Source of the DNA: Streptacidiphilus melanogenes
GTDB taxonomy: Bacteria; Actinomycetota; Actinomycetes; Streptomycetales; Streptomycetaceae
Assembly (NCBI RefSeq): GCF_000787835.1
Contig: NZ_BBPP01000018.1
Location: 34,195-98,194, forward strand
Reading direction: 5' to 3'
DNA length: 64,000 nt
In this document: positions 1 through 64,000 of the stretch, in pieces
Layout: every line of letters starts with the position of its first letter
Position numbering within the stretch: the first letter of the stretch is position 1
Notes under the pieces: model-generated
Database searches by the model: none
The model's input: only the letters and a program-made list of their open reading frames with translations
Told to the model about the DNA's origin: nothing
Position numbers and translations under genes: made by a program

Positions 1-2
1 GG

Positions 3-902
3 TTGCCGGATCTGGAGACGTTGGAACTGCTCGTCGCGGTCGCCGACACCGGGAGCATCGGGCGGGCGGCCGCGCAGCAGCAGATCACGCAGCCGGCGGC
101 CAGCGCCCGTCTGCGCACACTGGAGCGCAAGCTCGCGTTGCAGCTGCTCGACCGGTCCCGGCGGGGGTCACGGCTCACCGCCGCCGGGCTGGTCGTCACC
201 GACTGGGCGCGCGGGGTGCTGGACCAGGCGCACGTGCTGGCCGAGGCGCTCGCCGCGCTCCAGGCTCAGCAGCGCGGCGAGCTGCGTCTCGCCGCCAGCC
301 TGACCCTTGCCGAACAGCTGCTGCCGGGCTGGCTGGTGAGCTTGCGTCAGGTGAGCCCCGCGACGCACGTCGGCCTGCGGGTCACCAACAGTCACCAGGT
401 GATCGAGGCGTTGCGCCACGGCGAGGCCGATCTCGGCTTCATCGAGGGCCCGTTCGTCCCGCGCGACCTGCGCTCGCTCGCGGTCGGTCGCGACCGGCTG
501 GCTGTCGTGACCGCGCCGGACCACCCGTGGGCGCGGCGCGGCACGCCCGTCTCCGGCGCGGAACTCGCCGAGACGCCGCTGCTGCTGCGCGAGCCGGGTT
601 CCGGCACCCGCGAGACGCTGGAGCGTGCGCTGCGCCCCTGGGTCGGGCCCTCGGTGCCCGCGCTGGAGCTCGGCGCGACCGGCCCCCTGCGCAGCGCGGC
701 CGCGCAGGGCGCCGCCCCGGCCGTGCTCTCGCTGCTCGCGGTCGCGGACGACCTGGCGGCGGGGCGCCTGGTCGAGGTGCCGGTCGCCCAGGAGGTCGCG
801 CTCACCCGCGTCCTGCGGGCCGTGTGGCGTGCCGACACCGAACTGCCGACCACCGCCCGCCTCCTCCTCGACGTCGCCCGCCGTGGGAGCCGTGGGAGGT
901 AG
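3..902 (+). CDS. LysR-family transcriptional regulator
   Basis: A 299-residue LysR-type regulator: an N-terminal winged helix-turn-helix (about residues 1-60, with the typical TGSIGRAAAQQQITQPAAS recognition segment) followed by a two-lobed periplasmic-binding-protein-like effector domain (about 90-295). The first codon visible is TTG at base 3, too near the window edge to see a ribosome binding site, but the N-terminus lines up with where LysR proteins normally begin, so little or nothing is missing. LysR proteins are DNA-binding regulators that usually act on a divergent neighbour. That neighbour would lie outside the window, because the next gene is convergent. The effector cannot be inferred. 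Confidence 0.9.
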   Translation: MPDLETLELLVAVADTGSIGRAAAQQQITQPAASARLRTLERKLALQLLDRSRRGSRLTAAGLVVTDWARGVLDQAHVLAEALAALQAQQRGELRLAASLTLAEQLLPGWLVSLRQVSPATHVGLRVTNSHQVIEALRHGEADLGFIEGPFVPRDLRSLAVGRDRLAVVTAPDHPWARRGTPVSGAELAETPLLLREPGSGTRETLERALRPWVGPSVPALELGATGPLRSAAAQGAAPAVLSLLAVADDLAAGRLVEVPVAQEVALTRVLRAVWRADTELPTTARLLLDVARRGSRGR

Positions 903-958
903 GCCGGGCCCGCGGTCGTGCGGCTCCGATCGTCCTGCTTGCTCCGATCGCCGGAGGA

Positions 959-1459
959 TCAGATCGACGCGGGGTACTGGTCGTGGCGGGCCCACAGTTC
1001 GAGCCACTCCTCGTCCGAGAGCTGCCGACCCGACGCGGCGATCTCGGCCAGCGACTCGAAGTACGCCTCACGCGGGGCCCCGGGGGCGAAGAGGATGAGC
1101 ATCGACGCCGGGGCGCCGGAGTTGTTGCTGAAGGCGTGGACGCCGCCCGGCGGGACGTGGAGGAAGTCGCCGGTGGTGGCGTCGACCCACCTGTCGCCGT
1201 TGTAGAGGGAGACGGTGCCGTCCAGCACGAAGAACGACTCGGACATGGTCCGGTGGAAGTGTCCGCTCGGCCCGCCCTTCGGCAGCGCCGCCATGTCCCA
1301 GCGGTAGAGCCCGAACTGACCGTCCGTCGAGGCGCCGGTGGCGAGGTGGTGGACCCGCGTCCGCTCGCCGATCAGCAGGTCAGGCCCCGCGTCGGCGGTG
1401 CGCAGCGTGGCGCTGACCTGGCCGGACTCGTCGAGGTAGCGCGCGGGAGGGTAGGACAT
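959..1459 (-). CDS. Cupin-domain protein
   Basis: A 166-residue single-domain cupin. The beta-barrel core lies at about residues 45-125: GHFHRTMSESFFVLDG resembles the metal-binding H-x-H...E motif and HVPPGGVHAF supplies the second-motif histidine. Cupins of this size are small metal-dependent enzymes (isomerases, dioxygenases) or sugar/effector-binding proteins, and the sequence does not say which. The ATG at 1459 has an AAGGAG ribosome binding site about seven bases upstream. It lies 128 bases downstream of the oxidoreductase on the same strand and is convergent with the LysR gene. Confidence 0.85.
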   Translation of the reverse strand: MSYPPARYLDESGQVSATLRTADAGPDLLIGERTRVHHLATGASTDGQFGLYRWDMAALPKGGPSGHFHRTMSESFFVLDGTVSLYNGDRWVDATTGDFLHVPPGGVHAFSNNSGAPASMLILFAPGAPREAYFESLAEIAASGRQLSDEEWLELWARHDQYPASI

Positions 1460-1587
1460 CTCAGGCTCCTTCGGCGTGACGATCGGTCGTTCGCCGACAG
1501 TCTGTCCTCCGCCGGTCCGGGCGGGAAGATCCAATGCGGGCCGGGCCGTCCGGTCCAATCTCCGGCTGTGTCCCGCCCGGCCCGGCC

Positions 1588-2472
1588 TCAGGCCAGCCCG
1601 GCGTGGCGGCGGGCGACCTCGGCCAGGACGGCCCAGTCGCGGTCGCCGTCGCCGTGGGCGACCGCGTCGAGGAGCGCGTCGCGCAGCACGCCGCCGAGGG
1701 GGAGCGGGACGTTGACCCCGGCCCCGGCCGCCAGCGCGAGGTCGACGTCCTTGAGGCCGAGCACGGCGCGGAAGCCGGCGGGCTCGTAGCGACGTTCGGC
1801 GATCATCGCGCCGTAGCCCGAGTGGACCGGCCCCGGCAGGATGCTGTCGGTGATCACGCCGATCAGGTCGTCCGGTCGGCCGCCGACGGCGTCGACGAGG
1901 GCGGACGCCTCCGCCATGGCCCCGATCGCGCAGGCGATGAGGTAGTTGGCGGCGAGCTTGTGCGCGTTGGCCACATAAGGTTCGTCGCCCAGCCGCCAGG
2001 TTCGGCGGCCCAGGACCGCGAGCAGCGGGTCGACCCGGTCCAGCACGTCGGGCTGCCCCGCCGCGAGGATCGTCAGCAGGCCGGACTCGGCGACCGGTGG
2101 CCGTCCCAGCACCGGCGCGGCGACGTAGCCCAGGCCGTGGTCGGCGTGGGCCGCGGCCGCGCGCTTGGCGAGGTCGACGGAGACGGTGGCCATGTTGACG
2201 TGGACCAGGCCCGCTCTGGCCCCGGCCAGCAGCGCCGGGTCGAGCAGCGGCTCGACCGCGCGGTCGTCCGCGAGCATCGACACCACCACGTCCGCGTCGA
2301 AGGCTCCGGGCAGGTCGGGTGCGGCGTCGGCGCCCTGCCCGACGAGCTCGGCCACGGGATCGGGCGAACGGTTCCAGACACGGACGCGATGCCCCGCCCG
2401 CACCAGGTTTCCCGCCATGGCGCGGCCCATCGCACCCAGCCCGACGAAACCGACCGTGAGCTCCTGCGTCAT
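1588..2472 (-). CDS. NAD(P)-dependent beta-hydroxyacid dehydrogenase family protein
   Basis: A 294-residue member of the 3-hydroxyisobutyrate / 6-phosphogluconate dehydrogenase superfamily, the usual length. The N-terminal Rossmann fold opens with GFVGLGAMGRAMAGNL (dinucleotide binding), and the helical C-terminal domain contains NAHKLAANYL, whose lysine matches the family's catalytic lysine. It would be a cytoplasmic oxidoreductase acting on a small beta-hydroxy acid or imine. Some relatives are imine reductases, so the substrate is open. The start is the ATG at 2472, preceded by a GGGGAG-type ribosome binding site. Confidence 0.9.
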   Translation of the reverse strand: MTQELTVGFVGLGAMGRAMAGNLVRAGHRVRVWNRSPDPVAELVGQGADAAPDLPGAFDADVVVSMLADDRAVEPLLDPALLAGARAGLVHVNMATVSVDLAKRAAAAHADHGLGYVAAPVLGRPPVAESGLLTILAAGQPDVLDRVDPLLAVLGRRTWRLGDEPYVANAHKLAANYLIACAIGAMAEASALVDAVGGRPDDLIGVITDSILPGPVHSGYGAMIAERRYEPAGFRAVLGLKDVDLALAAGAGVNVPLPLGGVLRDALLDAVAHGDGDRDWAVLAEVARRHAGLA

Positions 2473-2826
2473 CCCGTCCGCTCCCCTCGCCGTGCCGCGT
2501 CCGTCCGGGCGCGGACCCTCGCCACGCTAGCGGACCCGCGCCGCGCGAGCGCCGCGGCACGACCCGCGCGCCGGGGCTCTGCGAGGCGGCGCGAGTCGCG
2601 GCTCCGGGCCTCGGATCGGTCCTGGAGCGTGCGCCACCGCCCCGTGGGCGTCACGTCGTTCGGCTCCGGCCCGGGCCCTGCCGTGCTGTTCGGGCCTGCG
2701 ACTTCCGTCGGTCCGGGGTGGGCGACGCCGCGGGCACGGCGTGGTCACTCGGCGGGAGAGAGCCCTTCGGCGTGCGGTGCCCTCGGAGCTCTCCGGTCGG
2801 CCGCAGGAGGCCTCCGGGGAGCATTG
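2473..2826. other. 354-base intergenic region without a supported gene
   Basis: Lies between the start of the dehydrogenase gene and the stop of the LysR-effector gene, both on the minus strand. It must hold the dehydrogenase promoter and any terminator for the upstream gene. Short open frames here lack family features and ribosome binding sites. I see no convincing hairpin, operator or repeat. Confidence 0.5.
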
Positions 2827-3603
2827 TCAGCCGCGGCGGCCCGGCTTGCCGCGGCGGGAGGCAGGCTTGCCGCCGCGGGCGGCGGGCTTCTGGTGGCGTG
2901 GCTGCTTCTGCGGCTGCTGCTGTCCCTGCTTGCGCGCCGCGGGCTGCTGCCTCTTCGGCGCCTGGTTGGCGGCGGCCGTCGCCGTGCTGCCGCGCGAGCT
3001 GTTGACCGTGCGGCCGCGCACGATGCCGATCATCTCCTCGACCAGCTCGGAGTCGCGATCGCGCAGCCAGGCGAGGGCCACCTGTGACTGCGGCGCCTCG
3101 GCCTCGGGGACCGGCCGGTAGGTCAGGTCGCGCCGATGGTGCAGCCGGGCGAGCGACTGCGGCATCAGCACCACGCCGACACCGGCCGCGACCAGCTCGA
3201 CGGCGTCCTTCGTCGTCAGCGGCCGCTCCTTCGCGGCCTGGCCGGGCGGCTGCTCCGGCCAGCCGAGGACGTCGTCCTGCGGGTGCAGCACGAGCTCGTC
3301 GGCCAGCTCGGCGACGGGCACCTCAGCCGACTCGGCCAGCCGGTGGTCCTTGGGCATCACCACGACCGTGGTCTCGGTGTAGAGCGGGATCGCGTGCAGG
3401 TGGTCCTTGTCGACCGGGAGCCGGACCAGGCCCGCGTCCGCGTCACCCGCGCGCAGCGCCGGCTCGCCCGCGCCGGCCTGGACCAGGACGAGCTCCAGCC
3501 GCGTGTCCGGGAGCCGCTCACCCCAGACCCGGGCCCACTTGGACGGCGTCACGCCGGGCACGTAGGCGAGGCGGAAGGAGGAGGGAGCGGGCGTCTCGGT
3601 CAC
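2827..3603 (-). CDS. LysR substrate-binding-domain protein lacking an HTH, with a basic tail
   Basis: A 258-residue protein whose first 180 residues read as a LysR-type effector-binding domain (LAYVPGVTPSKWARVW at the start, then VVVMPKDHRLA and AAGVGVVLMPQSLARL). No helix-turn-helix precedes it. The last 65 residues form a low-complexity tail rich in Gln, Lys, Arg and Gly (PKRQQPAARKQGQQQPQ, then Arg/Gly/Lys-Pro repeats), which could contact nucleic acid non-specifically. The start is a GTG with no Shine-Dalgarno sequence. A TACTGT box a few bases upstream would suit a leaderless transcript. It is divergent from the DUF5997 gene 98 bases away, a pairing I recall from Streptomyces genomes. 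Ligand and role are unknown. Confidence 0.8.
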   Translation of the reverse strand: MTETPAPSSFRLAYVPGVTPSKWARVWGERLPDTRLELVLVQAGAGEPALRAGDADAGLVRLPVDKDHLHAIPLYTETTVVVMPKDHRLAESAEVPVAELADELVLHPQDDVLGWPEQPPGQAAKERPLTTKDAVELVAAGVGVVLMPQSLARLHHRRDLTYRPVPEAEAPQSQVALAWLRDRDSELVEEMIGIVRGRTVNSSRGSTATAAANQAPKRQQPAARKQGQQQPQKQPRHQKPAARGGKPASRRGKPGRRG

Positions 3604-3689
3604 CCGGCCACAGTACCGGTGTGCGCACGACCGGTGCGCGGCACCGGCGCCCGCAGCACCGACGGTGACCAGGCAGGTCGCGCGCTCGC

Positions 3690-3695
3690 TACCCT
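3690..3695 (+). promoter_or_regulatory. Candidate -10 box for a leaderless DUF5997 transcript
   Basis: TACCCT ends six bases before the ATG at 3702. This fits the TAnnnT actinomycete -10 pattern and would place the transcription start at or next to the start codon. No Shine-Dalgarno sequence precedes the ATG, which supports leaderless initiation. No strong -35 is visible. Confidence 0.45.
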
Positions 3696-3701
3696 TGAGC
3701 C

Positions 3702-4112
3702 ATGACTTCGAGCAAGCCCAGGACGACCCAGACCATGAAGCCCGCCACGGCGGCGAAGAAGCTCGGCGTGTACCTCGGGGCCACCCCGGCCGAGTTCCAG
3801 GAGGGCGTCGTCTCCCGGGACGAGCTCAACGCCATGCAGGCGAACCCGCCGCAGTGGCTCGCGGACCTGCGCCGCAACGGCCCGCACCCGCGCCCGGTGG
3901 TCGCCGACAAGCTGGGCGTCTCCGTCTCCGGCCTGGTGCGCAACGGCCTGACCGAGCCGCTGACCACCGACGAGATCGAGGCCATCAAGGCCGAGAACCC
4001 GCGCTGGCTGCAGGTGGAGCGCGACACCCAGGCAGCGGTCCGCAAGGAGAATGTGCGGATCAAGGAGAAGCACGTCGCCGACGCCGCGCGTCGCGCCGCC
4101 AAGGAGGCGTGA
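3702..4112 (+). CDS. DUF5997 family protein
   Basis: A 136-residue soluble protein matching my recollection of the actinomycete DUF5997 family: it begins with a Lys/Thr-rich segment and then MKPATAAKKLGVYLGATP. Charged helices dominate, and the C-terminus (about 105-136) is a Lys/Arg/Ala-rich helix. The segment KLGVSVSGLVRNGLTEPLT looks like a small helical DNA- or partner-binding unit, but no biochemical function is known to me. It is divergent from the HTH-less LysR-effector protein and seven bases ahead of a thioesterase-like gene, so the latter two are probably co-transcribed. Confidence 0.85.
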   Translation: MTSSKPRTTQTMKPATAAKKLGVYLGATPAEFQEGVVSRDELNAMQANPPQWLADLRRNGPHPRPVVADKLGVSVSGLVRNGLTEPLTTDEIEAIKAENPRWLQVERDTQAAVRKENVRIKEKHVADAARRAAKEA

Positions 4113-4119
4113 CCCGGGG

Positions 4120-4911
4120 ATGACCCAGCCCGCCGTTGCCGCACTGATCGTTCCGCCGCTCTTCAACGGCCCGCCCGGTTCGGCCAACGGCGGGTACTTC
4201 TCGGGCGCGCTCGCCGCGCTGCTGCCCGGGGCCCCGGCCTCCGCCGTGGTGACGCTGCGCAAGCCGCCGCCGCTCGGCATCCCGCTGCACGCGACCGTCA
4301 CGGACGCGGGCGGCGTGACGCTCCACCACGGGGACGTCCTCGTCGGCGAGGCCGCGCCCGCCGCCCTGGCGGGCTTCGGTACACCGGAACCCGTCCCCTT
4401 CGAGACGGCCAAGGCCGCCGAGCAGTCGTACCGGGGCCTGGCCCGGCATCCGTTTCCCGGTTGCTTCGTCTGCGGCACGCAGCGCGGCGGAGCAGCGGGC
4501 CTGCACCTGTTCGCGGGAGAGGCGTCCGGCCACGACGGCCTGCACGCCTGCACCTGGACCCCCGACGCCGCGCTCGCCGACGTCGCGGACGCGGACCTCG
4601 CGGACGGGGACCTCCGGCGCCCGGACCGCCCGGAGGCCGACGGCGCGTCCGTCCGGCCGGAGTTCGTCTGGGCGGCCCTGGACTGCCCCGGCGCCTGGAC
4701 GATCGACCTGGAGACCCGCGACGTCGTCCTCGGCCGCATCACCGCGCGCGTGCTCGGGGTGCCGTCCGTGGGGGAGCCGTGCGTCGTCACGGCCCGGCTG
4801 ATCGCCCAGGACGGCCGCAAGCACACCACCTGCACCGCTCTGTACGGCCGTGACGGCCGACTGCTGGGCGAGGCCGAGGCCCTCTGGATCGAGCTGCCTC
4901 CCCGCACCTGA
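4120..4911 (+). CDS. Putative hotdog-fold (thioesterase-like) protein
   Basis: A 263-residue protein starting at the ATG seven bases after the DUF5997 stop. The N-terminal FNGPPGSANGGYFSGALAALL resembles the N-G-G-Y/H helix of double-hotdog acyl-CoA thioesterase-like proteins. FVCGTQRGGAAGLHLFAG contains a Cys-x-x-Gly turn seen in related uncharacterised actinomycete proteins. The C-terminal half (ARVLGVPSVGEPCVVTARL to LLGEAEALWIEL) reads as a second hotdog strand set. A cytoplasmic CoA- or acyl-binding role is inference. There is no signal peptide or membrane segment. An 11-bp stem hairpin follows the stop. Confidence 0.7.
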   Translation: MTQPAVAALIVPPLFNGPPGSANGGYFSGALAALLPGAPASAVVTLRKPPPLGIPLHATVTDAGGVTLHHGDVLVGEAAPAALAGFGTPEPVPFETAKAAEQSYRGLARHPFPGCFVCGTQRGGAAGLHLFAGEASGHDGLHACTWTPDAALADVADADLADGDLRRPDRPEADGASVRPEFVWAALDCPGAWTIDLETRDVVLGRITARVLGVPSVGEPCVVTARLIAQDGRKHTTCTALYGRDGRLLGEAEALWIELPPRT

Positions 4912-4933
4912 CGTTCCTTCCCCCACGGCGAGC

Positions 4934-4964
4934 CGGTGGGCCCGACCCCTGTACGGGCCCACCG
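4934..4964. terminator. Hairpin terminator after the DUF5997/hotdog operon
   Basis: Perfect 11-bp arms CGGTGGGCCCG and CGGGCCCACCG separated by a nine-base loop, 23 bases after the stop codon. There is no U-tract, as is common for GC-rich actinomycete terminators. Confidence 0.65.
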
Positions 4965-5183
4965 CCGGACTCCGATCCTTCGATAGCGGAGCGGGTTGGT
5001 CCAGTCTTTCCGGCCGACTGGCGGTTCTCTGGGACGCAATCGCTCTGACCAGCGGGGACGTCGTCCGGCGCTGACAGTCGTCCGGCACTCTGAATCAGCG
5101 TGTACAGTTCATTTCGGCGGCTGGGGGAGCCGTCTTCGGTGCATTTGTCGGGCGCGAGGCGCCTGTTCGACCAGGGGGTGGTT

Positions 5184-6077
5184 GTGGCTCGGTGGAAGGC
5201 CCTGCCGGAGGGGCTCGATCCCGCAGTCGTCCGTTTCGTCGCGGAGCTGCGGCGGTTGAAGGACGAGACCGGTCTGAGCGTGGTTCAGGTCGCCGAGCGC
5301 ACCGGATACAGCGAGGCGTCCTGGCAGCGCTACTTCGGGGGCCGGATGCTGGCGCCGCGTGAGGCCGTCGACAAACTGGTGGAGTTGGCCGGGGCCGAAG
5401 CCGCGACCGTCTCCGCCCTCCAGGATGCCGCCCAGGAGGCCTGGAGGGCGACCGGCTCCGCCGTCGGGTCGGACGAGGCGTCGGACGAGGCGTCGGACGA
5501 GGCGTCGGACGAGGCGTCGGACGAGGCCGAACTCGACGCGCAGGCCGGGGAACCCGAGACGCCCGCCCTGCCCACGTCGTCGCCGGAGTTCGCGTCGGAG
5601 CCGTCCGGGGCACCGGTGCCGGGGCCGGTGTCGTCGGGCCCGCAGCCGGTGCGCCGCCTGGTTCCTGACGCGCGGACGGTTCTGACGTCCCTGCTCTCCG
5701 CCCTGGTCGGAGCCGTCGTCACGCTGGCGGTCACCCAGCCGTGGAGCGCCACCACGGCCTCGGCCGCCCCCGCGGCGGCCACCGTCAAGCCTCCGGCGAA
5801 GTCCCCTGTGGCCTACCACTGCACGTACCAGCAGTCCGGTGGGAAGTGGTACGCGGGCGCCAGCACGACCAGCACCGACCTGGTGATGGACGGCGACGCG
5901 GGTCCCGAGGTCGCCGAGGTCCAGTGCCTGCTGCAGCGCGCGGGCATCTCTCCGGGGGGCATCGACGGCGCGTTCGGGCCGATGACCCTGCACGCCGTCA
6001 TCCAGGAGCAGTTGGCCCATCACATCGACGTCGACGGCCAGGTTGGTCCGCAGACCTGGGCGGCCCTGCGCGGATGA
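5184..6077 (+). CDS. Membrane-anchored XRE-type protein with peptidoglycan-binding ectodomain
   Basis: About 297 residues. Domains in order: an XRE-like helix-turn-helix (about 10-70, LSVVQVAERTGYSEASWQRY), a Ser-Asp-Glu-Ala repeat linker (about 96-115), one transmembrane segment (about 165-187, LTSLLSALVGAVVTLAV), and a C-terminal PG_binding_1 domain (about 235-297, DGAFGPMTLHAV...DGQVGPQTWAAL). The topology places the DNA-binding-like domain in the cytoplasm and the cell-wall-binding domain outside, as in a one-piece sensor. The GTG at 5184 is chosen for its AGGGGG ribosome binding site. GTG 5178 and an upstream ATG at 5100 are alternatives. The next gene overlaps the stop (ATGA), indicating an operon with a second XRE membrane protein and an M23-like peptidase. 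Confidence 0.85.
   Translation: MARWKALPEGLDPAVVRFVAELRRLKDETGLSVVQVAERTGYSEASWQRYFGGRMLAPREAVDKLVELAGAEAATVSALQDAAQEAWRATGSAVGSDEASDEASDEASDEASDEAELDAQAGEPETPALPTSSPEFASEPSGAPVPGPVSSGPQPVRRLVPDARTVLTSLLSALVGAVVTLAVTQPWSATTASAAPAAATVKPPAKSPVAYHCTYQQSGGKWYAGASTTSTDLVMDGDAGPEVAEVQCLLQRAGISPGGIDGAFGPMTLHAVIQEQLAHHIDVDGQVGPQTWAALRG
5469..5528 (+). repeat. Five tandem 12-bp units encoding Ser-Asp-Glu-Ala
   Basis: TCGGACGAGGCG repeated five times (the last ends CC) inside the linker of the XRE/peptidoglycan-binding protein. It encodes an acidic SDEA repeat. Near-identity of the copies suggests slippage, so the copy number probably varies between strains. Confidence 0.9.
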
Positions 6078-6973
6078 GCGGCACGCCGGCCGCGTGCACC
6101 GTCCTGGCCGCGGAGCTCCAGCGCCTCCGGGCTCGTCACGACCTGAGCCTGGCGGCGCTGGCCGAGCGCACCCCGTTCAGCAAGTCGTCCTGGGGCCGCT
6201 ACCTGGGCGGCAAGGCACTGCCGCCGTGGCAGGCCGTCCAGCACCTGTGCGCGCTGGTGGACGAACCCGAAGAGCGCTTCCGGGCGTTGTGGAACGTTGC
6301 GGAGGCCGCCTGGAACCGGCGCGACGTCGTCTCCGTCCCCGCGTCGGAGCGGCCGTCGCAGCGGCCTTCGGAGCCTCGGCAGTCCGCGGATTTCGAGCCG
6401 TCGGCCGCTGAGTCACCGTCTGCTCCGGCCCCGTCGGCCGCAGCGACCGGCGTGTCGGAAGTGAGCCCGCAGCGGCGGATCCCACCCCGCTCCTTGTCGG
6501 CCCTGCTGGGCGTGGTCGTGCTGCTCGTCGGCCTCGGCGGCCTCGTCTGGAACGGCGTCGCCGCGCACCGTGCGCCCGCCGCGGCGGCCGCCACGGGCGG
6601 CACGGGGGCCTCCGCGCATCCGATCGGCTGCGTCGGCAAGGCGTGCGACGGCGGCGATCCGACGGCCATGAACTGCGGGATCTACCCGCTGAGCCTGGGA
6701 ATCTCCGAACTGCGGAACGGGGCGGAGCTCGAGATCCGCTGGAACTCCCAGTGCAAGGCCGCCTGGGCCCGGGTCTGGTCGAGCCAGGTCGGCGACCGGC
6801 TGTCGATCGCCGTCGGCTCCGACACCCGGTCCTCCGTCGTGCCCGACCCCTACACCGCGCAGACGTTCTTCTACACGCCCATGGTCCCGGTCGTCAGCGG
6901 CGGGCCGCCGCTGCGGGCCTGTCTGACGACGACCGACAAGCAGTCCCAGTGCGTCTCCGTCCGTGAGCCCTGA
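6074..6973 (+). CDS. Membrane-anchored XRE-type protein with C-terminal DUF2690
   Basis: A 299-residue protein beginning at the ATG that overlaps the previous stop. It has an XRE-like helix-turn-helix (about 10-70, LSLAALAERTPFSKSSWGRYLGG), a Ser/Pro/Ala-rich linker, one transmembrane helix (about 139-161, SLSALLGVVVLLVGLGG), and an extracellular DUF2690 domain starting with IGCVGKACDGGDPTAMNCG. DUF2690 has conserved cysteines and typically sits at the C-terminus of such proteins in Streptomyces. The N-terminal domain is closely similar in layout to that of the preceding gene, so the two are probably ancient paralogues with swapped ectodomains. Confidence 0.87.
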   Translation: MSGTPAACTVLAAELQRLRARHDLSLAALAERTPFSKSSWGRYLGGKALPPWQAVQHLCALVDEPEERFRALWNVAEAAWNRRDVVSVPASERPSQRPSEPRQSADFEPSAAESPSAPAPSAAATGVSEVSPQRRIPPRSLSALLGVVVLLVGLGGLVWNGVAAHRAPAAAAATGGTGASAHPIGCVGKACDGGDPTAMNCGIYPLSLGISELRNGAELEIRWNSQCKAAWARVWSSQVGDRLSIAVGSDTRSSVVPDPYTAQTFFYTPMVPVVSGGPPLRACLTTTDKQSQCVSVREP

Positions 6974-7895
6974 CATGCCGACCGACCCCGACACCACTCT
7001 GCGCCCCGCGCTCCGACGCGGGGCGGTCCACCGCGCGGCCGTCGGTATCGGCCTCTGGCCCGTCGTGCTGACGGGCCCGTTCGCGCGGTGCCTGGCCGGC
7101 GACTCCTGGAGCTCGGCGGTGGACGCACTCGCGTTCGTGGCCCTGGCCGGCGTCGCCTACTTCGGCCTCGGCGTGCCCGTTCCCGCCACGGTCCCGCGCT
7201 GGGAGCGCTGGATCGCCGCGGTGGCCGCGACCGCGGTCGTCGCCGATGTCGTCGTGCGCGCGCCCGGCCTGCGCGACGACCTGTCACCGACCGACGCCGT
7301 CGCACCGCTGCTGGCCCTGGTGCTCGCGGTGGTGGCCGTCGCCGACCGGCACGACCGTCCGGCCGCCCGCAGCAGCCCCCTCAGCTGGCCGCTGGGAGAA
7401 GGGGACTGGCAGGTCGTCGAGGGCGACGGCCGTCTGCTCAACCACCACTGGAGCGTCCCCGCGCAGCGCGGCGCACTCGACATCGTCGGCCGCGCCAGGG
7501 GCGGACGTTCCAGCCGCCCGGTGTTCCCCGGTCGTCTCAGCGACTACCCGATCTACCGCGTCCCCGTGCTGGCCCCCGCCGCGGGCAGGGTGGTCGTCGC
7601 CCGCGACGGCGCGCCCGACCATCCCACCGCCGGGACCCATCCGGCGGGCAACCACGTCGTCATCGACACCGGCCGGGAACGCATCCTCCTCGCCCACCTG
7701 ACGCCGGGCTCGATCGAGGCGGCGCCGGGCGACCACGTCCGCGCGGGACAACGGCTCGGCCTCGTCGGCTCCTCGGGCAACTCCACCGAACCGCACCTCC
7801 ACATCCACGCCGTCCGCGACGGCGTACCCCTCACCCTCGTCTTCAACGACACCCCGGGCGCCCACCGCCGCGGCGCCCGCGTCCGCCGGCCCTAG
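6963..7895 (+). CDS. Membrane protein with M23-like (LytM) peptidase domain
   Basis: A 310-residue protein with three or four N-terminal hydrophobic segments (about residues 25-130) and a C-terminal M23-type domain. The domain has the HLHIH motif (about 278-282) and the variant first motif NHHWSVPAQRGALDIV, where many M23 proteins have H-x3-D. Classical M23 enzymes are zinc endopeptidases cutting peptidoglycan cross-bridges. The variant motif leaves activity uncertain. The start is either this GTG, overlapping the previous gene by 11 bases, or the ATG at 6975, one base after its stop. The TAG stop lies in the terminal CTAG of the inverted-repeat element that follows. Confidence 0.82.
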   Translation: MSPDMPTDPDTTLRPALRRGAVHRAAVGIGLWPVVLTGPFARCLAGDSWSSAVDALAFVALAGVAYFGLGVPVPATVPRWERWIAAVAATAVVADVVVRAPGLRDDLSPTDAVAPLLALVLAVVAVADRHDRPAARSSPLSWPLGEGDWQVVEGDGRLLNHHWSVPAQRGALDIVGRARGGRSSRPVFPGRLSDYPIYRVPVLAPAAGRVVVARDGAPDHPTAGTHPAGNHVVIDTGRERILLAHLTPGSIEAAPGDHVRAGQRLGLVGSSGNSTEPHLHIHAVRDGVPLTLVFNDTPGAHRRGARVRRP

Positions 7896-8057
7896 GGCCT
7901 CTCTTATGGATCATGTCGGGCGCGCGCCGCCGGAGCACGCACCTCGCTGCGTTGTCGTCGGTTGCCTATGCTCCGCATGGACTCCCTCCTCCGCCTTGCG
8001 ATGCACGCACTCCAACGCCGCGCGCTGATCCGACCTGATCCATAAGAGAGGCCCTAG
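7892..8057. repeat. 166-bp inverted-repeat (MITE-like) element between convergent genes
   Basis: Ends are inverted copies of CTAGGGCCTCTCTTATGGAT, extending to 28 bp with one mismatch (7892-7919 and 8030-8057). The interior is an imperfect continuation of the palindrome with a small apex hairpin (ATGC-TCC-GCAT) near 7974, so the whole unit can fold into one long stem. It contains no open reading frame. The outer CTAG gives the TAG stop of the M23-like gene and, on the other strand, the TAG stop of glpD. CTAG is the preferred target of IS630-type transposons, which duplicate the TA, so a non-autonomous element is plausible. It may also terminate transcription in both directions. Confidence 0.8.
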
Positions 8058-9607
8058 TCCGCCAGGGCGGACTCCGCGGCGTGGAGGGCGGCGTCGCGGG
8101 TGGTGGGGGCGAGGCCGATGCGGGTACGGCGGTCGAGGAGGTCGGAGGTGTCGAGCGCGCCCTCGTGGCGGACGGCGTAGCGGAGTTCGGCCGCGGTGGT
8201 CTGCGTGCCGGGGGCGATCGGGCGGAGCAGCTCCGGGTCGCCGCCCGCCTCGGCGAGGACGTCGACGGCCTCGGTGCCGTAGCGCTGGACGAGCCGCAGC
8301 GGCGCCTTGACGTGGGCGAGCGTGGCGCGGTCGGCGGCGCCGACGAGGGGGAGGGAGCGGGTGCGGCAGGGGCCCGCGCTGCGGCCGTTGGCGGTGAGGA
8401 CCGCGTCGAGGGCGTCCTCGGCCATGCGGCGGTAGGTGGTGAGCTTGCCGCCGACGACGGTGACCAGGCCGTCGGGCGCGGTCAGCACCGCGTGCTTGCG
8501 GGAGACGTCGGCGGTGCGGCCGGAACCGGTGTCCAGCAGCGGGCGCAGGCCCGCGAACGAGCCGATCATGTCCTCGCGCGAAAGCGGCGCGCGCAGCGCG
8601 GTGTTGAGGGTGCGCAGCAGGAAGTCGACCTCGGCGTCGGTCGGCTGGGGCTCGTCCGGGATCGCGCCGGGGGCGTCCTCGTCCGTAAGGCCGACGTAGA
8701 CGCGGTCGTCGGGGGCGGGGAGGGCGAGCACGAAGCGGTTGGTCTCGCCGGGGATGGGGATGGTCAGCCCGGCCGTCAGTCCGCTGAAGGACTCCTGACG
8801 GAACACCAGGTGCGTGCCACGGCTGGGGCGCAGCGTGATGCCGTCGGCGACCTCGCCGGCCCAGACGCCGGCCGCGTTGACGACCATGGAGGCGCGCAGC
8901 AGGAAGCTCTCGCCCGTCAGCTCGTCGGTGAGCGTCGCGCTGCTGCCGGTGGCGTCGCTGACGGAGCACCGGGTGAGCACCTTCGCCCCGTGTGCGGCGG
9001 CGGTGCGCGCGATGGCCGCCACCAGGCGGGCGTCGTCGGTGAGTTGGCCGTCCCAGAAGACCAGGCCGCCGCGCAGCCCGGCCGCGTCGACGGTCGGCGC
9101 GTAGCGCAGCACCTCGGCTCGGGAGAGACGGCGGGAGCGCGGCAGGGTCGCGGAGGGGGTGCGCGCGGCGAGCCGCAGCGCGTCGCCGGCGAGGAAGCCG
9201 ACGCGGACCAGGGACGCGCCGGAGGCGCCCGTGCCGGGCAGCAGCGGGACGATCTGCGGCAGGGCGCGGACCAGGTGGGGGGCGGTCCGCTCCATCAGCA
9301 CGCCGCGCTCGACGGCGCTCTCGTGCGCGATGCCCACCGAGCCGGAGGCGAGGTAGCGCAGGCCGCCGTGGACCAGCTTGGAGCTCCAGCGGCTGGTGCC
9401 GAAGCCGAGGTCGTGCTTCTCGGCGAGCACCACGGACAGTCCGCGCGAGGCCGCGTCCAGGGCGACGCCCGCGCCGGTGACGCCGCCGCCGACGACCAGC
9501 AGGTCGACGGTGGGTTCCGGTCGGCCCACGGCCTCGCGGAGCGCGGCGAGCTCGCGCGCCCGGCGGGCGGCGGTCAGGGAGGCGGAGTGGCTGTACTGCA
9601 CGTTCAC
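8054..9607 (-). CDS. glpD: Glycerol-3-phosphate dehydrogenase/oxidase
   Basis: A 517-residue FAD enzyme of the GlpD family at normal length. LLVVGGGVTGAGVALDAASRG is the FAD-binding Rossmann motif. SRWSSKLVHGGLRYL is the family signature near the active site, and a C-terminal DAO_C helical domain follows (about 390-510). It oxidises sn-glycerol 3-phosphate to dihydroxyacetone phosphate at the membrane face and passes electrons to quinones. The GTG start at 9607 has an AGGA site. Here it neighbours a TetR gene and, beyond it, an AGPS-like enzyme that would consume acylated dihydroxyacetone phosphate. Its stop codon lies in the inverted-repeat element. Confidence 0.95.
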   Translation of the reverse strand: MNVQYSHSASLTAARRARELAALREAVGRPEPTVDLLVVGGGVTGAGVALDAASRGLSVVLAEKHDLGFGTSRWSSKLVHGGLRYLASGSVGIAHESAVERGVLMERTAPHLVRALPQIVPLLPGTGASGASLVRVGFLAGDALRLAARTPSATLPRSRRLSRAEVLRYAPTVDAAGLRGGLVFWDGQLTDDARLVAAIARTAAAHGAKVLTRCSVSDATGSSATLTDELTGESFLLRASMVVNAAGVWAGEVADGITLRPSRGTHLVFRQESFSGLTAGLTIPIPGETNRFVLALPAPDDRVYVGLTDEDAPGAIPDEPQPTDAEVDFLLRTLNTALRAPLSREDMIGSFAGLRPLLDTGSGRTADVSRKHAVLTAPDGLVTVVGGKLTTYRRMAEDALDAVLTANGRSAGPCRTRSLPLVGAADRATLAHVKAPLRLVQRYGTEAVDVLAEAGGDPELLRPIAPGTQTTAAELRYAVRHEGALDTSDLLDRRTRIGLAPTTRDAALHAAESALAD

Positions 9608-9659
9608 GCGAGGATCCTGTCTGCCGGGCCGGGAGGGGGAGGAGGCCGCTGGGTGAGGG

Positions 9660-10286
9660 TCAGGGGGCGAGGTAGCGGTCGAGCATGCGCGTCAGCTCCG
9701 CGTCGAGCCGGTCCATCTCCGGTCCGGTGCCGTCGGCGGAGCCGGTCAGGACGGGGCCGGTGAGAGTGAAGGACCAGGTGGTGAGCAGCACCGAGCGGGC
9801 CAGCAGCGCCGGGTCCTCCTGGCGCACCGAGCCGTCGTCGATGCCCGCGGCGAGCGCCAGCTCCAGCAGCGCCAGCTGGTGGTCGGTGTTGGTGCCGCGG
9901 CGCTTGAGCAGGTAGGGCGTGAGGAACTCGGGGTCGGTCGCGATGATCGTGCGCAGCAGCTCGTGCGTGCGGATGCCGCGTGCGAGCGTCACCACGCCCT
10001 CGACGATGCGGGCGCGGGTGACCTCGGTGCGCGCGCCGTGGGGGAAGGCCCCCTCGGCGAGCTCGGTCCAGGCGCGGATGGTGAGCGTGGCCAGCACCTC
10101 GCGTACCGAGCCCCAGCGCCGGTAGAGGGTGGCGCGCGACACGCCCGCCTGGCGGGCCAGGTCGGCCATGGTCATCCGCTGCGGGCCGATGGTGAGCAGC
10201 AGGCGGTACGCCGCGTCGAGGATCTGCTCCTCGGGAATGGCGTTCGCGGCCTTCAGCTCGCCCGTGCTGTTGATTCGCTGCGACAT
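9660..10286 (-). CDS. TetR-family regulator
   Basis: A 208-residue TetR protein. The N-terminal helix-turn-helix is clear (about 35-55, MTMADLARQAGVSRATLYRRWGSV), followed by an all-helical ligand-binding domain. The ATG at 10286 is preferred to a GTG one codon upstream. It sits between glpD (52 bases downstream on the same strand) and the divergent AGPS-like gene (72 bases upstream of its start), so it most likely represses both directions in response to a lipid or glycerol metabolite. This is inferred from position. Confidence 0.9.
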   Translation of the reverse strand: MSQRINSTGELKAANAIPEEQILDAAYRLLLTIGPQRMTMADLARQAGVSRATLYRRWGSVREVLATLTIRAWTELAEGAFPHGARTEVTRARIVEGVVTLARGIRTHELLRTIIATDPEFLTPYLLKRRGTNTDHQLALLELALAAGIDDGSVRQEDPALLARSVLLTTWSFTLTGPVLTGSADGTGPEMDRLDAELTRMLDRYLAP

Positions 10287-10357
10287 CACATGTAGAAGTG
10301 TATCAGCGAGCCCTGTGCGCGCATCCGACCAGTTCCGACCCAGCCGAGGACAGCTCC
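10287..10357. promoter_or_regulatory. Divergent promoter region between tetR and the AGPS-like gene
   Basis: A 71-base spacer whose tetR-proximal end (about 10287-10306) carries TACAT and GTATCAG, a degenerate arrangement reminiscent of TetR half-sites but not a clean palindrome. The ACATGT core (10287-10292) is self-complementary. I offer it only as the likely place for an operator. Confidence 0.35.
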
Positions 10358-12001
10358 ATGACCGCGTCCGAGAACGACCTGCCCGTCGTGGCGTTCCACC
10401 CCTTCCGCTGGGGCGACCCCGCGCACGCGACGCACCTGCCCACCGCCGCGAAGGAGACGCTCGCCGCGTTCGGCGTCAAGCAGCCCGCCCCCGCCCTGGA
10501 GCCGGGCGCGGTGACGCTCCCGGACGTCGCCCTCGACGCGGCGACGCTGGCCGAGTTCGCCGCGGTCGTCGGCGAGGAGCACGTCAGCTCGGCGCACGAG
10601 GCCCGGCTCGCGCACACCCGCGGCTGGTCCACCCCGGACCTGCTGAAGCTCCGCTCGGGCGACGCCTCCGACGCGCCCGACGCGGTCCTGTACCCGGCCT
10701 CGCACGACGAGGTGGTGACGTTGCTTCAGCTGTGCGGCCGCCTCGGCGTGGCCGTCGTGCCGTACTCCGGCGGCACCTCCGTCGTCGGTGGTCTGGCCCC
10801 CGCCCGCGAGGGCTTCGCGGGCGTCGTCGCGCTCGACCTGAAGCGCTTGGACGCGGTCGTGTCGGTCGACGCGGTCTCCCGCACGGCCACGCTCCAGGCG
10901 GGCATGCGCGGACCGGCCGTCGAGGCCGCGCTCGGCGCCGAGGGCTTCACGCTCGGCCACTTCCCGCAGTCCTACGAGGGCGCGAGCATCGGCGGCTACG
11001 CGGCCGCCCGCTCCGCCGGGCAGTCCTCGGCCGGGTACGGGCGCTTCGACGAGATGGTCGTCGGCCTCACCCTGGCCACCCCGCGCGGCACCGTCGTCCT
11101 CGGCACCGCGCCCAAGTCGGCCGCCGGGCCGGACCTGCGGCAGCTGGTCCTCGGCTCCGAGGGAACCCTCGGCGTGATCACCTCGGTGACGGTCCGGGTC
11201 CGGCCCAGGCCCGAGGTCCGGATCTTCGAGTCCTGGCGCTTCCCCGACTTCGAGACCGGCGCCGCCGCGCTGCGCCGCCTGGTCCAGGACGGCCCGGAGC
11301 CGACCGTGCTGCGGCTGTCCGACGAGGCCGAGACCGGCATCAACCTCGCCGACCCGTCCGCCATGTTCGGCGGCGGCCCCGGCGGCTGCCTCGCCGTCAC
11401 CGGCTACGAGGGCAGCGCCGCCGACGTCGAGGCGCGTCGCGCCGACGCCACCGCCGTGCTGCGGGAGGCGGGCGGCGAGCTGCTCGGCCCCGAGGGCGGC
11501 GAGGCCTGGCGCCAGGGCCGCTACCGCGCCCCCTACCTGCGCGACCCGCTGCTCGACGAGGGCGTGCTGATCGAGACGCTGGAGACGGTCACCTTCTGGT
11601 CGAACCTGCACGCGCTGCGCGCCGCCGTCACCACGGCCCTCACCGACGCGCTCACCGCGCAGGGCACCCCGCCGCTGGTCCTGTGCCACATCTCGCACCT
11701 GTACGAGACCGGCGCCTCGCTCTACTTCACCGTGGCCTGCGCGCAGACCGACGACCCGGTCGCCCAGTGGCACCTCGCCAAGTCGGCCGCCAACGCGGCG
11801 ATCCGCGCGAGCGGCGCGGCGATCAGCCACCACCACGGCGTCGGCACCGACCACGCGGCGACCTACGCCGACGAGATCGGGCCGCTGGCCGTCGACGCGC
11901 TGCGCGCCGTCAAGCGCGCGCTGGACCCGGCCGGGGTGCTCAACCCCGGCGTGCTCATCGAGAACCTCCCGCTGCGTGCCGACGCGGCGGTGACCGAGTG
12001 A
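10358..12001 (+). CDS. FAD-binding oxidase, alkyldihydroxyacetonephosphate synthase-like
   Basis: A 547-residue member of the vanillyl-alcohol-oxidase/AGPS flavoprotein family. The PCMH-type FAD-binding domain (about 100-270) includes VVPYSGGTSVVGGL. GHFPQSYEGASIGGYAAARSAGQSSAGYGRF is characteristic of AGPS-type enzymes (residues quoted in two parts: GHFPQSYEGASIGGY, then SAGQSSAGYGRF). The C-terminal FAD-oxidase domain ends with a SHHHGVG motif, as in AGPS. In eukaryotes AGPS exchanges the acyl chain of acyl-dihydroxyacetone phosphate for a fatty alcohol, the first ether-lipid step. Bacterial homologues are less studied. It overlaps a diacylglycerol-kinase-type gene by four bases and is divergent from tetR-glpD, which supports a glycerolipid role. 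Confidence 0.88.
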   Translation: MTASENDLPVVAFHPFRWGDPAHATHLPTAAKETLAAFGVKQPAPALEPGAVTLPDVALDAATLAEFAAVVGEEHVSSAHEARLAHTRGWSTPDLLKLRSGDASDAPDAVLYPASHDEVVTLLQLCGRLGVAVVPYSGGTSVVGGLAPAREGFAGVVALDLKRLDAVVSVDAVSRTATLQAGMRGPAVEAALGAEGFTLGHFPQSYEGASIGGYAAARSAGQSSAGYGRFDEMVVGLTLATPRGTVVLGTAPKSAAGPDLRQLVLGSEGTLGVITSVTVRVRPRPEVRIFESWRFPDFETGAAALRRLVQDGPEPTVLRLSDEAETGINLADPSAMFGGGPGGCLAVTGYEGSAADVEARRADATAVLREAGGELLGPEGGEAWRQGRYRAPYLRDPLLDEGVLIETLETVTFWSNLHALRAAVTTALTDALTAQGTPPLVLCHISHLYETGASLYFTVACAQTDDPVAQWHLAKSAANAAIRASGAAISHHHGVGTDHAATYADEIGPLAVDALRAVKRALDPAGVLNPGVLIENLPLRADAAVTE

Positions 12002-12873
12002 CGGCCGCCAGGTCCTTCACCGCCGTCGTCAACCCCATCTCCGGCGGCGGGCACGGCTTCGAGGAGTGGCAGCCGGTCAGCGACCTGCTGCGCACCGCCG
12101 GGGCCACGGTCCTCACGGTCCCGACGCAGAGCCGGGAGCACGCGATCGCCGTGGCCGGGCAGGCCGCCGAACGCGGCGACGTCGTGGTGGCGGTCGGCGG
12201 CGACGGCATGGTGCGCGACGTCGCCGACGGCGTGGTGCGCGCCGACGGGACCATGGGCATGGTCCCGGCCGGCCGCGGCAACGACCTCGCCCGGCGGCTC
12301 GGCCTGCCGGGCGATCCGGTGGGCCTGGCCCACCTGCTGCTGGAGGGGAAGCCGCGCGCGCTCGACGTCCTGGACGTCAACGGCGTCATCGCGCCCGGCA
12401 ACGTCTACATCGGCATCGACTCGCTGGCCACGCAGATCATCAACGCCAACCGGCGGCTGCCCGCCCTGCTGGTCTACCGGCTCGCGCCGGTCCGGGCGAT
12501 CCTGCGCTGGCGTCCGGCGGCCTACACGCTCGACCTGGACGGCGAGCGCCGCGAGGTCCGCGCGCACACCGTCGTCGTCGCCAACTCCGGCGCGTACGGG
12601 CACGGTCTGCGGATCGTCCCGCCGGCGGAGCTCGACGACGGCAGGCTGGACGTGATGGTGGTGGGTGACGGGCCGCGCCGTCAGGTGGTGAGCTTCATGG
12701 GCCAGGCCAAGAAGGGCACGCACGTCGACCGCCCCGAGGTCACCCTGCTCACCGGCACCGCGATCACCGTCGACGCGGACCGGCCGGTGCCGGTCTGCGC
12801 GGACGGCGACGAGGTCACCACCCTCCCGGCCCGGATCAGGCTGCTGCCGGGAGCGCTCAAGCTGCTGGCGTGA
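11998..12873 (+). CDS. Diacylglycerol/lipid kinase family protein
   Basis: A 291-residue protein with the DAGK catalytic fold: VVNPISGGG near the N-terminus, VVAVGGDGMVRDVADG containing the GGDG nucleotide-binding motif, and VPAGRGNDLARRLGLP. The C-terminal beta-sandwich ends with CADGDEV. It starts at a GTG overlapping the upstream stop (GTGA), so translation is coupled to the AGPS-like enzyme. Family members phosphorylate diacylglycerol, sphingoid bases or related lipids at the membrane. The substrate here may be an ether-type or ordinary diacylglycerol. A strong hairpin follows the stop. Confidence 0.9.
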   Translation: MTAARSFTAVVNPISGGGHGFEEWQPVSDLLRTAGATVLTVPTQSREHAIAVAGQAAERGDVVVAVGGDGMVRDVADGVVRADGTMGMVPAGRGNDLARRLGLPGDPVGLAHLLLEGKPRALDVLDVNGVIAPGNVYIGIDSLATQIINANRRLPALLVYRLAPVRAILRWRPAAYTLDLDGERREVRAHTVVVANSGAYGHGLRIVPPAELDDGRLDVMVVGDGPRRQVVSFMGQAKKGTHVDRPEVTLLTGTAITVDADRPVPVCADGDEVTTLPARIRLLPGALKLLA

Positions 12874-12891
12874 TCGTCCCGATCACGTGAA

Positions 12892-12933
12892 CAGCCCTCC
12901 GTCCTGGGAGGAACCACCATGGACGGAGGGCTG
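12892..12933. terminator. Hairpin terminator between convergent genes
   Basis: Perfect 13-bp arms CAGCCCTCCGTCC and GGACGGAGGGCTG with a 16-base loop, 18 bases after the lipid-kinase stop. A second hairpin (CCGGGCC at 12949-12955, GGCCCGG at 12964-12970) follows and probably serves the convergent transglycosylase gene. Confidence 0.75.
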
Positions 12934-12990
12934 GTCGCCTTTGCGACGCCGGGCCGAGATCCCGGCCCGGTCGGCTGAACCGGCTTGGGA

Positions 12991-13428
12991 TCAGTAGCCG
13001 TTGGTGCCGTAGGCGATGTTCTCGAAGGCGCCGTAGGTGGCGTTCGCGTAGCGGACCGCGGCGACGATGTTGTCGACCGGGTTCCAGATGTCGGTGTGGC
13101 CCGGCAGTGCGTAGGTGTCGAAGGTCGGCACGATGGTCTGCATCAGGCCCTCGGACGGGGTGCCCGCGAGGGCGTTGGAGTCCCAGTTGTTCACGGCGAG
13201 CGGGTTGCCGGAGGACTCGGTCATGGCGCGGGCCTCGATGGCGGCGGCCGGCGGGACGTGGTCGCCGTGGGCGGCCAGGATCGACTGGGCCTGCGCGACC
13301 CAGCCGCTCAGGTCGTTGCCGTACGTGGGGGTCGCGGCGTTCGCGGTGGCGACGGAGCCGAGGACGGCCCCACCGGCGATGGCGCCGGCGACGGCGAGAC
13401 GGGTGGCCAGACGAGCCTTGCGGTTCAT
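12991..13428 (-). CDS. Secreted lytic-transglycosylase-like protein
   Basis: A 145-residue secreted protein. Residues 1-31 are a signal peptide (RKARLATRLAVAGAIAGGAV, cleavage after ATANA). The mature part is a small SLT/goose-lysozyme-like domain with AMTESSGNPLAVNNWD (the likely catalytic glutamate is in ESSG), GTPSEGLMQTI and NPVDNIVAAVRYANATYG. Such enzymes cleave the glycan strands of peptidoglycan, releasing anhydro-muramyl ends. The ATG at 13428 is chosen because it has a GGAG ribosome binding site and begins the signal peptide, although the frame stays open upstream. An unusually long leader precedes it. Confidence 0.88.
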   Translation of the reverse strand: MNRKARLATRLAVAGAIAGGAVLGSVATANAATPTYGNDLSGWVAQAQSILAAHGDHVPPAAAIEARAMTESSGNPLAVNNWDSNALAGTPSEGLMQTIVPTFDTYALPGHTDIWNPVDNIVAAVRYANATYGAFENIAYGTNGY

Positions 13429-13773
13429 GTCACTCCAGGGACAGGGAACGGCAGCCACGGCGTGGGAGGCCGTGTTCTCGTGCCGTTCGATCGAGGCGCA
13501 GACAGGCGTGACCGTGCGTGCGGCTGCACAACCGCGAGGAGCGCGATCGGTCTGCGTGGCGGTGTCTTCCCGCCGTCGGGGCGTCCGGCCCCGGTCCGCG
13601 GCCGGGAGGCTGCGGGCGTCGTCCCTGGCGAGTGGTTCGCCGTGGTTCGACCTCAAACACGGAAACACGGCGCGGAACGGACGGGCAAGGAAATCGGACC
13701 CGAAAGTGGCCGAGAGCACAGTTTGAGGAACAAAACGGACTAAAGGTGCAGGTCAGGCGTGACCTGCGGCACA
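13429..13773 (-). promoter_or_regulatory. Long GC-rich leader/promoter region of the transglycosylase gene
   Basis: About 345 bases with no credible gene, upstream of a cell-wall hydrolase. It contains several hairpins, among them GCAGGTCA...TGACCTGC (13748-13767) and CGGCCCCGG-type stems near 13580-13610. Actinomycete cell-wall lytic genes are often preceded by c-di-AMP (ydaO-type) riboswitches. Parts such as GTCGAACCACGGCGAACC (minus strand, about 13645-13662) resemble one, but the conserved 3' segment is not recognisable. I therefore call it only a structured leader. Confidence 0.4.
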
Positions 13774-13805
13774 GGGCGCGCCGTCCGGCCAGGGACGGCG
13801 CGCCC
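13774..13805. terminator. Hairpin terminator after helR
   Basis: Perfect 13-bp arms GGGCGCGCCGTCC and GGACGGCGCGCCC around a six-base loop, 13 bases downstream of the helR stop codon on the minus strand. Confidence 0.75.
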
Positions 13806-13817
13806 CTTCCGGGCGGC

Positions 13818-15974
13818 TCAGGCGCTGGTCAGCACCACGAGCTGCCGGGTTGCGCGGGTCATCGCCACGTAGCGGTCCACCGCCCCCTCGACGCCCTCGC
13901 CGAACGCGTCCGGGTCGACGAGCACGACCAGGTCGAACTCCAGCCCCTTCGACAGTTCCGGGGTGAGCGACCGCACCCGGTCGGTCTCGCGGAACCCCGG
14001 ATCGCCGATGACGCAGGCGACGCCCTCGCCGTGCGCCGCGAGCCACGCGTCGAGGATCGTGTCCCGCTCGGTGGCGGACCCGTGCACCACCGGGAGGCCA
14101 CTGCTGCGGATCGAGACGGGCACGTTCGCGTCCGGCAGCGCCGCCCGGACCACCGGCTCCGCCTCGGCCATGACCTCCTCCGGAGTACGGTAGTTGACGC
14201 TCAGTGAGGCGATCTCGATCCGGTCCAGACCGATCCGCTCGAGCCGCTCCCGCCACGACTCGGTGAACCCGTGACGGGCCTGCGCGCGGTCGCCGACGAC
14301 GGTGAGGCTGCGGGACGGGCAGCGCTGCAGCAGCATCTGCCACTCGGCGTCCGTCAGCTCCTGGGCCTCGTCGACGACGATGTGCGCGAACGGGCCCTCC
14401 AGCCGGTCCGGGCCGGCGGTCGGCAGGGCGTTCCCGTCGATCAGACTGTCCTGGAGGTCGCGGCCGTGCAGCATGGTCACCGCGCCCTCGCCGTCGTCGG
14501 CGGCGAGCACGTCCTTGATGACGTCGGACATCCGCGCGCGCTCGGCGCCGACGGCCGCGTCGTGACGGCGCTTGCGCCGCTCCGCCTCCGGGTCGCCGAG
14601 CCGTCGCCGGGCCGCGTCCAGCAACGGCAGGTCGGACACCGTCCAGGCCTGGGCGTCCTCGCGCTGGAGCAGCCGGACCTCGTCGCGGCCGAGCCAGGAC
14701 GCGCAGTGTCGCAGATAGGCGGGCACCGTCCACAGGTCGCCGACCAGGTCGGTCGGCTCCAGCAGCGGCCAGGCGCGGTGGAGGGCGGTGACCAGCTCCT
14801 CGTCCAGCTGCAGCGAGCGGCGGAACATCTCGGGGGTGATCCCGCCGTCCTCGTCCAGGCCGAGCCGGTCCATCAGGATCGCGACCAGCTCCTCCCAGAT
14901 CTGCTCGCGCGCCTCGTTGTGGGGCGTGCCGGGGCTCGGCGCGGCGAAGGCGTCGGCCCAGTCGTCGGCGGTCAGCCGGACGTCGGCCCAGTCGGTGGAG
15001 ACGGTCATGCCCTTGGTCGGCGGCTCCTCGTAGATGCCGACGGCCCTGTCGACCGCCTGCACCATGCCGACGGAGGACTTGAGACGGGCCACCTCGGGGT
15101 CGGCCTCGGGCCGGGCGGCGGCGCCCTCGGCGACGAGGTCGCGCACGGTGCAGGTCTGCACGCCCTCCTCGCCCAGGCTGGGGAGCACGTCGGAGACGTA
15201 GTTCAGGTAGGGCTGGTGCGGACCGACGAACAGCACGCCGCCGCGACGGTGGCCGAGGCGCGGGTCGGAGTAGAGGAGGTAGGCGGAGCGGTGCAGGGCG
15301 ACGACGGTCTTGCCGGTGCCCGGCCCGCCGTCGACGACGAGCGCGCCGCGGGAGCCCGCCCGGATGATCGCGTCCTGGTCGGCCTGGATGGTCGCGAGCA
15401 CGTCGCGCATCTTCGGCGAGCGGTTGCCGCCCAGGCTGGCGATGAAGGCGGACTGGTCGTCGAGTGCGGCGCGTCCCTCCAGGCCCTCGGCGGTGAACAC
15501 CTCGTCCCAGTAGTCGGTGATCCGGCCCCGGGCCCAGCGGTAGCGGCGGCGGCTGGTCAGCCCCATCGGGTTGGCGTGGGTCGCGGCGAAGAACGGCTCG
15601 GCGGCCGGGGAGCGCCAGTCGAGCAGCAGGCGGCGGCCGCCCGCGTCGGTGAGTCCGAGCCGCCCGATGTAGACGGGCTCGCCGTCCTCGGCGCTGACGA
15701 CGTGTCCGAGGCAGAGGTCCAGGCCGAAGCGGCGCAGCGCGCGCAGGCGGCCGGTCAGCCGGTGGACCTCCGCGTCCCGGTCCATGGCCGCCCGGCCGGC
15801 GCCGCCGGGTGCCTTCAGCGCGGCGTCGAGACGGTCGGACACATCGGCAGTCGCCAGTTCGAGACTCTCCGCGATCGCGGTGAAGTGCTTTTCGTCGGCG
15901 CCGATCAGCGCCGGGTCGGCCTTGGGGGAGAGGCGGTCGGAGAGGGCGAAAGCGCTGGTGCTGAGGGGTTCCAT
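13818..15974 (-). CDS. helR: HelD-type RNA polymerase-recycling ATPase HelR
   Basis: A 718-residue superfamily-1 (UvrD/Rep-like) ATPase of the HelD class. An N-terminal coiled-coil region (about 1-110) precedes Walker A GGPGTGKTVVALHRSAYLL (about residue 215). Walker B-like VVDEAQELTDAEWQML and a late VNYRTPEEV helicase motif follow. HelD proteins pull stalled core polymerase off DNA. The HelR branch, described in Streptomyces, displaces rifamycins from RNA polymerase and gives tolerance. Assignment to HelR rather than generic HelD rests on the N-terminal sequence style and on the rifamycin-associated-element-like repeat in the promoter. The ATG at 15974 has a GGGAG site. Upstream in-frame codons fall inside the promoter repeat. 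Confidence 0.87.
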   Translation of the reverse strand: MEPLSTSAFALSDRLSPKADPALIGADEKHFTAIAESLELATADVSDRLDAALKAPGGAGRAAMDRDAEVHRLTGRLRALRRFGLDLCLGHVVSAEDGEPVYIGRLGLTDAGGRRLLLDWRSPAAEPFFAATHANPMGLTSRRRYRWARGRITDYWDEVFTAEGLEGRAALDDQSAFIASLGGNRSPKMRDVLATIQADQDAIIRAGSRGALVVDGGPGTGKTVVALHRSAYLLYSDPRLGHRRGGVLFVGPHQPYLNYVSDVLPSLGEEGVQTCTVRDLVAEGAAARPEADPEVARLKSSVGMVQAVDRAVGIYEEPPTKGMTVSTDWADVRLTADDWADAFAAPSPGTPHNEAREQIWEELVAILMDRLGLDEDGGITPEMFRRSLQLDEELVTALHRAWPLLEPTDLVGDLWTVPAYLRHCASWLGRDEVRLLQREDAQAWTVSDLPLLDAARRRLGDPEAERRKRRHDAAVGAERARMSDVIKDVLAADDGEGAVTMLHGRDLQDSLIDGNALPTAGPDRLEGPFAHIVVDEAQELTDAEWQMLLQRCPSRSLTVVGDRAQARHGFTESWRERLERIGLDRIEIASLSVNYRTPEEVMAEAEPVVRAALPDANVPVSIRSSGLPVVHGSATERDTILDAWLAAHGEGVACVIGDPGFRETDRVRSLTPELSKGLEFDLVVLVDPDAFGEGVEGAVDRYVAMTRATRQLVVLTSA

Positions 15975-16012
15975 GTCTCCCGTTTCGGCAGGTTTTCTGG
16001 CCTGGGCCGTCG

Positions 16013-16049
16013 ATTGTGCGGCACCACCAGGGCCTTGCCGCAAGGCCCC
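16013..16049 (-). promoter_or_regulatory. helR promoter with rifamycin-associated-element-like inverted repeat
   Basis: Bases 16030-16049 read GGGGCCTTGCGGCAAGGCCC on the minus strand, a near-perfect inverted repeat very close to the published rifamycin-associated element (core TTGCGGCAAGGCCC identical as I remember it). The repeat overlaps a possible -35, TTGCGG (16043-16038). CACAAT (16018-16013) would be the -10, with a 19-base spacer. It ends 55 bases before the helR start codon. Such elements are known to mark rifamycin-inducible genes in actinomycetes. Confidence 0.8.
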
Positions 16050-16105
16050 CCATGCGCTATAGGTTGTAAGTGGCGGGGAGTGGGCGTCGACCTACTCCTC
16101 TTTTT

Positions 16106-17014
16106 TCATGCCTCCATCCGCCCCACCCGCTGGAGCAGTTGCTCGCGGGTGATCGGGGCGTGGGTCGTCGACGGCACGGTACAGGCGTGCGCCCCTGCGA
16201 CGGCACCGTGGTGCGCGGCGCGCAGGGCCGGCTCGCCGGACAGCCACGCGTACAGGAACCCCGCGGCGAAGGCGTCGCCCGCGCCGTTGGAGTCGACGAC
16301 CGGGGCGGGCGGGGCGACCGCCTCGACGTGGTGGAGGGAGCCGTCCGCCAACAGGTGGGCGCCGTCCGCGCCGGCGGTCGCGACGACGACGGACGCACGG
16401 CCCCGCTCCGCGATGCGGCGCAGCACGGCCTCCGGGTCCGGCAGCCGGGCCGAGGAGAGGAACACGACATCGCTCGTGTAGGCGAAGGGCTCGTGGTACG
16501 GGTTGACCCCGTCCCAGTCGTGGAGGTCGGTCGAGAGCGTGACCCCGCACTCCCGCAGCAGGGGCAGGGCGAACGCGCACGGATGGGTGAGGGAGACGTG
16601 TGCGTGACGGCTCGCGGTGGCGAGTTCGCGGACGACGGGCTCCGGCAGACGGTCCTCCGGCGCGGAGCGGGTGTCGTCGTACAGCGAGAGGCGGCGCCCC
16701 AGCGGGTCGACGAGGTTCACCGCCCGTTTGGTGCCCGCGGGTTGGGGGATCGCGGTGAGCGGCACCCCGAAGTCCGCGTGCAGGGCTCGGACCAGGGCGC
16801 CCTCGGGGTCGTCCCCCAGCAGGTCGAGGTGGTGCACGCGTAGTCCCAGGGCATGTAGCCCGAGGGCGAGGAAGTCGCCGGTCTGTCCGGCCCTGGTCCG
16901 TATGCCGGGGCGGATCATGTAGCTGTCGGCGAGCGGCAGGGGGAGCTCGGGGACGTGGACGACGGTGTCCACCCCGGCCCCGCCCAGCACCAGCACGTCG
17001 GTCTCGGGGCTCAT
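16106..17014 (-). CDS. PfkB-family carbohydrate/nucleoside kinase
   Basis: A 302-residue ribokinase-family (PfkB) kinase of normal length. The C-terminal signature VVDSNGAGDAFAAGFLYAW carries the anion hole and catalytic aspartate, and the N-terminal GGAGVDTVVHVPELPLP is the sugar-binding lid start. It would phosphorylate a sugar or nucleoside with ATP in the cytoplasm. The substrate is not predictable. The ATG at 17014 has a GGAGG-type site, while the frame remains open upstream without family similarity. It is divergent from the hydrolase gene at 17280. Confidence 0.9.
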   Translation of the reverse strand: MSPETDVLVLGGAGVDTVVHVPELPLPLADSYMIRPGIRTRAGQTGDFLALGLHALGLRVHHLDLLGDDPEGALVRALHADFGVPLTAIPQPAGTKRAVNLVDPLGRRLSLYDDTRSAPEDRLPEPVVRELATASRHAHVSLTHPCAFALPLLRECGVTLSTDLHDWDGVNPYHEPFAYTSDVVFLSSARLPDPEAVLRRIAERGRASVVVATAGADGAHLLADGSLHHVEAVAPPAPVVDSNGAGDAFAAGFLYAWLSGEPALRAAHHGAVAGAHACTVPSTTHAPITREQLLQRVGRMEA

Positions 17015-17279
17015 CGCACCCTCCTCAACTGCGGTTTCGCGCCCGCGCGGCGCGAGTGAGGGAGAGTCAAACAGTCGCAGAAGCAGCCTGCAAGAAGATT
17101 CTCGATCTTGCGCAAGGCGTGTGAGCCCCCTCGTCCCGGAAGGGTCTCGCCCTGCAACCCCGTAGTACCAGGGAGCTACGCCGCAGGTGCGTCCCCGGGC
17201 GGGACGCCGACCACGGGCCCCGATTCCTAGCTTCGGTACCGAGACACACACCGACCCGGTATCGAGAAGGAGTTGGGTC
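17015..17279. promoter_or_regulatory. Divergent promoter region
   Basis: 265 bases between the PfkB kinase and the DUF1023 hydrolase. The right half contains CGGTACCGAG (17234-17243) and CGGTATCGAG (17257-17266), a near-perfect direct repeat just before the hydrolase ribosome binding site, which may be a regulator site. No strong sigma consensus is evident. Confidence 0.35.
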
Positions 17280-18263
17280 ATGGCATCCCGCCCGAACGTG
17301 GTGCGGCGGCTCCGTCGAGGGCTGCTCGCGGCCGCCGTCGCCGCCTGCGTCGCCGTGCCGCTGGCCGGCGCGGCCCGGCCGACGGCCGTGCCGGCCCCCG
17401 CGCCCGCCGCGCTGGGGCCGCTCACGGCAGGTGGCGGCCAAGCCGAGCTGACGCAGCGTTACACCGCCAACCGCGCCGACATCCTGGCCGCCCAGCGACT
17501 GGCCACCCGGTACGGAGACCCGCAGCGCGCCACCGAACTGGCCGAACTCGCTCGAACCGACCGGCAGTTCCTCTCGTTCGACGGACGCGACGGCGGCCGC
17601 ACCGTCGAGGTCTTCGGGGACCTCGCCACCGCCCGCACCGTCGCCGTCTACGTCCCCGGCTCGGACACCAACCTCGGCACCTACGACCGCTTCGCCACCG
17701 GCGCGCAGGCGCTGGAGCAGCAGCTCGGCGGTGACGCGGCGCACGCGGCCGTGGTCGCCTGGCTCGGCTACGCCACGCCGGACACCGTCAGCCCCGTCGT
17801 CTTGACCGACGGCCGCGCCGACCGGGCGGCACCGCAACTGCAGGACTTCGTCCGGCGGTTGGCGGCCTTCGTGCCCGAGGCGCGGACCTCGGTCATCTGC
17901 CACTCCTACGGCTCCACCGTCTGCGCCCGCGCGGCGGCCGGCCTCGACGTCGCCGACATCGTCCTGTACGGCAGCCCTGGCGTGGGCAGCGACCTCCCGA
18001 ACGTCTCCGGCCTGCACACCAAGGCCACCGTCTGGGCCGGACGCGCGAGCGGCGACTGGATCGCGGGCGTCCCGCACGTCCGCGTCCCGATCCTGTTCAC
18101 CACGCTCGGCCTCGGCACCGACCCGGTCACGCCGGGCTTCGGCGCCCACCTCTTCGCCGCCGGCACCGGCGGCCACAGCGACTACCTGAAGCCCGGCTCG
18201 GTGCCGCTGCGCAGCATCGCCGCGATCGTCTCCGGCGCCGCGGACCGCGCGCCCTCGATCTGA
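17280..18263 (+). CDS. Secreted alpha/beta hydrolase (DUF1023-like)
   Basis: A 327-residue protein with a signal peptide or anchor at residues 1-37 (twin Arg, then GLLAAAVAACVAVPLAGA) and an alpha/beta-hydrolase domain of the DUF1023 type: AVYVPGSDTNLGTYDRF, the nucleophile elbow ICHSYGSTVC, and a late GHSDYL histidine. It is probably an extracellular esterase or lipase-like enzyme. The ATG at 17280 has AAGGAG seven bases upstream. It is followed 24 bases later by an acyltransferase membrane protein, and then by a NarL-type two-component pair, an arrangement I associate with Streptomyces. Confidence 0.88.
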   Translation: MASRPNVVRRLRRGLLAAAVAACVAVPLAGAARPTAVPAPAPAALGPLTAGGGQAELTQRYTANRADILAAQRLATRYGDPQRATELAELARTDRQFLSFDGRDGGRTVEVFGDLATARTVAVYVPGSDTNLGTYDRFATGAQALEQQLGGDAAHAAVVAWLGYATPDTVSPVVLTDGRADRAAPQLQDFVRRLAAFVPEARTSVICHSYGSTVCARAAAGLDVADIVLYGSPGVGSDLPNVSGLHTKATVWAGRASGDWIAGVPHVRVPILFTTLGLGTDPVTPGFGAHLFAAGTGGHSDYLKPGSVPLRSIAAIVSGAADRAPSI

Positions 18264-18287
18264 CACGCCGCTTCCAAGGAGAATCCC

Positions 18288-19472
18288 GTGCGTTCCACCA
18301 CCCCCCTGCGCCGCCTCACGGCGCGCATCGACGCCGCGACACCACCGGAGCGCGACCGCGCCGTCGACGCCCTGCGCGCCTTCGCCATCCTCGGCGTGGT
18401 GCTCGGCCACTGGCTCGTCACCGCCATCGTCGTCGACAGTGGCAGCATCCACGTCGTCAGCCCGCTCCAGCACATGCCGGCGTTCACGCCGGTCTCCTGG
18501 GTCTTCCAGACCCTCGCCGTCTTCTTCCTCGTCGGCGGCCAGGTGGCCACCAAGAGCTACGCCTCCGCCAAGACCAACGGCACGAGCTACCCCGCGTGGC
18601 TGCGGGCCCGCCTGACGCGCCTGTTCCGGCCCGTCCTCGCGGTGCTCGCGGTGTGGACGGTCACCGCGTCCACGCTGCTGCTCGCCGGGGTCGACTTCGG
18701 GACGGTCGAGGCGCTGGTCAAGCTGGTCCTCTCACCGATGTGGTTCCTGCTGGTCTTCGCCGCGCTGACGGCCGCGACCCCGCTGGTCTCCCGGCTGCAC
18801 CCGCTGTGGCCGCTGGCCGTCGTCCTGCACGTCGACCTGGTCCGCTTCGCCTTCGGCGGACCCTCCTGGCTGGGCTGGCTCAACCTGCCCGCGGGCTGGC
18901 TCGTCCCCTACTGCCTCGGCGCGATGTGGGCCCGCGAGGGCCTGCGCGGCAGGATGACCGGCTGGGTCCTGCTGGTCGGCGGCGTCGCCGCGACCGTCCT
19001 ACTGGTCACCCAGGCCGGGTACCCCGCCTCCATGGTCGGCGTCCCCGGCGGCAGGATCTCCAACCTCAACCCGCCGACGCTCGCCGCGGTCACCTTCGGC
19101 CTCGCCCAGTGCGGCCTCGCACTTCTCCTGCTGGGCCCGCTGCGCCGGGTTCTCGCCCGGCCGGCGGCGTGGGCGGCGGTGGCGCTGGTCAACCTCTCCG
19201 CGATGACGATCTTCCTCTGGCACCAGACCTCGATGATCGCGGTCACCGCGCTGGGCCTGCTGGCCGGCCACCCGCTCCTGGGCCTCCACACCACGCCGGA
19301 CACCGCGTCCTGGATGCTCGCCCGCCTCGCCTGGCTCCCGGTCTTCGCCACCGCGCTCACCTTCTGCTGGCTGGCTTTCCGCCACCACGAACAGGGTCGC
19401 CGCCGCTCCCACGGCCCCACGATCCGCGTCGCGGGCTCCCCGGGCGCGGAACGCCTCCAGCCGGTGCGGTAG
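18288..19472 (+). CDS. Acyltransferase-3 family membrane protein
   Basis: A 394-residue integral membrane protein with about ten hydrophobic helices. The Acyltransferase_3 hallmark is present early (RDRAVDALRAFAILGVVLGHWLV, with the conserved histidine in GHW). These proteins transfer acyl groups from cytoplasmic donors to sugars, peptidoglycan, lipids or antibiotics at the membrane. The GTG start follows a good AAGGAG site. It is probably co-transcribed with the upstream secreted hydrolase, so the two could add and remove the same acyl group. That pairing is inference. Confidence 0.88.
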   Translation: MRSTTPLRRLTARIDAATPPERDRAVDALRAFAILGVVLGHWLVTAIVVDSGSIHVVSPLQHMPAFTPVSWVFQTLAVFFLVGGQVATKSYASAKTNGTSYPAWLRARLTRLFRPVLAVLAVWTVTASTLLLAGVDFGTVEALVKLVLSPMWFLLVFAALTAATPLVSRLHPLWPLAVVLHVDLVRFAFGGPSWLGWLNLPAGWLVPYCLGAMWAREGLRGRMTGWVLLVGGVAATVLLVTQAGYPASMVGVPGGRISNLNPPTLAAVTFGLAQCGLALLLLGPLRRVLARPAAWAAVALVNLSAMTIFLWHQTSMIAVTALGLLAGHPLLGLHTTPDTASWMLARLAWLPVFATALTFCWLAFRHHEQGRRRSHGPTIRVAGSPGAERLQPVR

Positions 19473-19484
19473 TTGCACTCCCTC

Positions 19485-19637
19485 GGGGCGCGGGGCTCTG
19501 CCGATCTGCGGCTCCGCCGCACGGGCGCGGCAATCCCCCAGACTTCGGCCGGGAGGTACCCCATCTGACGAGCGGATGGTCCTCACCGCGCAGGGCCGCC
19601 CGCACACGGTGGTTGCTCGCGCAGTTCCCCGCGCCCC
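19485..19637. repeat. Interspersed intergenic repeat, copy 1
   Basis: Flanked by GGGGCGCGGGG (19485-19495) and CCCCGCGCCCC (19627-19637). The interior shares CTCTGCCGAT-TGCGGCTCCGCCGC with the copy at 26889 and GCGCAGTTCC / AACCACNGTGTGCGG-type segments with the copy at 59203. Typical noncoding Streptomyces repeat that can fold into a long hairpin and probably ends transcription of the acyltransferase gene. Confidence 0.6.
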
Positions 19638-19657
19638 CAACACATAAGGTGGTCCCG

Positions 19658-20986
19658 ATGAGCGACGACGGGGGTCCGAGCATGATGCGTCCAGGCGCAG
19701 CCCTGCGCGCTGCCGCGCGCAGTGTGCGGGAGGACCTGGTCGGCGGGGCCTTGCGTGAGCAGGCGCGGGCGAAGAGGGTGTCGCGGTGGCTGCTCGTGCC
19801 GCTGACGGTCGTGGCGGTCGGGTTGTTCTTCCTCAACGTCAACCAGTACGCCTTCTCCTACAGCCTCGGGGTGCCCCTCGGGATCGCCTTCGCGGGCACG
19901 CAGTCGACCGCACTGGTCGGCGTGCTGTGGCGGCCCCTGCGGGCCTGGTGGGCGTCGGTGCTGGCGATGCTGCTGGGGGCGTGGACCGCCACCGCCCTCA
20001 ACCCGGGGCACGGGATCGTGTTCCCGTTCACCGACCCGTCGCGGTTCGTGCAGGCGGGGTGGACGCCGGCGACGATCTCGATGCACGCGGCCGTGCTGTT
20101 CCTGCTGGCGTTGCAGGTGCGGGCCAGGGTCGCGATCGAGGCGTTCGGGCTGAGCGTCTTCGCGGGGTTCCTCGCGACGCTGTACAAGCCGCAGGGGCAG
20201 GCGTCCGCGATCGGTTTCGCGGTGATCCTGTTCGCCACCGTCACCCTGCTCGGCGTCTCGGTTCGGGCCGGGCGCGAGGCGCGGTCGAAGCTGGTCGAGC
20301 AGGAGGAGCTGACGGCGGAGGAGCGGGCCCGTCGCACCCTGCTGGAGGAGCGCAACCGGATCGCCAGGGAGCTGCACGACGTGGTCGCGCACCACATGTC
20401 GGTGATCTCCATCCAGGCGCAGGTCGCGCCGCACCTCGTGGAGAACCCGCCGGAGGAGCTGGTCGAGAACCTCGCCGGGATCCGCGCCAATGCGGTCGAG
20501 GCGCTCACCGAGCTGCGCCGCGTGCTGGGCGTGCTGCGCTCGGAGGAGCCCGCCGCGGACGGGACCTCGGACGCGCCGCAGCCGACGCTGGACCGCCTGG
20601 GCGAGCTGCTGGAGAACGTGCGGGCCGCAGGCCTGGCGGTGGAGCTGGTCGCGGCGGGGGAGCGGCGGCCGCTGCCGCCGGGCGTGGAGCTCTCCGGCTA
20701 CCGGATCGTCCAGGAGGCGCTGAGCAACGCCATGCGGCACGCGCCCGGCGCGGCCGTGCACGTGCAGCTGGACTACCGGCCCGCCGGGCTCGGCGTCCGC
20801 GTCACCAACTCCGCGCCCGGGCGCCCGCCCGCGCCCTCGCCCGGCGCCGGGCACGGGCTGCTCGGCATGCGGGAGCGCACCACGATGCTCGGCGGCGAAC
20901 TGGCCACCGGCCCGACCCCGGACGGCGGCTTCGAGGTGCTCGCCGTCCTGCCCACCGACGTGCCCGCCGTGGAGGACCGCGCATGA
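19658..20986 (+). CDS. NarL-type sensor histidine kinase
   Basis: A 442-residue membrane histidine kinase. An N-terminal cytoplasmic stretch is followed by about five or six transmembrane helices (about 45-205). A HisKA_3 dimerisation domain carries the phosphoacceptor RIARELHDVVAHHMSVIS, and a C-terminal HATPase_c has ALSNAMRHAPGAA and GHGLLGMRERTTMLGG. The DHp-domain motif and the partner class it as NarL/DesK type. There is no sizeable extracellular sensor domain, so it probably senses membrane state. The ATG at 19658 has an AAGGTGG site, and ATGs at 19682/19685 are alternatives. It overlaps the response regulator start by four bases. Confidence 0.9.
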   Translation: MSDDGGPSMMRPGAALRAAARSVREDLVGGALREQARAKRVSRWLLVPLTVVAVGLFFLNVNQYAFSYSLGVPLGIAFAGTQSTALVGVLWRPLRAWWASVLAMLLGAWTATALNPGHGIVFPFTDPSRFVQAGWTPATISMHAAVLFLLALQVRARVAIEAFGLSVFAGFLATLYKPQGQASAIGFAVILFATVTLLGVSVRAGREARSKLVEQEELTAEERARRTLLEERNRIARELHDVVAHHMSVISIQAQVAPHLVENPPEELVENLAGIRANAVEALTELRRVLGVLRSEEPAADGTSDAPQPTLDRLGELLENVRAAGLAVELVAAGERRPLPPGVELSGYRIVQEALSNAMRHAPGAAVHVQLDYRPAGLGVRVTNSAPGRPPAPSPGAGHGLLGMRERTTMLGGELATGPTPDGGFEVLAVLPTDVPAVEDRA

Positions 20987-21651
20987 CCATCAAGGTGATG
21001 ATCGCCGACGACCAGATGATGGTCCGTCAGGGCTTCACGGTGCTGCTCAACCTGGAGCCGGACATCGAGGTCGTCGGCCAGGCGGTCGACGGGCTCGACG
21101 CGTTGGAGAAGGTCGCCGAACTGGGGCCGGACGTGGTGCTGATGGACGTCCGGATGCCGCGCCTGGGCGGCATCGAGGCGACCCGCCGCATCACCGGCCC
21201 GACGGACAGCGCCGTCAAGGTGCTGGTGCTGACAACCTTCGACCTGGACGAGTACGTCTACGAGGCGCTGCGCGCGGGCGCCAGCGGCTTCCTGCTCAAG
21301 GACGCCTCGGCGGCCGAGCTCGCGCAGGCGGTCCGGGTGGTGGCGGCGGGCGAGGCGCTGCTCGCGCCGACGGTGACCAAGCGGCTGATCGCCGAGTTCA
21401 CCCGCCTTCCGGGCGCGGCGCGTATGCCGCTGAAGGACCGGGTGGGGGACCTGACGGAGCGGGAGACGGAGGTCCTCTCGCTGATCGCGCACGGCCTGTC
21501 CAACGCGGAGATCGCCGCCAAGCTCGTCGTCGCGGAGCAGACGGTGAAGACCCACGTCAGCCGCATCCTGGTCAAGCTGGGCCTGCGCGACCGCACCCAG
21601 GCTGCCGTCTTCGCCTACGAGACGGGCCTGGTGCGGCCGGCCGGCTACTGA
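20983..21651 (+). CDS. NarL/LuxR-type response regulator
   Basis: A 222-residue response regulator. The receiver domain has the acidic pair in IADDQMMVRQG, the phospho-acceptor VVLMDVRMPRLGG and the LLKDAS lysine. A LuxR-type helix-turn-helix (LTERETEVLSLIAHGLSNAEIAAKL and TVKTHVSRILVKLGLRDR) is at about 150-215. It is translationally coupled to the preceding kinase. Likely targets include the neighbouring acyltransferase/hydrolase genes, but no operator can be assigned. Confidence 0.95.
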   Translation: MTIKVMIADDQMMVRQGFTVLLNLEPDIEVVGQAVDGLDALEKVAELGPDVVLMDVRMPRLGGIEATRRITGPTDSAVKVLVLTTFDLDEYVYEALRAGASGFLLKDASAAELAQAVRVVAAGEALLAPTVTKRLIAEFTRLPGAARMPLKDRVGDLTERETEVLSLIAHGLSNAEIAAKLVVAEQTVKTHVSRILVKLGLRDRTQAAVFAYETGLVRPAGY

Positions 21652-21673
21652 TCCGCCTCCTGGGCCGAGTGGT

Positions 21674-22378
21674 TCAGGCTCGCTTCAACGTGCCTGGTCC
21701 TGCCGTCAGTTCGATCCGCAGGCCGTCGACCTCGACCTGGACCGAGGTGGCGTGCAGGCCCAACGGGTAGGCGTGCCCCGCTCCCTGGTCCATGCCCTTG
21801 GTCAGGGCCGCGAGGCGTTCGGGCGCCAGGGCCTGGCCGAGGACCTGAGCCGAGACCGCCGTCACCACGACCTGCCCGTCCGTCACGGTCGGGCGGAGCG
21901 TCAGCTGGGCGGCGCCGCCGAATCCCAGAGCGACCGTGACCGTTCCGGCCTGCGGGTCGGCGGTGGCGCCGTCGACCGTGACCGACGGCGCGGCGGCCTG
22001 CACGGCGTCCGCGACGGCCCCGAGCGGGACGGTCACCTCGGCCGTCGCCCCGTCGACGGTCGTCGCCCGGCCGCCGAACCGGACGTCGTCCAGGCGGATC
22101 CGGACGTCCACCGGGCCGAGGCGTCCCAACGTCGCGTCGTCGCTGGACAGGTCGAGCCGCGGGATCTGCTGCCGGGCCAGGTCCCACAGGGCCGAGCCCT
22201 CGGCGCTGACCGTCAGGTCGGCGCCCAGACCGGGGGCGGCCGCGGCGATCCGGTCCCGGATCAGGCGGTCCGCCGCCCACTCGCCCGTTCCGGCGGTGGT
22301 GAGCGCGGTCACGGCGAGGACGGCCACGACGGCGGTGACCCTTCGGCGGCGGCGCAGGACACGGGAGGGCCGGAGCAT
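21674..22378 (-). CDS. LmeA-like (DUF2993) envelope phospholipid-binding protein
   Basis: A 234-residue protein with an N-terminal membrane anchor or signal (RRRRRVTAVVAVLAVTALTT) and a DUF2993 domain: ADRLIRDRIAAAAPG, then LDDVRFGG and a C-terminal VEVDGLRIELTAG. DUF2993 proteins such as mycobacterial LmeA bind phospholipids in the envelope and assist lipoglycan maturation. The ATG overlaps the MmpL stop by one base (TGATG), so the two are translationally coupled, suggesting a lipid exporter with a lipid-binding helper. Confidence 0.88.
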   Translation of the reverse strand: MLRPSRVLRRRRRVTAVVAVLAVTALTTAGTGEWAADRLIRDRIAAAAPGLGADLTVSAEGSALWDLARQQIPRLDLSSDDATLGRLGPVDVRIRLDDVRFGGRATTVDGATAEVTVPLGAVADAVQAAAPSVTVDGATADPQAGTVTVALGFGGAAQLTLRPTVTDGQVVVTAVSAQVLGQALAPERLAALTKGMDQGAGHAYPLGLHATSVQVEVDGLRIELTAGPGTLKRA

Positions 22379-24564
22379 CACTGACCGTCCCCCTCCGGGT
22401 CGAGGTGCGGCAGCAGCCGGTCGAGCCAGCCGGGCAGCCACCAGTTGGCGCGCCCGAACAGGTACATCGTCGCCGGGACGAGCACCAGCCGGACCACGGT
22501 GGCGTCGATGACCACGCTGACGCCGAGACCCAGGGCCAGCATCTTGACCACGACGTTGACCGAGAGCAGGAAGGCGAGGAAAACACTGGTCATGATGAGC
22601 GCCGCGCAGGTGATCACGCGCGCCGTCGCGGCCAGGCCGGTGGCGACGGCCCGGCGGTTGTCGGCGTGCAGCAGCCAGGTCTCGCGGATCCGCGAGAGGA
22701 GGAAGACCTCGTAGTCCATGGAGAGCCCGAAGACGATGGCGAACATCATCATCGGCACGTAGGACTCGACCGGGACCTTCTCCGTCACCCCGAACAGCGA
22801 ACCGCCCCAACCCCACTGGAACACCGCGACCACCACGCCCCAGGCTGCGCCGATGGAGAGCAGGTTCAGCAGCGCCGCCTTGACGGCGACGAGCAGGCTG
22901 CGGAAGACGCAGAGCAGCAGCAGGAACGCCGCCGCGACGACCACGCCGACGATCAGCGGCAGCTTGGCGACCAGTTGGTCGGTGAAGGTGAGCCCGGACG
23001 CCGTCACGCCGGTCACGTAGCCGGTCGCGCCGCTGCCGTCCAACGCGTGCGGGAGGGCGGTGTTCTGGATTGTGTGGAACAGGTCGGTGGTGGCGCGGTC
23101 CTGAGGGCCGGTCGTCGGAGTGACGGTGCTGATCAGCAGGACGTGGTCGCTGCTCGCCACCGCAGGCGTCACCGAGGCGACGCCGGGCACGGCGGCCAGG
23201 TCGGCGTGGAGCGTCGTGGCGAGCTGCTGCCGCGCGGTCCCGTCGGCGACCTGGTCGCCGTCGAGCTGCACCACGACGGTCAGCGGGCCGTTGGCCCCGA
23301 CGCCGAAGCCCTGCGCGATCAGGTCGTAGGCGCGCCGGTCGGTCCGCGAGGTGGGCTGTGCGCCCGCGTCGACATGGCCGAGGTGCATCGAGGCGACGGG
23401 TGCGGCGAGCACGGCGAGCAGCGCCACGCCGCCGGCCAGGAACAGCGACGGCCGCCGCCCCACCCGGGCGGCCCACCGGTGCCAGACGTCGCCGTCACCG
23501 GTGGGCTCGGCGACGGGCTCGCGGACGTGGAGCTTGTCGATCCGGCGGCCGAGCAGGCCCAGCAGCGCCGGCGTGAAGGTCAGCGACGCGCCGGCGGCGA
23601 CGACCACGGTGATCCCGGCGGCGGCGCCGAGCGCGCCGATGAAGCCGATCCCGGACGCGTACAGGCCGCCCAGCGCCATCGCCACCGTCGCGGCCGCGAC
23701 GAGCACCGCGCGGCCGCTGGTGGCGACGGTCCGCCCCGCCGCCTCGGACGGGTCGAGGTCGTCCTCGGCGCGCAGCAGCGCACGGAACCGGGTGGTCAGG
23801 AAGAGCGCGTAGTCGACGCCGACGCCGAGCCCCATCATCGCGGCGAGCGTCGGGGCCGCCTGGGCGAAGCTCGTGTGCGCGGCGATCAGGCCGAGCCCGC
23901 TCAGGCCGACGCCAAGACCGAGGACCGCGGTGAGCAGCGGCAGTCCGGTCGCGGCGACGCTGCCGAAGCCGATCAGCAGTACCAGCAGCGCCACGCCGAT
24001 GCCTATCGCCTCCGAGACGGCGTCGGCCGACTTGGGCTCGGCCAGCTGTCCGAGCGGATCGCCGTACTCGACGGTGACGCCGTCGGCGCGCAGCGGCCGC
24101 ACCGCCGCGTCGACCCCGTTCAGGTAGGAGCGGTCGAAGCCGGCCGGGTTGCCGGAGAAGCGCACCGTGACGGTGGCGATCGCGCCGTCGTGGGCGACGC
24201 CGCCGGGGCTGCTCAGCGGGTCGGTGACCGAGAGCACCTTCGGCAGGTGGCGCAGCTCGCCGACGGCGGTCTCGATCGCGGCCTGGTGGCTCGCCAGCAT
24301 GCCGTGCCCGGCGTCGAGCACCAGGGGTGCGGAGACGCCGGAGGAGGTGTCGTCGCCGTGGGCCTTGAGCAGGTCGGTGCCGGTCTGCGCGGCCGTGCCG
24401 GGCAGCGAGAAGCTGTCCGCGTAGGTGCCGCCCCAGCGGTGGTTCGCGAGGCCGAGTCCGACCAGGAGGACCAGCCACGCGGCGATGACGCGCCAGGCGT
24501 GGCGGGCGCACCAGCGCCCGGTCCGGTGCAGCAGTCCGGGCTCAGCGCCCGCTTCGGTGATCAT
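22378..24564 (-). CDS. MMPL-family RND transporter
   Basis: A 728-residue RND-type membrane transporter of the MmpL class. It has two homologous halves, each with a large extracytoplasmic loop (about 60-190 and 400-520) and five or six helices after the first. The signature GLGVGVDYALFLTTRF occurs in the first half and VFGLSMDYEVFLLSRIRE in the second, both carrying the proton-relay Asp-Tyr pair. MmpL proteins export lipids or lipopeptides using proton-motive force. The ATG at 24564 begins the expected short cytoplasmic N-terminus. It is divergent from an OmpR-type two-component system and coupled to the LmeA-like gene. Confidence 0.94.
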   Translation of the reverse strand: MITEAGAEPGLLHRTGRWCARHAWRVIAAWLVLLVGLGLANHRWGGTYADSFSLPGTAAQTGTDLLKAHGDDTSSGVSAPLVLDAGHGMLASHQAAIETAVGELRHLPKVLSVTDPLSSPGGVAHDGAIATVTVRFSGNPAGFDRSYLNGVDAAVRPLRADGVTVEYGDPLGQLAEPKSADAVSEAIGIGVALLVLLIGFGSVAATGLPLLTAVLGLGVGLSGLGLIAAHTSFAQAAPTLAAMMGLGVGVDYALFLTTRFRALLRAEDDLDPSEAAGRTVATSGRAVLVAAATVAMALGGLYASGIGFIGALGAAAGITVVVAAGASLTFTPALLGLLGRRIDKLHVREPVAEPTGDGDVWHRWAARVGRRPSLFLAGGVALLAVLAAPVASMHLGHVDAGAQPTSRTDRRAYDLIAQGFGVGANGPLTVVVQLDGDQVADGTARQQLATTLHADLAAVPGVASVTPAVASSDHVLLISTVTPTTGPQDRATTDLFHTIQNTALPHALDGSGATGYVTGVTASGLTFTDQLVAKLPLIVGVVVAAAFLLLLCVFRSLLVAVKAALLNLLSIGAAWGVVVAVFQWGWGGSLFGVTEKVPVESYVPMMMFAIVFGLSMDYEVFLLSRIRETWLLHADNRRAVATGLAATARVITCAALIMTSVFLAFLLSVNVVVKMLALGLGVSVVIDATVVRLVLVPATMYLFGRANWWLPGWLDRLLPHLDPEGDGQ

Positions 24565-24703
24565 GGGCCCCACTGTGGCGTGGCGCGGTGAGCGCTGTGT
24601 TGGCGGAATGTTCGGGGAGTGTACGGGCGGGTGCGCGGACCGGGCGTGGTCGGGTCGCCCGGTTAGCATCGGGCCTGTCCGCGATCCCGAGAGGCCCCTG
24701 CGC

Positions 24704-25492
24704 ATGAACCTCCCGCCCCCTGCTTCCGGCCCTGACGGCGCCTCCGGCGCTGCGCCGTCCGACGGCGCCCGGTCCAACGGCCTGGTGCTGGTCGTGGAGG
24801 ACGAGAAGCACATCGCCGACATCCAGCGGCTCTACCTCGCGCGCGAGGGCTTCGGCGTGCACGTCGAGGCGGACGGCGCGGCCGGGCTGGCCGCCGCGCG
24901 CCGGATGCATCCGGTCGCCATCGTGCTCGACATCGGCCTCCCCGGCGTGGACGGCATCACCTTCTGCCGCACGCTGCGCGACGCCGGCGACTGGACGCCG
25001 ATCCTGCTGGTCACCGCCCGCGGCGAGGAGGCCGACCGGATCCTCGGCCTCGAACTCGGCGCCGACGACTACCTGGTCAAGCCCTTCTCCCCGCGCGAGC
25101 TGGTCGCCCGGGTCAAGACCGTGCTCCGGCGCGGGCCGGGCCGCGGCGTCGAGACGGTGGTCCGTCTCGGGCGGCTCAGCCTCGACCTCGCGGCGCACCG
25201 CGCGCACCGCGACGACGAGCCGGTGGAGCTGACGGCCACGGAGTTCGGCCTGCTGGCCCACCTGGTCCGGCACCCCGGCCGGGTCTTCACCCGCGACCAG
25301 CTGCTGGCCCAGGTCTGGGGCTACCCCGGCTACCGGGACACCCGCATGGTCGACGTCTTCGTCTCCCAGCTGCGCGCCAAGCTCGGCGACGCCAGCCCGC
25401 TGCGAACCGTGCGCGGCGTGGGCTACAGCGCCGCCGACCCCGGCACGGGAGGCGCGAACGGCGCTAACGCCTCGACGGGCTCCGGCCGGTGA
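24704..25492 (+). CDS. OmpR-family response regulator
   Basis: A 262-residue response regulator. An Ala/Ser/Pro-rich N-terminal extension of about 25 residues is followed by a receiver domain (VVEDEKHIADIQRLYL; phospho-acceptor VLDIGLPGVDG; LVKPFSPREL) and a winged-helix DNA-binding domain (ELTATEFGLLAHLVRHPGRV, DTRMVDVFVSQLRAKLGD, TVRGVGY). The start is the ATG at 24704. It overlaps the kinase gene by four bases. Being divergent from the MmpL transporter across 139 bases, it is the natural candidate to control export. Confidence 0.93.
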   Translation: MNLPPPASGPDGASGAAPSDGARSNGLVLVVEDEKHIADIQRLYLAREGFGVHVEADGAAGLAAARRMHPVAIVLDIGLPGVDGITFCRTLRDAGDWTPILLVTARGEEADRILGLELGADDYLVKPFSPRELVARVKTVLRRGPGRGVETVVRLGRLSLDLAAHRAHRDDEPVELTATEFGLLAHLVRHPGRVFTRDQLLAQVWGYPGYRDTRMVDVFVSQLRAKLGDASPLRTVRGVGYSAADPGTGGANGANASTGSGR

Positions 25493-26859
25493 GCGCGGTG
25501 CGCGCGCCCGGCGCCCGCCGGACGCTGGCGGGCAACCTCGTGCTGCTCACCACGGTCGTCGCGGCCGTGGCGGCGCTGCTGACCGGGCTCGTCGCCTGGC
25601 AGTCCGCCGCGCACGCCGCCGAGCAGCGCGAACGGGACACGCTGACCCGGCAGGCCACGCTGCTGAGCCGGTTGCCCGTGATCTCCCCGGTGGTCTTCAC
25701 CGGCGCCGAGCGGCTGGCGGGGCCGAACGGCGAGCAGCTCGCCGTCGTCACGCCGGGCGGCGGCGTCACGGGCGGCGCGGCGCCGGCCGTCGACCTCGCC
25801 TCCAAATCGGCGCTGCTGGCCGGGCGGACCGTCTCGACCCGCGGCATCCTGGCCGGCCAGGACGTGCTGCTGGTGGGCGACCCGACCGCCCGCGGCGGCG
25901 CGGTGGTGCTGACCGAGCCGTACGCGACCGTCGACCGGGAGGCCGGTCAGGTCCGCCGGGACATCCTGCTGCCGCTGCTGGTCGGCCTGTTGGGCGCGGC
26001 GCTCGCGGGCGGACTGCTGGCCCGGCGGATCGCCCGGCCGCTCACCGCGTCGGCGGCGGTCGCCCACCGCCTGGCCGAGGGCGAGCGCGGCCTCGTCGCA
26101 CCCCTGACCGGACCGCGCGAGGCGGCGGAGATCGGCCGCGCCCTCACCGGCCTCGACCAGGCCCTGGCCCGCAGTGAGAACCGCCAGCGGGAGTTCCTCC
26201 TCTCCGTCTCCCACGAGCTGCGCACACCGCTGACCGCGGTTCAGGGTTACGCCGAGGCGCTGGCCGACGGCCTGATCGAACCCGAGCAGGTGCCGGACGT
26301 CGGCCGGACCCTCGCCGAGGAGACCAGCCGTCTGGACCGGTTCCTCGCCGACCTGCTCGACCTGGCGCGCCTGGAGGCGGACGACTTCCGCCTCGAACTC
26401 GCCGAGACCGAGCTCGGCGCGCTGCTCGCCGAGGCGGCGGCGTTCTGGTCCGGTCCGTGCGAACGCCAGGGCGTGGACCTGCGGTTGGAACAGCCGGACG
26501 CTCCGCTGGTGGTGCTGACGGACCCGTTCCGGGTCCGTCAGCTCCTCGACGGCCTGGTCCAGAACGCCCTGCGGGTCACCCCCGCCGGCGCGCCCATGGT
26601 GCTGGCGGCCCGCGCCGGGGACGGCGGCGCGGTGCAGATCGAGGTCCGCGACGGCGGCCCGGGGCTCAGCGAGGACGACGTCGCCGTCGCCTTCGACCCG
26701 GGCGCCCTGCGCGACCGCTACCGCACCACCCGCCCGGTCGGCACCGGCCTCGGCCTCGCCATCGCCCACCGCCTCACCACCCGTCTCGCCGGCACGATCA
26801 CCGCAACCGGCCACGGCCCGGAATCCGGAGCGTGCTTCACCGTGACACTGCGTCGGTAG
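25489..26859 (+). CDS. HAMP-containing sensor histidine kinase
   Basis: A 456-residue kinase with two transmembrane helices (about 15-37 and 162-182) flanking a roughly 120-residue extracellular sensor. A HAMP linker follows (ARPLTASAAVAHRLAEGERG), then HisKA (FLLSVSHELRTPLTAVQGYAEAL) and a HATPase_c domain (DGLVQNALRVTP, VRDGGPGL, GTGLGLAIAHRL). Starting at a GTG overlapping the regulator stop, it forms a classic OmpR-type pair. It probably senses an envelope signal linked to the divergent lipid transporter. Confidence 0.93.
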   Translation: MSAVRAPGARRTLAGNLVLLTTVVAAVAALLTGLVAWQSAAHAAEQRERDTLTRQATLLSRLPVISPVVFTGAERLAGPNGEQLAVVTPGGGVTGGAAPAVDLASKSALLAGRTVSTRGILAGQDVLLVGDPTARGGAVVLTEPYATVDREAGQVRRDILLPLLVGLLGAALAGGLLARRIARPLTASAAVAHRLAEGERGLVAPLTGPREAAEIGRALTGLDQALARSENRQREFLLSVSHELRTPLTAVQGYAEALADGLIEPEQVPDVGRTLAEETSRLDRFLADLLDLARLEADDFRLELAETELGALLAEAAAFWSGPCERQGVDLRLEQPDAPLVVLTDPFRVRQLLDGLVQNALRVTPAGAPMVLAARAGDGGAVQIEVRDGGPGLSEDDVAVAFDPGALRDRYRTTRPVGTGLGLAIAHRLTTRLAGTITATGHGPESGACFTVTLRR

Positions 26860-27205
26860 GCCGGGCCCGAAGGGGCCGTCGCAGCGCCGGGGCGCTGGGC
26901 TCTGCCGATGTGCGGCTCCGCCGCGGGGCGCGAGCAACCACCGACGTGGGGACACCCACGGCCGAAGGCCGTGCGAGGCCGACCGTGCGCTTGCCGAGCT
27001 CTACCCGCGTGGGGTGGGGGTATCTCCGGGCCCAGGCTGGATTGGGGTACCTCCCGGCCGTAGGCGGCTGGGCGGGGAAACCTCCCGGCCGTAGGTGGCT
27101 GGGGTGGGGGTACCTCCGGGCCCAGGCTGGGTTGGGGATACCTCCCGGCCGAAGCGGGGGTACCCACGCCGGAGGCGGGGGGATGGTCGCGCCCGCGCGG
27201 AGCGG
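26860..27205. repeat. Intergenic repeats: copy 2 of the interspersed repeat and a 90-bp direct repeat
   Basis: A 346-base gene-free stretch. CAGCGC-CGGG-GCGCTG (26882-26897) is a small hairpin after the kinase stop. Bases 26889-26945 match the repeat seen at 19485. Bases 27011-27060 and 27101-27151 are near-identical 50-bp copies, 90 bases apart, each containing CTCCGGGCCCAGGCTGG and ACCTCCCGGCCG. The latter element recurs a third time at about 27080. No coding potential is supported. Confidence 0.7.
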
Positions 27206-27988
27206 CTACTCGCCGCGGACGAGGCCGAAGCGGCCGTCGAAGCGGCGGTAGAGGAGGCGGCCGCGGCCGGAGTCCGGGTCGGCGTAGAACAGCGCGGAGA
27301 GCTCGGACTGCTCGCAGCGCTCGACCGCCTCGTGGTCCGTCAGGCGCGGCGCGGGGCGGGGGCAGAGGGTCAGCAGGGACGGGTTGTAGCGCGGAGCGCT
27401 CTCCGGCGCGGTGGAGGCGAGGCGGTAGCCGGTGGGGCCCGCGCGGTAGACGACGGAGTCCTGCTCGGTGGACGGGTCGGTGAACAGGTGGGCCTGGTAG
27501 TCCATCGCGTCCAGCGTCCGGACCGCGACCTCGGGGGCGCACCATACGAGCAGCGGCTCCTTGATGCGGGCGATGGCCGGCATCATCGCGCGGCCCGCGC
27601 GCTCCGCCCAGCCCGCGGCGGCCGGTCGGGGGTCCTCCCTGGTCGCGGCCGGGAGCTCCTCGGGGGCGTCGGCGCGCTCGGTCCACGGGCGGGGGCGCCA
27701 TTCGAGGGAGACCTCGGCGATCCGCTGCCGCAGGCCCTCGACCAGGCGGTCGCCGGCCAGGCGGGCGTCCGCGGCCAGGCGCTGAACGCGCACGCGGCGT
27801 CCGTCGACCTCCGCGTCCACCTGACACAGCGTCTGTTCCGTCTCCTCGTCGTGGGTGCGGCTCAGCCGCACCCGCAGCGCCTCGACCAGCGAGTCCGTCC
27901 CGCTGACCAGATCGCCGACCCGCCGCCTCACCTCGTGGGCGAGATCCAGCGCCACCCCGTCGGCACGCATCAAGATCGCGTCGTTCAC
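27206..27988 (-). CDS. HPF/S30AE-related ribosome-associated protein with tandem C-terminal domains
   Basis: About 260 residues. The N-terminal part (1-95) resembles a diverged S30AE/HPF domain (VRLSRTHDEETEQTLCQVDAEVDG). The C-terminal part carries two copies of the S30AE_C dimerisation unit: DAMDYQAHLFTDPSTEQDSVVYRAGPTGYRL (two parts, DAMDYQAHLFTDPST and VVYRAGPTGYRL) and SALFYADPDSGRGRLLYRRFDGRFGLV (SALFYADPDSGRG and LLYRRFDGRFGLV). Long-form HPFs dimerise 70S ribosomes during dormancy through one such domain, so a tandem copy is unusual. The GTG at 27988 follows a GGAGG site. GTG 28024 and ATG 27970 are alternatives. Confidence 0.78.
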   Translation of the reverse strand: MNDAILMRADGVALDLAHEVRRRVGDLVSGTDSLVEALRVRLSRTHDEETEQTLCQVDAEVDGRRVRVQRLAADARLAGDRLVEGLRQRIAEVSLEWRPRPWTERADAPEELPAATREDPRPAAAGWAERAGRAMMPAIARIKEPLLVWCAPEVAVRTLDAMDYQAHLFTDPSTEQDSVVYRAGPTGYRLASTAPESAPRYNPSLLTLCPRPAPRLTDHEAVERCEQSELSALFYADPDSGRGRLLYRRFDGRFGLVRGE

Positions 27989-28302
27989 GAGCCCAAGCCC
28001 TCCGCAGTTCGCCTCTCCAGCCACCGGGGACCGTCCCCGTGCAGCCGATATTCCACATCCGTCAGGAAGAGTGTCCAGTGCCGAAAGGTACGAATCGACG
28101 CCGGGGTGCCCACTGGCGAGAGTGTTGCGCAGTTCTGATCAATTGCGGAATCAGCGTGCAGAAGTGCGCACAGATGTCTATCCATTCGCGCAGTCCTTCC
28201 CTAGCATCTGAGCCGACGTCGCACCCCTGCGAGTGCGCCTCCCCTCATGCGCGCCCCCACGCGCGTGACGCGGCGTCATCCACTTCTCCCGAAGGGACAA
28301 CC
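27989..28302. promoter_or_regulatory. Divergent upstream region of the HPF-like gene and alpha-galactosidase
   Basis: About 310 bases, with a comparatively AT-rich patch at 28100-28200 (AGTTCTGATCAATTGCGG), the expected promoter location for both divergent genes. TAGCAT (28202-28207) would suit a -10 box for the galactosidase. I see no LacI-type palindrome like those at 40 kb. Confidence 0.4.
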
Positions 28303-29988
28303 GTGCCCCGCTCCGGAACGAAGACCATGCGCGGCCTCGTCGCCACGCTGGCCGCCGTCGGCGCCGCGTTAACGCTGAGTCTGGCCGCAGCCCCGCAGGC
28401 GACCGCCTCGCCGACCGCGACCTCCGGCACCCCGCTCGCGCCGACACCGCCCATGGGCTGGAACGACTGGGCCCACTTCCAGTGCGGCTACACCGAGTCG
28501 ACGATCCTGGCCAACGCCCGCGCGCTGGTTTCCACCGGGCTCGCCGCCAAGGGCTACGACACCGTCACCACCGACGACTGCTGGATGCAGGCCGGCCGCG
28601 ACGCAGGCGGAAACCTGCAGGCCGACCCGAGCCGCTTCCCCGACGGCATGGCCTACGTCGGACAGCAGCTGCACGCCCTGGGCCTCAAGTTCGGCATCTA
28701 CGAGGACGCCGGCACGTCCACCTGCGGTGGTTACGCAGGAAGTTGGGGCCACTGGCAGCAGGACGCGAACCTCTTCGCCTCCTGGGGAGTGGACTACCTC
28801 AAGCTCGACGGCTGCAACGTGCCCTCCGTGGCCGGGCAGAGCTCCGAGCAGGCCTACCAGAGCGCCTACCAGCAGATGAGCCAGGCGCTGAAGGCGACCG
28901 GGCGTCCGATCGTCTTCTCCGAGTCGGCCCCCGCCTACTTCCAGGGCACCACCGACTGGAACACCGTGCTGGGCTGGGTCGGCCAGTACGGCCAACTCTG
29001 GCGCGAGGGCTACGACATCGCGACGTACGACGCGAGCAAGCCGAACACCAGCCGGTGGAGCAGTGTGCTGGGCAACTACGGCTACAACAATCCGATCCAC
29101 CGCTACGAGAGTCCCGGCAACTGGAACGACCCGGACTTCGTCATCGCCGGCGACGGGGGCATGACCGCCGCCGAGTCGCGCAGCCAGCTCTCGCTCTGGG
29201 CGGAGATGGGTGCGCCGATGATCCTCAGCGACGACGTGACGCAGCTCAGCGCGGCCTCCGTCGCCGACCTCGGCAACAGCGGCGTCATCGCCGTCGACCA
29301 GGACTCCCTCGGCCACCCCGGCTACGTCGTCTCCCAGAACGGGACGCTCGACGTGCTGACCCGCCCGCTGGCGAACGGCGACCGCGCCGTCGCGATCCTC
29401 AACCGCTCCGCCGCAACGGTCACCGCGAACACCACCACCGCGGCGGCCGGGTTCACCGGGGGCAGTGGCTGCACGTTCGCGGTCAAGGACCTGTGGTCCG
29501 GCACGACCTCGACCACGAGCGGCGCGATCAGCGCCTCCGTGCCGGCGCACGGGACCGCGATGCTGCGGATCACCCCGGGCGCGGGCTGCGGCGGGACCGT
29601 CCAGAGCGGCCAGGTGACCGGCATCGCCGGCCAGTGCCTGGACGACTCCGGTTCCGGCACCGCCGACGGGAACCCGGTCATCGTCTACGGCTGCACCGGC
29701 AACCCCAACCAGCAGTGGACGCTCCCCGGGGACGGCACCGTGCGCACCCTGGGCAAGTGCCTGGACGTGCCGGGAGCGGCGACCACCGCCGGAACCTACG
29801 TCGACCTGCGCGGCTGCAACGGCTCCGCGGGGCAGCAGTGGAGCTACGACCAGGCGGGCAACCTGGTGAACCCGAACTCCGGCGACTGCCTGGACGTCTA
29901 CGGGGGCGGCTCCGCCAACGGCACCAGGCTCGACGTCTGGCCCTGCGGGCAGAACCAGTTCAACCAGACCTGGTCGCTGCCGCAGTAG
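28303..29988 (+). CDS. Secreted GH27 alpha-galactosidase with ricin-type lectin domain
   Basis: A 561-residue secreted glycosidase. Signal peptide about 1-35 (GLVATLAAVGAALTLSLAAA). The GH27 barrel (about 47-330) starts with TPPMGWNDWAHFQC. Predicted nucleophile Asp169 is in YLKLDGC and acid/base Asp276 in GNWNDPDF. A beta-sandwich domain (to about 430) and a ricin-B trefoil (about 435-561, with repeated QCLDD, KCLDV, DCLDV and QQW motifs) follow. It removes terminal alpha-galactose (galactomannan, raffinose-type sugars), and the lectin binds the polymer. The GTG start has a GAAGGGA site. It heads a carbohydrate-use island. Confidence 0.93.
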   Translation: MPRSGTKTMRGLVATLAAVGAALTLSLAAAPQATASPTATSGTPLAPTPPMGWNDWAHFQCGYTESTILANARALVSTGLAAKGYDTVTTDDCWMQAGRDAGGNLQADPSRFPDGMAYVGQQLHALGLKFGIYEDAGTSTCGGYAGSWGHWQQDANLFASWGVDYLKLDGCNVPSVAGQSSEQAYQSAYQQMSQALKATGRPIVFSESAPAYFQGTTDWNTVLGWVGQYGQLWREGYDIATYDASKPNTSRWSSVLGNYGYNNPIHRYESPGNWNDPDFVIAGDGGMTAAESRSQLSLWAEMGAPMILSDDVTQLSAASVADLGNSGVIAVDQDSLGHPGYVVSQNGTLDVLTRPLANGDRAVAILNRSAATVTANTTTAAAGFTGGSGCTFAVKDLWSGTTSTTSGAISASVPAHGTAMLRITPGAGCGGTVQSGQVTGIAGQCLDDSGSGTADGNPVIVYGCTGNPNQQWTLPGDGTVRTLGKCLDVPGAATTAGTYVDLRGCNGSAGQQWSYDQAGNLVNPNSGDCLDVYGGGSANGTRLDVWPCGQNQFNQTWSLPQ

Positions 29989-30100
29989 CCCGCGCGTCGG
30001 TCCGGCCGACCTCCGGTGGTGCCGCCCGTTGCACAGTCCTGAGCACTCTCCATATAAAGGACACAACTTCGAGCGCTGCACCACCGGGGGAGGAACGGCC

Positions 30101-31075
30101 GTGACACGAACCGCAGCGGCGGCGGACGGGGTCGTCCTGGCTCTCGACGCCGGCGGCAGCCGGATCAGGGGCGCCGTGCTCGCGCCCGACGCCACCGTGC
30201 TGCACCGCGCGAGCGCGGAGACGGGTGTCGAGCGCGGCCCCGACGCCGTGGTGGAGACTCTGCTCGACCTCGCCGGGGAGCTGGCTGCCGAGCACCGTCC
30301 GGTCGCGGCGGGCATCGCCGTGCCCGGCATCATCGACCAGGCGGCCGGGATCTGCACCTTCGCGGCCAACCTCGGCTGGCGCGACGTGCCGATCAGGCAG
30401 TGGGCGGCCGAGGAGCTCGGCATCCCCGTCGTACTGGGCCACGACGTGCGGGCGGCCGCCCTGGCCGAGGCGCGGCTCGGCGCGGGGCGCGGCTGCCGGT
30501 CCTTCCTGTTCGTGCAGATGGGGGCCGGCGTCGCGGCGGCGCTGGTGCTGGACGGGCGCATCCTGGTCGGCGGTCACGGGTCGGCCGGGGAGATCGGCCA
30601 CCTGACCGTCCGCCCGCGCGGACGGCTCTGCGCCTGCGGCAAGCGCGGCTGCCTGGAAACGGTGGCCTCCGACGCGGCGCTGGCCGGCGCGTACAGCAGG
30701 GCGACCGGCGAGCAGGTCGGCGCGGAGGAGCTGTGGCGCCGCGCCCAGGCCGGCGACGACGTCGCCGAGTGGCTGTGGGACCGCACGGTGCCCGCCCTGG
30801 CCGACGGGCTGGCCGCGGCGGTCGCGCTGTTCGACCCGCGCCGCATCGTGGTGGGCGGCGGTCCGGCACAGGTCGGACGCTCCTGCTTCGACCCGCTCCG
30901 CACGGCGCTGGAGAAGCGCCTCGCCTTCCAGACCACGCCGGAGATCCTCCCTGCGGGGCTGGGCCGCGACGCGGGCTGTGTCGGCGCGGGCCTGCTGGCG
31001 TTGGAGCAGCGCCCCGTGCGTGCGCGCGTCGGCGCCCCACCGCGCCCGCACGCCCGCCTCGCCACCCGCCGCTGA
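30101..31075 (+). CDS. ROK-family sugar kinase
   Basis: A 324-residue ROK protein without an N-terminal DNA-binding domain, so a kinase rather than a repressor. Motifs: phosphate-binding LALDAGGSRIRGAVL, catalytic GHDVRAAALAEARLG, and zinc-binding GRLCACGKRGCLET. It would phosphorylate a hexose or N-acetylhexosamine with ATP. The GTG at 30101 has a GGGGGAGG site. Given the alpha-galactosidase 112 bases upstream, the substrate could be a released sugar, though ROK kinases act mostly on glucose-type sugars. Confidence 0.9.
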   Translation: MTRTAAAADGVVLALDAGGSRIRGAVLAPDATVLHRASAETGVERGPDAVVETLLDLAGELAAEHRPVAAGIAVPGIIDQAAGICTFAANLGWRDVPIRQWAAEELGIPVVLGHDVRAAALAEARLGAGRGCRSFLFVQMGAGVAAALVLDGRILVGGHGSAGEIGHLTVRPRGRLCACGKRGCLETVASDAALAGAYSRATGEQVGAEELWRRAQAGDDVAEWLWDRTVPALADGLAAAVALFDPRRIVVGGGPAQVGRSCFDPLRTALEKRLAFQTTPEILPAGLGRDAGCVGAGLLALEQRPVRARVGAPPRPHARLATRR

Positions 31076-31114
31076 CGCCCTCCGGGCGGGCCGCGGTCTT
31101 GACGCGGGGCTGAT

Positions 31115-31137
31115 TAGTTCGGATCCTAGCGGAACTA
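31115..31137. promoter_or_regulatory. Dyad operator candidate upstream of the lectin/beta-propeller gene
   Basis: TAGTTC (31115-31120) and GAACTA (31132-31137) are inverted around an 11-base centre, 39 bases before the next start codon, inside a locally AT-rich stretch. The spacing suits a dimeric repressor. It differs from the GAGAGCGCTCTC-type sites at 40 kb. Confidence 0.4.
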
Positions 31138-31176
31138 TTTCTCTCGCTCCTCTCCCACCCCCGTGGAAGGACCCCG

Positions 31177-33390
31177 ATGAGCAGTTCCCTCCGACCGCGC
31201 CTGGTGGCCGCGACCGCGTTCGCGGTCGTCGCCGCAGGGCTGCCGCTGTTCCCCGCCGCGGCCGCGCATGCGGCGTCCGGCGGCACGATCACCGTCGGCG
31301 GCCAGTGCCTGGACGACGTGAACGCCGCCACCGCCGACGGCAGTCCGATCCAGCTCGCCGCCTGCGACGGAACCCCCGCGCAGAGCTTCGCCTGGAACGC
31401 CGACGGCACCGTCGGCGTCCTCGGCACGTGCCTCGCCGTCGCGGGCGGTTCCGAGGCCGACGGCGCGGCCCTGCAGCTGGCCGCCTGCTCCGGCGCCGCG
31501 CCGGAAGAGCACTTCGCGTTCCAGCCGGACGCCACCGTGCTCAGCGCCGCGTCAGGCAAGTGCCTCCAGGTGCAGGGGAGTTCGGCGGCTCCCGGCGCAG
31601 CCGTCGGGCTGGAGCCGTGCAACCCCTCGCAGGCCCTGCAGGACTTCACCGCCGCGACCGCGCCCGCGTCCGGCTACACCCTCTCCGCCGGTACGTCCGT
31701 CTCCGGCGGGAACGGGGACGACACCCCCGCGTTCCCGTATCTGGACAAGAACGGGCAGTTCTACTACCAGTCCGCGCACTCGCTCTACGGCGCGACCGAC
31801 AGCCGGTCCTGGGACTTCTACACCGGTAAGGACTTCGACACCGCGTCGACGGCGTCGATCAGCAAGTCCGGTACCAACAAGGACACCACCGCGTTCTGCG
31901 ACAACAGCCCGACCGGCGTGAACGCCACCGACGCGCCCTCCGGTTCCGGATACGCCCAGCGCAACTACTGCGACCTGGTGGGCGTCTGGGTCGACCCGGA
32001 CACCGGCACCTGGTACGGGCTGGTGCACAACGAGTTCACCCCGCAGCCCTTCGGCGACGGGCTGCACTACGACGCGATCGACTACGCCTCCTCGACCGAC
32101 CGGGGCGCCACCTGGACCATCCAGGGCCACGCCGTCACCTCGCCGTACTCCACCAAGCGCGGGGACACCGCGGCGTTCCCCAACTCCACGTACTACTACG
32201 GCGACGGCGACCCGCGGCTGTTCGTCGACCAGCGCTCGGGCTACTTCTACGTCTTCTACATGTCCCGCCTGGTCGACAAGACCGGCGGCTGGGGCGGCTT
32301 CCAGGAGCACGTGGCCCGCGCGCCCATCTCGAAGAAGATGAGCTCCAGTTCGTGGAGCAAGTGGTACGACGGTTCGTGGTCGCAACCCGGTGTCGGAGGC
32401 GCGGAGAGCGACGTCATCCCCTCCGACGGCGTCGGCTCCGGCTGGATCCCGTCCGCGCGGGGCTACTCGCCCAGCACGGCCGGCAGCGTCGCCAGCCAGA
32501 TCGCGGCCGGGACCACACCCGTCACCTCGCAGCTGTCGGTGCTGAACATCGCCTGGGACGCCTACCTCGGCAAGTACATCGGCACCCCCGAGAACGAGGC
32601 CGGCAGCGACCAGCCGCAGCACTTCTACGTGACCGACGACCTGGCCACCGAGAAGTGGACCGACATCGGCTCCGCGGGTCCCGCCCAGAGCTCCTGGTAC
32701 CGCTGGTTCCTGGATCCGGCCAACCTGACCTCCGGCGCGATCGTCGGCCGCAGCTTCCGCTCGTACTGCGAGTACTCCTGCACCCCGGACGACTCCGAGT
32801 ACACCCAGTTCACCGTCGCTCCGACGTCCCTTGCCGGGCTGCCGTCCTCACCGGTCGGCGCAGGCGGCTCGTACCGGGTCGGCGCGGGCGACGGCCGGTA
32901 CCTGACGCAGAGCGGCAACAGCCTCACCACGACCACCGCCCCGTCGGGCTCCTCCGCGCAGTGGACGTTCACGCCCACCGGTGACGGCTTCTTCACCGTC
33001 GCCAACGCCTCCAGCGGCCAACTGCTCGGCGTGGACCCGACGAAGAACGCGGGCCGCGCCTGGGACACGGCCGCGAAGCTCGGCAGGCCGGGAGCCGAGG
33101 GACCGACGGTCGGTCAGCAGTGGTCGATCCAGACGGTGATGCAGTCCCCGGCCACGAGCGGGGCCTCGACGCCCACCGGCGGCTACCGACTGGTCAACCG
33201 CTACAGCGGCCTCGCCCTCAGCCTGACCGGCGGCAGCGCCGCCGTGGCGACGGCCCCGCAGCGCGGCTGGAACAACAGCGGGACGGCCGGGGACACCCGT
33301 CCCGTCTCCGCGCAGACGCTCACCTTCACCGCGGCGGCCGCCGGGCGGCAGGACACCGGCTCCGCCCTGCGGTGGCGGACGGCCGGCTGA
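31177..33390 (+). CDS. Secreted ricin-lectin / beta-propeller (GH43-like) protein
   Basis: A 737-residue secreted protein. Signal peptide 1-33 (ATAFAVVAAGLPLFPAAAAH). Ricin-B trefoil at about 36-165 (QCLDDVN, TCLAVAGG, KCLQVQG). A central region (about 170-560) reads like a five-bladed propeller of the GH43/sialidase type (VGVWVDPDTGTWYGLVHNEF, YASSTDRGATW, GDGDPRLFVDQRSGYFYVFY). The C-terminus (about 565-735) contains a second trefoil-like module (YRLVNRYSGLALSLTGG). It probably binds and perhaps cleaves plant or microbial glycans outside the cell. The catalytic acids cannot be assigned with certainty. It starts at an ATG with a GGAAGGA site. Confidence 0.8.
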   Translation: MSSSLRPRLVAATAFAVVAAGLPLFPAAAAHAASGGTITVGGQCLDDVNAATADGSPIQLAACDGTPAQSFAWNADGTVGVLGTCLAVAGGSEADGAALQLAACSGAAPEEHFAFQPDATVLSAASGKCLQVQGSSAAPGAAVGLEPCNPSQALQDFTAATAPASGYTLSAGTSVSGGNGDDTPAFPYLDKNGQFYYQSAHSLYGATDSRSWDFYTGKDFDTASTASISKSGTNKDTTAFCDNSPTGVNATDAPSGSGYAQRNYCDLVGVWVDPDTGTWYGLVHNEFTPQPFGDGLHYDAIDYASSTDRGATWTIQGHAVTSPYSTKRGDTAAFPNSTYYYGDGDPRLFVDQRSGYFYVFYMSRLVDKTGGWGGFQEHVARAPISKKMSSSSWSKWYDGSWSQPGVGGAESDVIPSDGVGSGWIPSARGYSPSTAGSVASQIAAGTTPVTSQLSVLNIAWDAYLGKYIGTPENEAGSDQPQHFYVTDDLATEKWTDIGSAGPAQSSWYRWFLDPANLTSGAIVGRSFRSYCEYSCTPDDSEYTQFTVAPTSLAGLPSSPVGAGGSYRVGAGDGRYLTQSGNSLTTTTAPSGSSAQWTFTPTGDGFFTVANASSGQLLGVDPTKNAGRAWDTAAKLGRPGAEGPTVGQQWSIQTVMQSPATSGASTPTGGYRLVNRYSGLALSLTGGSAAVATAPQRGWNNSGTAGDTRPVSAQTLTFTAAAAGRQDTGSALRWRTAG

Positions 33391-33404
33391 GGCCGACCGC
33401 GCAC

Positions 33405-33450
33405 GCGCAGCGGCGCCGCCGGACGGAGCGTCCCGGCGGCGCCGCTGCGC
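33405..33450. terminator. Strong hairpin terminator
   Basis: Perfect 18-bp arms GCGCAGCGGCGCCGCCGG and CCGGCGGCGCCGCTGCGC around a ten-base loop, 15 bases after the stop of the lectin/beta-propeller gene. Confidence 0.8.
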
Positions 33451-33472
33451 GCAGCTCGTGCCGCGTTGGGCA

Positions 33473-33501
33473 CGCCGCCCCCCAGGGGCGGCGTGTATAA
33501 C
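33473..33501 (+). promoter_or_regulatory. lacI-family promoter with overlapping palindrome
   Basis: TATAAC (33496-33501) is a good -10 box ending six bases before the ATG at 33508, implying a leaderless or near-leaderless transcript. Just upstream is the hairpin CGCCGCCCC / GGGGCGGCG (33473-33493), placed where an autoregulatory operator would block polymerase. Confidence 0.5.
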
Positions 33502-33507
33502 TCATGC

Positions 33508-34530
33508 ATGCCGAAGAAGCCCGCCACGGACGTGGTCACACTCGTCGACGTCGCGAAGGTCGCCGGTGTGTCGCGCGCGACGGTCTCGCGGGTGGTCAAC
33601 GGCAACGCCTCCGTCGCGCCGGCGCTGCGCACGGCGGTCGAGAAGGCCGTCGCCGCGACCGGCTACACCCCCAACCTCGCAGCCCGCTCCCTGGTGACCC
33701 GCACCACCGGGTCCATCGCGCTCGCCGTCTCCGACATGAGCGCCGGACAGATCTTCGCGGACCCCTTCTTCGGGCGGGTGGTCAGCGGCGTCACCCAGGC
33801 GGTCCGGCCGCGCGGCGTGCAGCTGGTGCTGGCGATCGTCGACGACGAACCCTCCCGGCGGCAGCTGATCAACTTCCTGCGGCAGGGCCACGTCGACGGC
33901 GTCGTGCTCGTCTCCACCCACACCGACGACCCGCTCCCGGCGGCGCTGGCCGACGCCAAGGTCCCGGCGGTCCTGTTCGCCCGGCCCAGCGAGCCGCTGC
34001 CGATCAGCTTCGTGGAGCTCGACCAGCGCGCCGGCGTCTTCCTGGCCGTCGACCACCTCGTCGGGCTCGGGCGCCGCCGGATCGCGACGGCGTCCGGCCC
34101 GCTGGACACCCCGGCCGGCCGGGAGCGCCTCGACGCGTTCCGCGAGCGCCTCGCCCACCACGGCCTCACCGAGGAGGGCTGCGTCGAGGGCGACTTCACC
34201 CAGGCGGGCGGCGCGACCGCGATGCGCGAACTGCTGGCCTGCGCGCCCGACGCGGACGCGGTCTTCGTCGCCTCCGACCTGATGGCGCTCGGCGCGGTCG
34301 CGGTGCTGCACCGCGCGGGGATCGCGATCCCCGAACGGATGGCGCTCGTCGGCTTCGACGACAGCAGCGCGGCCGTCAACTGCGACCCGCCGCTGACGAC
34401 CGTCCGGCAGCCGGTCGAGTCGATGGCGGCGCAGATGGCGGAGCTGCTGCTGGAGCAGATCGCCGCGCCGGAGCGGACCCTGCAGTCCCGGGTCTTCCAG
34501 CCGACCCTCGTCCGGCGCGAGAGCGCCTGA
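33508..34530 (+). CDS. LacI-family transcriptional regulator
   Basis: A 340-residue LacI repressor: helix-turn-helix VTLVDVAKVAGVSRATVSRVVNG (about 10-32), hinge helix NLAARSLVTR, then a periplasmic-binding-like effector domain with FVASDLMALGAVAVLHRAGI and VGFDDSSAA. The ATG at 33508 lies six bases after a -10 box with no Shine-Dalgarno sequence. LacI proteins in Streptomyces commonly repress glycosidase genes until an oligosaccharide is bound. Flanked by a lectin/beta-propeller gene and the convergent GH64-GH3 operon, whose promoter carries palindromes with the central CG typical of LacI operators, it is the likely local regulator. Confidence 0.95.
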   Translation: MPKKPATDVVTLVDVAKVAGVSRATVSRVVNGNASVAPALRTAVEKAVAATGYTPNLAARSLVTRTTGSIALAVSDMSAGQIFADPFFGRVVSGVTQAVRPRGVQLVLAIVDDEPSRRQLINFLRQGHVDGVVLVSTHTDDPLPAALADAKVPAVLFARPSEPLPISFVELDQRAGVFLAVDHLVGLGRRRIATASGPLDTPAGRERLDAFRERLAHHGLTEEGCVEGDFTQAGGATAMRELLACAPDADAVFVASDLMALGAVAVLHRAGIAIPERMALVGFDDSSAAVNCDPPLTTVRQPVESMAAQMAELLLEQIAAPERTLQSRVFQPTLVRRESA

Positions 34531-34784
34531 CCAGAGCCGGCCGGACCGGGCCGTTGAGGCCCTCAAGCCGGACGGATCAACGTCCCGAGGTGGCGGGGGA
34601 AGAACCGGACCGCGCTGTCGGCCTCGCTCGCCCGACCGTGACCGACGGAGGGACCACCCACACGGAAACCGCGTTCACGGGTCCCGCCTCCACGGTCGCT
34701 GTCACGATCAAGAGGAAGCCGGCAGGCGAAGCGCCGCCCCCGCCAAGGGATTTCTCCGACTCGGCAGGGACGGCTCCGACTCCG

Positions 34785-37700
34785 CTAGTCCATCGCGTCG
34801 GCCGTGATCGCCGAGCCGAGCGTCAGGCCGCCCGACAGCGGCAGGTTGCGTGACGAGTCACCGACGAGGATCTGGTAGTTCCCCGCCCCGGCGACCCAGT
34901 GCCCGCTCCCGGTGTCCCACGAGGCCAGATCGTGGGCCGTCACCGTGAACGTGACCGTGCCGGACGCGCCGGGGTTCAGCGTGATCCGCGAGAACCCCTT
35001 GAGCTGGTGCGGCGGTTCACCGGCCGGGGCCGGATCGCCGACGTACAGCTGCGCCACCTCCGTCCCGGCCCTGCTCCCGGTGTTCGTGACCGTGGCCGTC
35101 ACCGTCGCCTGGCCGTTGGTCACCGCCCCCACCTGCAGGTTGCTGAACGCGAAGCTGGTGTACGACAGGCCGAAGCCGAACGGGAACAGCGGCGTCACGT
35201 TGTTCGCGTCGTACCACCGGTACCCGATGTCGAGCCCCTCGGAGTACTGCACCGTGCCGTTGACGCCCGGCCACTGCGCGGCCGTGTTCGCCGGCACCTG
35301 CGACAGCGAGGTCGGGAAGGTGATCGGCAGGTGCCCCGAGGGGTTCACGTCGCCGAAGAGCAGCGCCGCGATGGCCTGGCCGAACTCCTGGCCCTGGTAG
35401 AAGCCCTCGAAGACCCCCGCGACCTGGTTCAGCCACGGCATCAGGATCGCCGAGTTGTCGTTGAGCACGACGATCGTGTTCGGGTTGGCCGCGGCGACCG
35501 CGGAGATCAGCGCGTCCTGGTTGTTCGGCAGGTTGAGCGAGGTGTTGTCGGACTCCTCGTGTCCGTAGTTGTCCGCCGCGAAGACGATCGCCACGTTCGA
35601 GGACTGCGCGAGCGCGACCGCGGAGGCCTGGTTCGAGCCGTCGTCGTAGCCAACCTTGATGTTCGTCCCGGCGGTGCGCTGCTGGATGCTGTACAGCGGG
35701 TCGTAGGTGCCGGTGCTGGTGGCGCTGCCGCTGCCGGCGCCGCCGGTGATCGCCCCCGAGCTCGCGTCGGTGCCGATGACCGCGATGGACTCGCTGCCGC
35801 CGGGGTTGAGCGGCAGGACGCCGTTGTTCTTCAGCAGCACCGTCCCTTCCTCGTCCCCGCGCAGCGCCACCGCGCGGTGGGCGGGCGTGGCGACGATCGC
35901 GGTGGTCGAGCCGCTCGGCGCCTTGTCGAACATGCCGAAGCGGAACATCTGGGTCAGCACCCGGGACACCATCGAGTCGAAGGTGGCCTGGGTGACCTGG
36001 CCCGCCGCGACGGCCTGCTCCAGCGACGAGGCGAAGAAGCCGCCGAAGGGCATCTCGACGGTCTCGCCGGCGTTGGCCGACGGCACGGTGGAGTGGATGC
36101 CGCCCCAGTCCGAGGTGATGAAACCCTGGAAGCCCGCCTGCTGGTACATCGGGACGTTCTCGACGGCCGGGTTCTGGCAGGAGTAGTTGCCGTTCACCAT
36201 GCTGTACCCGCACATGAGCGCCGCCGCGCCGCCCTTCTCGATGGCGGTCTGGAAGCCCGGCAGGTAGATCTCCTGGAGCGTGCGCTGGTCGATGATCTCG
36301 TTGCCGGGCGCGGACGGCTGCTCGATGTTGTACGCGGCCGCGTGCTTGACCTCGGCCATCACGTCCTGGCTCTGCATGCCCTGGACGTCGGCGCTCACGA
36401 TCTCGCCGGTGAGGTACGGGTCCTCGCCGAAGGTCTCGTACGCGCGGCCCCAGCGCGGGTCCCGCACCATGTTGATCGTCGGCCCGAGGGAGACGTTCAC
36501 ACCCTTGCCCGCGAACTCCTGGCCGGCCGCCACGCCGAAGCTGTGCTCGTAGTCGGTGTCGAAGGTGGCCGCGGACACCTCACCGTCGGGGAACTGGGTG
36601 ACCCCGCCGAGGCCGTCGCCCACGCCGCTGGGCCCGTCCTCGAGGTTGACGCTCGGGATGCACAGCGAGGGCTGGGCGGCGATCTGCCCGATGTAGACGT
36701 TCGAGCCGTCGCCGTAGAGCATCGCGTCCTTCTGGTCCTGCGTCATCGCGCCCATGAGCTGGGCGACGCGGGTCGGGACGGCGACGTTCGGTTCGTTGAT
36801 CCACGGGCAGGTGCCCGGTGCCGGCTGCGGCGGGGGTGGCGGGATGGTGACGGTCTGGTTCCCGACCGTGTAGACGGAGAACTCCCAGAGCGAGTCGCCG
36901 TAGCCCGTGCCGCGTGCCGTCCCGTACATGCGGACGTAGCGGCCGGTGCCGGTGACGTTCAGGGTCTGGGTGCCGCCGGTGCCGGTGGTGGTGGAGTAGA
37001 TGCTGGTCCAGTTGGTGTTGTCGGTCGAGGTCTGGAGCTGGAACCCCGAGGCGTAGGCGTTCTCCCACTGGAGCACCACCTGGCAGATCGGCAGACTCCC
37101 GCCGAGGTCGACCTCGATCCACTGCGGGTCCGAGGACGCGCTCGACCAGCGGGTCAGGGTGCTGCCGTCGGTGGCGTAGAAGGGGTCGTACGCCGGATTG
37201 CCGTCCTGGATCGAGGAGGCGGTGGCGGGGTGCCCCAGGGCGGCGTTGGTGGTTCCGCAGTTGCCCGCGCCGCCACCCGAGTTGCCGCTCCCGCCGGTGA
37301 AGGCCTGCATCTCCCACAGGGAGTAGCCGTAACCGGTGGCACGGGCGGTGCCGTACATGCGGAGGTAGCGGCCGGTGCCGGTGACGTTCAGGGTCTGGGT
37401 GCCGCCGGTGCCGGTGGTGGTGGAGTAGATGCTGGTCCAGTTGGTGTTGTCGGTCGAGGTCTGGATCTGGAAGGCGCTCGCGTAGGCGGTCTCCCAGTTC
37501 AGCACGACCTGGCAGATCGTCAGGGTCGTGCCCAGATCGACCTCCAGCCACTGCGGGTCGCTGAACGCGCTCGACCAGCGGGTCCCGGCGTCGCCGTCGA
37601 CGGCAGCCGAGGCCGGGGTGCCGGCGTTCTCGGTGGACGAGGCGGTGGCGGGCTGGTCCAGAGCGGCGTTCTGGGTCCCGCAGGAAGAACCGCCGCCCGT

Positions 37701-38219
37701 GCCCGACGTGCCGTACACCTGGAACTCCCAGAGGGAGTAGCCGTACTGGGTGGTGCGTGCGGTGCCGTACATGCGCACGTAGCGACCGGTGCCGGTGACG
37801 TTCAGCGTCTCGGTGCCGCCGGTGCCGGTGGTGGTGGAGTAGATGGACGTCCAGTTCGACCCGTCGTCCGAGACCTGGATCTGGTAGGCCTTGGCCGACG
37901 CCGTCTCCCACTGGAGCACGACCTGGCTGATGGTGGAGCTGGCGCCGAGGTCCACCTGGAGCCACTGCGGGTCGCTCCAGGCGCTTTCCCAGCGCGTGCC
38001 GGTGTTGCCGTCCACCGCGTTGGCGGCGGCGTTGCCGGCGTTGACCGACGAGGCGGTGGCGGTCCTGCCCTGCGACAGCAGCGCCCCGGCCGCGTGCGCG
38101 GCCGGCGCTGCGGCGGTGAACAGGGCGGTGAGCAGGGCCAGGACGGTGAGGGTCGCCGTCCACATCGATCTGACGGCGCCTTTGGTGACCGGGGTGAACC
38201 CCGGGGAGCGTGCGTTCAT
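34785..38219 (-). CDS. Secreted GH3 beta-glucosidase with three F5/8 type C domains
   Basis: A 1144-residue secreted enzyme. Signal peptide about 1-43, three tandem F5/8 type C (CBM32-like) domains (about 44-175, 195-327, 345-470), a Pro-rich linker, a GH3 N-terminal barrel (about 490-790) with predicted nucleophile Asp704 in GFITSDWGGI, a GH3 C-terminal domain, and a fibronectin-III-like end (GTEVAQLYVGDP to ILVGDSS). GH3 enzymes release glucose or xylose from oligosaccharide ends. Placing three carbohydrate-binding units before the barrel suggests action on polymer-bound substrate. It is 25 bases downstream of the GH64 gene, so one operon. The ATG has a GAGGA site. Confidence 0.94.
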   Translation of the reverse strand: MNARSPGFTPVTKGAVRSMWTATLTVLALLTALFTAAAPAAHAAGALLSQGRTATASSVNAGNAAANAVDGNTGTRWESAWSDPQWLQVDLGASSTISQVVLQWETASAKAYQIQVSDDGSNWTSIYSTTTGTGGTETLNVTGTGRYVRMYGTARTTQYGYSLWEFQVYGTSGTGGGSSCGTQNAALDQPATASSTENAGTPASAAVDGDAGTRWSSAFSDPQWLEVDLGTTLTICQVVLNWETAYASAFQIQTSTDNTNWTSIYSTTTGTGGTQTLNVTGTGRYLRMYGTARATGYGYSLWEMQAFTGGSGNSGGGAGNCGTTNAALGHPATASSIQDGNPAYDPFYATDGSTLTRWSSASSDPQWIEVDLGGSLPICQVVLQWENAYASGFQLQTSTDNTNWTSIYSTTTGTGGTQTLNVTGTGRYVRMYGTARGTGYGDSLWEFSVYTVGNQTVTIPPPPPQPAPGTCPWINEPNVAVPTRVAQLMGAMTQDQKDAMLYGDGSNVYIGQIAAQPSLCIPSVNLEDGPSGVGDGLGGVTQFPDGEVSAATFDTDYEHSFGVAAGQEFAGKGVNVSLGPTINMVRDPRWGRAYETFGEDPYLTGEIVSADVQGMQSQDVMAEVKHAAAYNIEQPSAPGNEIIDQRTLQEIYLPGFQTAIEKGGAAALMCGYSMVNGNYSCQNPAVENVPMYQQAGFQGFITSDWGGIHSTVPSANAGETVEMPFGGFFASSLEQAVAAGQVTQATFDSMVSRVLTQMFRFGMFDKAPSGSTTAIVATPAHRAVALRGDEEGTVLLKNNGVLPLNPGGSESIAVIGTDASSGAITGGAGSGSATSTGTYDPLYSIQQRTAGTNIKVGYDDGSNQASAVALAQSSNVAIVFAADNYGHEESDNTSLNLPNNQDALISAVAAANPNTIVVLNDNSAILMPWLNQVAGVFEGFYQGQEFGQAIAALLFGDVNPSGHLPITFPTSLSQVPANTAAQWPGVNGTVQYSEGLDIGYRWYDANNVTPLFPFGFGLSYTSFAFSNLQVGAVTNGQATVTATVTNTGSRAGTEVAQLYVGDPAPAGEPPHQLKGFSRITLNPGASGTVTFTVTAHDLASWDTGSGHWVAGAGNYQILVGDSSRNLPLSGGLTLGSAITADAMD
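36936..37465. repeat. 101-bp perfect direct repeat within F5/8-domain coding sequence
   Basis: Bases 36936-37036 and 37365-37465 are identical over 101 bp, 429 bases (143 codons) apart, encoding the same segment of the second and third F5/8 domains. Close relatives occur near 37765 and at two places in the adjacent GH64 gene. Identity at third positions points to recent duplication or gene conversion. Confidence 0.85.
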
Positions 38220-38244
38220 GGCATTCCTCGCTCTGTCGGGGTGC

Positions 38245-40008
38245 TCAGTAGCCGACGGCCACTTCGAGCCACTGCGGGTTCGCGTGCGAGATGTACGAGG
38301 ACTGCCCCGCGTAGTCGTCGTACGGGAAGCCGTAGGCCAGCCCGTTGATCGCGTGGTCGTGCCAGAACTTGGCGTAGTAGTTGGCCGGAGCCCCCTGGTA
38401 GTACTGGCTCGGGTCGGACCACTGGGCCTGCGGCAGCGTCGCCACATGGCGGTTGAGCGCCGCGCACTCGGCGGCGTTGCTCGCCAGCGTTCCGGCGCAG
38501 CCGAAGATGTTCGAGGTGGTCTCGTTGACGCCGACCGAATTGGCGTACGCGGTGAAGTAGTTCGCGTTCACGCCGCCCGTCTGGAAACTCGGGTCGCTGC
38601 CGGGCGCGATGATCCGGTAGGGCGCCTGCGTCTGCGCCAGCACCTTGAACTCCTGCGGCACGGCGCTCTGGAAGTCCGAGAACACCTGGGTGCGGCTCTC
38701 GTCGAAGACCTGCTGCGTGTCGCCGACCTGGACGTCGTAGCCGTCGGAGGCGTGCAGCCGCATCGCGATCGGCAGGCCCCAGGCGTCGACCCGGGTGGTG
38801 TTGCCGTTGAACACCCCGGCGCCGACGGTGAACTCGATGAAGTCGAAGTACTTGCTGTTCGGCGAGCCGAGGTAGAAGTACATCCGGCCCGAGGAGTTGG
38901 CGGGCATGTCGAGGTACGGCTGCTCGGCGACGGAGTGCGTCTGCCCGTCGAAGCTCCAGTACACCTGGCTGTCCGGGTAGGCGCCGTCGGTGCGGTTCAG
39001 CACCTTGACCATCAGCACGTTCTGCGCGGGCGGGATCGTGCTGGTGTCGCCCCAGAACGGATCGCCCGTCCCGCCACCGGAGCCGCTGGAGCCGGTGGTG
39101 AAGACCTGGAACTCCCACAGGGAGTAGCCGTACTGGGTGGTGCGGGCGGTGCCGTACACGCGGACGTAGCGGCCGGTGCCGTTCACGCTCAGGCTCTCGG
39201 TGCCGCCCGCGCCGGTGGTGGTGGAGTAGATCGTGGTCCAGTTCGTCGCGTCGTCGGAGACCTGGACCTGGTACGCCTTTCCGGCGGCGGTCTCCCACTG
39301 GAGCACCACCTGGCACACGGTCTGGCTGGTGCCGAGGTCGACCTGGAGCCACTGCGGATCGCTGAACTGGCTGGACCAGCGGGTGCCTGCGTTGCCGTCG
39401 ACGGCCGCCGAGGCAGGCGTCCCGGCGTTCTCGGTGGACGAGGCGGTGGCGGGCCGGTTCAGCGCCGCGTTCGTGGTGCCGCAGCCGCCGGTGGCGGACG
39501 GTGCGCCGTAGACCTGGAACTCCCACAGGGAGTAGCCGTACTGGGTGGCCCGGGCGGTGCCGTACATCCGGACGTAGCGGCCGGTGCCGGTGACGTTCAG
39601 GGTCTGCGTGCCGCCGGTGCCGGTGGTGGTGGAGTAGACCGTGGTCCAGTTCGCGGCGTCGTCGGACACCTGGATCTGGAAGGCGGTCGCGTAGGCGGTC
39701 TCCCACTGGAGGACGACCTGGCTGATGCTCGCGCTCGCGCCGAGGTCGACCTGGAGCCACTGGGGGTCGCTGAACTGGCTGGACCAGCGGGTGCCGGCGT
39801 TGCCGTCGAAGGCCGCCGTGGCCGGTGTCCCGGCGTTCTCGGTGGACGAGGCGGTGGCGGCCTTGCCCTGCGAGAGCAGCGTCGCCGCGGCGTGGGCGGG
39901 CGGCGCCTGGCTGAGTGCCAGCAACAGGCCGGCGAGCAGGGCGGAGACGGCGAGAAGCGCGCGAAGCGCTCTCCCGCGGGCGAGGGTTGGCGAAGACGAT
40001 CCGGACAT
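38245..40008 (-). CDS. Secreted GH64-type beta-1,3-glucanase with two F5/8 type C domains
   Basis: A 587-residue secreted protein. Signal peptide 1-41 (ALLAVSALLAGLLLALSQ), two F5/8 type C domains (about 42-175 and 185-310), then a GH64/thaumatin-like domain (about 320-587). The last begins IPPAQNVLMVKVLNRTDGAY and ends PYDDYAGQSSYISHANPQWL, characteristic of laminarin-releasing beta-1,3-glucanases. It would cut fungal or algal beta-1,3-glucan outside the cell, giving oligosaccharides for the GH3 enzyme encoded next. The ATG at 40008 has a GAGGAG site. Two LacI-type palindromes lie 65-140 bases upstream. Confidence 0.88.
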   Translation of the reverse strand: MSGSSSPTLARGRALRALLAVSALLAGLLLALSQAPPAHAAATLLSQGKAATASSTENAGTPATAAFDGNAGTRWSSQFSDPQWLQVDLGASASISQVVLQWETAYATAFQIQVSDDAANWTTVYSTTTGTGGTQTLNVTGTGRYVRMYGTARATQYGYSLWEFQVYGAPSATGGCGTTNAALNRPATASSTENAGTPASAAVDGNAGTRWSSQFSDPQWLQVDLGTSQTVCQVVLQWETAAGKAYQVQVSDDATNWTTIYSTTTGAGGTESLSVNGTGRYVRVYGTARTTQYGYSLWEFQVFTTGSSGSGGGTGDPFWGDTSTIPPAQNVLMVKVLNRTDGAYPDSQVYWSFDGQTHSVAEQPYLDMPANSSGRMYFYLGSPNSKYFDFIEFTVGAGVFNGNTTRVDAWGLPIAMRLHASDGYDVQVGDTQQVFDESRTQVFSDFQSAVPQEFKVLAQTQAPYRIIAPGSDPSFQTGGVNANYFTAYANSVGVNETTSNIFGCAGTLASNAAECAALNRHVATLPQAQWSDPSQYYQGAPANYYAKFWHDHAINGLAYGFPYDDYAGQSSYISHANPQWLEVAVGY

Positions 40009-40073
40009 GCGGCGGCTCCTCAGGCGCGCGTGCGGGGTGGGTGGAACGCGCAGCGAGAGTGAGGGGGGCGTCT

Positions 40074-40089
40074 GAGAGAGCGCTCTCTC
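40074..40089. promoter_or_regulatory. LacI-type operator 1 of the GH64-GH3 operon
   Basis: GAGAGAGCGCTCTCTC, a perfect 16-bp palindrome with a central CG, 65 bases upstream of the GH64 start. Contains GAGAGCGCTCTC, resembling known Streptomyces LacI-family glycosidase operators. Confidence 0.8.
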
Positions 40090-40130
40090 GCACGAGCAGT
40101 GTGAGGAGCCGCGCAGTCCATGTCAAGGCC

Positions 40131-40146
40131 CGAGAGCGTTCTCTCG
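40131..40146. promoter_or_regulatory. LacI-type operator 2 of the GH64-GH3 operon
   Basis: CGAGAGCGTTCTCTCG shares the GAGAGCG-TCTC core with operator 1 (one central mismatch). The two sites are 57 bases apart centre to centre, which would allow cooperative binding or looping around the promoter. Confidence 0.7.
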
Positions 40147-40218
40147 ACCCGTGTGCGGCACGCGAGTTGTCGGTGCGTCAGCCGCGCGCGGTCGAGGGAA
40201 CGTACGCCCCGCGTCGGC

Positions 40219-40953
40219 TCAGCCGAGTGGCCGCAGCACCAGGGTGACGAACCCCCAGGTGTCGCGGTAGACGGTGAGCCATTCGTCGCGGTGGACGGCC
40301 GACACCTCCAGCGCCCGGGCGCGGTCCGGGTCGTCCGGGTGGTCCAACGCCCAGGCGGCCAGGGAGCCGGTCCAGGCCCACTCGTAGGCGTCGAGTTCGT
40401 GGCGCGTGCTGAGGTGGGCGTGGACGGGGACCAGGCCGGCGGCGGTGACCTGCCGCATGACCGTCTTGAGGTCGCCGGAGTCGCCGAGCATCTCCTTGGC
40501 CTCCGCGGTGGGCTCTCGCTCGAAGTAGCCGTCGCCGACGAGGAGGCGGCCGCCGGGGGTGAGGTGGCGCGCCGTGGCGGCGAGTGTGCCGGGGAGGCCG
40601 TCGAAGGCGTGGGCCGTACCGACGCACAGGACCAGGTCGAAGCCGTCCGGGTCGGTGAAGTCGTTGGCGTCCTGCTCGTGCAGGGTGAGCCGGTCGGCGA
40701 CGCCGAGCTTCCCGGCCCGCTCGCGGGCCTCGGCGAGGGCGGCCGCCGAGAGGTCCACCCCGACGGCGCGCAGCCGCGGGAAGCGGGCCAGCGCGCGCAG
40801 CAGCCACTCGCCGCTGCCGCAGCCGAGGTCGAGGACGCGGGCGTCCTCGCGGGGGACGGCGCGGTCCAGCAGCGCGGAGACGGACTCGTCCGTCAGCGGC
40901 GCCGCGATCGGATGGTCGGTGTGGGCGATGAGGGAGAGCAGTTCTCGTTTCAC
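40219..40953 (-). CDS. Class I SAM-dependent methyltransferase
   Basis: About 244 residues with a Rossmann methyltransferase core: motif I ARVLDLGCGSGEWLL, motif II-like RAVGVDLSAAAL, FDLVLCVGTAHAF, and LTPGGRLLVGDGYFE. It transfers a methyl group from SAM to an unknown small substrate. The start is ambiguous. GTG 40953 begins KRELLSLIAHTDHPIAAPL, as I would expect for this group. GTG 40989 has a better ribosome binding site (AGGG) and would add 12 residues. It is monocistronic, 82 bases upstream of nothing related: its promoter abuts the end of the LD-carboxypeptidase gene. Confidence 0.82.
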   Translation of the reverse strand: MKRELLSLIAHTDHPIAAPLTDESVSALLDRAVPREDARVLDLGCGSGEWLLRALARFPRLRAVGVDLSAAALAEARERAGKLGVADRLTLHEQDANDFTDPDGFDLVLCVGTAHAFDGLPGTLAATARHLTPGGRLLVGDGYFEREPTAEAKEMLGDSGDLKTVMRQVTAAGLVPVHAHLSTRHELDAYEWAWTGSLAAWALDHPDDPDRARALEVSAVHRDEWLTVYRDTWGFVTLVLRPLG

Positions 40954-41035
40954 CGGCGGAGGGTGACACGGGCCCGCGGCCCGCGTCACGTCGATTTCCC
41001 TCGCCTCGAACGGATTTCGAGACACCGTCCGGGGT

Positions 41036-42082
41036 TCAGTAGTGGGCGGTGATCTCCCGAGCCGGGCCGTCCACGGTGAGCAGACCGCCGTAGGGGAGCA
41101 CCAGCTGCGGGTCGGTGTGCCCGAAGTCGACGTCGAGGACGGCCATCGTGTCGGGGGCGTACTCCGCGAGCGCGCGCAGCACCGCCTCGCGCTGCTCCCT
41201 GCGGTAGGCCGCGCGCTGCCCGGCGTCGAGCCGCCGGTCGAAGTTCCACGCCTTCGCCCGGCCCATCAGCAGCGCGGGGAAGCGGCGCAGCAGCCCGCGC
41301 TCGCCCATGCTGCGCAGGACCCGGTAGACCTCGGCGGCGGCCGGCATCTCCTCGGAGGTCTCCAGCAGCAGTACACAGCCCTCGTAGGCGTCCGGCGGCA
41401 GGATCTCGCGGTCCGCCATCAGCAGCCAGGAGAGGATCTCCAGGTTGCCGCCCCAGGTCCGGCCCTGGACGCGCCGGTCGGCGCGGTGCCAGAGCCACGG
41501 TCCGGCCGGCTCGCTCGAAGCCTCCCGCTCGAAGGTGCCGGGGTCGGCCCAGTCCCCGAGGACGGTGTCGACCCGCTCGGGCGGGGTCAGCACGCGCGGG
41601 CCGGGCTCGAAGAGCGCGGCCCGCAGCGTGTCGGCGGTCTGCGGGTGCATCGCGGACGGGCGGCCCAACTGCGTCATCACCGAACCGCCGTGGTAGCCGG
41701 GCACGCCGAGGTTCCACAGCAGCGCGAGCAGGTTGGTGTTGTCGCTGTAGCCGAAGAACGGCTTGGGGTTCGCGCGCAGCAACTCCTTGTCGAGGTGCGG
41801 CAGCACCCGGATCTGGTCGTCCCCGCCGATGCTGGCGAAGACCGCCTTGATCCGCGGGTCCGCGAAGGCGGCGTGCAGGTCCGCGGCCCGCTCCTGCGGC
41901 GTCGCGCCCATCCTCCGCGTCGCCTCGTACTCGACCGGCGCCAGCCCGAAGTCCTCCGCCAGCCTCCGCAGACCCAGCTCGTACGGCGCGGGGAAGAGCC
42001 CGGGCAGTCCGGCAGAGGGCGAGACGACGGCGACGGCGTCGCCGGGCGAGAGCTTGGGCAGCGGAGACAGGACGGTACGCAT
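41036..42082 (-). CDS. S66-family LD-carboxypeptidase-like peptidase
   Basis: A 348-residue member of peptidase family S66 (LD-carboxypeptidase / microcin-immunity MccF group). The N-terminal lobe contains VFASIGGDDQ and the catalytic serine in FFGYSDNTNLL (Ser113). The Glu-His pair expected later is matched by LLLETSEEMP and VDFGHTDPQLVLPYGG. LdcA-type members trim D-Ala from tetrapeptides in cell-wall recycling. MccF-type members hydrolyse acyl-adenylate antibiotics. The length and GHTDPQ motif fit the MccF-like branch, so either role is possible. The ATG at 42082 lacks a strong ribosome binding site. Confidence 0.87.
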   Translation of the reverse strand: MRTVLSPLPKLSPGDAVAVVSPSAGLPGLFPAPYELGLRRLAEDFGLAPVEYEATRRMGATPQERAADLHAAFADPRIKAVFASIGGDDQIRVLPHLDKELLRANPKPFFGYSDNTNLLALLWNLGVPGYHGGSVMTQLGRPSAMHPQTADTLRAALFEPGPRVLTPPERVDTVLGDWADPGTFEREASSEPAGPWLWHRADRRVQGRTWGGNLEILSWLLMADREILPPDAYEGCVLLLETSEEMPAAAEVYRVLRSMGERGLLRRFPALLMGRAKAWNFDRRLDAGQRAAYRREQREAVLRALAEYAPDTMAVLDVDFGHTDPQLVLPYGGLLTVDGPAREITAHY

Positions 42083-42148
42083 GCGGTGGATGCTACGAGG
42101 ACCGCCCCCGGACCGTCCGTCTGTTTTCCGGCCCGGCACGATGCGGCT

Positions 42149-43738
42149 TCACCGTCGCCGGGCCGCCACGACCGCGTCGTGCACGGTGATCTCCTTGCCG
42201 TCCGGGTCCACCGCCTGCCGGGCGCGGGTCTCGGCGCGGATCTCCCAGCGGGCCGGGTCCAGGTCGGCCGCCACCTGCTCCGGGGTGTACATCATGTCGA
42301 GGTAGACCCCCGGGCCGCCGCCGTCGCGCTTGTCCTTGGGGTGGTGACCGACGATCAGCAGGGTGCCGCCGGGAGCCACGGCGTCTGCGAGCGCGGCGAA
42401 GACGGCGCGACGCGGCCCGGTCGGCAGGTGCATGAACTGCGCCGTGACCAGCTCGTACCCGCCGTTCGCCGGCGGGGCGTCGCGCAGGTCGGCGTGGGAC
42501 CAGGTGATGCGGTCCGCGATCTGCCCGCCTGCCGCCCGCGCGTGCTCGGCGGCCCGGGCGAGGGCGACCGTGGAGATGTCCGTGCCCGTGACCTGCCAGC
42601 CGCGTGCAGCGAGCCAGATCGCGTCCGCGCCCTCGCCGCTGCCGACGTCGAGCGCGCGGCCCGGTGCCAGGGAAGCCGCCTCGGCGACGAGTTGCGGGTT
42701 GGGGTTGCCGCTCCACAGGGTGGGGCGGGAGCGGTAGCGGTCCTCCCAGGCGTCCTGCTCGAAGTGGGTGCGCTGCAGCTCCCGGTAGGCCTCGACCGCG
42801 TCACGGGTGTCCGCCGCGACCAGGTCCGCGTTGATCATTGCACCGGCCCGCAGTCCCGCCGCCGCGGAGACGACGACCTGGGCGCTGACGTCGGCGACGT
42901 TGCCTGCCACCCAGACGCCCGGCACCTCGGTGGCGCCGGTCGGGTCGGCCGGGACCCGGCTTCCGACGACCTCGCCGCCGAACTCGACCGGGACCGGCCG
43001 CAGGTCGAGGGAGTCCAACAGCCCTGCCCGTGCCGTCATGCGCGTCGCCACGACGAGCGCGTCGAGCGGGACGAACTCGCCTGAGGCCAGCCGGACTCCG
43101 GTCAGGTGATCCGCGTCCGCCTCGACCGACGCGACGGGGCCGTCCGTGACGTGGATGCCGCGCGCGGCGAGCCGCTCGGCCTGCACCGCGTCAGGGACCT
43201 CGACGCCGTGCCGCAGCACGATCACGTGGTCGCTCCACTGCCGCCACAGCTCCGCGTGGTGCCAGGCGACCGGGCCGGTCGCGAGGACGCCGACGCGTCG
43301 GCCGCGGACCTCCCAGCCGTGGCAGTAGGGGCAGTGCAGCACGTCCTTGCCGAAGCGTTCGGCCAGTCCCGGCACCTCGGGCAGCTCGTCGACCAGGCCC
43401 GTCGTCACCAGCAGGCGCCGCGTCCGCAGCTCGCGCGCGCCGCCGTCCGCCGTCTCGACGACGACGACGAACCCCTCGCCGTCCTTCGCCGCGGAGGTGA
43501 CCGTGCCGACGGCGAACTCACCTCCGTAGCCCGCCAGTTCGGCGCGGGCCGTGGCCAGCAGCTCGCCGGGCGGCGTGCCCTCGCGGCCCAGGTAGCCGTG
43601 GACGTGCCCGGCGGGCGCGTTGCGCGGCCGCCGGGCGTCGACCACCAGCACCGAGCGGCGCGCCCGCGCGAGTGTCACCGCCCCGCTCAGTCCGGCCGCG
43701 CCGCCGCCCACCACGACCACGTCGTACGCCTCGTTCAC
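42149..43738 (-). CDS. Fusion of thioredoxin-reductase-like flavoprotein and SAM methyltransferase
   Basis: A 529-residue two-domain protein. Residues 1-310 are a thioredoxin-reductase-like oxidoreductase: FAD motif VVVVGGGAAGLSGAV, redox pair Cys136/Cys139 in HCPYCHGW, NAD(P) motif RRVGVLATGPVAWHHA, and late VWVAGNVADVSAQ. Residues about 330-529 are a class I methyltransferase (ALDVGSGEGADAIWLAARGW, GTLLIVGHHPKDK). Such bifunctional fusions occur in actinomycetes. Substrate unknown, but a redox-plus-methylation role on a thiol, metalloid or quinone is conceivable. The GTG at 43738 has a GAGGAG site. It is divergent from the XRE-cupin regulator and probably controlled by it. Confidence 0.9.
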   Translation of the reverse strand: MNEAYDVVVVGGGAAGLSGAVTLARARRSVLVVDARRPRNAPAGHVHGYLGREGTPPGELLATARAELAGYGGEFAVGTVTSAAKDGEGFVVVVETADGGARELRTRRLLVTTGLVDELPEVPGLAERFGKDVLHCPYCHGWEVRGRRVGVLATGPVAWHHAELWRQWSDHVIVLRHGVEVPDAVQAERLAARGIHVTDGPVASVEADADHLTGVRLASGEFVPLDALVVATRMTARAGLLDSLDLRPVPVEFGGEVVGSRVPADPTGATEVPGVWVAGNVADVSAQVVVSAAAGLRAGAMINADLVAADTRDAVEAYRELQRTHFEQDAWEDRYRSRPTLWSGNPNPQLVAEAASLAPGRALDVGSGEGADAIWLAARGWQVTGTDISTVALARAAEHARAAGGQIADRITWSHADLRDAPPANGGYELVTAQFMHLPTGPRRAVFAALADAVAPGGTLLIVGHHPKDKRDGGGPGVYLDMMYTPEQVAADLDPARWEIRAETRARQAVDPDGKEITVHDAVVAARRR

Positions 43739-43788
43739 CGGGATCTCCTCTCGCCCCTGCGGTTGTGGCGTCCACCGTGCGCCGGGCC

Positions 43789-43824
43789 GTGCCGATCGGC
43801 AAAGTAAACTTGCCGATATGGCAA
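43789..43824. promoter_or_regulatory. Paired operators in the divergent promoter of the FAD/methyltransferase and XRE-cupin genes
   Basis: Two copies of one dyad: GTGCCGATCGGCAA (43789-43802, with TGCCGATCGGCA perfectly palindromic) and TTGCCGATATGGCAA (43810-43824), which spans the ATG of the regulator. Between them GGCAA-AGTAAAC-TTGCC gives a third overlapping dyad. The position makes autorepression and control of the divergent fusion gene very likely. There is no Shine-Dalgarno sequence, so the regulator mRNA may be leaderless. Confidence 0.8.
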
Positions 43825-44402
43825 ACGACGACGCCGAGGTGCTGGCCCTGGTCGGCCCGCGGCTGCGGGAGCTGCGCCGCAAGCGCGGCACGACGCTCGC
43901 GCGGCTCGCGGACGCCACCGGCATCTCCGTCAGCACGTTGTCCCGGCTGGAGTCCGGCGAGCGCAAGCCGACGCTGGAGCTGCTGCTGCCGCTGGCCCGG
44001 GCGCACCAGGTGCCGCTGGACGAGCTCGTGGGTGCGCCCGAGGTCGGCGACCCGCGTGTGCGGCTGAAGCCGGTGCAGCGGCACGGCGCGACGATCATGG
44101 CGTTGACGCACAACCCGGGCGGCGTCCAGGCCTTCAAGATGATCGTCCCGCCCGAGCGCTGCGAGCCCGACCTGCGCACCCACGAGGGCTACGAGTGGCT
44201 CTACGTCCTCGCGGGCGAACTGCGGCTGGTCCTGGCCGACCACGACCTGGTGATGAAGGCGGGCGAGGCCGCGGAGTTCGACACCCGCCTCCCGCACTGG
44301 TTCGGCAGCACGGGCGTCGCGCCCGTCGAGGTGCTCAGCCTCTTCGGCCCCCAGGGCGAACGCATCCACGTCCGCGCGCAGCCCCGCAAGTCGGCGGAGT
44401 AA
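43818..44402 (+). CDS. XRE-family regulator with C-terminal cupin domain
   Basis: A 194-residue transcription factor: XRE helix-turn-helix at about 15-68 (TTLARLADATGISVSTLSRLESGERKPTLELL) and a cupin-2 sensor at about 105-185 (RTHEGYEWLYVLAGELRLVLADHDLVM, two parts: RTHEGYEWLYVLAG and LRLVLADHDLVM). XRE-cupin regulators usually bind a small ligand or metal in the cupin and repress a neighbouring gene. The ATG at 43818 lies inside a dyad that matches a second site upstream. It is divergent from the flavoprotein/methyltransferase fusion gene. Confidence 0.93.
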   Translation: MANDDAEVLALVGPRLRELRRKRGTTLARLADATGISVSTLSRLESGERKPTLELLLPLARAHQVPLDELVGAPEVGDPRVRLKPVQRHGATIMALTHNPGGVQAFKMIVPPERCEPDLRTHEGYEWLYVLAGELRLVLADHDLVMKAGEAAEFDTRLPHWFGSTGVAPVEVLSLFGPQGERIHVRAQPRKSAE

Positions 44403-44780
44403 CCGGACCGGCGGCCGCGCCCTCCGATCGCGGCGCTCGCCTGGCGGCACCACGCTGCGGACTCCACGCCTGAGGCCCGGCCCGCGGCGCGGAGCGGCGG
44501 AAGTCCGGCCCCCAGGCTCGGCTCCTCGCGCTGCTCCCGATCGGCGGCGGTTCGGTCTGGTGGACGCCACCTGGTTGATGCCACGCGGTGGGGGCGAGGC
44601 GGAGGGCCGAAGCCCGGCCCAGGCCCGGCTCCTCGCGCCGCCCCGACTGCGGCGGTTCGGGCCGTAGCGCGTGGGACCGGCGCCACCTGGTGGTGGCGCC
44701 CGGCAGGGTCGACAGGCGGGGGCGGAGGGGCGGAGTCCCGGCCCCGATGTGCCTGCCTCTTCGCTCCGCTCCTGCTCCCG
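44403..44780. repeat. Gene-free region with degenerate repeats and a terminator hairpin
   Basis: 378 bases between convergent genes. It holds three degenerate copies of a unit reading roughly GGCGGAAG-CCGGCCC-CAGGC-CGGCTCCTCGCG (about 44488-44535, 44600-44645, 44718-44770). GGCGCCACC-TGGT-GGTGGCGCC (44679-44700) is a perfect 9-bp hairpin, likely a terminator. No gene is supported. Confidence 0.55.
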
Positions 44781-45689
44781 TCAGGACACGATGTCCTTCG
44801 CCCGGAGGTGGCGGAACGCCAGCGCGCCGAAGACCAGGGCCAGCGAGAGCGCGATCGAGACGCCCTCGATCATGCCGGTCCAGTCCGGGTTCGGCTGGAG
44901 GACGTCGACCCAGGCGTACATGCCGTGCGTGGGCAGGAAGCTGCGCAGGGAGCCGAGCGCGGTGATGTTGTCCAGGATCCCGGACAGGATGGCCAGGCCC
45001 ACCGCGCCGCCGACGGCGCCCAGCGGGGCGTCCGTCAGCGTCGACATCCACAGCGCGAAGCCGGCGATGGAGAGCTCGCAGACGAACAGGTAGACGGCGA
45101 CCAGGGCCAGCCGCCCCGTCGCCGTGCCCGCCGGCAACGAGCCGGCCAGGCTCAGGTGCAGGTCGCCCCAGCCGTACGCGGCCGTGCCGACGCCGAGCGC
45201 GACCAGCGGCAGCACCAGCACCGCGACGGCGCTGAAGCCCAGGGCCACCGCGAGCTTGGCGAGCAGCAGCCGCGCCCGCGGCACGGGGGCGGCCAGCAGG
45301 TAGCGCAGCGAGGACCAGCTCGCCTCGGAGGCGATCGTGTCGCCGAAGAACAGCGCCACCGGCACGCTCAGCAGGAAGCCGCTGGCCATGAAGAGCACCG
45401 CGAAGGCGAAGTTGACGCCCGAGGAGGTGGCCGCCTGGATCAGCGAGGGGCTGCCGTCCCGGCCGGAGGGCGTGCCGCCGACGGCGAGCGCGGCCCAGAC
45501 GATCACCGGCAGTGCGACCATCACGCCGAACACGATCGAGGTGCGGCGGCGCGACAGCTGGCGGCGCGCCTCGACGCGCAGCGGCAGCGTGCGCGAGGGC
45601 CGGTAGCCCGCGGCGGCGCCGGACGAGCCGGAAGCGGCCCGCGCGTCGGCCTCGGCGTGAACGGTCCCGGTGTCGGTCTCGGTGCTCAT
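44781..45689 (-). CDS. ABC-2 type transporter permease
   Basis: A 302-residue membrane protein. A 30-residue hydrophilic N-terminus is followed by six hydrophobic helices typical of ABC-2 permeases (IVFGVMVALPVIVWAALAV, then FAFAVLFMASGFLLSVPVALF and others). ASEASWSSLRYLLAAPVPRARLLLAK is the usual cytoplasmic loop (ASEASWSSLRYLLAAPVP). The ATG overlaps the stop of the upstream hydrolase-ATPase fusion (ATGA), so the two form one transporter. The substrate is unknown. ABC-2 systems of this size commonly export antibiotics, lipids or peptides. Confidence 0.9.
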   Translation of the reverse strand: MSTETDTGTVHAEADARAASGSSGAAAGYRPSRTLPLRVEARRQLSRRRTSIVFGVMVALPVIVWAALAVGGTPSGRDGSPSLIQAATSSGVNFAFAVLFMASGFLLSVPVALFFGDTIASEASWSSLRYLLAAPVPRARLLLAKLAVALGFSAVAVLVLPLVALGVGTAAYGWGDLHLSLAGSLPAGTATGRLALVAVYLFVCELSIAGFALWMSTLTDAPLGAVGGAVGLAILSGILDNITALGSLRSFLPTHGMYAWVDVLQPNPDWTGMIEGVSIALSLALVFGALAFRHLRAKDIVS

Positions 45690-48364
45690 GCGCGCTCTCC
45701 GGTGAGGGTCAGGAAGGCGTCCTCGAGCCGGCGGTGCGGGCCGACCCGCTCCACCGGCACATCGAGGCGCAGCAGTTCGGCGAGGAGCTCGGGGACGGCG
45801 AGGCCGTCCAGGCGGACCAGCAGGCCCGGCTCGTCGGTCGCGGCGGTGACGGAGGCGACGCCGTCGAGCGACGTCAGCTTGGCGATCACACCGTCCCGCG
45901 CCCCGGCGCTCATCTCGCCCGTGCCGACCAGCAGTTCGTCGTCGTTCCCGGTGATCTCGGCGACCGGGCCGGCCGCGAGCAGCCGGCCCTGGGTCATCAC
46001 GACCAGGTGGGTGCAGGTCTGCTCGACCTCGGAGAGCAGGTGGCTGGAGACGATCACCGTGCGGCCGCCGGACGCGTAGCGGGTGATCACCGCGCGCATC
46101 TCGCGGATCTGCTGCGGGTCCAGACCGTTGGTCGGCTCGTCCAGGATCAGCAGGTCCGGCAGGCCGAGCATGGCCTGGGCGATGGCCAGGCGCTGCCGCA
46201 TGCCCTGCGAGTACGTCCGCACCGGGCGTTCCAGCGCCTCGCCGAGGTCGGCGATCTCCAGCGCCCGCGCGACGTGCGCGTCCTCGGCGGGGCGGCCGGT
46301 GGCCTGCCAGTACAGGTCCAGGTTGGCCCGGCCGCTCAGGTGCGGCAGGAAGCCCGCGCCCTCGACGAACGCGCCCACCCGTGACAGCACCGGCGCGCCC
46401 GCCGCGACCGACTGCCCGAAGAGGTGGACACTGCCCGCGTCCGGGCGGATCAGGCCCATCAGCATCCGCATCGTCGTGGTCTTGCCCGCGCCGTTCGGGC
46501 CGAGCAGACCCAGCACCTGGCCGCGTTCGACCCGGAACGACAGGTCCTTGACGGCGTAGCGGTCGGCCGAGCCGTGGTAGCGCTTGGACAGCCCGGCCAC
46601 GACCAGCGGCGACGCCGCGAGCTCCGGGTCCGTGGCCTGCCCGGCCCGGCGGCGACGGCGCGCGCCCACGCCCGTCAGCACCAGCGCGGCCGCGACCGCG
46701 GCCGCGCTGAGCGGCAGCAGCCACACCCAGGCGGGCAGCGGCGTCCGGTCGTTGCGCAGCGCGGTGTCCATGGGCAGCGTGAGCGGGTCGGCGGCGGGCA
46801 GCGAGACCTGGTACGTCGCCGGCGCGGCGGGCGAGGAGTAGCCGAGGTCGGTCGAGGCCAGGACGAGACGCAGCCGGTGACCGGCGGCGAAGTCGTGGTC
46901 CACGGCCGGGAGCTGCACGTCCACCGTGCCGGAGGAGGTGACCCGCAGCGGGGTGACCAGCTGGTGCGGCAGCACGCTGCTGCCGTCCGGCGAGACGTCG
47001 TAGAGCTTGGCGAAGAGGACCGCCGGGGCGGTGCCGCCGGTGTCGACGGTGACCTTGACGCTGGGCGCGCCGGTCAGCTGCAACGCGCTGTCCAGCGGCG
47101 CGGACTCGAACGCGGCGTACTGGCCCGGCAGGTCCGAGCTGATCGGCAGACTCCCCCCGACCAGCCCGCTGAGCTGCGACAGCGCGCCCCCGAGCCCGGG
47201 CACGGACGAGACGGCCGGCGGCATCCCGCCCGCCGGGTTGGCGACCGCCTGCGGACGCCCGTCAAGGATCACGCTGCGGCGTGAGGTGCCCGCCAGGGTC
47301 GGGTAGCTGTTCGCGCTCGCCCCGAACTGGACCACCTGCCCGGCCGAGACCGAGACGCCGCCGGTCCGGGTGACCCGGAACGCGGGGCCGGTGTCCACCG
47401 CCTTGTCGTGCTTCAGGTAGCGGTCGAACCAGGCCAGCGTGCGCGCCTGGGTCCGGGCGCTCTCCTGGTCGCCGCCGTCGTGACCACCGGAGAACCAGTC
47501 CACGGCGACGGGCGCGCCGTTCGCGGCGATGGCCCGCGCCATCGCGTCGCCCTGGCTGAGCGGGAAGAGCGAGTCGTTCTGACCCTGCGTGATCAGCGTG
47601 GGCACCCGGATGCTGCCGGCGACGGAGTCGGGGCTGGACTGCTTCAGCAGCGCCAGCCCGGCGGGATCGGCCGTCCCGGACAGCGCGGCGCGCTGGTAGA
47701 ACTGGCACAGCTGCGCGGTGAACCGGCAGTCGCTGCCGCCGCCGCTGGTGAAGAAGACGCCGGACCAGAGCTTCTTGAAGACGCCGTTCGGGAAGAGCGC
47801 CTGCCCGAGGTCCCACCAGGTGATCTGCGGCGCGATGGCGTCGACCCGCTTGTCGTGACCGGCGGTCAGCAACGCGATCGCCCCGCCGTATGAGCCGCCC
47901 GCGATCCCCACGCGCGGGTCGTCGGGTCCGTCCTGCAGCACGTCCGGGCGGTGCCCGAGCCAGTCGACCAGCCGCTGCACGTCCGCGACCTCGCGGTCGG
48001 GCGCGTCCAGGCCGATGGCCCCGGTCGACTTCCCGAAGCCGCGGGCGGACCACGTCATCACCCGGTAGCCGTGCTGCGCGAGGTACCGCGCCTCCCCGGC
48101 CATGTCGTCCTTGCTGCCACCGAACCCGTGGGCGAGCAGCACCGCGGGCCGCGGGGTGGCGTCGCCGGTGGTGAAGTACGCGGTGTCGATCCGTACGGTG
48201 CTGCCGCTCCCGGGCGTCTCGGGCATCGAGAACACCCGGTCCTGCTCCCGGACGGCAGGCGCGCCGCCGTCACCGGCGGCGACGGCCGTCCCGCCGCCCA
48301 CGACGATCAGCGCGGCCACGACCGCGGCGGCCCACCGCCGCGGCATGGGGGCTCTCAGCGGCAC
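45686..48364 (-). CDS. Fusion of extracellular S15/CocE-type hydrolase and ABC transporter ATPase
   Basis: An 892-residue protein in one unbroken frame. N-terminal signal anchor (about 8-28); alpha/beta hydrolase of the X-Pro dipeptidyl-peptidase/CocE group (about 50-330, VLLAHGFGGSKDDMAG, nucleophile Ser158 in AGGSYGGAIALL, histidine in GGHDGGD); its C-terminal beta-sandwich (about 340-530); a transmembrane helix (about 541-563, WVWLLPLSAAAVAAALVL); then a cytoplasmic ABC ATPase with Walker A GPNGAGKTTTMRML (Lys628), signature YSQGMRQRL and Walker B LLILDEPTNGLDP. The two anchors place the hydrolase outside and the ATPase inside. The GTG has an AAGGGA site. The permease gene overlaps its stop. 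Confidence 0.9.
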   Translation of the reverse strand: MPLRAPMPRRWAAAVVAALIVVGGGTAVAAGDGGAPAVREQDRVFSMPETPGSGSTVRIDTAYFTTGDATPRPAVLLAHGFGGSKDDMAGEARYLAQHGYRVMTWSARGFGKSTGAIGLDAPDREVADVQRLVDWLGHRPDVLQDGPDDPRVGIAGGSYGGAIALLTAGHDKRVDAIAPQITWWDLGQALFPNGVFKKLWSGVFFTSGGGSDCRFTAQLCQFYQRAALSGTADPAGLALLKQSSPDSVAGSIRVPTLITQGQNDSLFPLSQGDAMARAIAANGAPVAVDWFSGGHDGGDQESARTQARTLAWFDRYLKHDKAVDTGPAFRVTRTGGVSVSAGQVVQFGASANSYPTLAGTSRRSVILDGRPQAVANPAGGMPPAVSSVPGLGGALSQLSGLVGGSLPISSDLPGQYAAFESAPLDSALQLTGAPSVKVTVDTGGTAPAVLFAKLYDVSPDGSSVLPHQLVTPLRVTSSGTVDVQLPAVDHDFAAGHRLRLVLASTDLGYSSPAAPATYQVSLPAADPLTLPMDTALRNDRTPLPAWVWLLPLSAAAVAAALVLTGVGARRRRRAGQATDPELAASPLVVAGLSKRYHGSADRYAVKDLSFRVERGQVLGLLGPNGAGKTTTMRMLMGLIRPDAGSVHLFGQSVAAGAPVLSRVGAFVEGAGFLPHLSGRANLDLYWQATGRPAEDAHVARALEIADLGEALERPVRTYSQGMRQRLAIAQAMLGLPDLLILDEPTNGLDPQQIREMRAVITRYASGGRTVIVSSHLLSEVEQTCTHLVVMTQGRLLAAGPVAEITGNDDELLVGTGEMSAGARDGVIAKLTSLDGVASVTAATDEPGLLVRLDGLAVPELLAELLRLDVPVERVGPHRRLEDAFLTLTGERA

Positions 48365-48468
48365 GAGCAGGTCCCTTCGGCTCCGAGGCGGGCACGGACC
48401 GCACCGCCGCCAGGCATCGTAGGCACAACGATCACCCACCCGAGGACGTGCCCCTCCGTGCGGGGAGC

Positions 48469-49059
48469 TCAGTCCTGCTCGTCCAGCTCCGCGAGGAGGT
48501 CGAGGGCGATCGCCCAGGTCCGCTCCGCGGCGTCCGCGTCGTAGTCCGGGAGATCGGGGTCGGTGTAGAGGTGGCCCGCGCCGCGGTAGCGGTGGATCTC
48601 GGTGTCCGCGCCCGCGCGGGTCATCAGCAGGTACCAGGCGTTCAGCCAGTCCTCCGTCTCGTAGACGTCGGGCTCGGCGACGTGGAGCTGCACCGGGATC
48701 GAGGTGGCCGCGTCCTCCGGGATGTCGGAGGTGCCGTGGAGGAGCAGCAGGCCCCGGGCGCGCTCGTCGGCGAGGGCGAGGTTCTGGGCGATCGCCCCGC
48801 CGAGCGAGAAGCCGGCGTAGACCAGGCCCGGACCGTCCGAGGCCAGCAGCGGGGCGACCGCCGTGACCGCGCGGCGCAGCAGTTCGTCGCGGGTGATCTC
48901 GTCCGCGTAGGCCAGGCCCGACTCGACGTCGTCGAAGGTCCGGCCGTCGAAGAGGTCCGGGGTGTGCACGACGTGTCCGGCGGCGCTCAGCCGTTCAGCC
49001 GCGGCGTGGACGGCCGGGCGCAGGCCGTAGGTGGAGTGGAAGAGGACGATCTGGGCCAC
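48469..49059 (-). CDS. Dienelactone-hydrolase family protein
   Basis: A 196-residue alpha/beta hydrolase of the DLH type: VLFHSTYGLRPAVHAAAERL, VVHTPDLFDG, nucleophile elbow VYAGFSLGGAIAQNLAL, and GAGHLYTDPDL with the catalytic histidine. The nucleophile position is serine, where classical dienelactone hydrolases have cysteine, so ester or lactone hydrolysis is likely but the natural substrate is not clear. The GTG at 49059 has an AAGGAA site. It appears monocistronic and divergent from the acyl-CoA ligase gene. Confidence 0.88.
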   Translation of the reverse strand: MAQIVLFHSTYGLRPAVHAAAERLSAAGHVVHTPDLFDGRTFDDVESGLAYADEITRDELLRRAVTAVAPLLASDGPGLVYAGFSLGGAIAQNLALADERARGLLLLHGTSDIPEDAATSIPVQLHVAEPDVYETEDWLNAWYLLMTRAGADTEIHRYRGAGHLYTDPDLPDYDADAAERTWAIALDLLAELDEQD

Positions 49060-49137
49060 GGACGGCTTCCTTCGCAGGCTGGACGGGTGCCTGTCCATCA
49101 TCGCCGATGCCGTCCCGCGCCCTGTGCCACCCGCGGC

Positions 49138-49151
49138 ACGGATTGATCCGT
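49138..49151. promoter_or_regulatory. Candidate operator upstream of the acyl-CoA ligase gene
   Basis: ACGGAT-TG-ATCCGT is a dyad with perfect 6-bp arms, 114 bases before the ligase start. A CCTAGCT stretch at 49190-49196 could hold a -10 box. No regulator gene is adjacent. Confidence 0.3.
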
Positions 49152-49265
49152 CCGGTGGGTTCCACGCGTGGCGCCGCGCGTGCGACGCTCCTAGCTCCGC
49201 TCCGCCCCAGCGCTCCGCAGCGATCCAGCCCCACTGTGCACCGCCGACGACGAGGGGGGACCCGC

Positions 49266-50816
49266 ATGGGCCCGTACCTGCCCGACGCCGTACGCCAACA
49301 CGCCGCCCGACGCCCCGGCGCGCCTGCCGTGACCGAGGACGAACGAACCGTCAGCTACCGCGAGTTGGACGCGCGCGCCAACCGCCTCGCGCAGGCGCTG
49401 CTCCGCGAGGGCGGCCTGCAGGCGGGTGCGCGTGTCGGCTGCCTGGCACGGCCCGGGGTGCTCACGGCCGAGCTCCTGCTCGCCTGCGCGAAGGCCGGCC
49501 TGGTGGCGGTGCCGCTCAACTGGCGGCTGGCGGAGCCCGAGTTGGCGGCGGTCGCGCGGGACGCCGAGTTCGCGGCCGTGCTCACGCAGGAGGAGTTCCT
49601 GCCCGGTGCACGGGCGATACGGGCCGTGCTGCCCAAGGCGCCCCTCGTCGTGGACGGCACGCCGGGCCCGGACGAACTCGACTACGAGACCCTGCTGGCC
49701 GCCGCGTCCGACACGGACCCGGGCGGTGGCGGCGACGGAGAGGGGGAGACCGTCTGCCTCCAGCTCTACACCTCCGGCACGACCGGGCAGCCCAAGGGCG
49801 TCCGGCTCACGCTCGGCAACCTCGACGCCGGTGACCACCTCGTGCGTGAACTGGGCTGGGACCAGCACTCGGTGAGCATGAACGCGATGCCGTTCTTCCA
49901 TATCGCCGGGGCCGGATGGCTGGTCCAGGCCCTGGTCGCGGGCGCGCACACGGTCGCCGTGCCGGACCTGGTCCCGCAGCGCGTCGTCGAGCTGATCGAG
50001 CAGCGGCGAATCAGTCACACCTTCTTCGTCCCGGCCGTGTTGCACATGCTCACCTCGCTGCCGGACATCGCCGCGCGCGACTTCTCCGCGCTGCGCCTGA
50101 TCGCCTACGGCGCCTCGCCGATCACGCCCGTGCTGCTGCGGCGCTCGATCCAGGTGTTCGGCTGCGGCTTCCTGCAGATCTACGGCCAGACGGAGACGGC
50201 AGGCAGCGCCACCCGGCTGCTGCCCGAGGACCACGACCCCGACGGCCCCAGGGCCCGTCTGCTGCGCTCGGCCGGGAACACCCGCCCCGACGTCGAGGTC
50301 CGCGTCGCCGACCCGGCGACCGGCGAGCCGCTGCCGACCGGCGCGGTGGGCGAGATCTGCACCCGCTCCCACTACGTCACCCCCGGCTACTGGCGCCGCC
50401 CGGAGGAGAACGCCCGTCTGTTCACCGAGGACGGCTGGCTCCGCACCGGCGACGCGGGCTACCTCGACGAGGAGGGCTATCTCTTCATCACCGACCGGAT
50501 CAAGGACATGGTGATCACGGGCGGCGAGAACGTCTACCCGGTCGAGGTGGAGGCCGCCCTCGCCGAGCACCCGGCGGTCCTGGACGTGGCCGTGTTCGGC
50601 ACGCCCGACGAGCGCTGGGGCGAGGCGGTCACCGCCGCGGTGGTGCTGCGTCCGGGCGCGGAGGCGGTGAGCCCGGCGGAGCTGATCGCCTTCGCCCGGG
50701 AGCGGATCGCCTCGTACAAGAAGCCGCGCATCGTGCTCTTCCTGGACGAGCTGCCGCGCAACCCGACCGGCAAGATCCTCAAGCGGGTGCTGCGCGAGCG
50801 CTTCGCCGGGGCGTGA
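49266..50816 (+). CDS. AMP-dependent acyl-CoA synthetase/ligase
   Basis: A 516-residue ANL-superfamily ligase. ATP-binding motif LYTSGTTGQPKGVRLT, IYGQTETAG, hinge-region RTGDAGYLDEEGYLFITDRIKD (RTGDAGYLDEEGYL, then DRIKDMVITGGENVYP), and the catalytic lysine in PRNPTGKILKR. It activates a carboxylic acid as acyl-AMP and transfers it to CoA. Medium/long-chain or aromatic acids are possible. The ATG has a strong GAGGGGGGA site. It is followed 94 bases later by the TIGR03084-like and acyl-CoA dehydrogenase genes, suggesting a degradation route. Confidence 0.93.
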   Translation: MGPYLPDAVRQHAARRPGAPAVTEDERTVSYRELDARANRLAQALLREGGLQAGARVGCLARPGVLTAELLLACAKAGLVAVPLNWRLAEPELAAVARDAEFAAVLTQEEFLPGARAIRAVLPKAPLVVDGTPGPDELDYETLLAAASDTDPGGGGDGEGETVCLQLYTSGTTGQPKGVRLTLGNLDAGDHLVRELGWDQHSVSMNAMPFFHIAGAGWLVQALVAGAHTVAVPDLVPQRVVELIEQRRISHTFFVPAVLHMLTSLPDIAARDFSALRLIAYGASPITPVLLRRSIQVFGCGFLQIYGQTETAGSATRLLPEDHDPDGPRARLLRSAGNTRPDVEVRVADPATGEPLPTGAVGEICTRSHYVTPGYWRRPEENARLFTEDGWLRTGDAGYLDEEGYLFITDRIKDMVITGGENVYPVEVEAALAEHPAVLDVAVFGTPDERWGEAVTAAVVLRPGAEAVSPAELIAFARERIASYKKPRIVLFLDELPRNPTGKILKRVLRERFAGA

Positions 50817-50910
50817 CGCACGGTGTGGGGTCGCCCGAAAGAATCAAGCACCATTGATTTTTTCTCGCGGCGGTGCCATCGTCGCTTCGACGCCGAAGGG
50901 AGGCGACGAG

Positions 50911-51720
50911 GTGGTGGACGCCGCCGTGCAGGTCCTCGCGGACCTGCACGCCGAATCGCAAGCGCTCGACGACCTGGTGGGCCGGGACGGGCTCGACTGG
51001 GCCGCCCCGACCCCCGCCGCCGGTTGGACGGTGGCGCACCAGATCGGCCATCTGGCCTGGACGGACGGAAAGGCGCTGGTCTCCGTCCGGGCGCCGCAGG
51101 AGTTCGGCGAGGAACTGCGGCACGCCCTCGCGGGCGGCGCGGACTACGTCGACGCCGCCGCGTGCGAGCAGGCCCGCAAGCCCGCCGCGCAGCTGCTGGC
51201 CGAGTGGCGTACGGGACGCGCGGCGCTCGCCGACGCCCTGGCGAAGGCCGAGCCGCGCGCCAAGTTCCCGTGGTACGGACCGCCGATGAGCGTCGCGTCG
51301 ATGGCCACCGCCCGGCTGATGGAGACCTGGGCGCACGGGCTCGACGTCCGCGAAGCGTTCGGACTGGCCCCCGAGCCCAGCGAGCGGCTGCGCCACATCG
51401 CCCGGCTCGGGGTCCGCACCCGGGACTTCGCCTTCGGCGTGCACGGACTGACGCCGCCCGCCGCCGAGTTCCGCGTCGAGCTGCGCGGGCCCGCCGGCGA
51501 GCTCTGGGCCTTCGGCCCCGAGGATGCCGAGCAGCGGGTGAGCGGGGACGCCCTCGAGTTCTGCCTCGTCGTCACCCAGCGCCGCGACCGCGGCGACACC
51601 TCCCTGCTCGCCGTCGGCCCGGACGCCGACGCCTGGCTGCGCATCGCCCAGGCCTTCGCCGGACCTCCCGGCAGGGGGCGCGGGGACGACGCGACCACGA
51701 CGCCCGGGAAGACGGCGTGA
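50911..51720 (+). CDS. TIGR03084-like / mycothiol-dependent maleylpyruvate isomerase-type protein
   Basis: A 269-residue DinB/MDMPI-fold protein. The N-terminal helical domain has AAGWTVAHQIGHLAWTDGKAL, matching the family's metal-ligand histidine region, and METWAHGLDVREAFG supplies a further histidine. The C-terminal domain (about 185-255) is the SCP2-like wing. This resembles the TIGR03084 family that I associate with acyl-CoA dehydrogenases. It could be a mycothiol-dependent enzyme, but the reaction is unknown. The GTG at 50911 follows GAAGGGAGG. A TTG at 50854 is a weaker alternative. The next gene overlaps by four bases. Confidence 0.85.
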   Translation: MVDAAVQVLADLHAESQALDDLVGRDGLDWAAPTPAAGWTVAHQIGHLAWTDGKALVSVRAPQEFGEELRHALAGGADYVDAAACEQARKPAAQLLAEWRTGRAALADALAKAEPRAKFPWYGPPMSVASMATARLMETWAHGLDVREAFGLAPEPSERLRHIARLGVRTRDFAFGVHGLTPPAAEFRVELRGPAGELWAFGPEDAEQRVSGDALEFCLVVTQRRDRGDTSLLAVGPDADAWLRIAQAFAGPPGRGRGDDATTTPGKTA

Positions 51721-52856
51721 ACGAGCCGCCCGAGCGCGCGCAACTGCGGGACACCGTCCGGCGCTTCGTGAAGTCGGAGGTGCTGCCCCGGCTCGACGGC
51801 TGGGAGCGGGCGGGTGAGCTTCCGCGCGAACTGCACCGCGCCGCGGCCGCGTTGGGTCTGCTCGGCGTCGCCCTGCCGGTCGCGGTCGGCGGCGGGGGAG
51901 GCGACCTGATGGACGCGCTCGCCGTCACCGAGGAGATCCTGCACGCGGGCGGCTCCGGCGGCCTGGTCGCCTCGCTGCTGACGGGCGGCATCGCCCTCCC
52001 GCATCTCGTCGCCGCGGGCGATCCGGGGCAGCTGGACCGCTTCGTGCGCCCCGTCGTCGCGGGCGAGTCGATCGGCGCGCTCGGCATCACCGAACCCGAC
52101 GCGGGCTCGGACGTGGCCGCGATCCGCACCACCGCCCGCCGGGACGGCGACCACTACGTCGTCAACGGCGCCAAGACCTTCATCACCTCCGGCTGGCGCG
52201 CCGACTTCGTCACCACGGCCGTGCGCACCGGCGGCGCGGGGGCCCACGGCATCTCGCTGCTGGTCGTCGAACGCGGCACACCGGGCTTCACCGTCACCCG
52301 GCGGCTGGAGAAACTGGGCTGGCACTGCTCCGACACCGCCGAACTGTCGTTCACCGACGCGCGCGTACCGGCGGCGAACCTGGTCGGACCGGAGAACAGC
52401 GGATTCCTCCAGATCGCCACCCAGTTCGTCACCGAGCGGCTGGCGCTCGCCGCGCAGGCGCACGCGACCGCGCAGCGGGCGCTCGACCTGGCCGTCGACT
52501 GGGCGCGGCAGCGCCACACCTTCGGACGCCCGCTGATCTCGCGTCAGCTGGTCCAGCACACGCTGACGGAGATGGCCCGCCGGATCGACCTCGCCCGCGT
52601 CTACACCCATCACGTCGCCGCCCGGCACATCGCGGGCGAGGACGTCGTCACCGAGGCCTGCTTCGCCAAGAACACCGCGGTGGAGACCGCCGAGTGGGTC
52701 GTCCACGAGTCCCTGCAACTCCACGGCGGCATGGGCTACATGCGCGAGTCGGAGATCGAGCGGCACTACCGCGACGTGCGCATCCTGGCGATCGGTGGCG
52801 GCGCCGACGAGATCCTGACGGGGCTGGCCGCCCGTCGTCTCGGCTACAAAGCCTGA
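51717..52856 (+). CDS. Acyl-CoA dehydrogenase
   Basis: A 379-residue flavoprotein of the acyl-CoA dehydrogenase family, normal length. The N-terminal helical domain is followed by LGITEPDAGSDVAAIRTTA (FAD/substrate loop), VNGAKTFITSGWRADF, and the C-terminal LQLHGGMGYMRESEIERHYRDVRI, where ESE supplies the probable catalytic glutamate. It introduces a trans-2,3 double bond in acyl-CoA, passing electrons to ETF. The GTG overlaps the previous stop (GTGA). With the ligase, it forms an acid-activation/oxidation pathway. Confidence 0.93.
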   Translation: MNEPPERAQLRDTVRRFVKSEVLPRLDGWERAGELPRELHRAAAALGLLGVALPVAVGGGGGDLMDALAVTEEILHAGGSGGLVASLLTGGIALPHLVAAGDPGQLDRFVRPVVAGESIGALGITEPDAGSDVAAIRTTARRDGDHYVVNGAKTFITSGWRADFVTTAVRTGGAGAHGISLLVVERGTPGFTVTRRLEKLGWHCSDTAELSFTDARVPAANLVGPENSGFLQIATQFVTERLALAAQAHATAQRALDLAVDWARQRHTFGRPLISRQLVQHTLTEMARRIDLARVYTHHVAARHIAGEDVVTEACFAKNTAVETAEWVVHESLQLHGGMGYMRESEIERHYRDVRILAIGGGADEILTGLAARRLGYKA

Positions 52857-52932
52857 GACGGCGGCCCGGAGCATCGCCTAGCGTGTCCAGGAGATCGTCA
52901 AGGAAGCCTTGAGACTCCCGAGGAGGCGCCCG

Positions 52933-53463
52933 ATGCTGCTGGCCACATCCAGGCTCACCCTGCGCCGGTTCCGCGAGGCGGACGCGCCCGAGCTCGCGGC
53001 CTACCGCTCCGATCCGGACGTCGCCCACTACCAGGGCTGGACCGCGCCGGTCACGGCCGAGGCCGCGCTGGCCTGGGTGCACGCCTTCGCCGCCGGCTCG
53101 CCGACGGAACCGGGCTGGTTCCAGTACGCGGTGGAACTGACGGCGGAGGGCCGCCTGATCGGGGACGTAGGCGTCCGCCTGCACGACAACCTCCGCCAGG
53201 CCGACATCGGCTACACCCTGGCCACGGCCTGGCAGGGCCACGGCTACGCCACGGAGGCGGTGCGCGCCGTCCTGGCCGACCTCTTCGAGACCCGCGGCCT
53301 CCACCGCGTCGCGGCGGAGTGCGACGCCCGCAACCTGCGTTCGGCCGCGCTCCTGGAACGTGTCGGCTTCACCCGCGAGGGCATGCGCCGCCAGGCCACC
53401 TGGATGAAGGGCGAGTGGACCGACGACCTGCTCTACGGCCTGCTGGCCGCCGACCGGCCGTAG
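52933..53463 (+). CDS. GNAT-family N-acetyltransferase
   Basis: A 176-residue single GNAT domain of the RimJ/RimL type: LTLRRFREADAPELAAYRSD, then IGYTLATAWQGHGYATEAVRAVL (the acetyl-CoA pyrophosphate loop) and CDARNLRSAALLERVGFTREG. It acetylates an amine, either of a small molecule or of a protein N-terminus. The ATG at 52933 has an AGGAGG site, so it is preferred to the earlier in-frame codon at 52909. It appears to be transcribed alone. Confidence 0.92.
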   Translation: MLLATSRLTLRRFREADAPELAAYRSDPDVAHYQGWTAPVTAEAALAWVHAFAAGSPTEPGWFQYAVELTAEGRLIGDVGVRLHDNLRQADIGYTLATAWQGHGYATEAVRAVLADLFETRGLHRVAAECDARNLRSAALLERVGFTREGMRRQATWMKGEWTDDLLYGLLAADRP

Positions 53464-53617
53464 GGCATGGCCCGGGGCGCGTGCGCGACCTGCGAAGAAG
53501 CGGCCCCGGACCGTTGCCCCGAGCTTCGGCATTCGTCTACGGTTGCCATGAGGTAGTGCGGATTCAGTTTCGCAGATGCCAGATCGGGACGAAAACGGTT
53601 GCCTGAGAGGCCTGGGC

Positions 53618-54268
53618 ATGTCAGAAATCGCAGTCACGGACCGGACGCGCCATCGGCGCATGCGGGAGAACGGCAGCACCCGTAAGGAGGATCTGGACGC
53701 TGTGCTGGCGGCCGGCTTCGTCTGCCACCTGGGCGTGGTCGTCGACGGCGCCCCGATGGTCGTGCCCACCTGTTACGGCGCCACCGAGGACACGCTGTAC
53801 TTCCACGGTTCCGTCGCCAGCCGCAGCCTGCGGCAGGACCCCGGCGCGGAGGTCTGCGTCACGGTCACCCACGTCGACGGTCTGAGCCTGGCCCGCTCGG
53901 TGTTCGAGCACGGGATCAACTACCGCTGCGTGATGATCTACGGCGCGCCGCGGCTGGTCGGGGACGACGAGAAGCTGGAGGGCCTGCGTGTGCTGACCGA
54001 GCAGTGCGCGCCCGGCCAGTGGGAGTACGCGCGGCAGCCGAACCGCAAGGAGCTGGCCGCCACCGCGCTGCTCGCGCTCGACCTCGCCGAGGCGTCCGTC
54101 AAGATCGCCGCAGGGCCGCCGGAGGACGGCGACAGCCCGGACGCCGAGCTGGGCCTGTGGGCGGGCAACGTGCCGGTCCGCCCGGTCTTCGGCGCCCCCG
54201 TTCCGGCCCCCGACCTGGCCGAGGGCATCGCCCTGCCCGCGCACATCGCGGCGCTGCAGACCCGCTGA
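53618..54268 (+). CDS. Split-barrel flavoprotein (pyridoxamine-phosphate-oxidase-like, Nim type)
   Basis: A 216-residue FMN-binding split-barrel protein of the COG3467/Nim-like group: TRHRRMRENGSTRKEDLDAVL, VCHLGVVVDGAPMVVPTCYG, TLYFHGSVASRSLRQ. Relatives include nitroimidazole reductases and F420/flavin oxidoreductases. Sequence alone cannot settle cofactor or substrate. The ATG at 53618 follows GAGAGG. No operon partner: the SAV_915-like gene begins 182 bases later. Confidence 0.87.
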   Translation: MSEIAVTDRTRHRRMRENGSTRKEDLDAVLAAGFVCHLGVVVDGAPMVVPTCYGATEDTLYFHGSVASRSLRQDPGAEVCVTVTHVDGLSLARSVFEHGINYRCVMIYGAPRLVGDDEKLEGLRVLTEQCAPGQWEYARQPNRKELAATALLALDLAEASVKIAAGPPEDGDSPDAELGLWAGNVPVRPVFGAPVPAPDLAEGIALPAHIAALQTR

Positions 54269-54450
54269 CGCCTCCGTCGCGTCAACATCGGACCCCCCGG
54301 CGTCAGGAACGCGTCAGGACCGGCTCTCGGCCTGTGAGCAGCGGGAACGACCGGATTAGCGTCGAAGGCGCACCGGTTCCGCGGCATCCGCCGCAGCGGA
54401 CCGGTGGTTGACGACTGGTCACGCTCACGCGCGTCGGAAGGATGCCGCAG

Positions 54451-54828
54451 ATGACTCGCCACCTGGACGGGGACGACCCGGAGCCCGCAGAGCGCGTTCC
54501 GGCCGGACTGTTGCTGGTCCCGGTCCGGTCGGGCCCCGCGGGGGAGGTGCTGCGCCTGTTCCGCACGCCGCTGGGCGCGCGCACGGCGGTCGGCTTCACC
54601 AGCAGGCGGCTGCTCGTCGGCGTGCTCGGTCCCGAGCAGGCCGCCGTGGAGCTCGCGGAGGCCGCGCTCCGTGCGATGGCCGACGCCCTCGGCGTCACCT
54701 CGCTCACCGTGGACCCGCAGCTGGCCGCCACTCCCGCAGCGGCGCTGCACGGCCCCGACAGCTGGCACCCGTGGCGGGCGCACGGCGCGCCGGCCGCCGG
54801 GCCCGTCGCGGCCGGTACGGGACGCTGA
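54451..54828 (+). CDS. SAV_915-like small protein
   Basis: A 125-residue soluble protein resembling the Streptomyces SAV_915 family: AGLLLVPVRSGPAGEVLRLFRTPLGARTAVGFTSRRLLVGVLG in pieces (LLLVPVRSGPAG, RLFRTPLGARTAVGFTS, AMADALGVTSLTVDPQL). The fold looks like SseB/LacB-type alpha-beta. The function is unknown. ATG 54451 is spaced correctly from GGAAGG (54436-54441), while ATG 54442 abuts that site. It ends 13 bases before the diaminopimelate decarboxylase gene and is probably co-transcribed with it. Confidence 0.78.
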   Translation: MTRHLDGDDPEPAERVPAGLLLVPVRSGPAGEVLRLFRTPLGARTAVGFTSRRLLVGVLGPEQAAVELAEAALRAMADALGVTSLTVDPQLAATPAAALHGPDSWHPWRAHGAPAAGPVAAGTGR

Positions 54829-54841
54829 GGAGGAGAGCGCG

Positions 54842-56182
54842 ATGACGACCACGCTGCTTCGCCCGCGTCTCCCCGAGGCGGGCGCGCCCTGGCTCCCGGT
54901 CTGGCCCGCTTCCACGCGGCCCGCTCCGGACGGCGGCCTGACCGTGGGCGGAGTCTCCCTCGCCGAGGCCGCCGAGCGTTTCGGCACCCCCGTCTACCTC
55001 GTCGACGAGGACGAGGTGCGAGCGCGCTGCCGGCTCTACCGGGAGGCCTTCCCGGAGGCGGAGATCCACTACGCCGCGAAGGCGTTCCTGTGCCGGGCCA
55101 TGGCGCACTGGGTCGAGGAGGAGGGCCTGGGGCTCGACGTCTGCTCGCGCGGCGAACTGGAGCTCGCGGTCACCACCGGGTTCCCCGCCGAGCACATGGT
55201 GCTGCACGGCAACGCCAAGAGCCCGGACGAACTGGAGGCCGCGCTGCGGCTCGGCGTCGGGCGCATCGTGATCGACTCCACTACGGAGATCGCCCGGATC
55301 GCGGCGCTGGTGCCGCACGGGGCGCGGCAGCGGGTGCTGCTGCGGATCGCGCCCGGCATCGCCGCCGGCGCGCATCCGGCGGTGCGCACCGGCACCGCGG
55401 ACCAGAAGTTCGGCCTCTCCAGCACCGACGGCACCGCGCAGCTGGCGATCGCCCGGGTGCTGGAGCAGCCCCGGCTGGAGCTGGCCGGTCTGCACTGCCA
55501 CCTCGGCTCGCAGATCGACAGCGCCAAGCCGTACCTGCAGGCCGTGCGGCGCATGGTCGCGCTGATGCACGTGACCCGGCAGACCCACGGCGTGGTCCTG
55601 CCCGAGCTGGACCTCGGCGGCGGCCACGCCATCGCCTACCGGCCCGGCGAGGACGGCCTGGACGTGCGCGCGCTCGCCACCCGCGTCCGCGCCGAACTGC
55701 GGTCCGCCTGCGCGACGGTGGACCTGCCGGAGCCCAGGCTGCTGATCGAGCCCGGCCGGGCGATCGCGGGCCCGGCCGGGGTCGCGGTCTACCGGGTCCT
55801 GACGGTCAAGCACAGCGGCCGGCACACCTTCGTCGCCTTCGACGGCGGCATGAGCGACAATCCGCGCCCAGCCCTCTACGGCGTGCGCTACGCCCCGCGC
55901 CTGGTCGGTCGAGCCGCGAGCGCGGAGCTGCGCCCGGTCGACGTCGTCGGCCGCCACTGCGAGGCCGGGGACGTACTCGCCTCCGGTGTCGAACTCCCCG
56001 CCGACATCCGCCCCGGCGACCTGCTCGCCGTCCCGGCGTCGGGCGCGTACCACGTGTCGATGGCGTCGGGCTACAACCTCGTCGGCCGTCCGCCGGTGGT
56101 GGCCGTGACGGGCGGAACGGCGAGGCTGCTGGTCCGTCGTGAGTCGCTGGCGGACGTCCGGAGCCGCGACGTGGGGCTGTGA
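54842..56182 (+). CDS. lysA: Diaminopimelate decarboxylase-type PLP enzyme
   Basis: A 446-residue fold-type III PLP decarboxylase. Catalytic lysine Lys80 in IHYAAKAFL, GLDVCSRGELELA, HCHLGSQIDS, glycine-rich ELDLGGGHAIAY, RLLIEPGRAIAGPAGV, and the active-site HCEAGDVLA from the partner subunit. It decarboxylates meso-diaminopimelate to lysine, or a related amino acid. Some actinomycetes carry extra LysA paralogues in secondary pathways, and the clustering with a SAV_915-like gene rather than hom/thrB suggests this may be such a second copy. The ATG has a GAGGAGGAG site. Confidence 0.88.
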   Translation: MTTTLLRPRLPEAGAPWLPVWPASTRPAPDGGLTVGGVSLAEAAERFGTPVYLVDEDEVRARCRLYREAFPEAEIHYAAKAFLCRAMAHWVEEEGLGLDVCSRGELELAVTTGFPAEHMVLHGNAKSPDELEAALRLGVGRIVIDSTTEIARIAALVPHGARQRVLLRIAPGIAAGAHPAVRTGTADQKFGLSSTDGTAQLAIARVLEQPRLELAGLHCHLGSQIDSAKPYLQAVRRMVALMHVTRQTHGVVLPELDLGGGHAIAYRPGEDGLDVRALATRVRAELRSACATVDLPEPRLLIEPGRAIAGPAGVAVYRVLTVKHSGRHTFVAFDGGMSDNPRPALYGVRYAPRLVGRAASAELRPVDVVGRHCEAGDVLASGVELPADIRPGDLLAVPASGAYHVSMASGYNLVGRPPVVAVTGGTARLLVRRESLADVRSRDVGL

Positions 56183-56248
56183 ACGAACAGCGCCGTCACC
56201 TGAGATGGCATGGCGCGTACATCTTCCTAACGCGAGGGTAACTAACTT

Positions 56249-56264
56249 ATCGTCAGCTGACGAT
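56249..56264. promoter_or_regulatory. Perfect 16-bp palindrome upstream of the penicillin-acylase gene
   Basis: ATCGTCAGCTGACGAT, 25 bases before the start codon. Immediately upstream is an AT-rich TAACTAACTT stretch (56240-56249) able to supply a -10 box, so a protein bound to the palindrome would cover the transcription start. No regulator gene is adjacent, so it may be a target of a distant repressor. Confidence 0.65.
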
Positions 56265-56289
56265 CCCTCTGCCAGGAAGGCGTACCACC

Positions 56290-59184
56290 ATGCGTCGACT
56301 CACTCCGTGGCTGAGAGCGGTGGCGGGCGCCGCCGCTCTCGTCACAGTGACCAGCCTCGCGCTGCCGGCCGCCGCCGCTCCGCCACGCGCCGCCGCGGCG
56401 GTACAGGACTACTGCGGTGGCCAGTGCAACGACATCCTGCCGCCGGGGGAGAACGGCAACGCCACCCTCGCCGACATCCTCGGAAACAAGGTCTTCGGCA
56501 CCCGACCGGCTCACACCGCCGACCAACTCGGGCCGTACAGCTCGCTCGTGGACGGCTACACCGGGCTGACCGACTCCTCGCTCGCCGGCTACTTCGACAA
56601 CTCCTCGTTCGGAGTCCCCGCCGGTCAAGTGGAGAGCAGCATCAGCCCGCGCAGCGACGTCACCATCGTGCGCGACAAGGCGACCGGTACCCCGCACATC
56701 ACCGGGACGACCCGCTACGGCACCGAGTTCGGCGCCGGATACGCCGCCGCGCAGGACCGGCTCTGGGTGATGGACCTGTTCCGGCACGTCGGGCGCGGCG
56801 AGCTGAGCAGCTTCGCGGGCGGCGCCGCCGCCAACCGCCAGCTGGAGCAGAGCTTCTGGCAGGCCGCCCCCTACACCGAGGCGGAACTGCAGCAGCAGAT
56901 CGACTCCGTGGCCAACGAGGGCCCGCGCGGGCAGCAGGCGCTCGCCGACGCCCAGGCGTACATCGACGGCATCAACGCCTACATCACCTCGGCGTACAAC
57001 TCCCGTACGTTCCCCGGGGAGTACGACCTGACGGGGCAGATCAACGCGATCACCAACGCCGGCTCGATCCAGCCGTTCAAGCTGACCGACCTCGTCGCGC
57101 TGTCCTCCGTCATCGGCGCGCTGTTCGGCAGCGGCGGCGGCAACCAGGTGCAGTCGGCGCTCGTCAAGGAAGCCGCCGACGCCAAGTACGGGACCACGCT
57201 GGGCGACCAGGTGTGGAACTCGTTCCGCGAGAGCGAGGCCCAGAGCGCGGTGACCACCGTGCACGACGGCCAGAGCTTCTCCTACGGGCAGGACCCGGCC
57301 TCGCCGCAGGGCCTCGCCATGCCCGACCCGGGCTCGCTCACCCAGCAGCAGCTGATCTTCGACCCGACCGGCTCGGCGGCGTCCGCCACGACGGCCGCCG
57401 CCCGCACGGCGAAGACGGCGACCCGCACCACCGACGCGGCCGTGGCCAAGAAGGCCCCGGCCAAACTCCGGCCGCTGGTCGGCGTGTTCGACAAAGGCGT
57501 GCTGCCGGGCAACCTGCTGACCGCCAAGCACGGCATGTCCAACGCCCTGGTCGTCTCCGGCAAGTACACCGACGACGGCCACCCCGTCGCCGTCTTCGGC
57601 CCGCAGACCGGCTACTTCGCCCCGCAGCTGCTGATGCTGGAGGAGATCCAGGGGCCGGGCATCAGCGCGCGGGGCGCGGCCTTCGCGGGCCTGAGCTTCT
57701 ACGTCGAGCTCGGTCGCGGCCCGGACTACTCCTGGAGCGCCACCAGCGCCGGCCAGGACATCGACGACGTCTACGCTGTCAAGCTGTGCAACACCGACGG
57801 CAGCACGGCGACCAAGGACTCCATGGCGTACCTGCTGGACGGCGTCTGCACGCCGATGACGGCGCTGGAGCGCGACGACTCCTGGAGCCCGACGACGGCC
57901 GACAGCACACCCGCCGGCTCCTACAAGCTGATCATGTACCGCACCGCGTACGGACTGGTGACCGCGCGGGCCACGGTCGGCGGCCTGCCCGTCGCCTACA
58001 CCTCGCTGCGCTCGACGTACATGCACGAGGCCGACTCGATCATCGGCTTCCAGATGCTGAACGACCCGACCGCGGTGAACTCGCCGCAGACCTTCCAGCA
58101 GGCCGCGCAGCACATCGACCTGACCTTCAACTGGTTCTACGTCGACGACGCGCACACCGCGTACTACAACTCCGGCCGCAACCCGGTGCGCCCGGCCGAC
58201 GTCGCGGCCGACCTGCCCGAGTGGGCCGACCCGGCGTACGCCTGGCAGAACTGGAACCCGACCACCTGGACCGCCGACTACACCCCGCCGGCCCAGCACC
58301 CGCAGGGCGTCGACCAGGACTACTACGTCTCCTGGAACAACAAGCAGGCCCCCGGCTTCGCCTCGGCCAACTTCGGCGACGGCCCCGTGCACCGCGCCAA
58401 CATGCTCGACAGCCGGGTCAAGGCGCTGGTCACGGCTGCCGCCTCGACCGGGCCGAAGGTGACGCGGGCGACGCTGGTGCAGGCGATGGAGTCGGCCGGC
58501 CTCACCGACCTGCGCGGTGAGGACGTGCTGCCGCAGCTGCTCGCCGTGATCAACAGCTCCCCGGTGACCGACCCGACCCAGGCGGCCCTGGTCAAGCAGC
58601 TCCAGGGCTGGCTCTCCGACGGCACCCAGCGCAGGGAGACCTCGGCCGGCAGCCACACCTACGCCGACGCGTCCGCGATCCAGACCTTCGACGCCTGGTG
58701 GCCGCTGCTCGTCCAGGGCGAGTTCCAGCCCGGCATGGGTTCGGACCTTTTCAACGCGATGGTCGGCGCGCTGCAGATCAACGAGTCCCCCTCCGGCGGC
58801 CAGACCGGTCCGAGCACCGGCCCGGTCGACGCGAACGAGTCCATCCCGCACAAGGGGTCCTCGTTCCAGTTCGGCTGGTGGTCCTACGTGAACCTGGACC
58901 TGCGGGCGGTGCTCGGCCAGCACCCGACCGACGCCCTGGCCCAGTCCTACTGCGGCGGCGGCAGCCTCTCCGCCTGCCGGCAGATCCTGCTCACCACCCT
59001 CCAGCAGGCCGCGGCGGAGACCGCCGCCCAGGTCTACCCGGCCGACGACACCTGCTCGGCGGGCGACCAGTGGTGCGCGGACTCCATCGTCCAGCGCGCA
59101 CTGGGCGGGATCACCGACCCCAACAGCAACTGGCAGAACCGACCCACCTACCAGCAGGTCGTTCAGTACGTGTCGCACCGCTGA
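56290..59184 (+). CDS. Secreted penicillin-acylase family Ntn hydrolase
   Basis: A 964-residue secreted amidase. Signal peptide 1-29; alpha-chain region (about 100-390) with GTPHITGTTRYGTEFGAGYAAAQDRLW (GTPHITGTTRYG); an Ala/Thr/Lys-rich linker (about 360-400) probably excised; and the beta chain starting at the predicted catalytic Ser417 in KHGMSNALVVSG. DGHPVAVFGPQTGYFAPQ and VEADSIIGFQ-like segments line the active site. These heterodimers cleave amide bonds of N-acyl compounds: beta-lactams, acyl-homoserine lactones, cyclic lipopeptides. The large size fits quorum-quenching or lipopeptide acylases of Streptomyces. The natural substrate is unproven. A 16-bp palindrome precedes it. Confidence 0.92.
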   Translation: MRRLTPWLRAVAGAAALVTVTSLALPAAAAPPRAAAAVQDYCGGQCNDILPPGENGNATLADILGNKVFGTRPAHTADQLGPYSSLVDGYTGLTDSSLAGYFDNSSFGVPAGQVESSISPRSDVTIVRDKATGTPHITGTTRYGTEFGAGYAAAQDRLWVMDLFRHVGRGELSSFAGGAAANRQLEQSFWQAAPYTEAELQQQIDSVANEGPRGQQALADAQAYIDGINAYITSAYNSRTFPGEYDLTGQINAITNAGSIQPFKLTDLVALSSVIGALFGSGGGNQVQSALVKEAADAKYGTTLGDQVWNSFRESEAQSAVTTVHDGQSFSYGQDPASPQGLAMPDPGSLTQQQLIFDPTGSAASATTAAARTAKTATRTTDAAVAKKAPAKLRPLVGVFDKGVLPGNLLTAKHGMSNALVVSGKYTDDGHPVAVFGPQTGYFAPQLLMLEEIQGPGISARGAAFAGLSFYVELGRGPDYSWSATSAGQDIDDVYAVKLCNTDGSTATKDSMAYLLDGVCTPMTALERDDSWSPTTADSTPAGSYKLIMYRTAYGLVTARATVGGLPVAYTSLRSTYMHEADSIIGFQMLNDPTAVNSPQTFQQAAQHIDLTFNWFYVDDAHTAYYNSGRNPVRPADVAADLPEWADPAYAWQNWNPTTWTADYTPPAQHPQGVDQDYYVSWNNKQAPGFASANFGDGPVHRANMLDSRVKALVTAAASTGPKVTRATLVQAMESAGLTDLRGEDVLPQLLAVINSSPVTDPTQAALVKQLQGWLSDGTQRRETSAGSHTYADASAIQTFDAWWPLLVQGEFQPGMGSDLFNAMVGALQINESPSGGQTGPSTGPVDANESIPHKGSSFQFGWWSYVNLDLRAVLGQHPTDALAQSYCGGGSLSACRQILLTTLQQAAAETAAQVYPADDTCSAGDQWCADSIVQRALGGITDPNSNWQNRPTYQQVVQYVSHR

Positions 59185-59202
59185 GTCAGTTGCACCCCCC
59201 CA

Positions 59203-59303
59203 GGGGCGCGAGGAACTGCGCGGGCAACCACGGTGTGCGGATGGCCCTGCTCGTTCGGGGACACACCACCGTGGGTGGCTTGTCGCGCAGTTCCTCGCGC
59301 CCC
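59203..59303. repeat. Interspersed intergenic repeat, copy 3, long hairpin
   Basis: Perfect 20-bp inverted arms GGGGCGCGAGGAACTGCGCG (59203-59222) and its complement (59284-59303). The stem continues in the loop with CCACGGTGTG against CACACCACCGTGG. It lies 18 bases after the acylase stop, so it probably acts as a terminator. Related to the copies at 19485 and 26889. Confidence 0.75.
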
Positions 59304-59415
59304 TTGCCGCTGCAGCACTGCGGCATAGCTCACGTCGGGCCGAGGGGCTGAGCTGTGCGGGCGGAAGATAGCATGAGGGGCGTCGCCCGGCTCGAATACC
59401 GCGAAAGATGAATTT

Positions 59416-60861
59416 GTGACTGTCAACGACGACGTGTTCACGGACTGGATGAACCGCGAGGAGATCGCGGAGTCGATGATTCCGATCATCGGCCGACTGC
59501 ACCGGGAGAAGGACGTCAACGTCCTGCTGCACAGCCGCTCCCTGGTGAACAAGTCGGTGGTCAGCATCCTCAAGACCCACCGCTTCGCGCGCCAGATCGC
59601 CGGCGAGGAGCTCTCGGTCACCGAGACGATGCCCTTCCTCCAGGCGCTCACCACGCTCGACCTCGGCCCGTCCCAGATCGACCTCGGCATCCTGGCTGAG
59701 CAGTACAAGGCCGACGACCGCGGCCTCACGGTCGAGGCGTTCACCGCCGAGGCCGTCGAGGGTGCCACCGGCGCCAACAAGCTGGAGCGTCGCGAGGCCC
59801 GCGACGTCGTGCTGTACGGCTTCGGCCGCATCGGCCGCCTGCTGGCCCGTCTCCTGGTGGAGAAGGCCGGCTCCGGCAACGGTCTGCGCCTGCGGGCGAT
59901 CGTGGTCCGCAAGGGTGCGGCCGACGACCTCGTCAAGCGCGCCTCCCTGCTGCGTCGCGACTCGATCCACGGCCAGTTCAACGGCTCGATCACGGTCGAC
60001 GAGGCGAACAGCACCATCATCGCCAACGGCAACGAGATCAAGGTCATCTACTCGGACGACCCGGCCTCGGTCGACTACACGCAGTACGGCATCAACGACG
60101 CCATCCTGATCGACAACACCGGTCGCTGGCGTGACCGCGAGGGCCTGTCGAAGCACCTGCAGCCGGGCATCGCCAAGGTCGTGCTGACCGCGCCGGGCAA
60201 GGGCGACGTCCCGAACATCGTCCACGGCGTCAACCACGACACCATCAAGCCGGACGAGCAGATCATCTCCTGCGCCTCCTGCACCACGAACGCGATCGTC
60301 CCGCCGCTGAAGGCGATGGAGGACAAGTTCGGCGTGCTCCGCGGCCACGTGGAGACCGTCCACTCGTTCACCAACGACCAGAACCTGCTGGACAACTTCC
60401 ACAAGGCCGAGCGTCGCGGTCGTTCCGCCCCGCTCAACATGGTGATCACCGAGACCGGCGCCGCCTCCGCCGTGGCGAAGGCCCTGCCGGACCTCAAGGC
60501 GAAGATCACCGGCAGCTCGATCCGCGTCCCCGTGCCGGACGTCTCGATCGCCATCCTCAACCTGCAGCTGGCCCAGGAGACCACCCGCGAGGAGGTCCTG
60601 GACTACCTGCGCGAGGTGTCGCTGACGTCGCCGCTGCGCCGCCAGATCGACTTCACGACGGCGCCCGACGCGGTCTCCATGGACTTCGTCGGCTCCCGCC
60701 ACGCGTCGATCGTCGACGCCGGCGCCACCAAGGTCGAGGGCGACAACGCCATCCTCTACCTGTGGTACGACAACGAGTTCGGCTACTCCTGCCAGGTCGT
60801 CCGGGTCGTCCAGACGATCTCCGGTGTCGAGTACCCGACCTTCCCGGCCCCCGCGGTCTGA
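59416..60861 (+). CDS. gap: Glyceraldehyde-3-phosphate dehydrogenase, long form
   Basis: A 481-residue GAPDH. A roughly 125-residue N-terminal extension, predicted helical and charged (DWMNREEIAESMIPIIGRLH, SLVNKSVVSILKTHRFARQI), precedes the Rossmann domain (VVLYGFGRIGRLLARLL) and catalytic Cys289 in SCASCTTNAI. The C-terminal signature LWYDNEFGYSCQVVRV is present. It interconverts glyceraldehyde 3-phosphate and 1,3-bisphosphoglycerate. The long N-terminus separates this class from the ordinary 330-residue glycolytic enzyme, and a gluconeogenic or alternative-cofactor role is possible. Codon use is strongly biased, as in highly expressed genes. GTG start with a weak site. A hairpin follows the stop. 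Confidence 0.92.
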   Translation: MTVNDDVFTDWMNREEIAESMIPIIGRLHREKDVNVLLHSRSLVNKSVVSILKTHRFARQIAGEELSVTETMPFLQALTTLDLGPSQIDLGILAEQYKADDRGLTVEAFTAEAVEGATGANKLERREARDVVLYGFGRIGRLLARLLVEKAGSGNGLRLRAIVVRKGAADDLVKRASLLRRDSIHGQFNGSITVDEANSTIIANGNEIKVIYSDDPASVDYTQYGINDAILIDNTGRWRDREGLSKHLQPGIAKVVLTAPGKGDVPNIVHGVNHDTIKPDEQIISCASCTTNAIVPPLKAMEDKFGVLRGHVETVHSFTNDQNLLDNFHKAERRGRSAPLNMVITETGAASAVAKALPDLKAKITGSSIRVPVPDVSIAILNLQLAQETTREEVLDYLREVSLTSPLRRQIDFTTAPDAVSMDFVGSRHASIVDAGATKVEGDNAILYLWYDNEFGYSCQVVRVVQTISGVEYPTFPAPAV

Positions 60862-60873
60862 TCGTCGCAGCGA

Positions 60874-60910
60874 ACCGGCCCCGCTCCCTCCCCGAGGGTG
60901 CGGGGCCGGT
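60874..60910. terminator. Bidirectional hairpin terminator
   Basis: Perfect 11-bp arms ACCGGCCCCGC and GCGGGGCCGGT with a 15-base loop, between the convergent GAPDH gene and the ABC exporter gene. Confidence 0.75.
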
Positions 60911-60916
60911 CCCGTC

Positions 60917-62770
60917 TCACGCGAGCTGCGGGCTCTCCTCGACGTCGTCCACGCCCTGCTCGTCCAGGCTGTGCTCGTCCAGGAAGCCCCCGGACTGGTG
61001 CTGCCACAGCTTGGCGTAGGCGCCCTCCGCCGCCAGCAGCTGCTGGTGGCTGCCCTGCTCCAGGATGCGGCCGCGGTCCAGGACGACCAGGCGGTCCATC
61101 CCGGCCACGGTGCTCAGGCGGTGCGCGACCACCAGGGCCGTGCGGCCCTCCATCAGGCGCCACAGCGCCTCCTGGACCAGCACCTCGCTCTCCGAGTCCA
61201 GCGCGCTGGTCGCCTCGTCGAGCAGCAGGATCGGCGCGTCGCGCAGGATCGCGCGGGCGAGCGCGACCCGCTGGCGCTGGCCGCCGGAGAGCTTGACGCC
61301 GCGCTCGCCCACCATGGTTTCGAAGCCGTCCGGCAGGCCGTCCGCGAACTCGGTGACGTGCGCGGCCTCGGCCGCGCGGCGGATCTCCGCGTCGGTGGCC
61401 CCGGGCCGGGCGAAGGCGATGTTGTCCCGCAGGGTGCGGTGGAACATCGCCGGGTCCTGCGGCACGTAGGAGATCAGGCTGCGCAGGTCGGCCTGGCGCA
61501 GCCGGCTGATGTCCTGGCCGCCGACGAGGATCCGGCCGCCCTCGATGTCCGTCATCCGAAGCAGCAACCGGGTGAGCGTCGTCTTGCCGCCGCCCGACCG
61601 GCCGACCAGGCCGATCTTCTCGCCGCTGGCCACGCCCAGATCCAGGCCGTCGAAGAGCGGGGCGTCCGAGCCGCCGTGGGTGAAGACCACCCGGTCGAAG
61701 CGGACGCCCGCGTCGCGCGGACGCAGCGGCTCCGGCTCCGGCGCGTCGAGCACCGTCGGCGGGGACATCAGCAGCTCGGTGAACTGCGCGGCCTCCGTCA
61801 TCGAGCTCTCCAGACGCCGGTAGATCTGGTTGAACTCGAACATGATCCGGGTGGCGTTGGAGTAGTAGGTGAAGGTGACCACGACCGCCTCCACCCCGTT
61901 GCCCTGCCCGGCCAGCAGCACCGCGAGCAGCAGGCCTGCCGCGTTGGTGACCACCGACATCGGCGCGACGAGGGTGTCGATGCGGAGGTTGCCGTAGTCC
62001 CAGGAGCGCACCGAGCGCCGCCTGGACTCCGCGACCCGGGAGCGGTGCTCGGCCGCCTCGCGGTCCTCGGCGGCGAAGGCGCGGACGGTGTCCATGTTCA
62101 TCAGGCTGTCGGCAACGTGGCCGGACACCCTGGCGATCGCCGCCTCGCGCGCGTTCACCAGCTCCTGGCGACGCCGGATCAGCGGCGCCACGATCAGCGC
62201 CGTCACCGCGATCATGCTCACCAGCACCACGACCAGCCACGGCTGGTACGTCCACAGCACCACCGAGCCGAAGACCAGCGGCACCAGGCTGCCGACCACG
62301 TTGAAGGTGAGCGTGTCGACGAAGTCCTCGAAGCGGGAGGCGAAGCTCAGCACCCGTTTGGTCAGCGAGCCGGCGAAGTTGTCGTGGAAGAACGCCGCGT
62401 CCTTGGCGAACAGCTCGTCCATCCCGATGACGTAGAGCTGTTCGATGCCGAGGCCGTCCACCCGGTTGAGGCAGTGGATGCCGAGCCGCCAGAACGCCTC
62501 GGAGACCAGCAGCACTCCGGCGAAGCCGAGCACGTACGGCAGGAGCGCCGCGGTGTTCAGCCCCTTGCCGGGGTTGTCGGCGATCCGGGCGACGAGTTTG
62601 GCGACGATCAGCGGAGCGATGTAGGAGATCCCGATATTGCCCAGGGCGGGCGCGAGCATGGCGGGCAGTGTGATGCGTTTGAGCCGGATCATCTCCCGGC
62701 CGTAGTAACGAAGGGCGAGGAGGACCGCGCCGCGCTGCGGTCGTTCCTCGGATGTCTGGGGTGTGGGCAT
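60917..62770 (-). CDS. ABC exporter with fused permease and ATPase
   Basis: A 617-residue half-transporter. The N-terminal type-1 exporter membrane domain (about 30-325, six helices; RKVLSF-like FAGSLTKRVLSFASRFEDFVD coupling region in pieces FAGSLTKRVLSFAS) precedes a C-terminal ATPase with Walker A IGLVGRSGGGKTTLTRLLL, Q-loop YVPQDPAMFHRT, signature VKLSGGQRQRVALARA, Walker B PILLLDEATSALDS and H-loop VVAHRLST. It probably homodimerises to export a lipid, peptide or drug. The ATG at 62770 begins the expected short cytoplasmic tail. Confidence 0.93.
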   Translation of the reverse strand: MPTPQTSEERPQRGAVLLALRYYGREMIRLKRITLPAMLAPALGNIGISYIAPLIVAKLVARIADNPGKGLNTAALLPYVLGFAGVLLVSEAFWRLGIHCLNRVDGLGIEQLYVIGMDELFAKDAAFFHDNFAGSLTKRVLSFASRFEDFVDTLTFNVVGSLVPLVFGSVVLWTYQPWLVVVLVSMIAVTALIVAPLIRRRQELVNAREAAIARVSGHVADSLMNMDTVRAFAAEDREAAEHRSRVAESRRRSVRSWDYGNLRIDTLVAPMSVVTNAAGLLLAVLLAGQGNGVEAVVVTFTYYSNATRIMFEFNQIYRRLESSMTEAAQFTELLMSPPTVLDAPEPEPLRPRDAGVRFDRVVFTHGGSDAPLFDGLDLGVASGEKIGLVGRSGGGKTTLTRLLLRMTDIEGGRILVGGQDISRLRQADLRSLISYVPQDPAMFHRTLRDNIAFARPGATDAEIRRAAEAAHVTEFADGLPDGFETMVGERGVKLSGGQRQRVALARAILRDAPILLLDEATSALDSESEVLVQEALWRLMEGRTALVVAHRLSTVAGMDRLVVLDRGRILEQGSHQQLLAAEGAYAKLWQHQSGGFLDEHSLDEQGVDDVEESPQLA

Positions 62771-62970
62771 CCCATGTCCTCGAAGGGTGGTTTCGTCGGT
62801 ACTGGGCGCGCACACGGCGAAGCCACGCTGCGTCGGGCCAGGGGATGGTGACGGAGCGTCCGTGCGCGTACGGAGGAGGGAGTCGGGTAGAGCAGTCTTC
62901 CGTGTGCCCGCCTACGGAGTCCACGCCTTTTTCCCCGGATGGGTGAGTTTGCGCCGTGATCAGCGCCTGG

Positions 62971-63141
62971 CTACCCACGCGAGCGCAGCTCGTCGAGCAG
63001 GCGTTCGGCGTCGCGATCCCGCCTCTCGTGCGGCTGCGTCCCGCCGGGGGTGACGGGGGGTCGGCGGCGTGCGCGGCGCGCGTTGCGCTCCAGGCCGAGG
63101 ACGAGAAGGGCGATGACGAGCGCGAGAGTCAGAAGTCCCAT
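62971..63141 (-). CDS. Small single-pass membrane protein
   Basis: About 56 residues: one transmembrane helix at the N-terminus (MGLLTLALVIALLVLGLE) followed by a highly charged cytoplasmic tail (RNARRARRRPP, then RDRDAERLLDELRSRG). I recognise no family. The composition is like the small YneF/phage-holin-like membrane proteins common between actinomycete genes. The frame stays open upstream, but the ATG at 63141 begins the hydrophobic segment. It is divergent from the GlxA-type regulator and could be its target. Confidence 0.55.
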   Translation of the reverse strand: MGLLTLALVIALLVLGLERNARRARRRPPVTPGGTQPHERRDRDAERLLDELRSRG

Positions 63142-63163
63142 GGCATGAATTCTTCGCTCGTCC

Positions 63164-63214
63164 AGATCCTGCCACCAGTGGCAGGGATGCCCCTGCCCAT
63201 CGATATCCTGCCAT
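63164..63214. promoter_or_regulatory. Repeated CCTGCCA sites upstream of the GlxA-type regulator
   Basis: AGATCCTGCCA (63164-63174) and ATATCCTGCCA (63204-63214) are direct repeats 40 bases apart. The first forms the dyad CTGCCA-CCAG-TGGCAG (63169-63184). They lie between the divergent small membrane protein and the AraC-type gene, fitting control by that regulator. Confidence 0.55.
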
Positions 63215-63234
63215 GGGCGACGTACCATGGCCGC

Positions 63235-64000
63235 ATGCTGCGCACCGTGGCCGTCGCCCTGATCGACGATTTCGCCCCCTTCGAGTTCGGCGTGCTGGCC
63301 GAGGTCTTCGGCATCGACCGCACCGAGGACGGGGTGCCGCCCTTCGACTTCCGGGTCTGCTCGCCCCGACCCGGCACCGCCGTCCGCACCACGGTCGGCA
63401 CCGGCATGACCACCGAGTACGGCTTCGACGCGCTGCTCGAAGCGGACCTCGTCGGCGTCCCGGCCTACCAGATCCGGGGCGTCTACCCGGTCGAGCTGGT
63501 GGAGGCGCTGCGCGCCGCCCACGAGCGGGGCGCGCAGCTGCTGACCGTCTGCAGCGGCGCGTTCGCGCTCGGCGCGGCGGGCCTGCTGGACGGCCGCCCC
63601 TGCACCACGCACTGGCGTCACGCCGAGGAGTTCGCCGCCCGCTTTCCGCTGGCCCGCCTGGACCCGGACGTGCTCTACGTCGACGACGGCGACATCATCA
63701 CCAGTGCCGGCACCGCGGCCGGCATCGACGCCGCGTTGCACCTGGTCCGCCGGGAGCTCGGCTCCGAGGCCGCCACCGCGATCGCCCGCCGCATGGTCGT
63801 GCCGCCCCAACGCGACGGCGGCCAGCGACAGTTCATCGTCCAGCCGGTGCCCGAGTTCTGCGCGGACAGCCTGGACCCGCTGCTCGCCTGGCTCTCCGAG
63901 CGGCTGGACCGCGAGCACAGCGTCGCCGACCTGGCCCGCCAGGCCCACATGTCCGAGCGCACCTTCGCCCGCCGCTTCGTCGCCGAGACCGGCACCACCC
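63235..64000 (+). CDS. GlxA-type AraC-family regulator (cut by window end)
   Basis: The first 255 residues are visible. A DJ-1/PfpI-like (GATase1-like) domain (about 5-180) starts VAVALIDDFAPFEFGVLAEVFG and carries the nucleophile-elbow cysteine in LLTVCSGAFALGAAGLLDGR. After it come the first helices of an AraC helix-turn-helix (SVADLARQAHMSERTFARRFVAETG). The stop lies beyond the window. GlxA-type proteins are transcriptional regulators whose DJ-1 domain probably senses a ligand. The ATG at 63235 has no close ribosome binding site. Repeated CCTGCCA motifs upstream are likely binding sites. Confidence 0.9.
   Translation, partial: MLRTVAVALIDDFAPFEFGVLAEVFGIDRTEDGVPPFDFRVCSPRPGTAVRTTVGTGMTTEYGFDALLEADLVGVPAYQIRGVYPVELVEALRAAHERGAQLLTVCSGAFALGAAGLLDGRPCTTHWRHAEEFAARFPLARLDPDVLYVDDGDIITSAGTAAGIDAALHLVRRELGSEAATAIARRMVVPPQRDGGQRQFIVQPVPEFCADSLDPLLAWLSERLDREHSVADLARQAHMSERTFARRFVAETGTT

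Follow-up and report, generated by a model that had tools for sequence, protein, structure and literature searches.

Results

The helR locus

The window, the whole stretch of 64,000 nucleotides analysed here, comes from Streptacidiphilus melanogenes and carries on its minus strand a helR gene preceded by a rifamycin-associated element (RAE), with promoter-like sequences on both flanks of the element and a predicted terminator upstream. The features of the locus are:

13818..15974, minus strand: helR, RNA polymerase recycling/rescue ATPase, 718 aa, assigned by profile, structure match, motifs and tree
16013..16018, minus strand: sense -10, CACAAT, exactly 19 nt from the sense -35; predicted start ~16006
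16030..16049, minus strand: RAE, palindrome GGGGCCTTGCGGCAAGGCCC, 20 bp
16038..16043, minus strand: sense -35, TTGCGG, inside the RAE
16035..16040, plus strand: antisense -35, TTGCCG, overlapping the sense -35
16060..16065, plus strand: antisense -10, TAGGTT, 19 nt from the antisense -35; predicted start ~16072
16075..16108, plus strand: predicted intrinsic terminator, GGGGAGTGGG-CGTCGA-CCTACTCCTC then TTTTTT, -17.1 kcal/mol

The helR reading frame starts at the ATG at 15974, with GGGAG ahead of it, and stops at 13818 (minus strand). Its 718-aa product scores 1259.5 bits against the NCBIfam model NF041254 (motor_HelR; cut-off 750) and stays below the respective cut-offs of the HelD_MYCSM, HelD_BACSU and HelR_2 models. 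The nearest solved structure is that of the M. smegmatis HelD on RNA polymerase (PDB 6yxu/6yys, E=1e-103), to which the clamp-arm insert can be aligned; the protein displays the motifs DWRSP at 119, GGPGTGKT at 216 and VVDEAQ at 533, and lacks the class III insertion. A tree built from 73 proteins places it in a clade of 51 rows, 46 of which are labelled RAE-linked; these labels were assigned automatically, and a few 'noRAE' rows inside the clade are possibly mislabelled. The nearest paralog from its own genome (L035) belongs to a separate clade of 7, none with an RAE. A HelD paralog also lies just outside the window, ~16 kb off (G000:C90:30194-32395), with 37% identity to the HelR protein and no RAE. 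The model score and the grouping with RAE-linked HelRs bear out the earlier note, which had called the product a HelR-type ATPase and had named a position in the non-HelR HelD branch as evidence to the contrary. Judged by its sequence, the protein is a true HelR, an actinobacterial class II HelD; the published action of HelR is to free RNA polymerase both from DNA and from rifamycin.

The rifamycin-associated element and its copies in the genome

The RAE ahead of helR is a 19-bp palindrome that overlaps the -35 of the helR promoter. Its match to the founding RAE sequences (PNAS 2014, Mol Cell 2022) was judged through their description in PMC10719064 and through the common regulon; the RAE-like repeat reported in the earlier note indeed runs from 16049 to 16030 on the minus strand, and related sites have the same regulon genes downstream. 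The chance expectation for a 19-mer with up to three mismatches is 0.07 per window. The 8.77-Mb genome contains two perfect copies; all remaining matches have three mismatches and are equally numerous with a reversed-pattern control. Among 298 Streptomycetaceae genomes, 235 hold a copy with at most one mismatch, while the reversed pattern is found in few.

The genome-wide comparison of RAE copies, proposed in the earlier note, thus yields one further perfect copy:

G000:C105:204040-204058 (locus L004, 1501-1519), on another contig: second perfect RAE, directly ahead of a Rox-like FAD monooxygenase gene

The promoter at this second site reads TTGCGG-N19-CAGACT and is of the CANNNT type. The monooxygenase is Rox-like only, by homology: it reaches 446 bits against the 800-bit cut-off of the NCBIfam rifampin-monooxygenase model (rif_monoox), with a sequence that is possibly cut at the locus end, and NF005303 is the sole model whose cut-off it exceeds. 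Arr and Rph homologs were not found in the same genome, in a search that is weak because it was run without a positive control genome. The claim that no modifying enzyme lies near helR, so that protection would act at the target, stands for the neighborhood of the gene and fails at the scale of the genome: the second perfect RAE ahead of the Rox-like gene suggests that target protection by HelR is probably accompanied by drug modification encoded elsewhere. This resembles S. venezuelae, where a search for the RAE gave rox and helR (PMC10719064), and where a rox-type gene elsewhere in the genome likewise stands under the same element as helR.

RAE sites across the actinomycetes

A total of 101 Streptomycetaceae RAE sites, gathered by palindrome or by HelR proteins, were sorted by the downstream gene, giving 45 helR, 34 rox, 17 rgt and 5 rph homologs. 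At 50 sites from other actinomycete families these kinds of gene recur, joined by arr. Together these form a set of 151 sites, which omits a few palindrome matches lacking such a gene in the stored DNA and whose counts are not independent trials, as the sites are kin by descent. HelR loci fetched by protein alone have an RAE in 20 of 29 cases. The element is thus common to helR and to homologs of rifamycin-modifying genes, and the present locus is a further case of the published RAE-helR arrangement.

Single RAE sites precede genes of other kinds: a DrrA-type ABC ATPase (L181, 386-1312), a DHA2-like MFS exporter in Actinoplanes aureus (L201, 229-1797) and an F420-dependent PPOX oxidoreductase in Micromonospora sicca (L273, 3425-3826). 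At another locus (L184, ~1486) helR has decayed to its start and end pieces, and the RAE is retained.

The outer GGG/CCC of the palindrome is intact in 19 of the 20 protein-selected sites, though a -35 has no need of these bases; this favors an operator bound by a dimer. The center of the element differs at L311, L312, L314 and L328 (CTTGCCACAAG, CTTGCGTCAAG) with the outer GGG/CCC constant, and the operator is better written GGGnCTTG-N3-CAAGnCCC.

Promoter-like elements on both flanks of the RAE

The earlier note had described the -35 TTGCGG with CACAAT 19 bases away. This N19 spacing is exact; the putative antisense half of the promoter and the predicted terminator had been missed. Across the 151 sites the sense side presents CANNNT 19 nt from TTGCSG in 139, and at other spacings in 0-1; the -11 A and the -7 T are each found in 150. 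The combination of this -35 and -10 with a 19-nt spacer is a poor fit to consensus. The antisense side mirrors this arrangement, with TANNNT 19 nt from TTGCSG in 145/151 sites and at spacings of 14-18 and 20-22 nt in 0-2, and its -10 (TANNTT) is nearer to consensus than that of the sense side. The -10 flanks were absent from the search pattern used to gather the sites, and both are present in all 20 of the RAE-bearing HelR loci chosen by protein. Beyond the sense -10, the leader (15975-16006, minus strand) is conserved across gene families as CG.CGGCC..gGCC..aacctgCGG and contains a small inverted repeat.

The full two-sided pattern, scanned against 84,980 species genomes, returned at least 118 stretches; among the matches listed, all are from actinomycetes by record title, and 110 of the 113 readable sites precede helR, rox, rgt, rph or arr homologs. 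This association, the HelR score far over the cut-off and the placement of the closest paralog from the same genome in a clade free of RAEs make it highly improbable that we are dealing with an ordinary HelD gene and a repeat unrelated to rifamycin, a reading for which the presence of several HelD paralogs per streptomycete could be adduced.

A predicted antisense terminator upstream of the RAE

On the antisense strand, the hairpin and T-run past the -10 overlap the stop codon of the upstream kinase gene. The implied antisense RNA extends from ~16072 to ~16108, about 35 nt. A simple terminator finder applied to the Streptomycetaceae sites reports 41/101 in the antisense reading and 6/101 in the sense reading, compared with 10.7% of shuffles; before rgt the antisense figure is 2/17. 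Past the antisense -10, 68 of 149 regions contain a perfect stem of 6 bp or longer (10.6% of shuffles), with 51 different left-arm sequences among the 68 hairpin sites, and the 9 nt following the stem include five or more T in 39/68 in the antisense reading versus 2/68 in the sense reading. The mean folding z is -2.0 in the antisense hairpin region and about -0.1 further upstream. A clear antisense terminator is present in only about half of the sites. An Rfam search of the promoter region gave no match.

Two other roles for this region were considered and set aside. A promoter for a divergent upstream gene is rejected at this locus, where the kinase gene is co-directional with helR; with the terminator placed at the stop codon of that gene, the antisense arm would drive no gene here. 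An RNA hairpin working in the sense leader is disfavored by the absence of the T-run in the sense reading.

The exact N19 -10 elements on both flanks and the hairpins upstream suggest that the RAE is the common -35 of two divergent, back-to-back promoters, whose upstream member probably gives rise to a short terminated transcript, about 35 nt long. The conserved upstream block might instead belong to a sense promoter, form a structured leader or offer an additional binding site, with only the sense promoter at work. Mapping in M. smegmatis placed a further sense promoter (P1) ~20 bp upstream of the RAE (PMC10719064), and there the region may serve otherwise; the proportion of sites devoid of a clear antisense terminator agrees with such a role. 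The mirror-image TANNNT at exactly N19 from TTGC and the confinement of the T-run to the antisense reading argue against it, as does the position of the TATA block, 12-17 nt from the RAE, which is too near for the -10 of a P1 starting ~20 bp upstream; we therefore consider this explanation quite unlikely.

Discussion

Rifamycin sensing through the RAE has been called unsolved (PMC12802891, PMC10719064). HelD, Rox and Arr are induced by rifampicin in M. smegmatis (PMC6529629), and deletion of half of the RAE abolishes the induction of helD in mycobacteria (PMC10719064). Our analysis suggests a model for this control in which the RAE palindrome would consist of the overlapping -35 elements of a promoter pair, with helR transcribed from the sense arm, and in which the two promoters, sharing the element, would be mutually exclusive. 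Without rifamycin, the sense arm, with its weak CACAAT -10, would run low, while the antisense arm, with the better TANNTT -10, would fire and give the ~35-nt RNA ending at its own terminator. Rifamycin would tip the balance to helR, and the added HelR would pull the rifamycin-stalled polymerase off the DNA and eject the drug. The switch would most likely be a putative dimeric DNA-binding regulator on GGGnCTTG-N3-CAAGnCCC, centered near -33 of both promoters. As a whole, this account of a back-to-back promoter pair whose balance rifamycin shifts towards helR in this strain, probably via a dimeric regulator, has in our estimation about an even chance of being correct.

The RNA polymerase, which is itself the target of rifamycin, could also be the sensor: the overlapping promoters would compete, the rifamycin-bound polymerase would affect the busier antisense arm more, and a regulator would be unneeded. 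Precedent exists in B. subtilis, where rifampicin is sensed, with no regulator, through a sense and an antisense promoter of which the antisense one is the stronger (PMC12802891), and the antisense -10 of the RAE, being closer to consensus, fits such an imbalance. The B. subtilis promoters are, however, convergent and spaced for two polymerases, and induction is lost once the gap is so short that the polymerases exclude each other (PMC12802891), whereas those of the RAE diverge from overlapping -35 elements, such that a polymerase stalled on the antisense arm should block the sense arm. The conserved outer GGG/CCC would also be left unexplained, and we hold sensing by the polymerase to be rather unlikely. 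A further proposal takes the RAE for a symmetric bidirectional promoter with an always-on, self-terminated antisense arm in competition, where either polymerase competition or the short RNA would sense rifamycin without a dedicated drug-binding regulator; this too we regard as unlikely.

Both the HelR-class protein and the 19-bp palindrome over the -35 of the proximal promoter are shared with the RAE-controlled helR/helD genes of S. venezuelae (SVEN_6029), M. abscessus (MAB_3189c) and M. smegmatis (MSMEG_2174). In the published accounts considered here, the RAE palindrome covers a single sense -35 and another sense promoter lies farther upstream, whereas we predict a mirror-image antisense promoter and terminator. 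The dual-promoter alarm of B. subtilis helD likewise places a sense and an antisense promoter ahead of a HelD gene, with the better core elements on the antisense side, but its promoters are convergent and non-overlapping, its HelD is of class I and it has no RAE, while the pair described here is divergent, shares its -35 and sits on a palindrome. A convergent pair of the B. subtilis type (~39 bp apart) was rejected for our locus, since both -10 elements face away from the RAE.

CTTG...CAAG half-sites are a feature of HspR/HAIR, and 19-nt spacers of MerR promoters. The RAE is like the former in its half-sites and like the latter in its spacer; it differs in operator spacing and position, being centered near -33 and not within the spacer. 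Among the papers covered by a literature search, none described an RAE promoter of the divergent or antisense kind. The two-sided architecture of the RAE may be new, although the founding studies (PNAS 2014, Mol Cell 2022) may already have noticed it.

As a pattern for finding rifamycin-defence genes, the full 53-bp signature is sharper than the palindrome by itself. Single candidates for new genes of this kind emerged from RAE sites: an MFS exporter, a DrrA-type ABC exporter and an F420-dependent PPOX-family oxidoreductase. For the control of helR and its companions, the two-sided, exactly spaced promoter and its predicted terminated antisense RNA mean that mutations in single elements can separate a regulator acting on the palindrome from the polymerase acting as the sensor of rifamycin.
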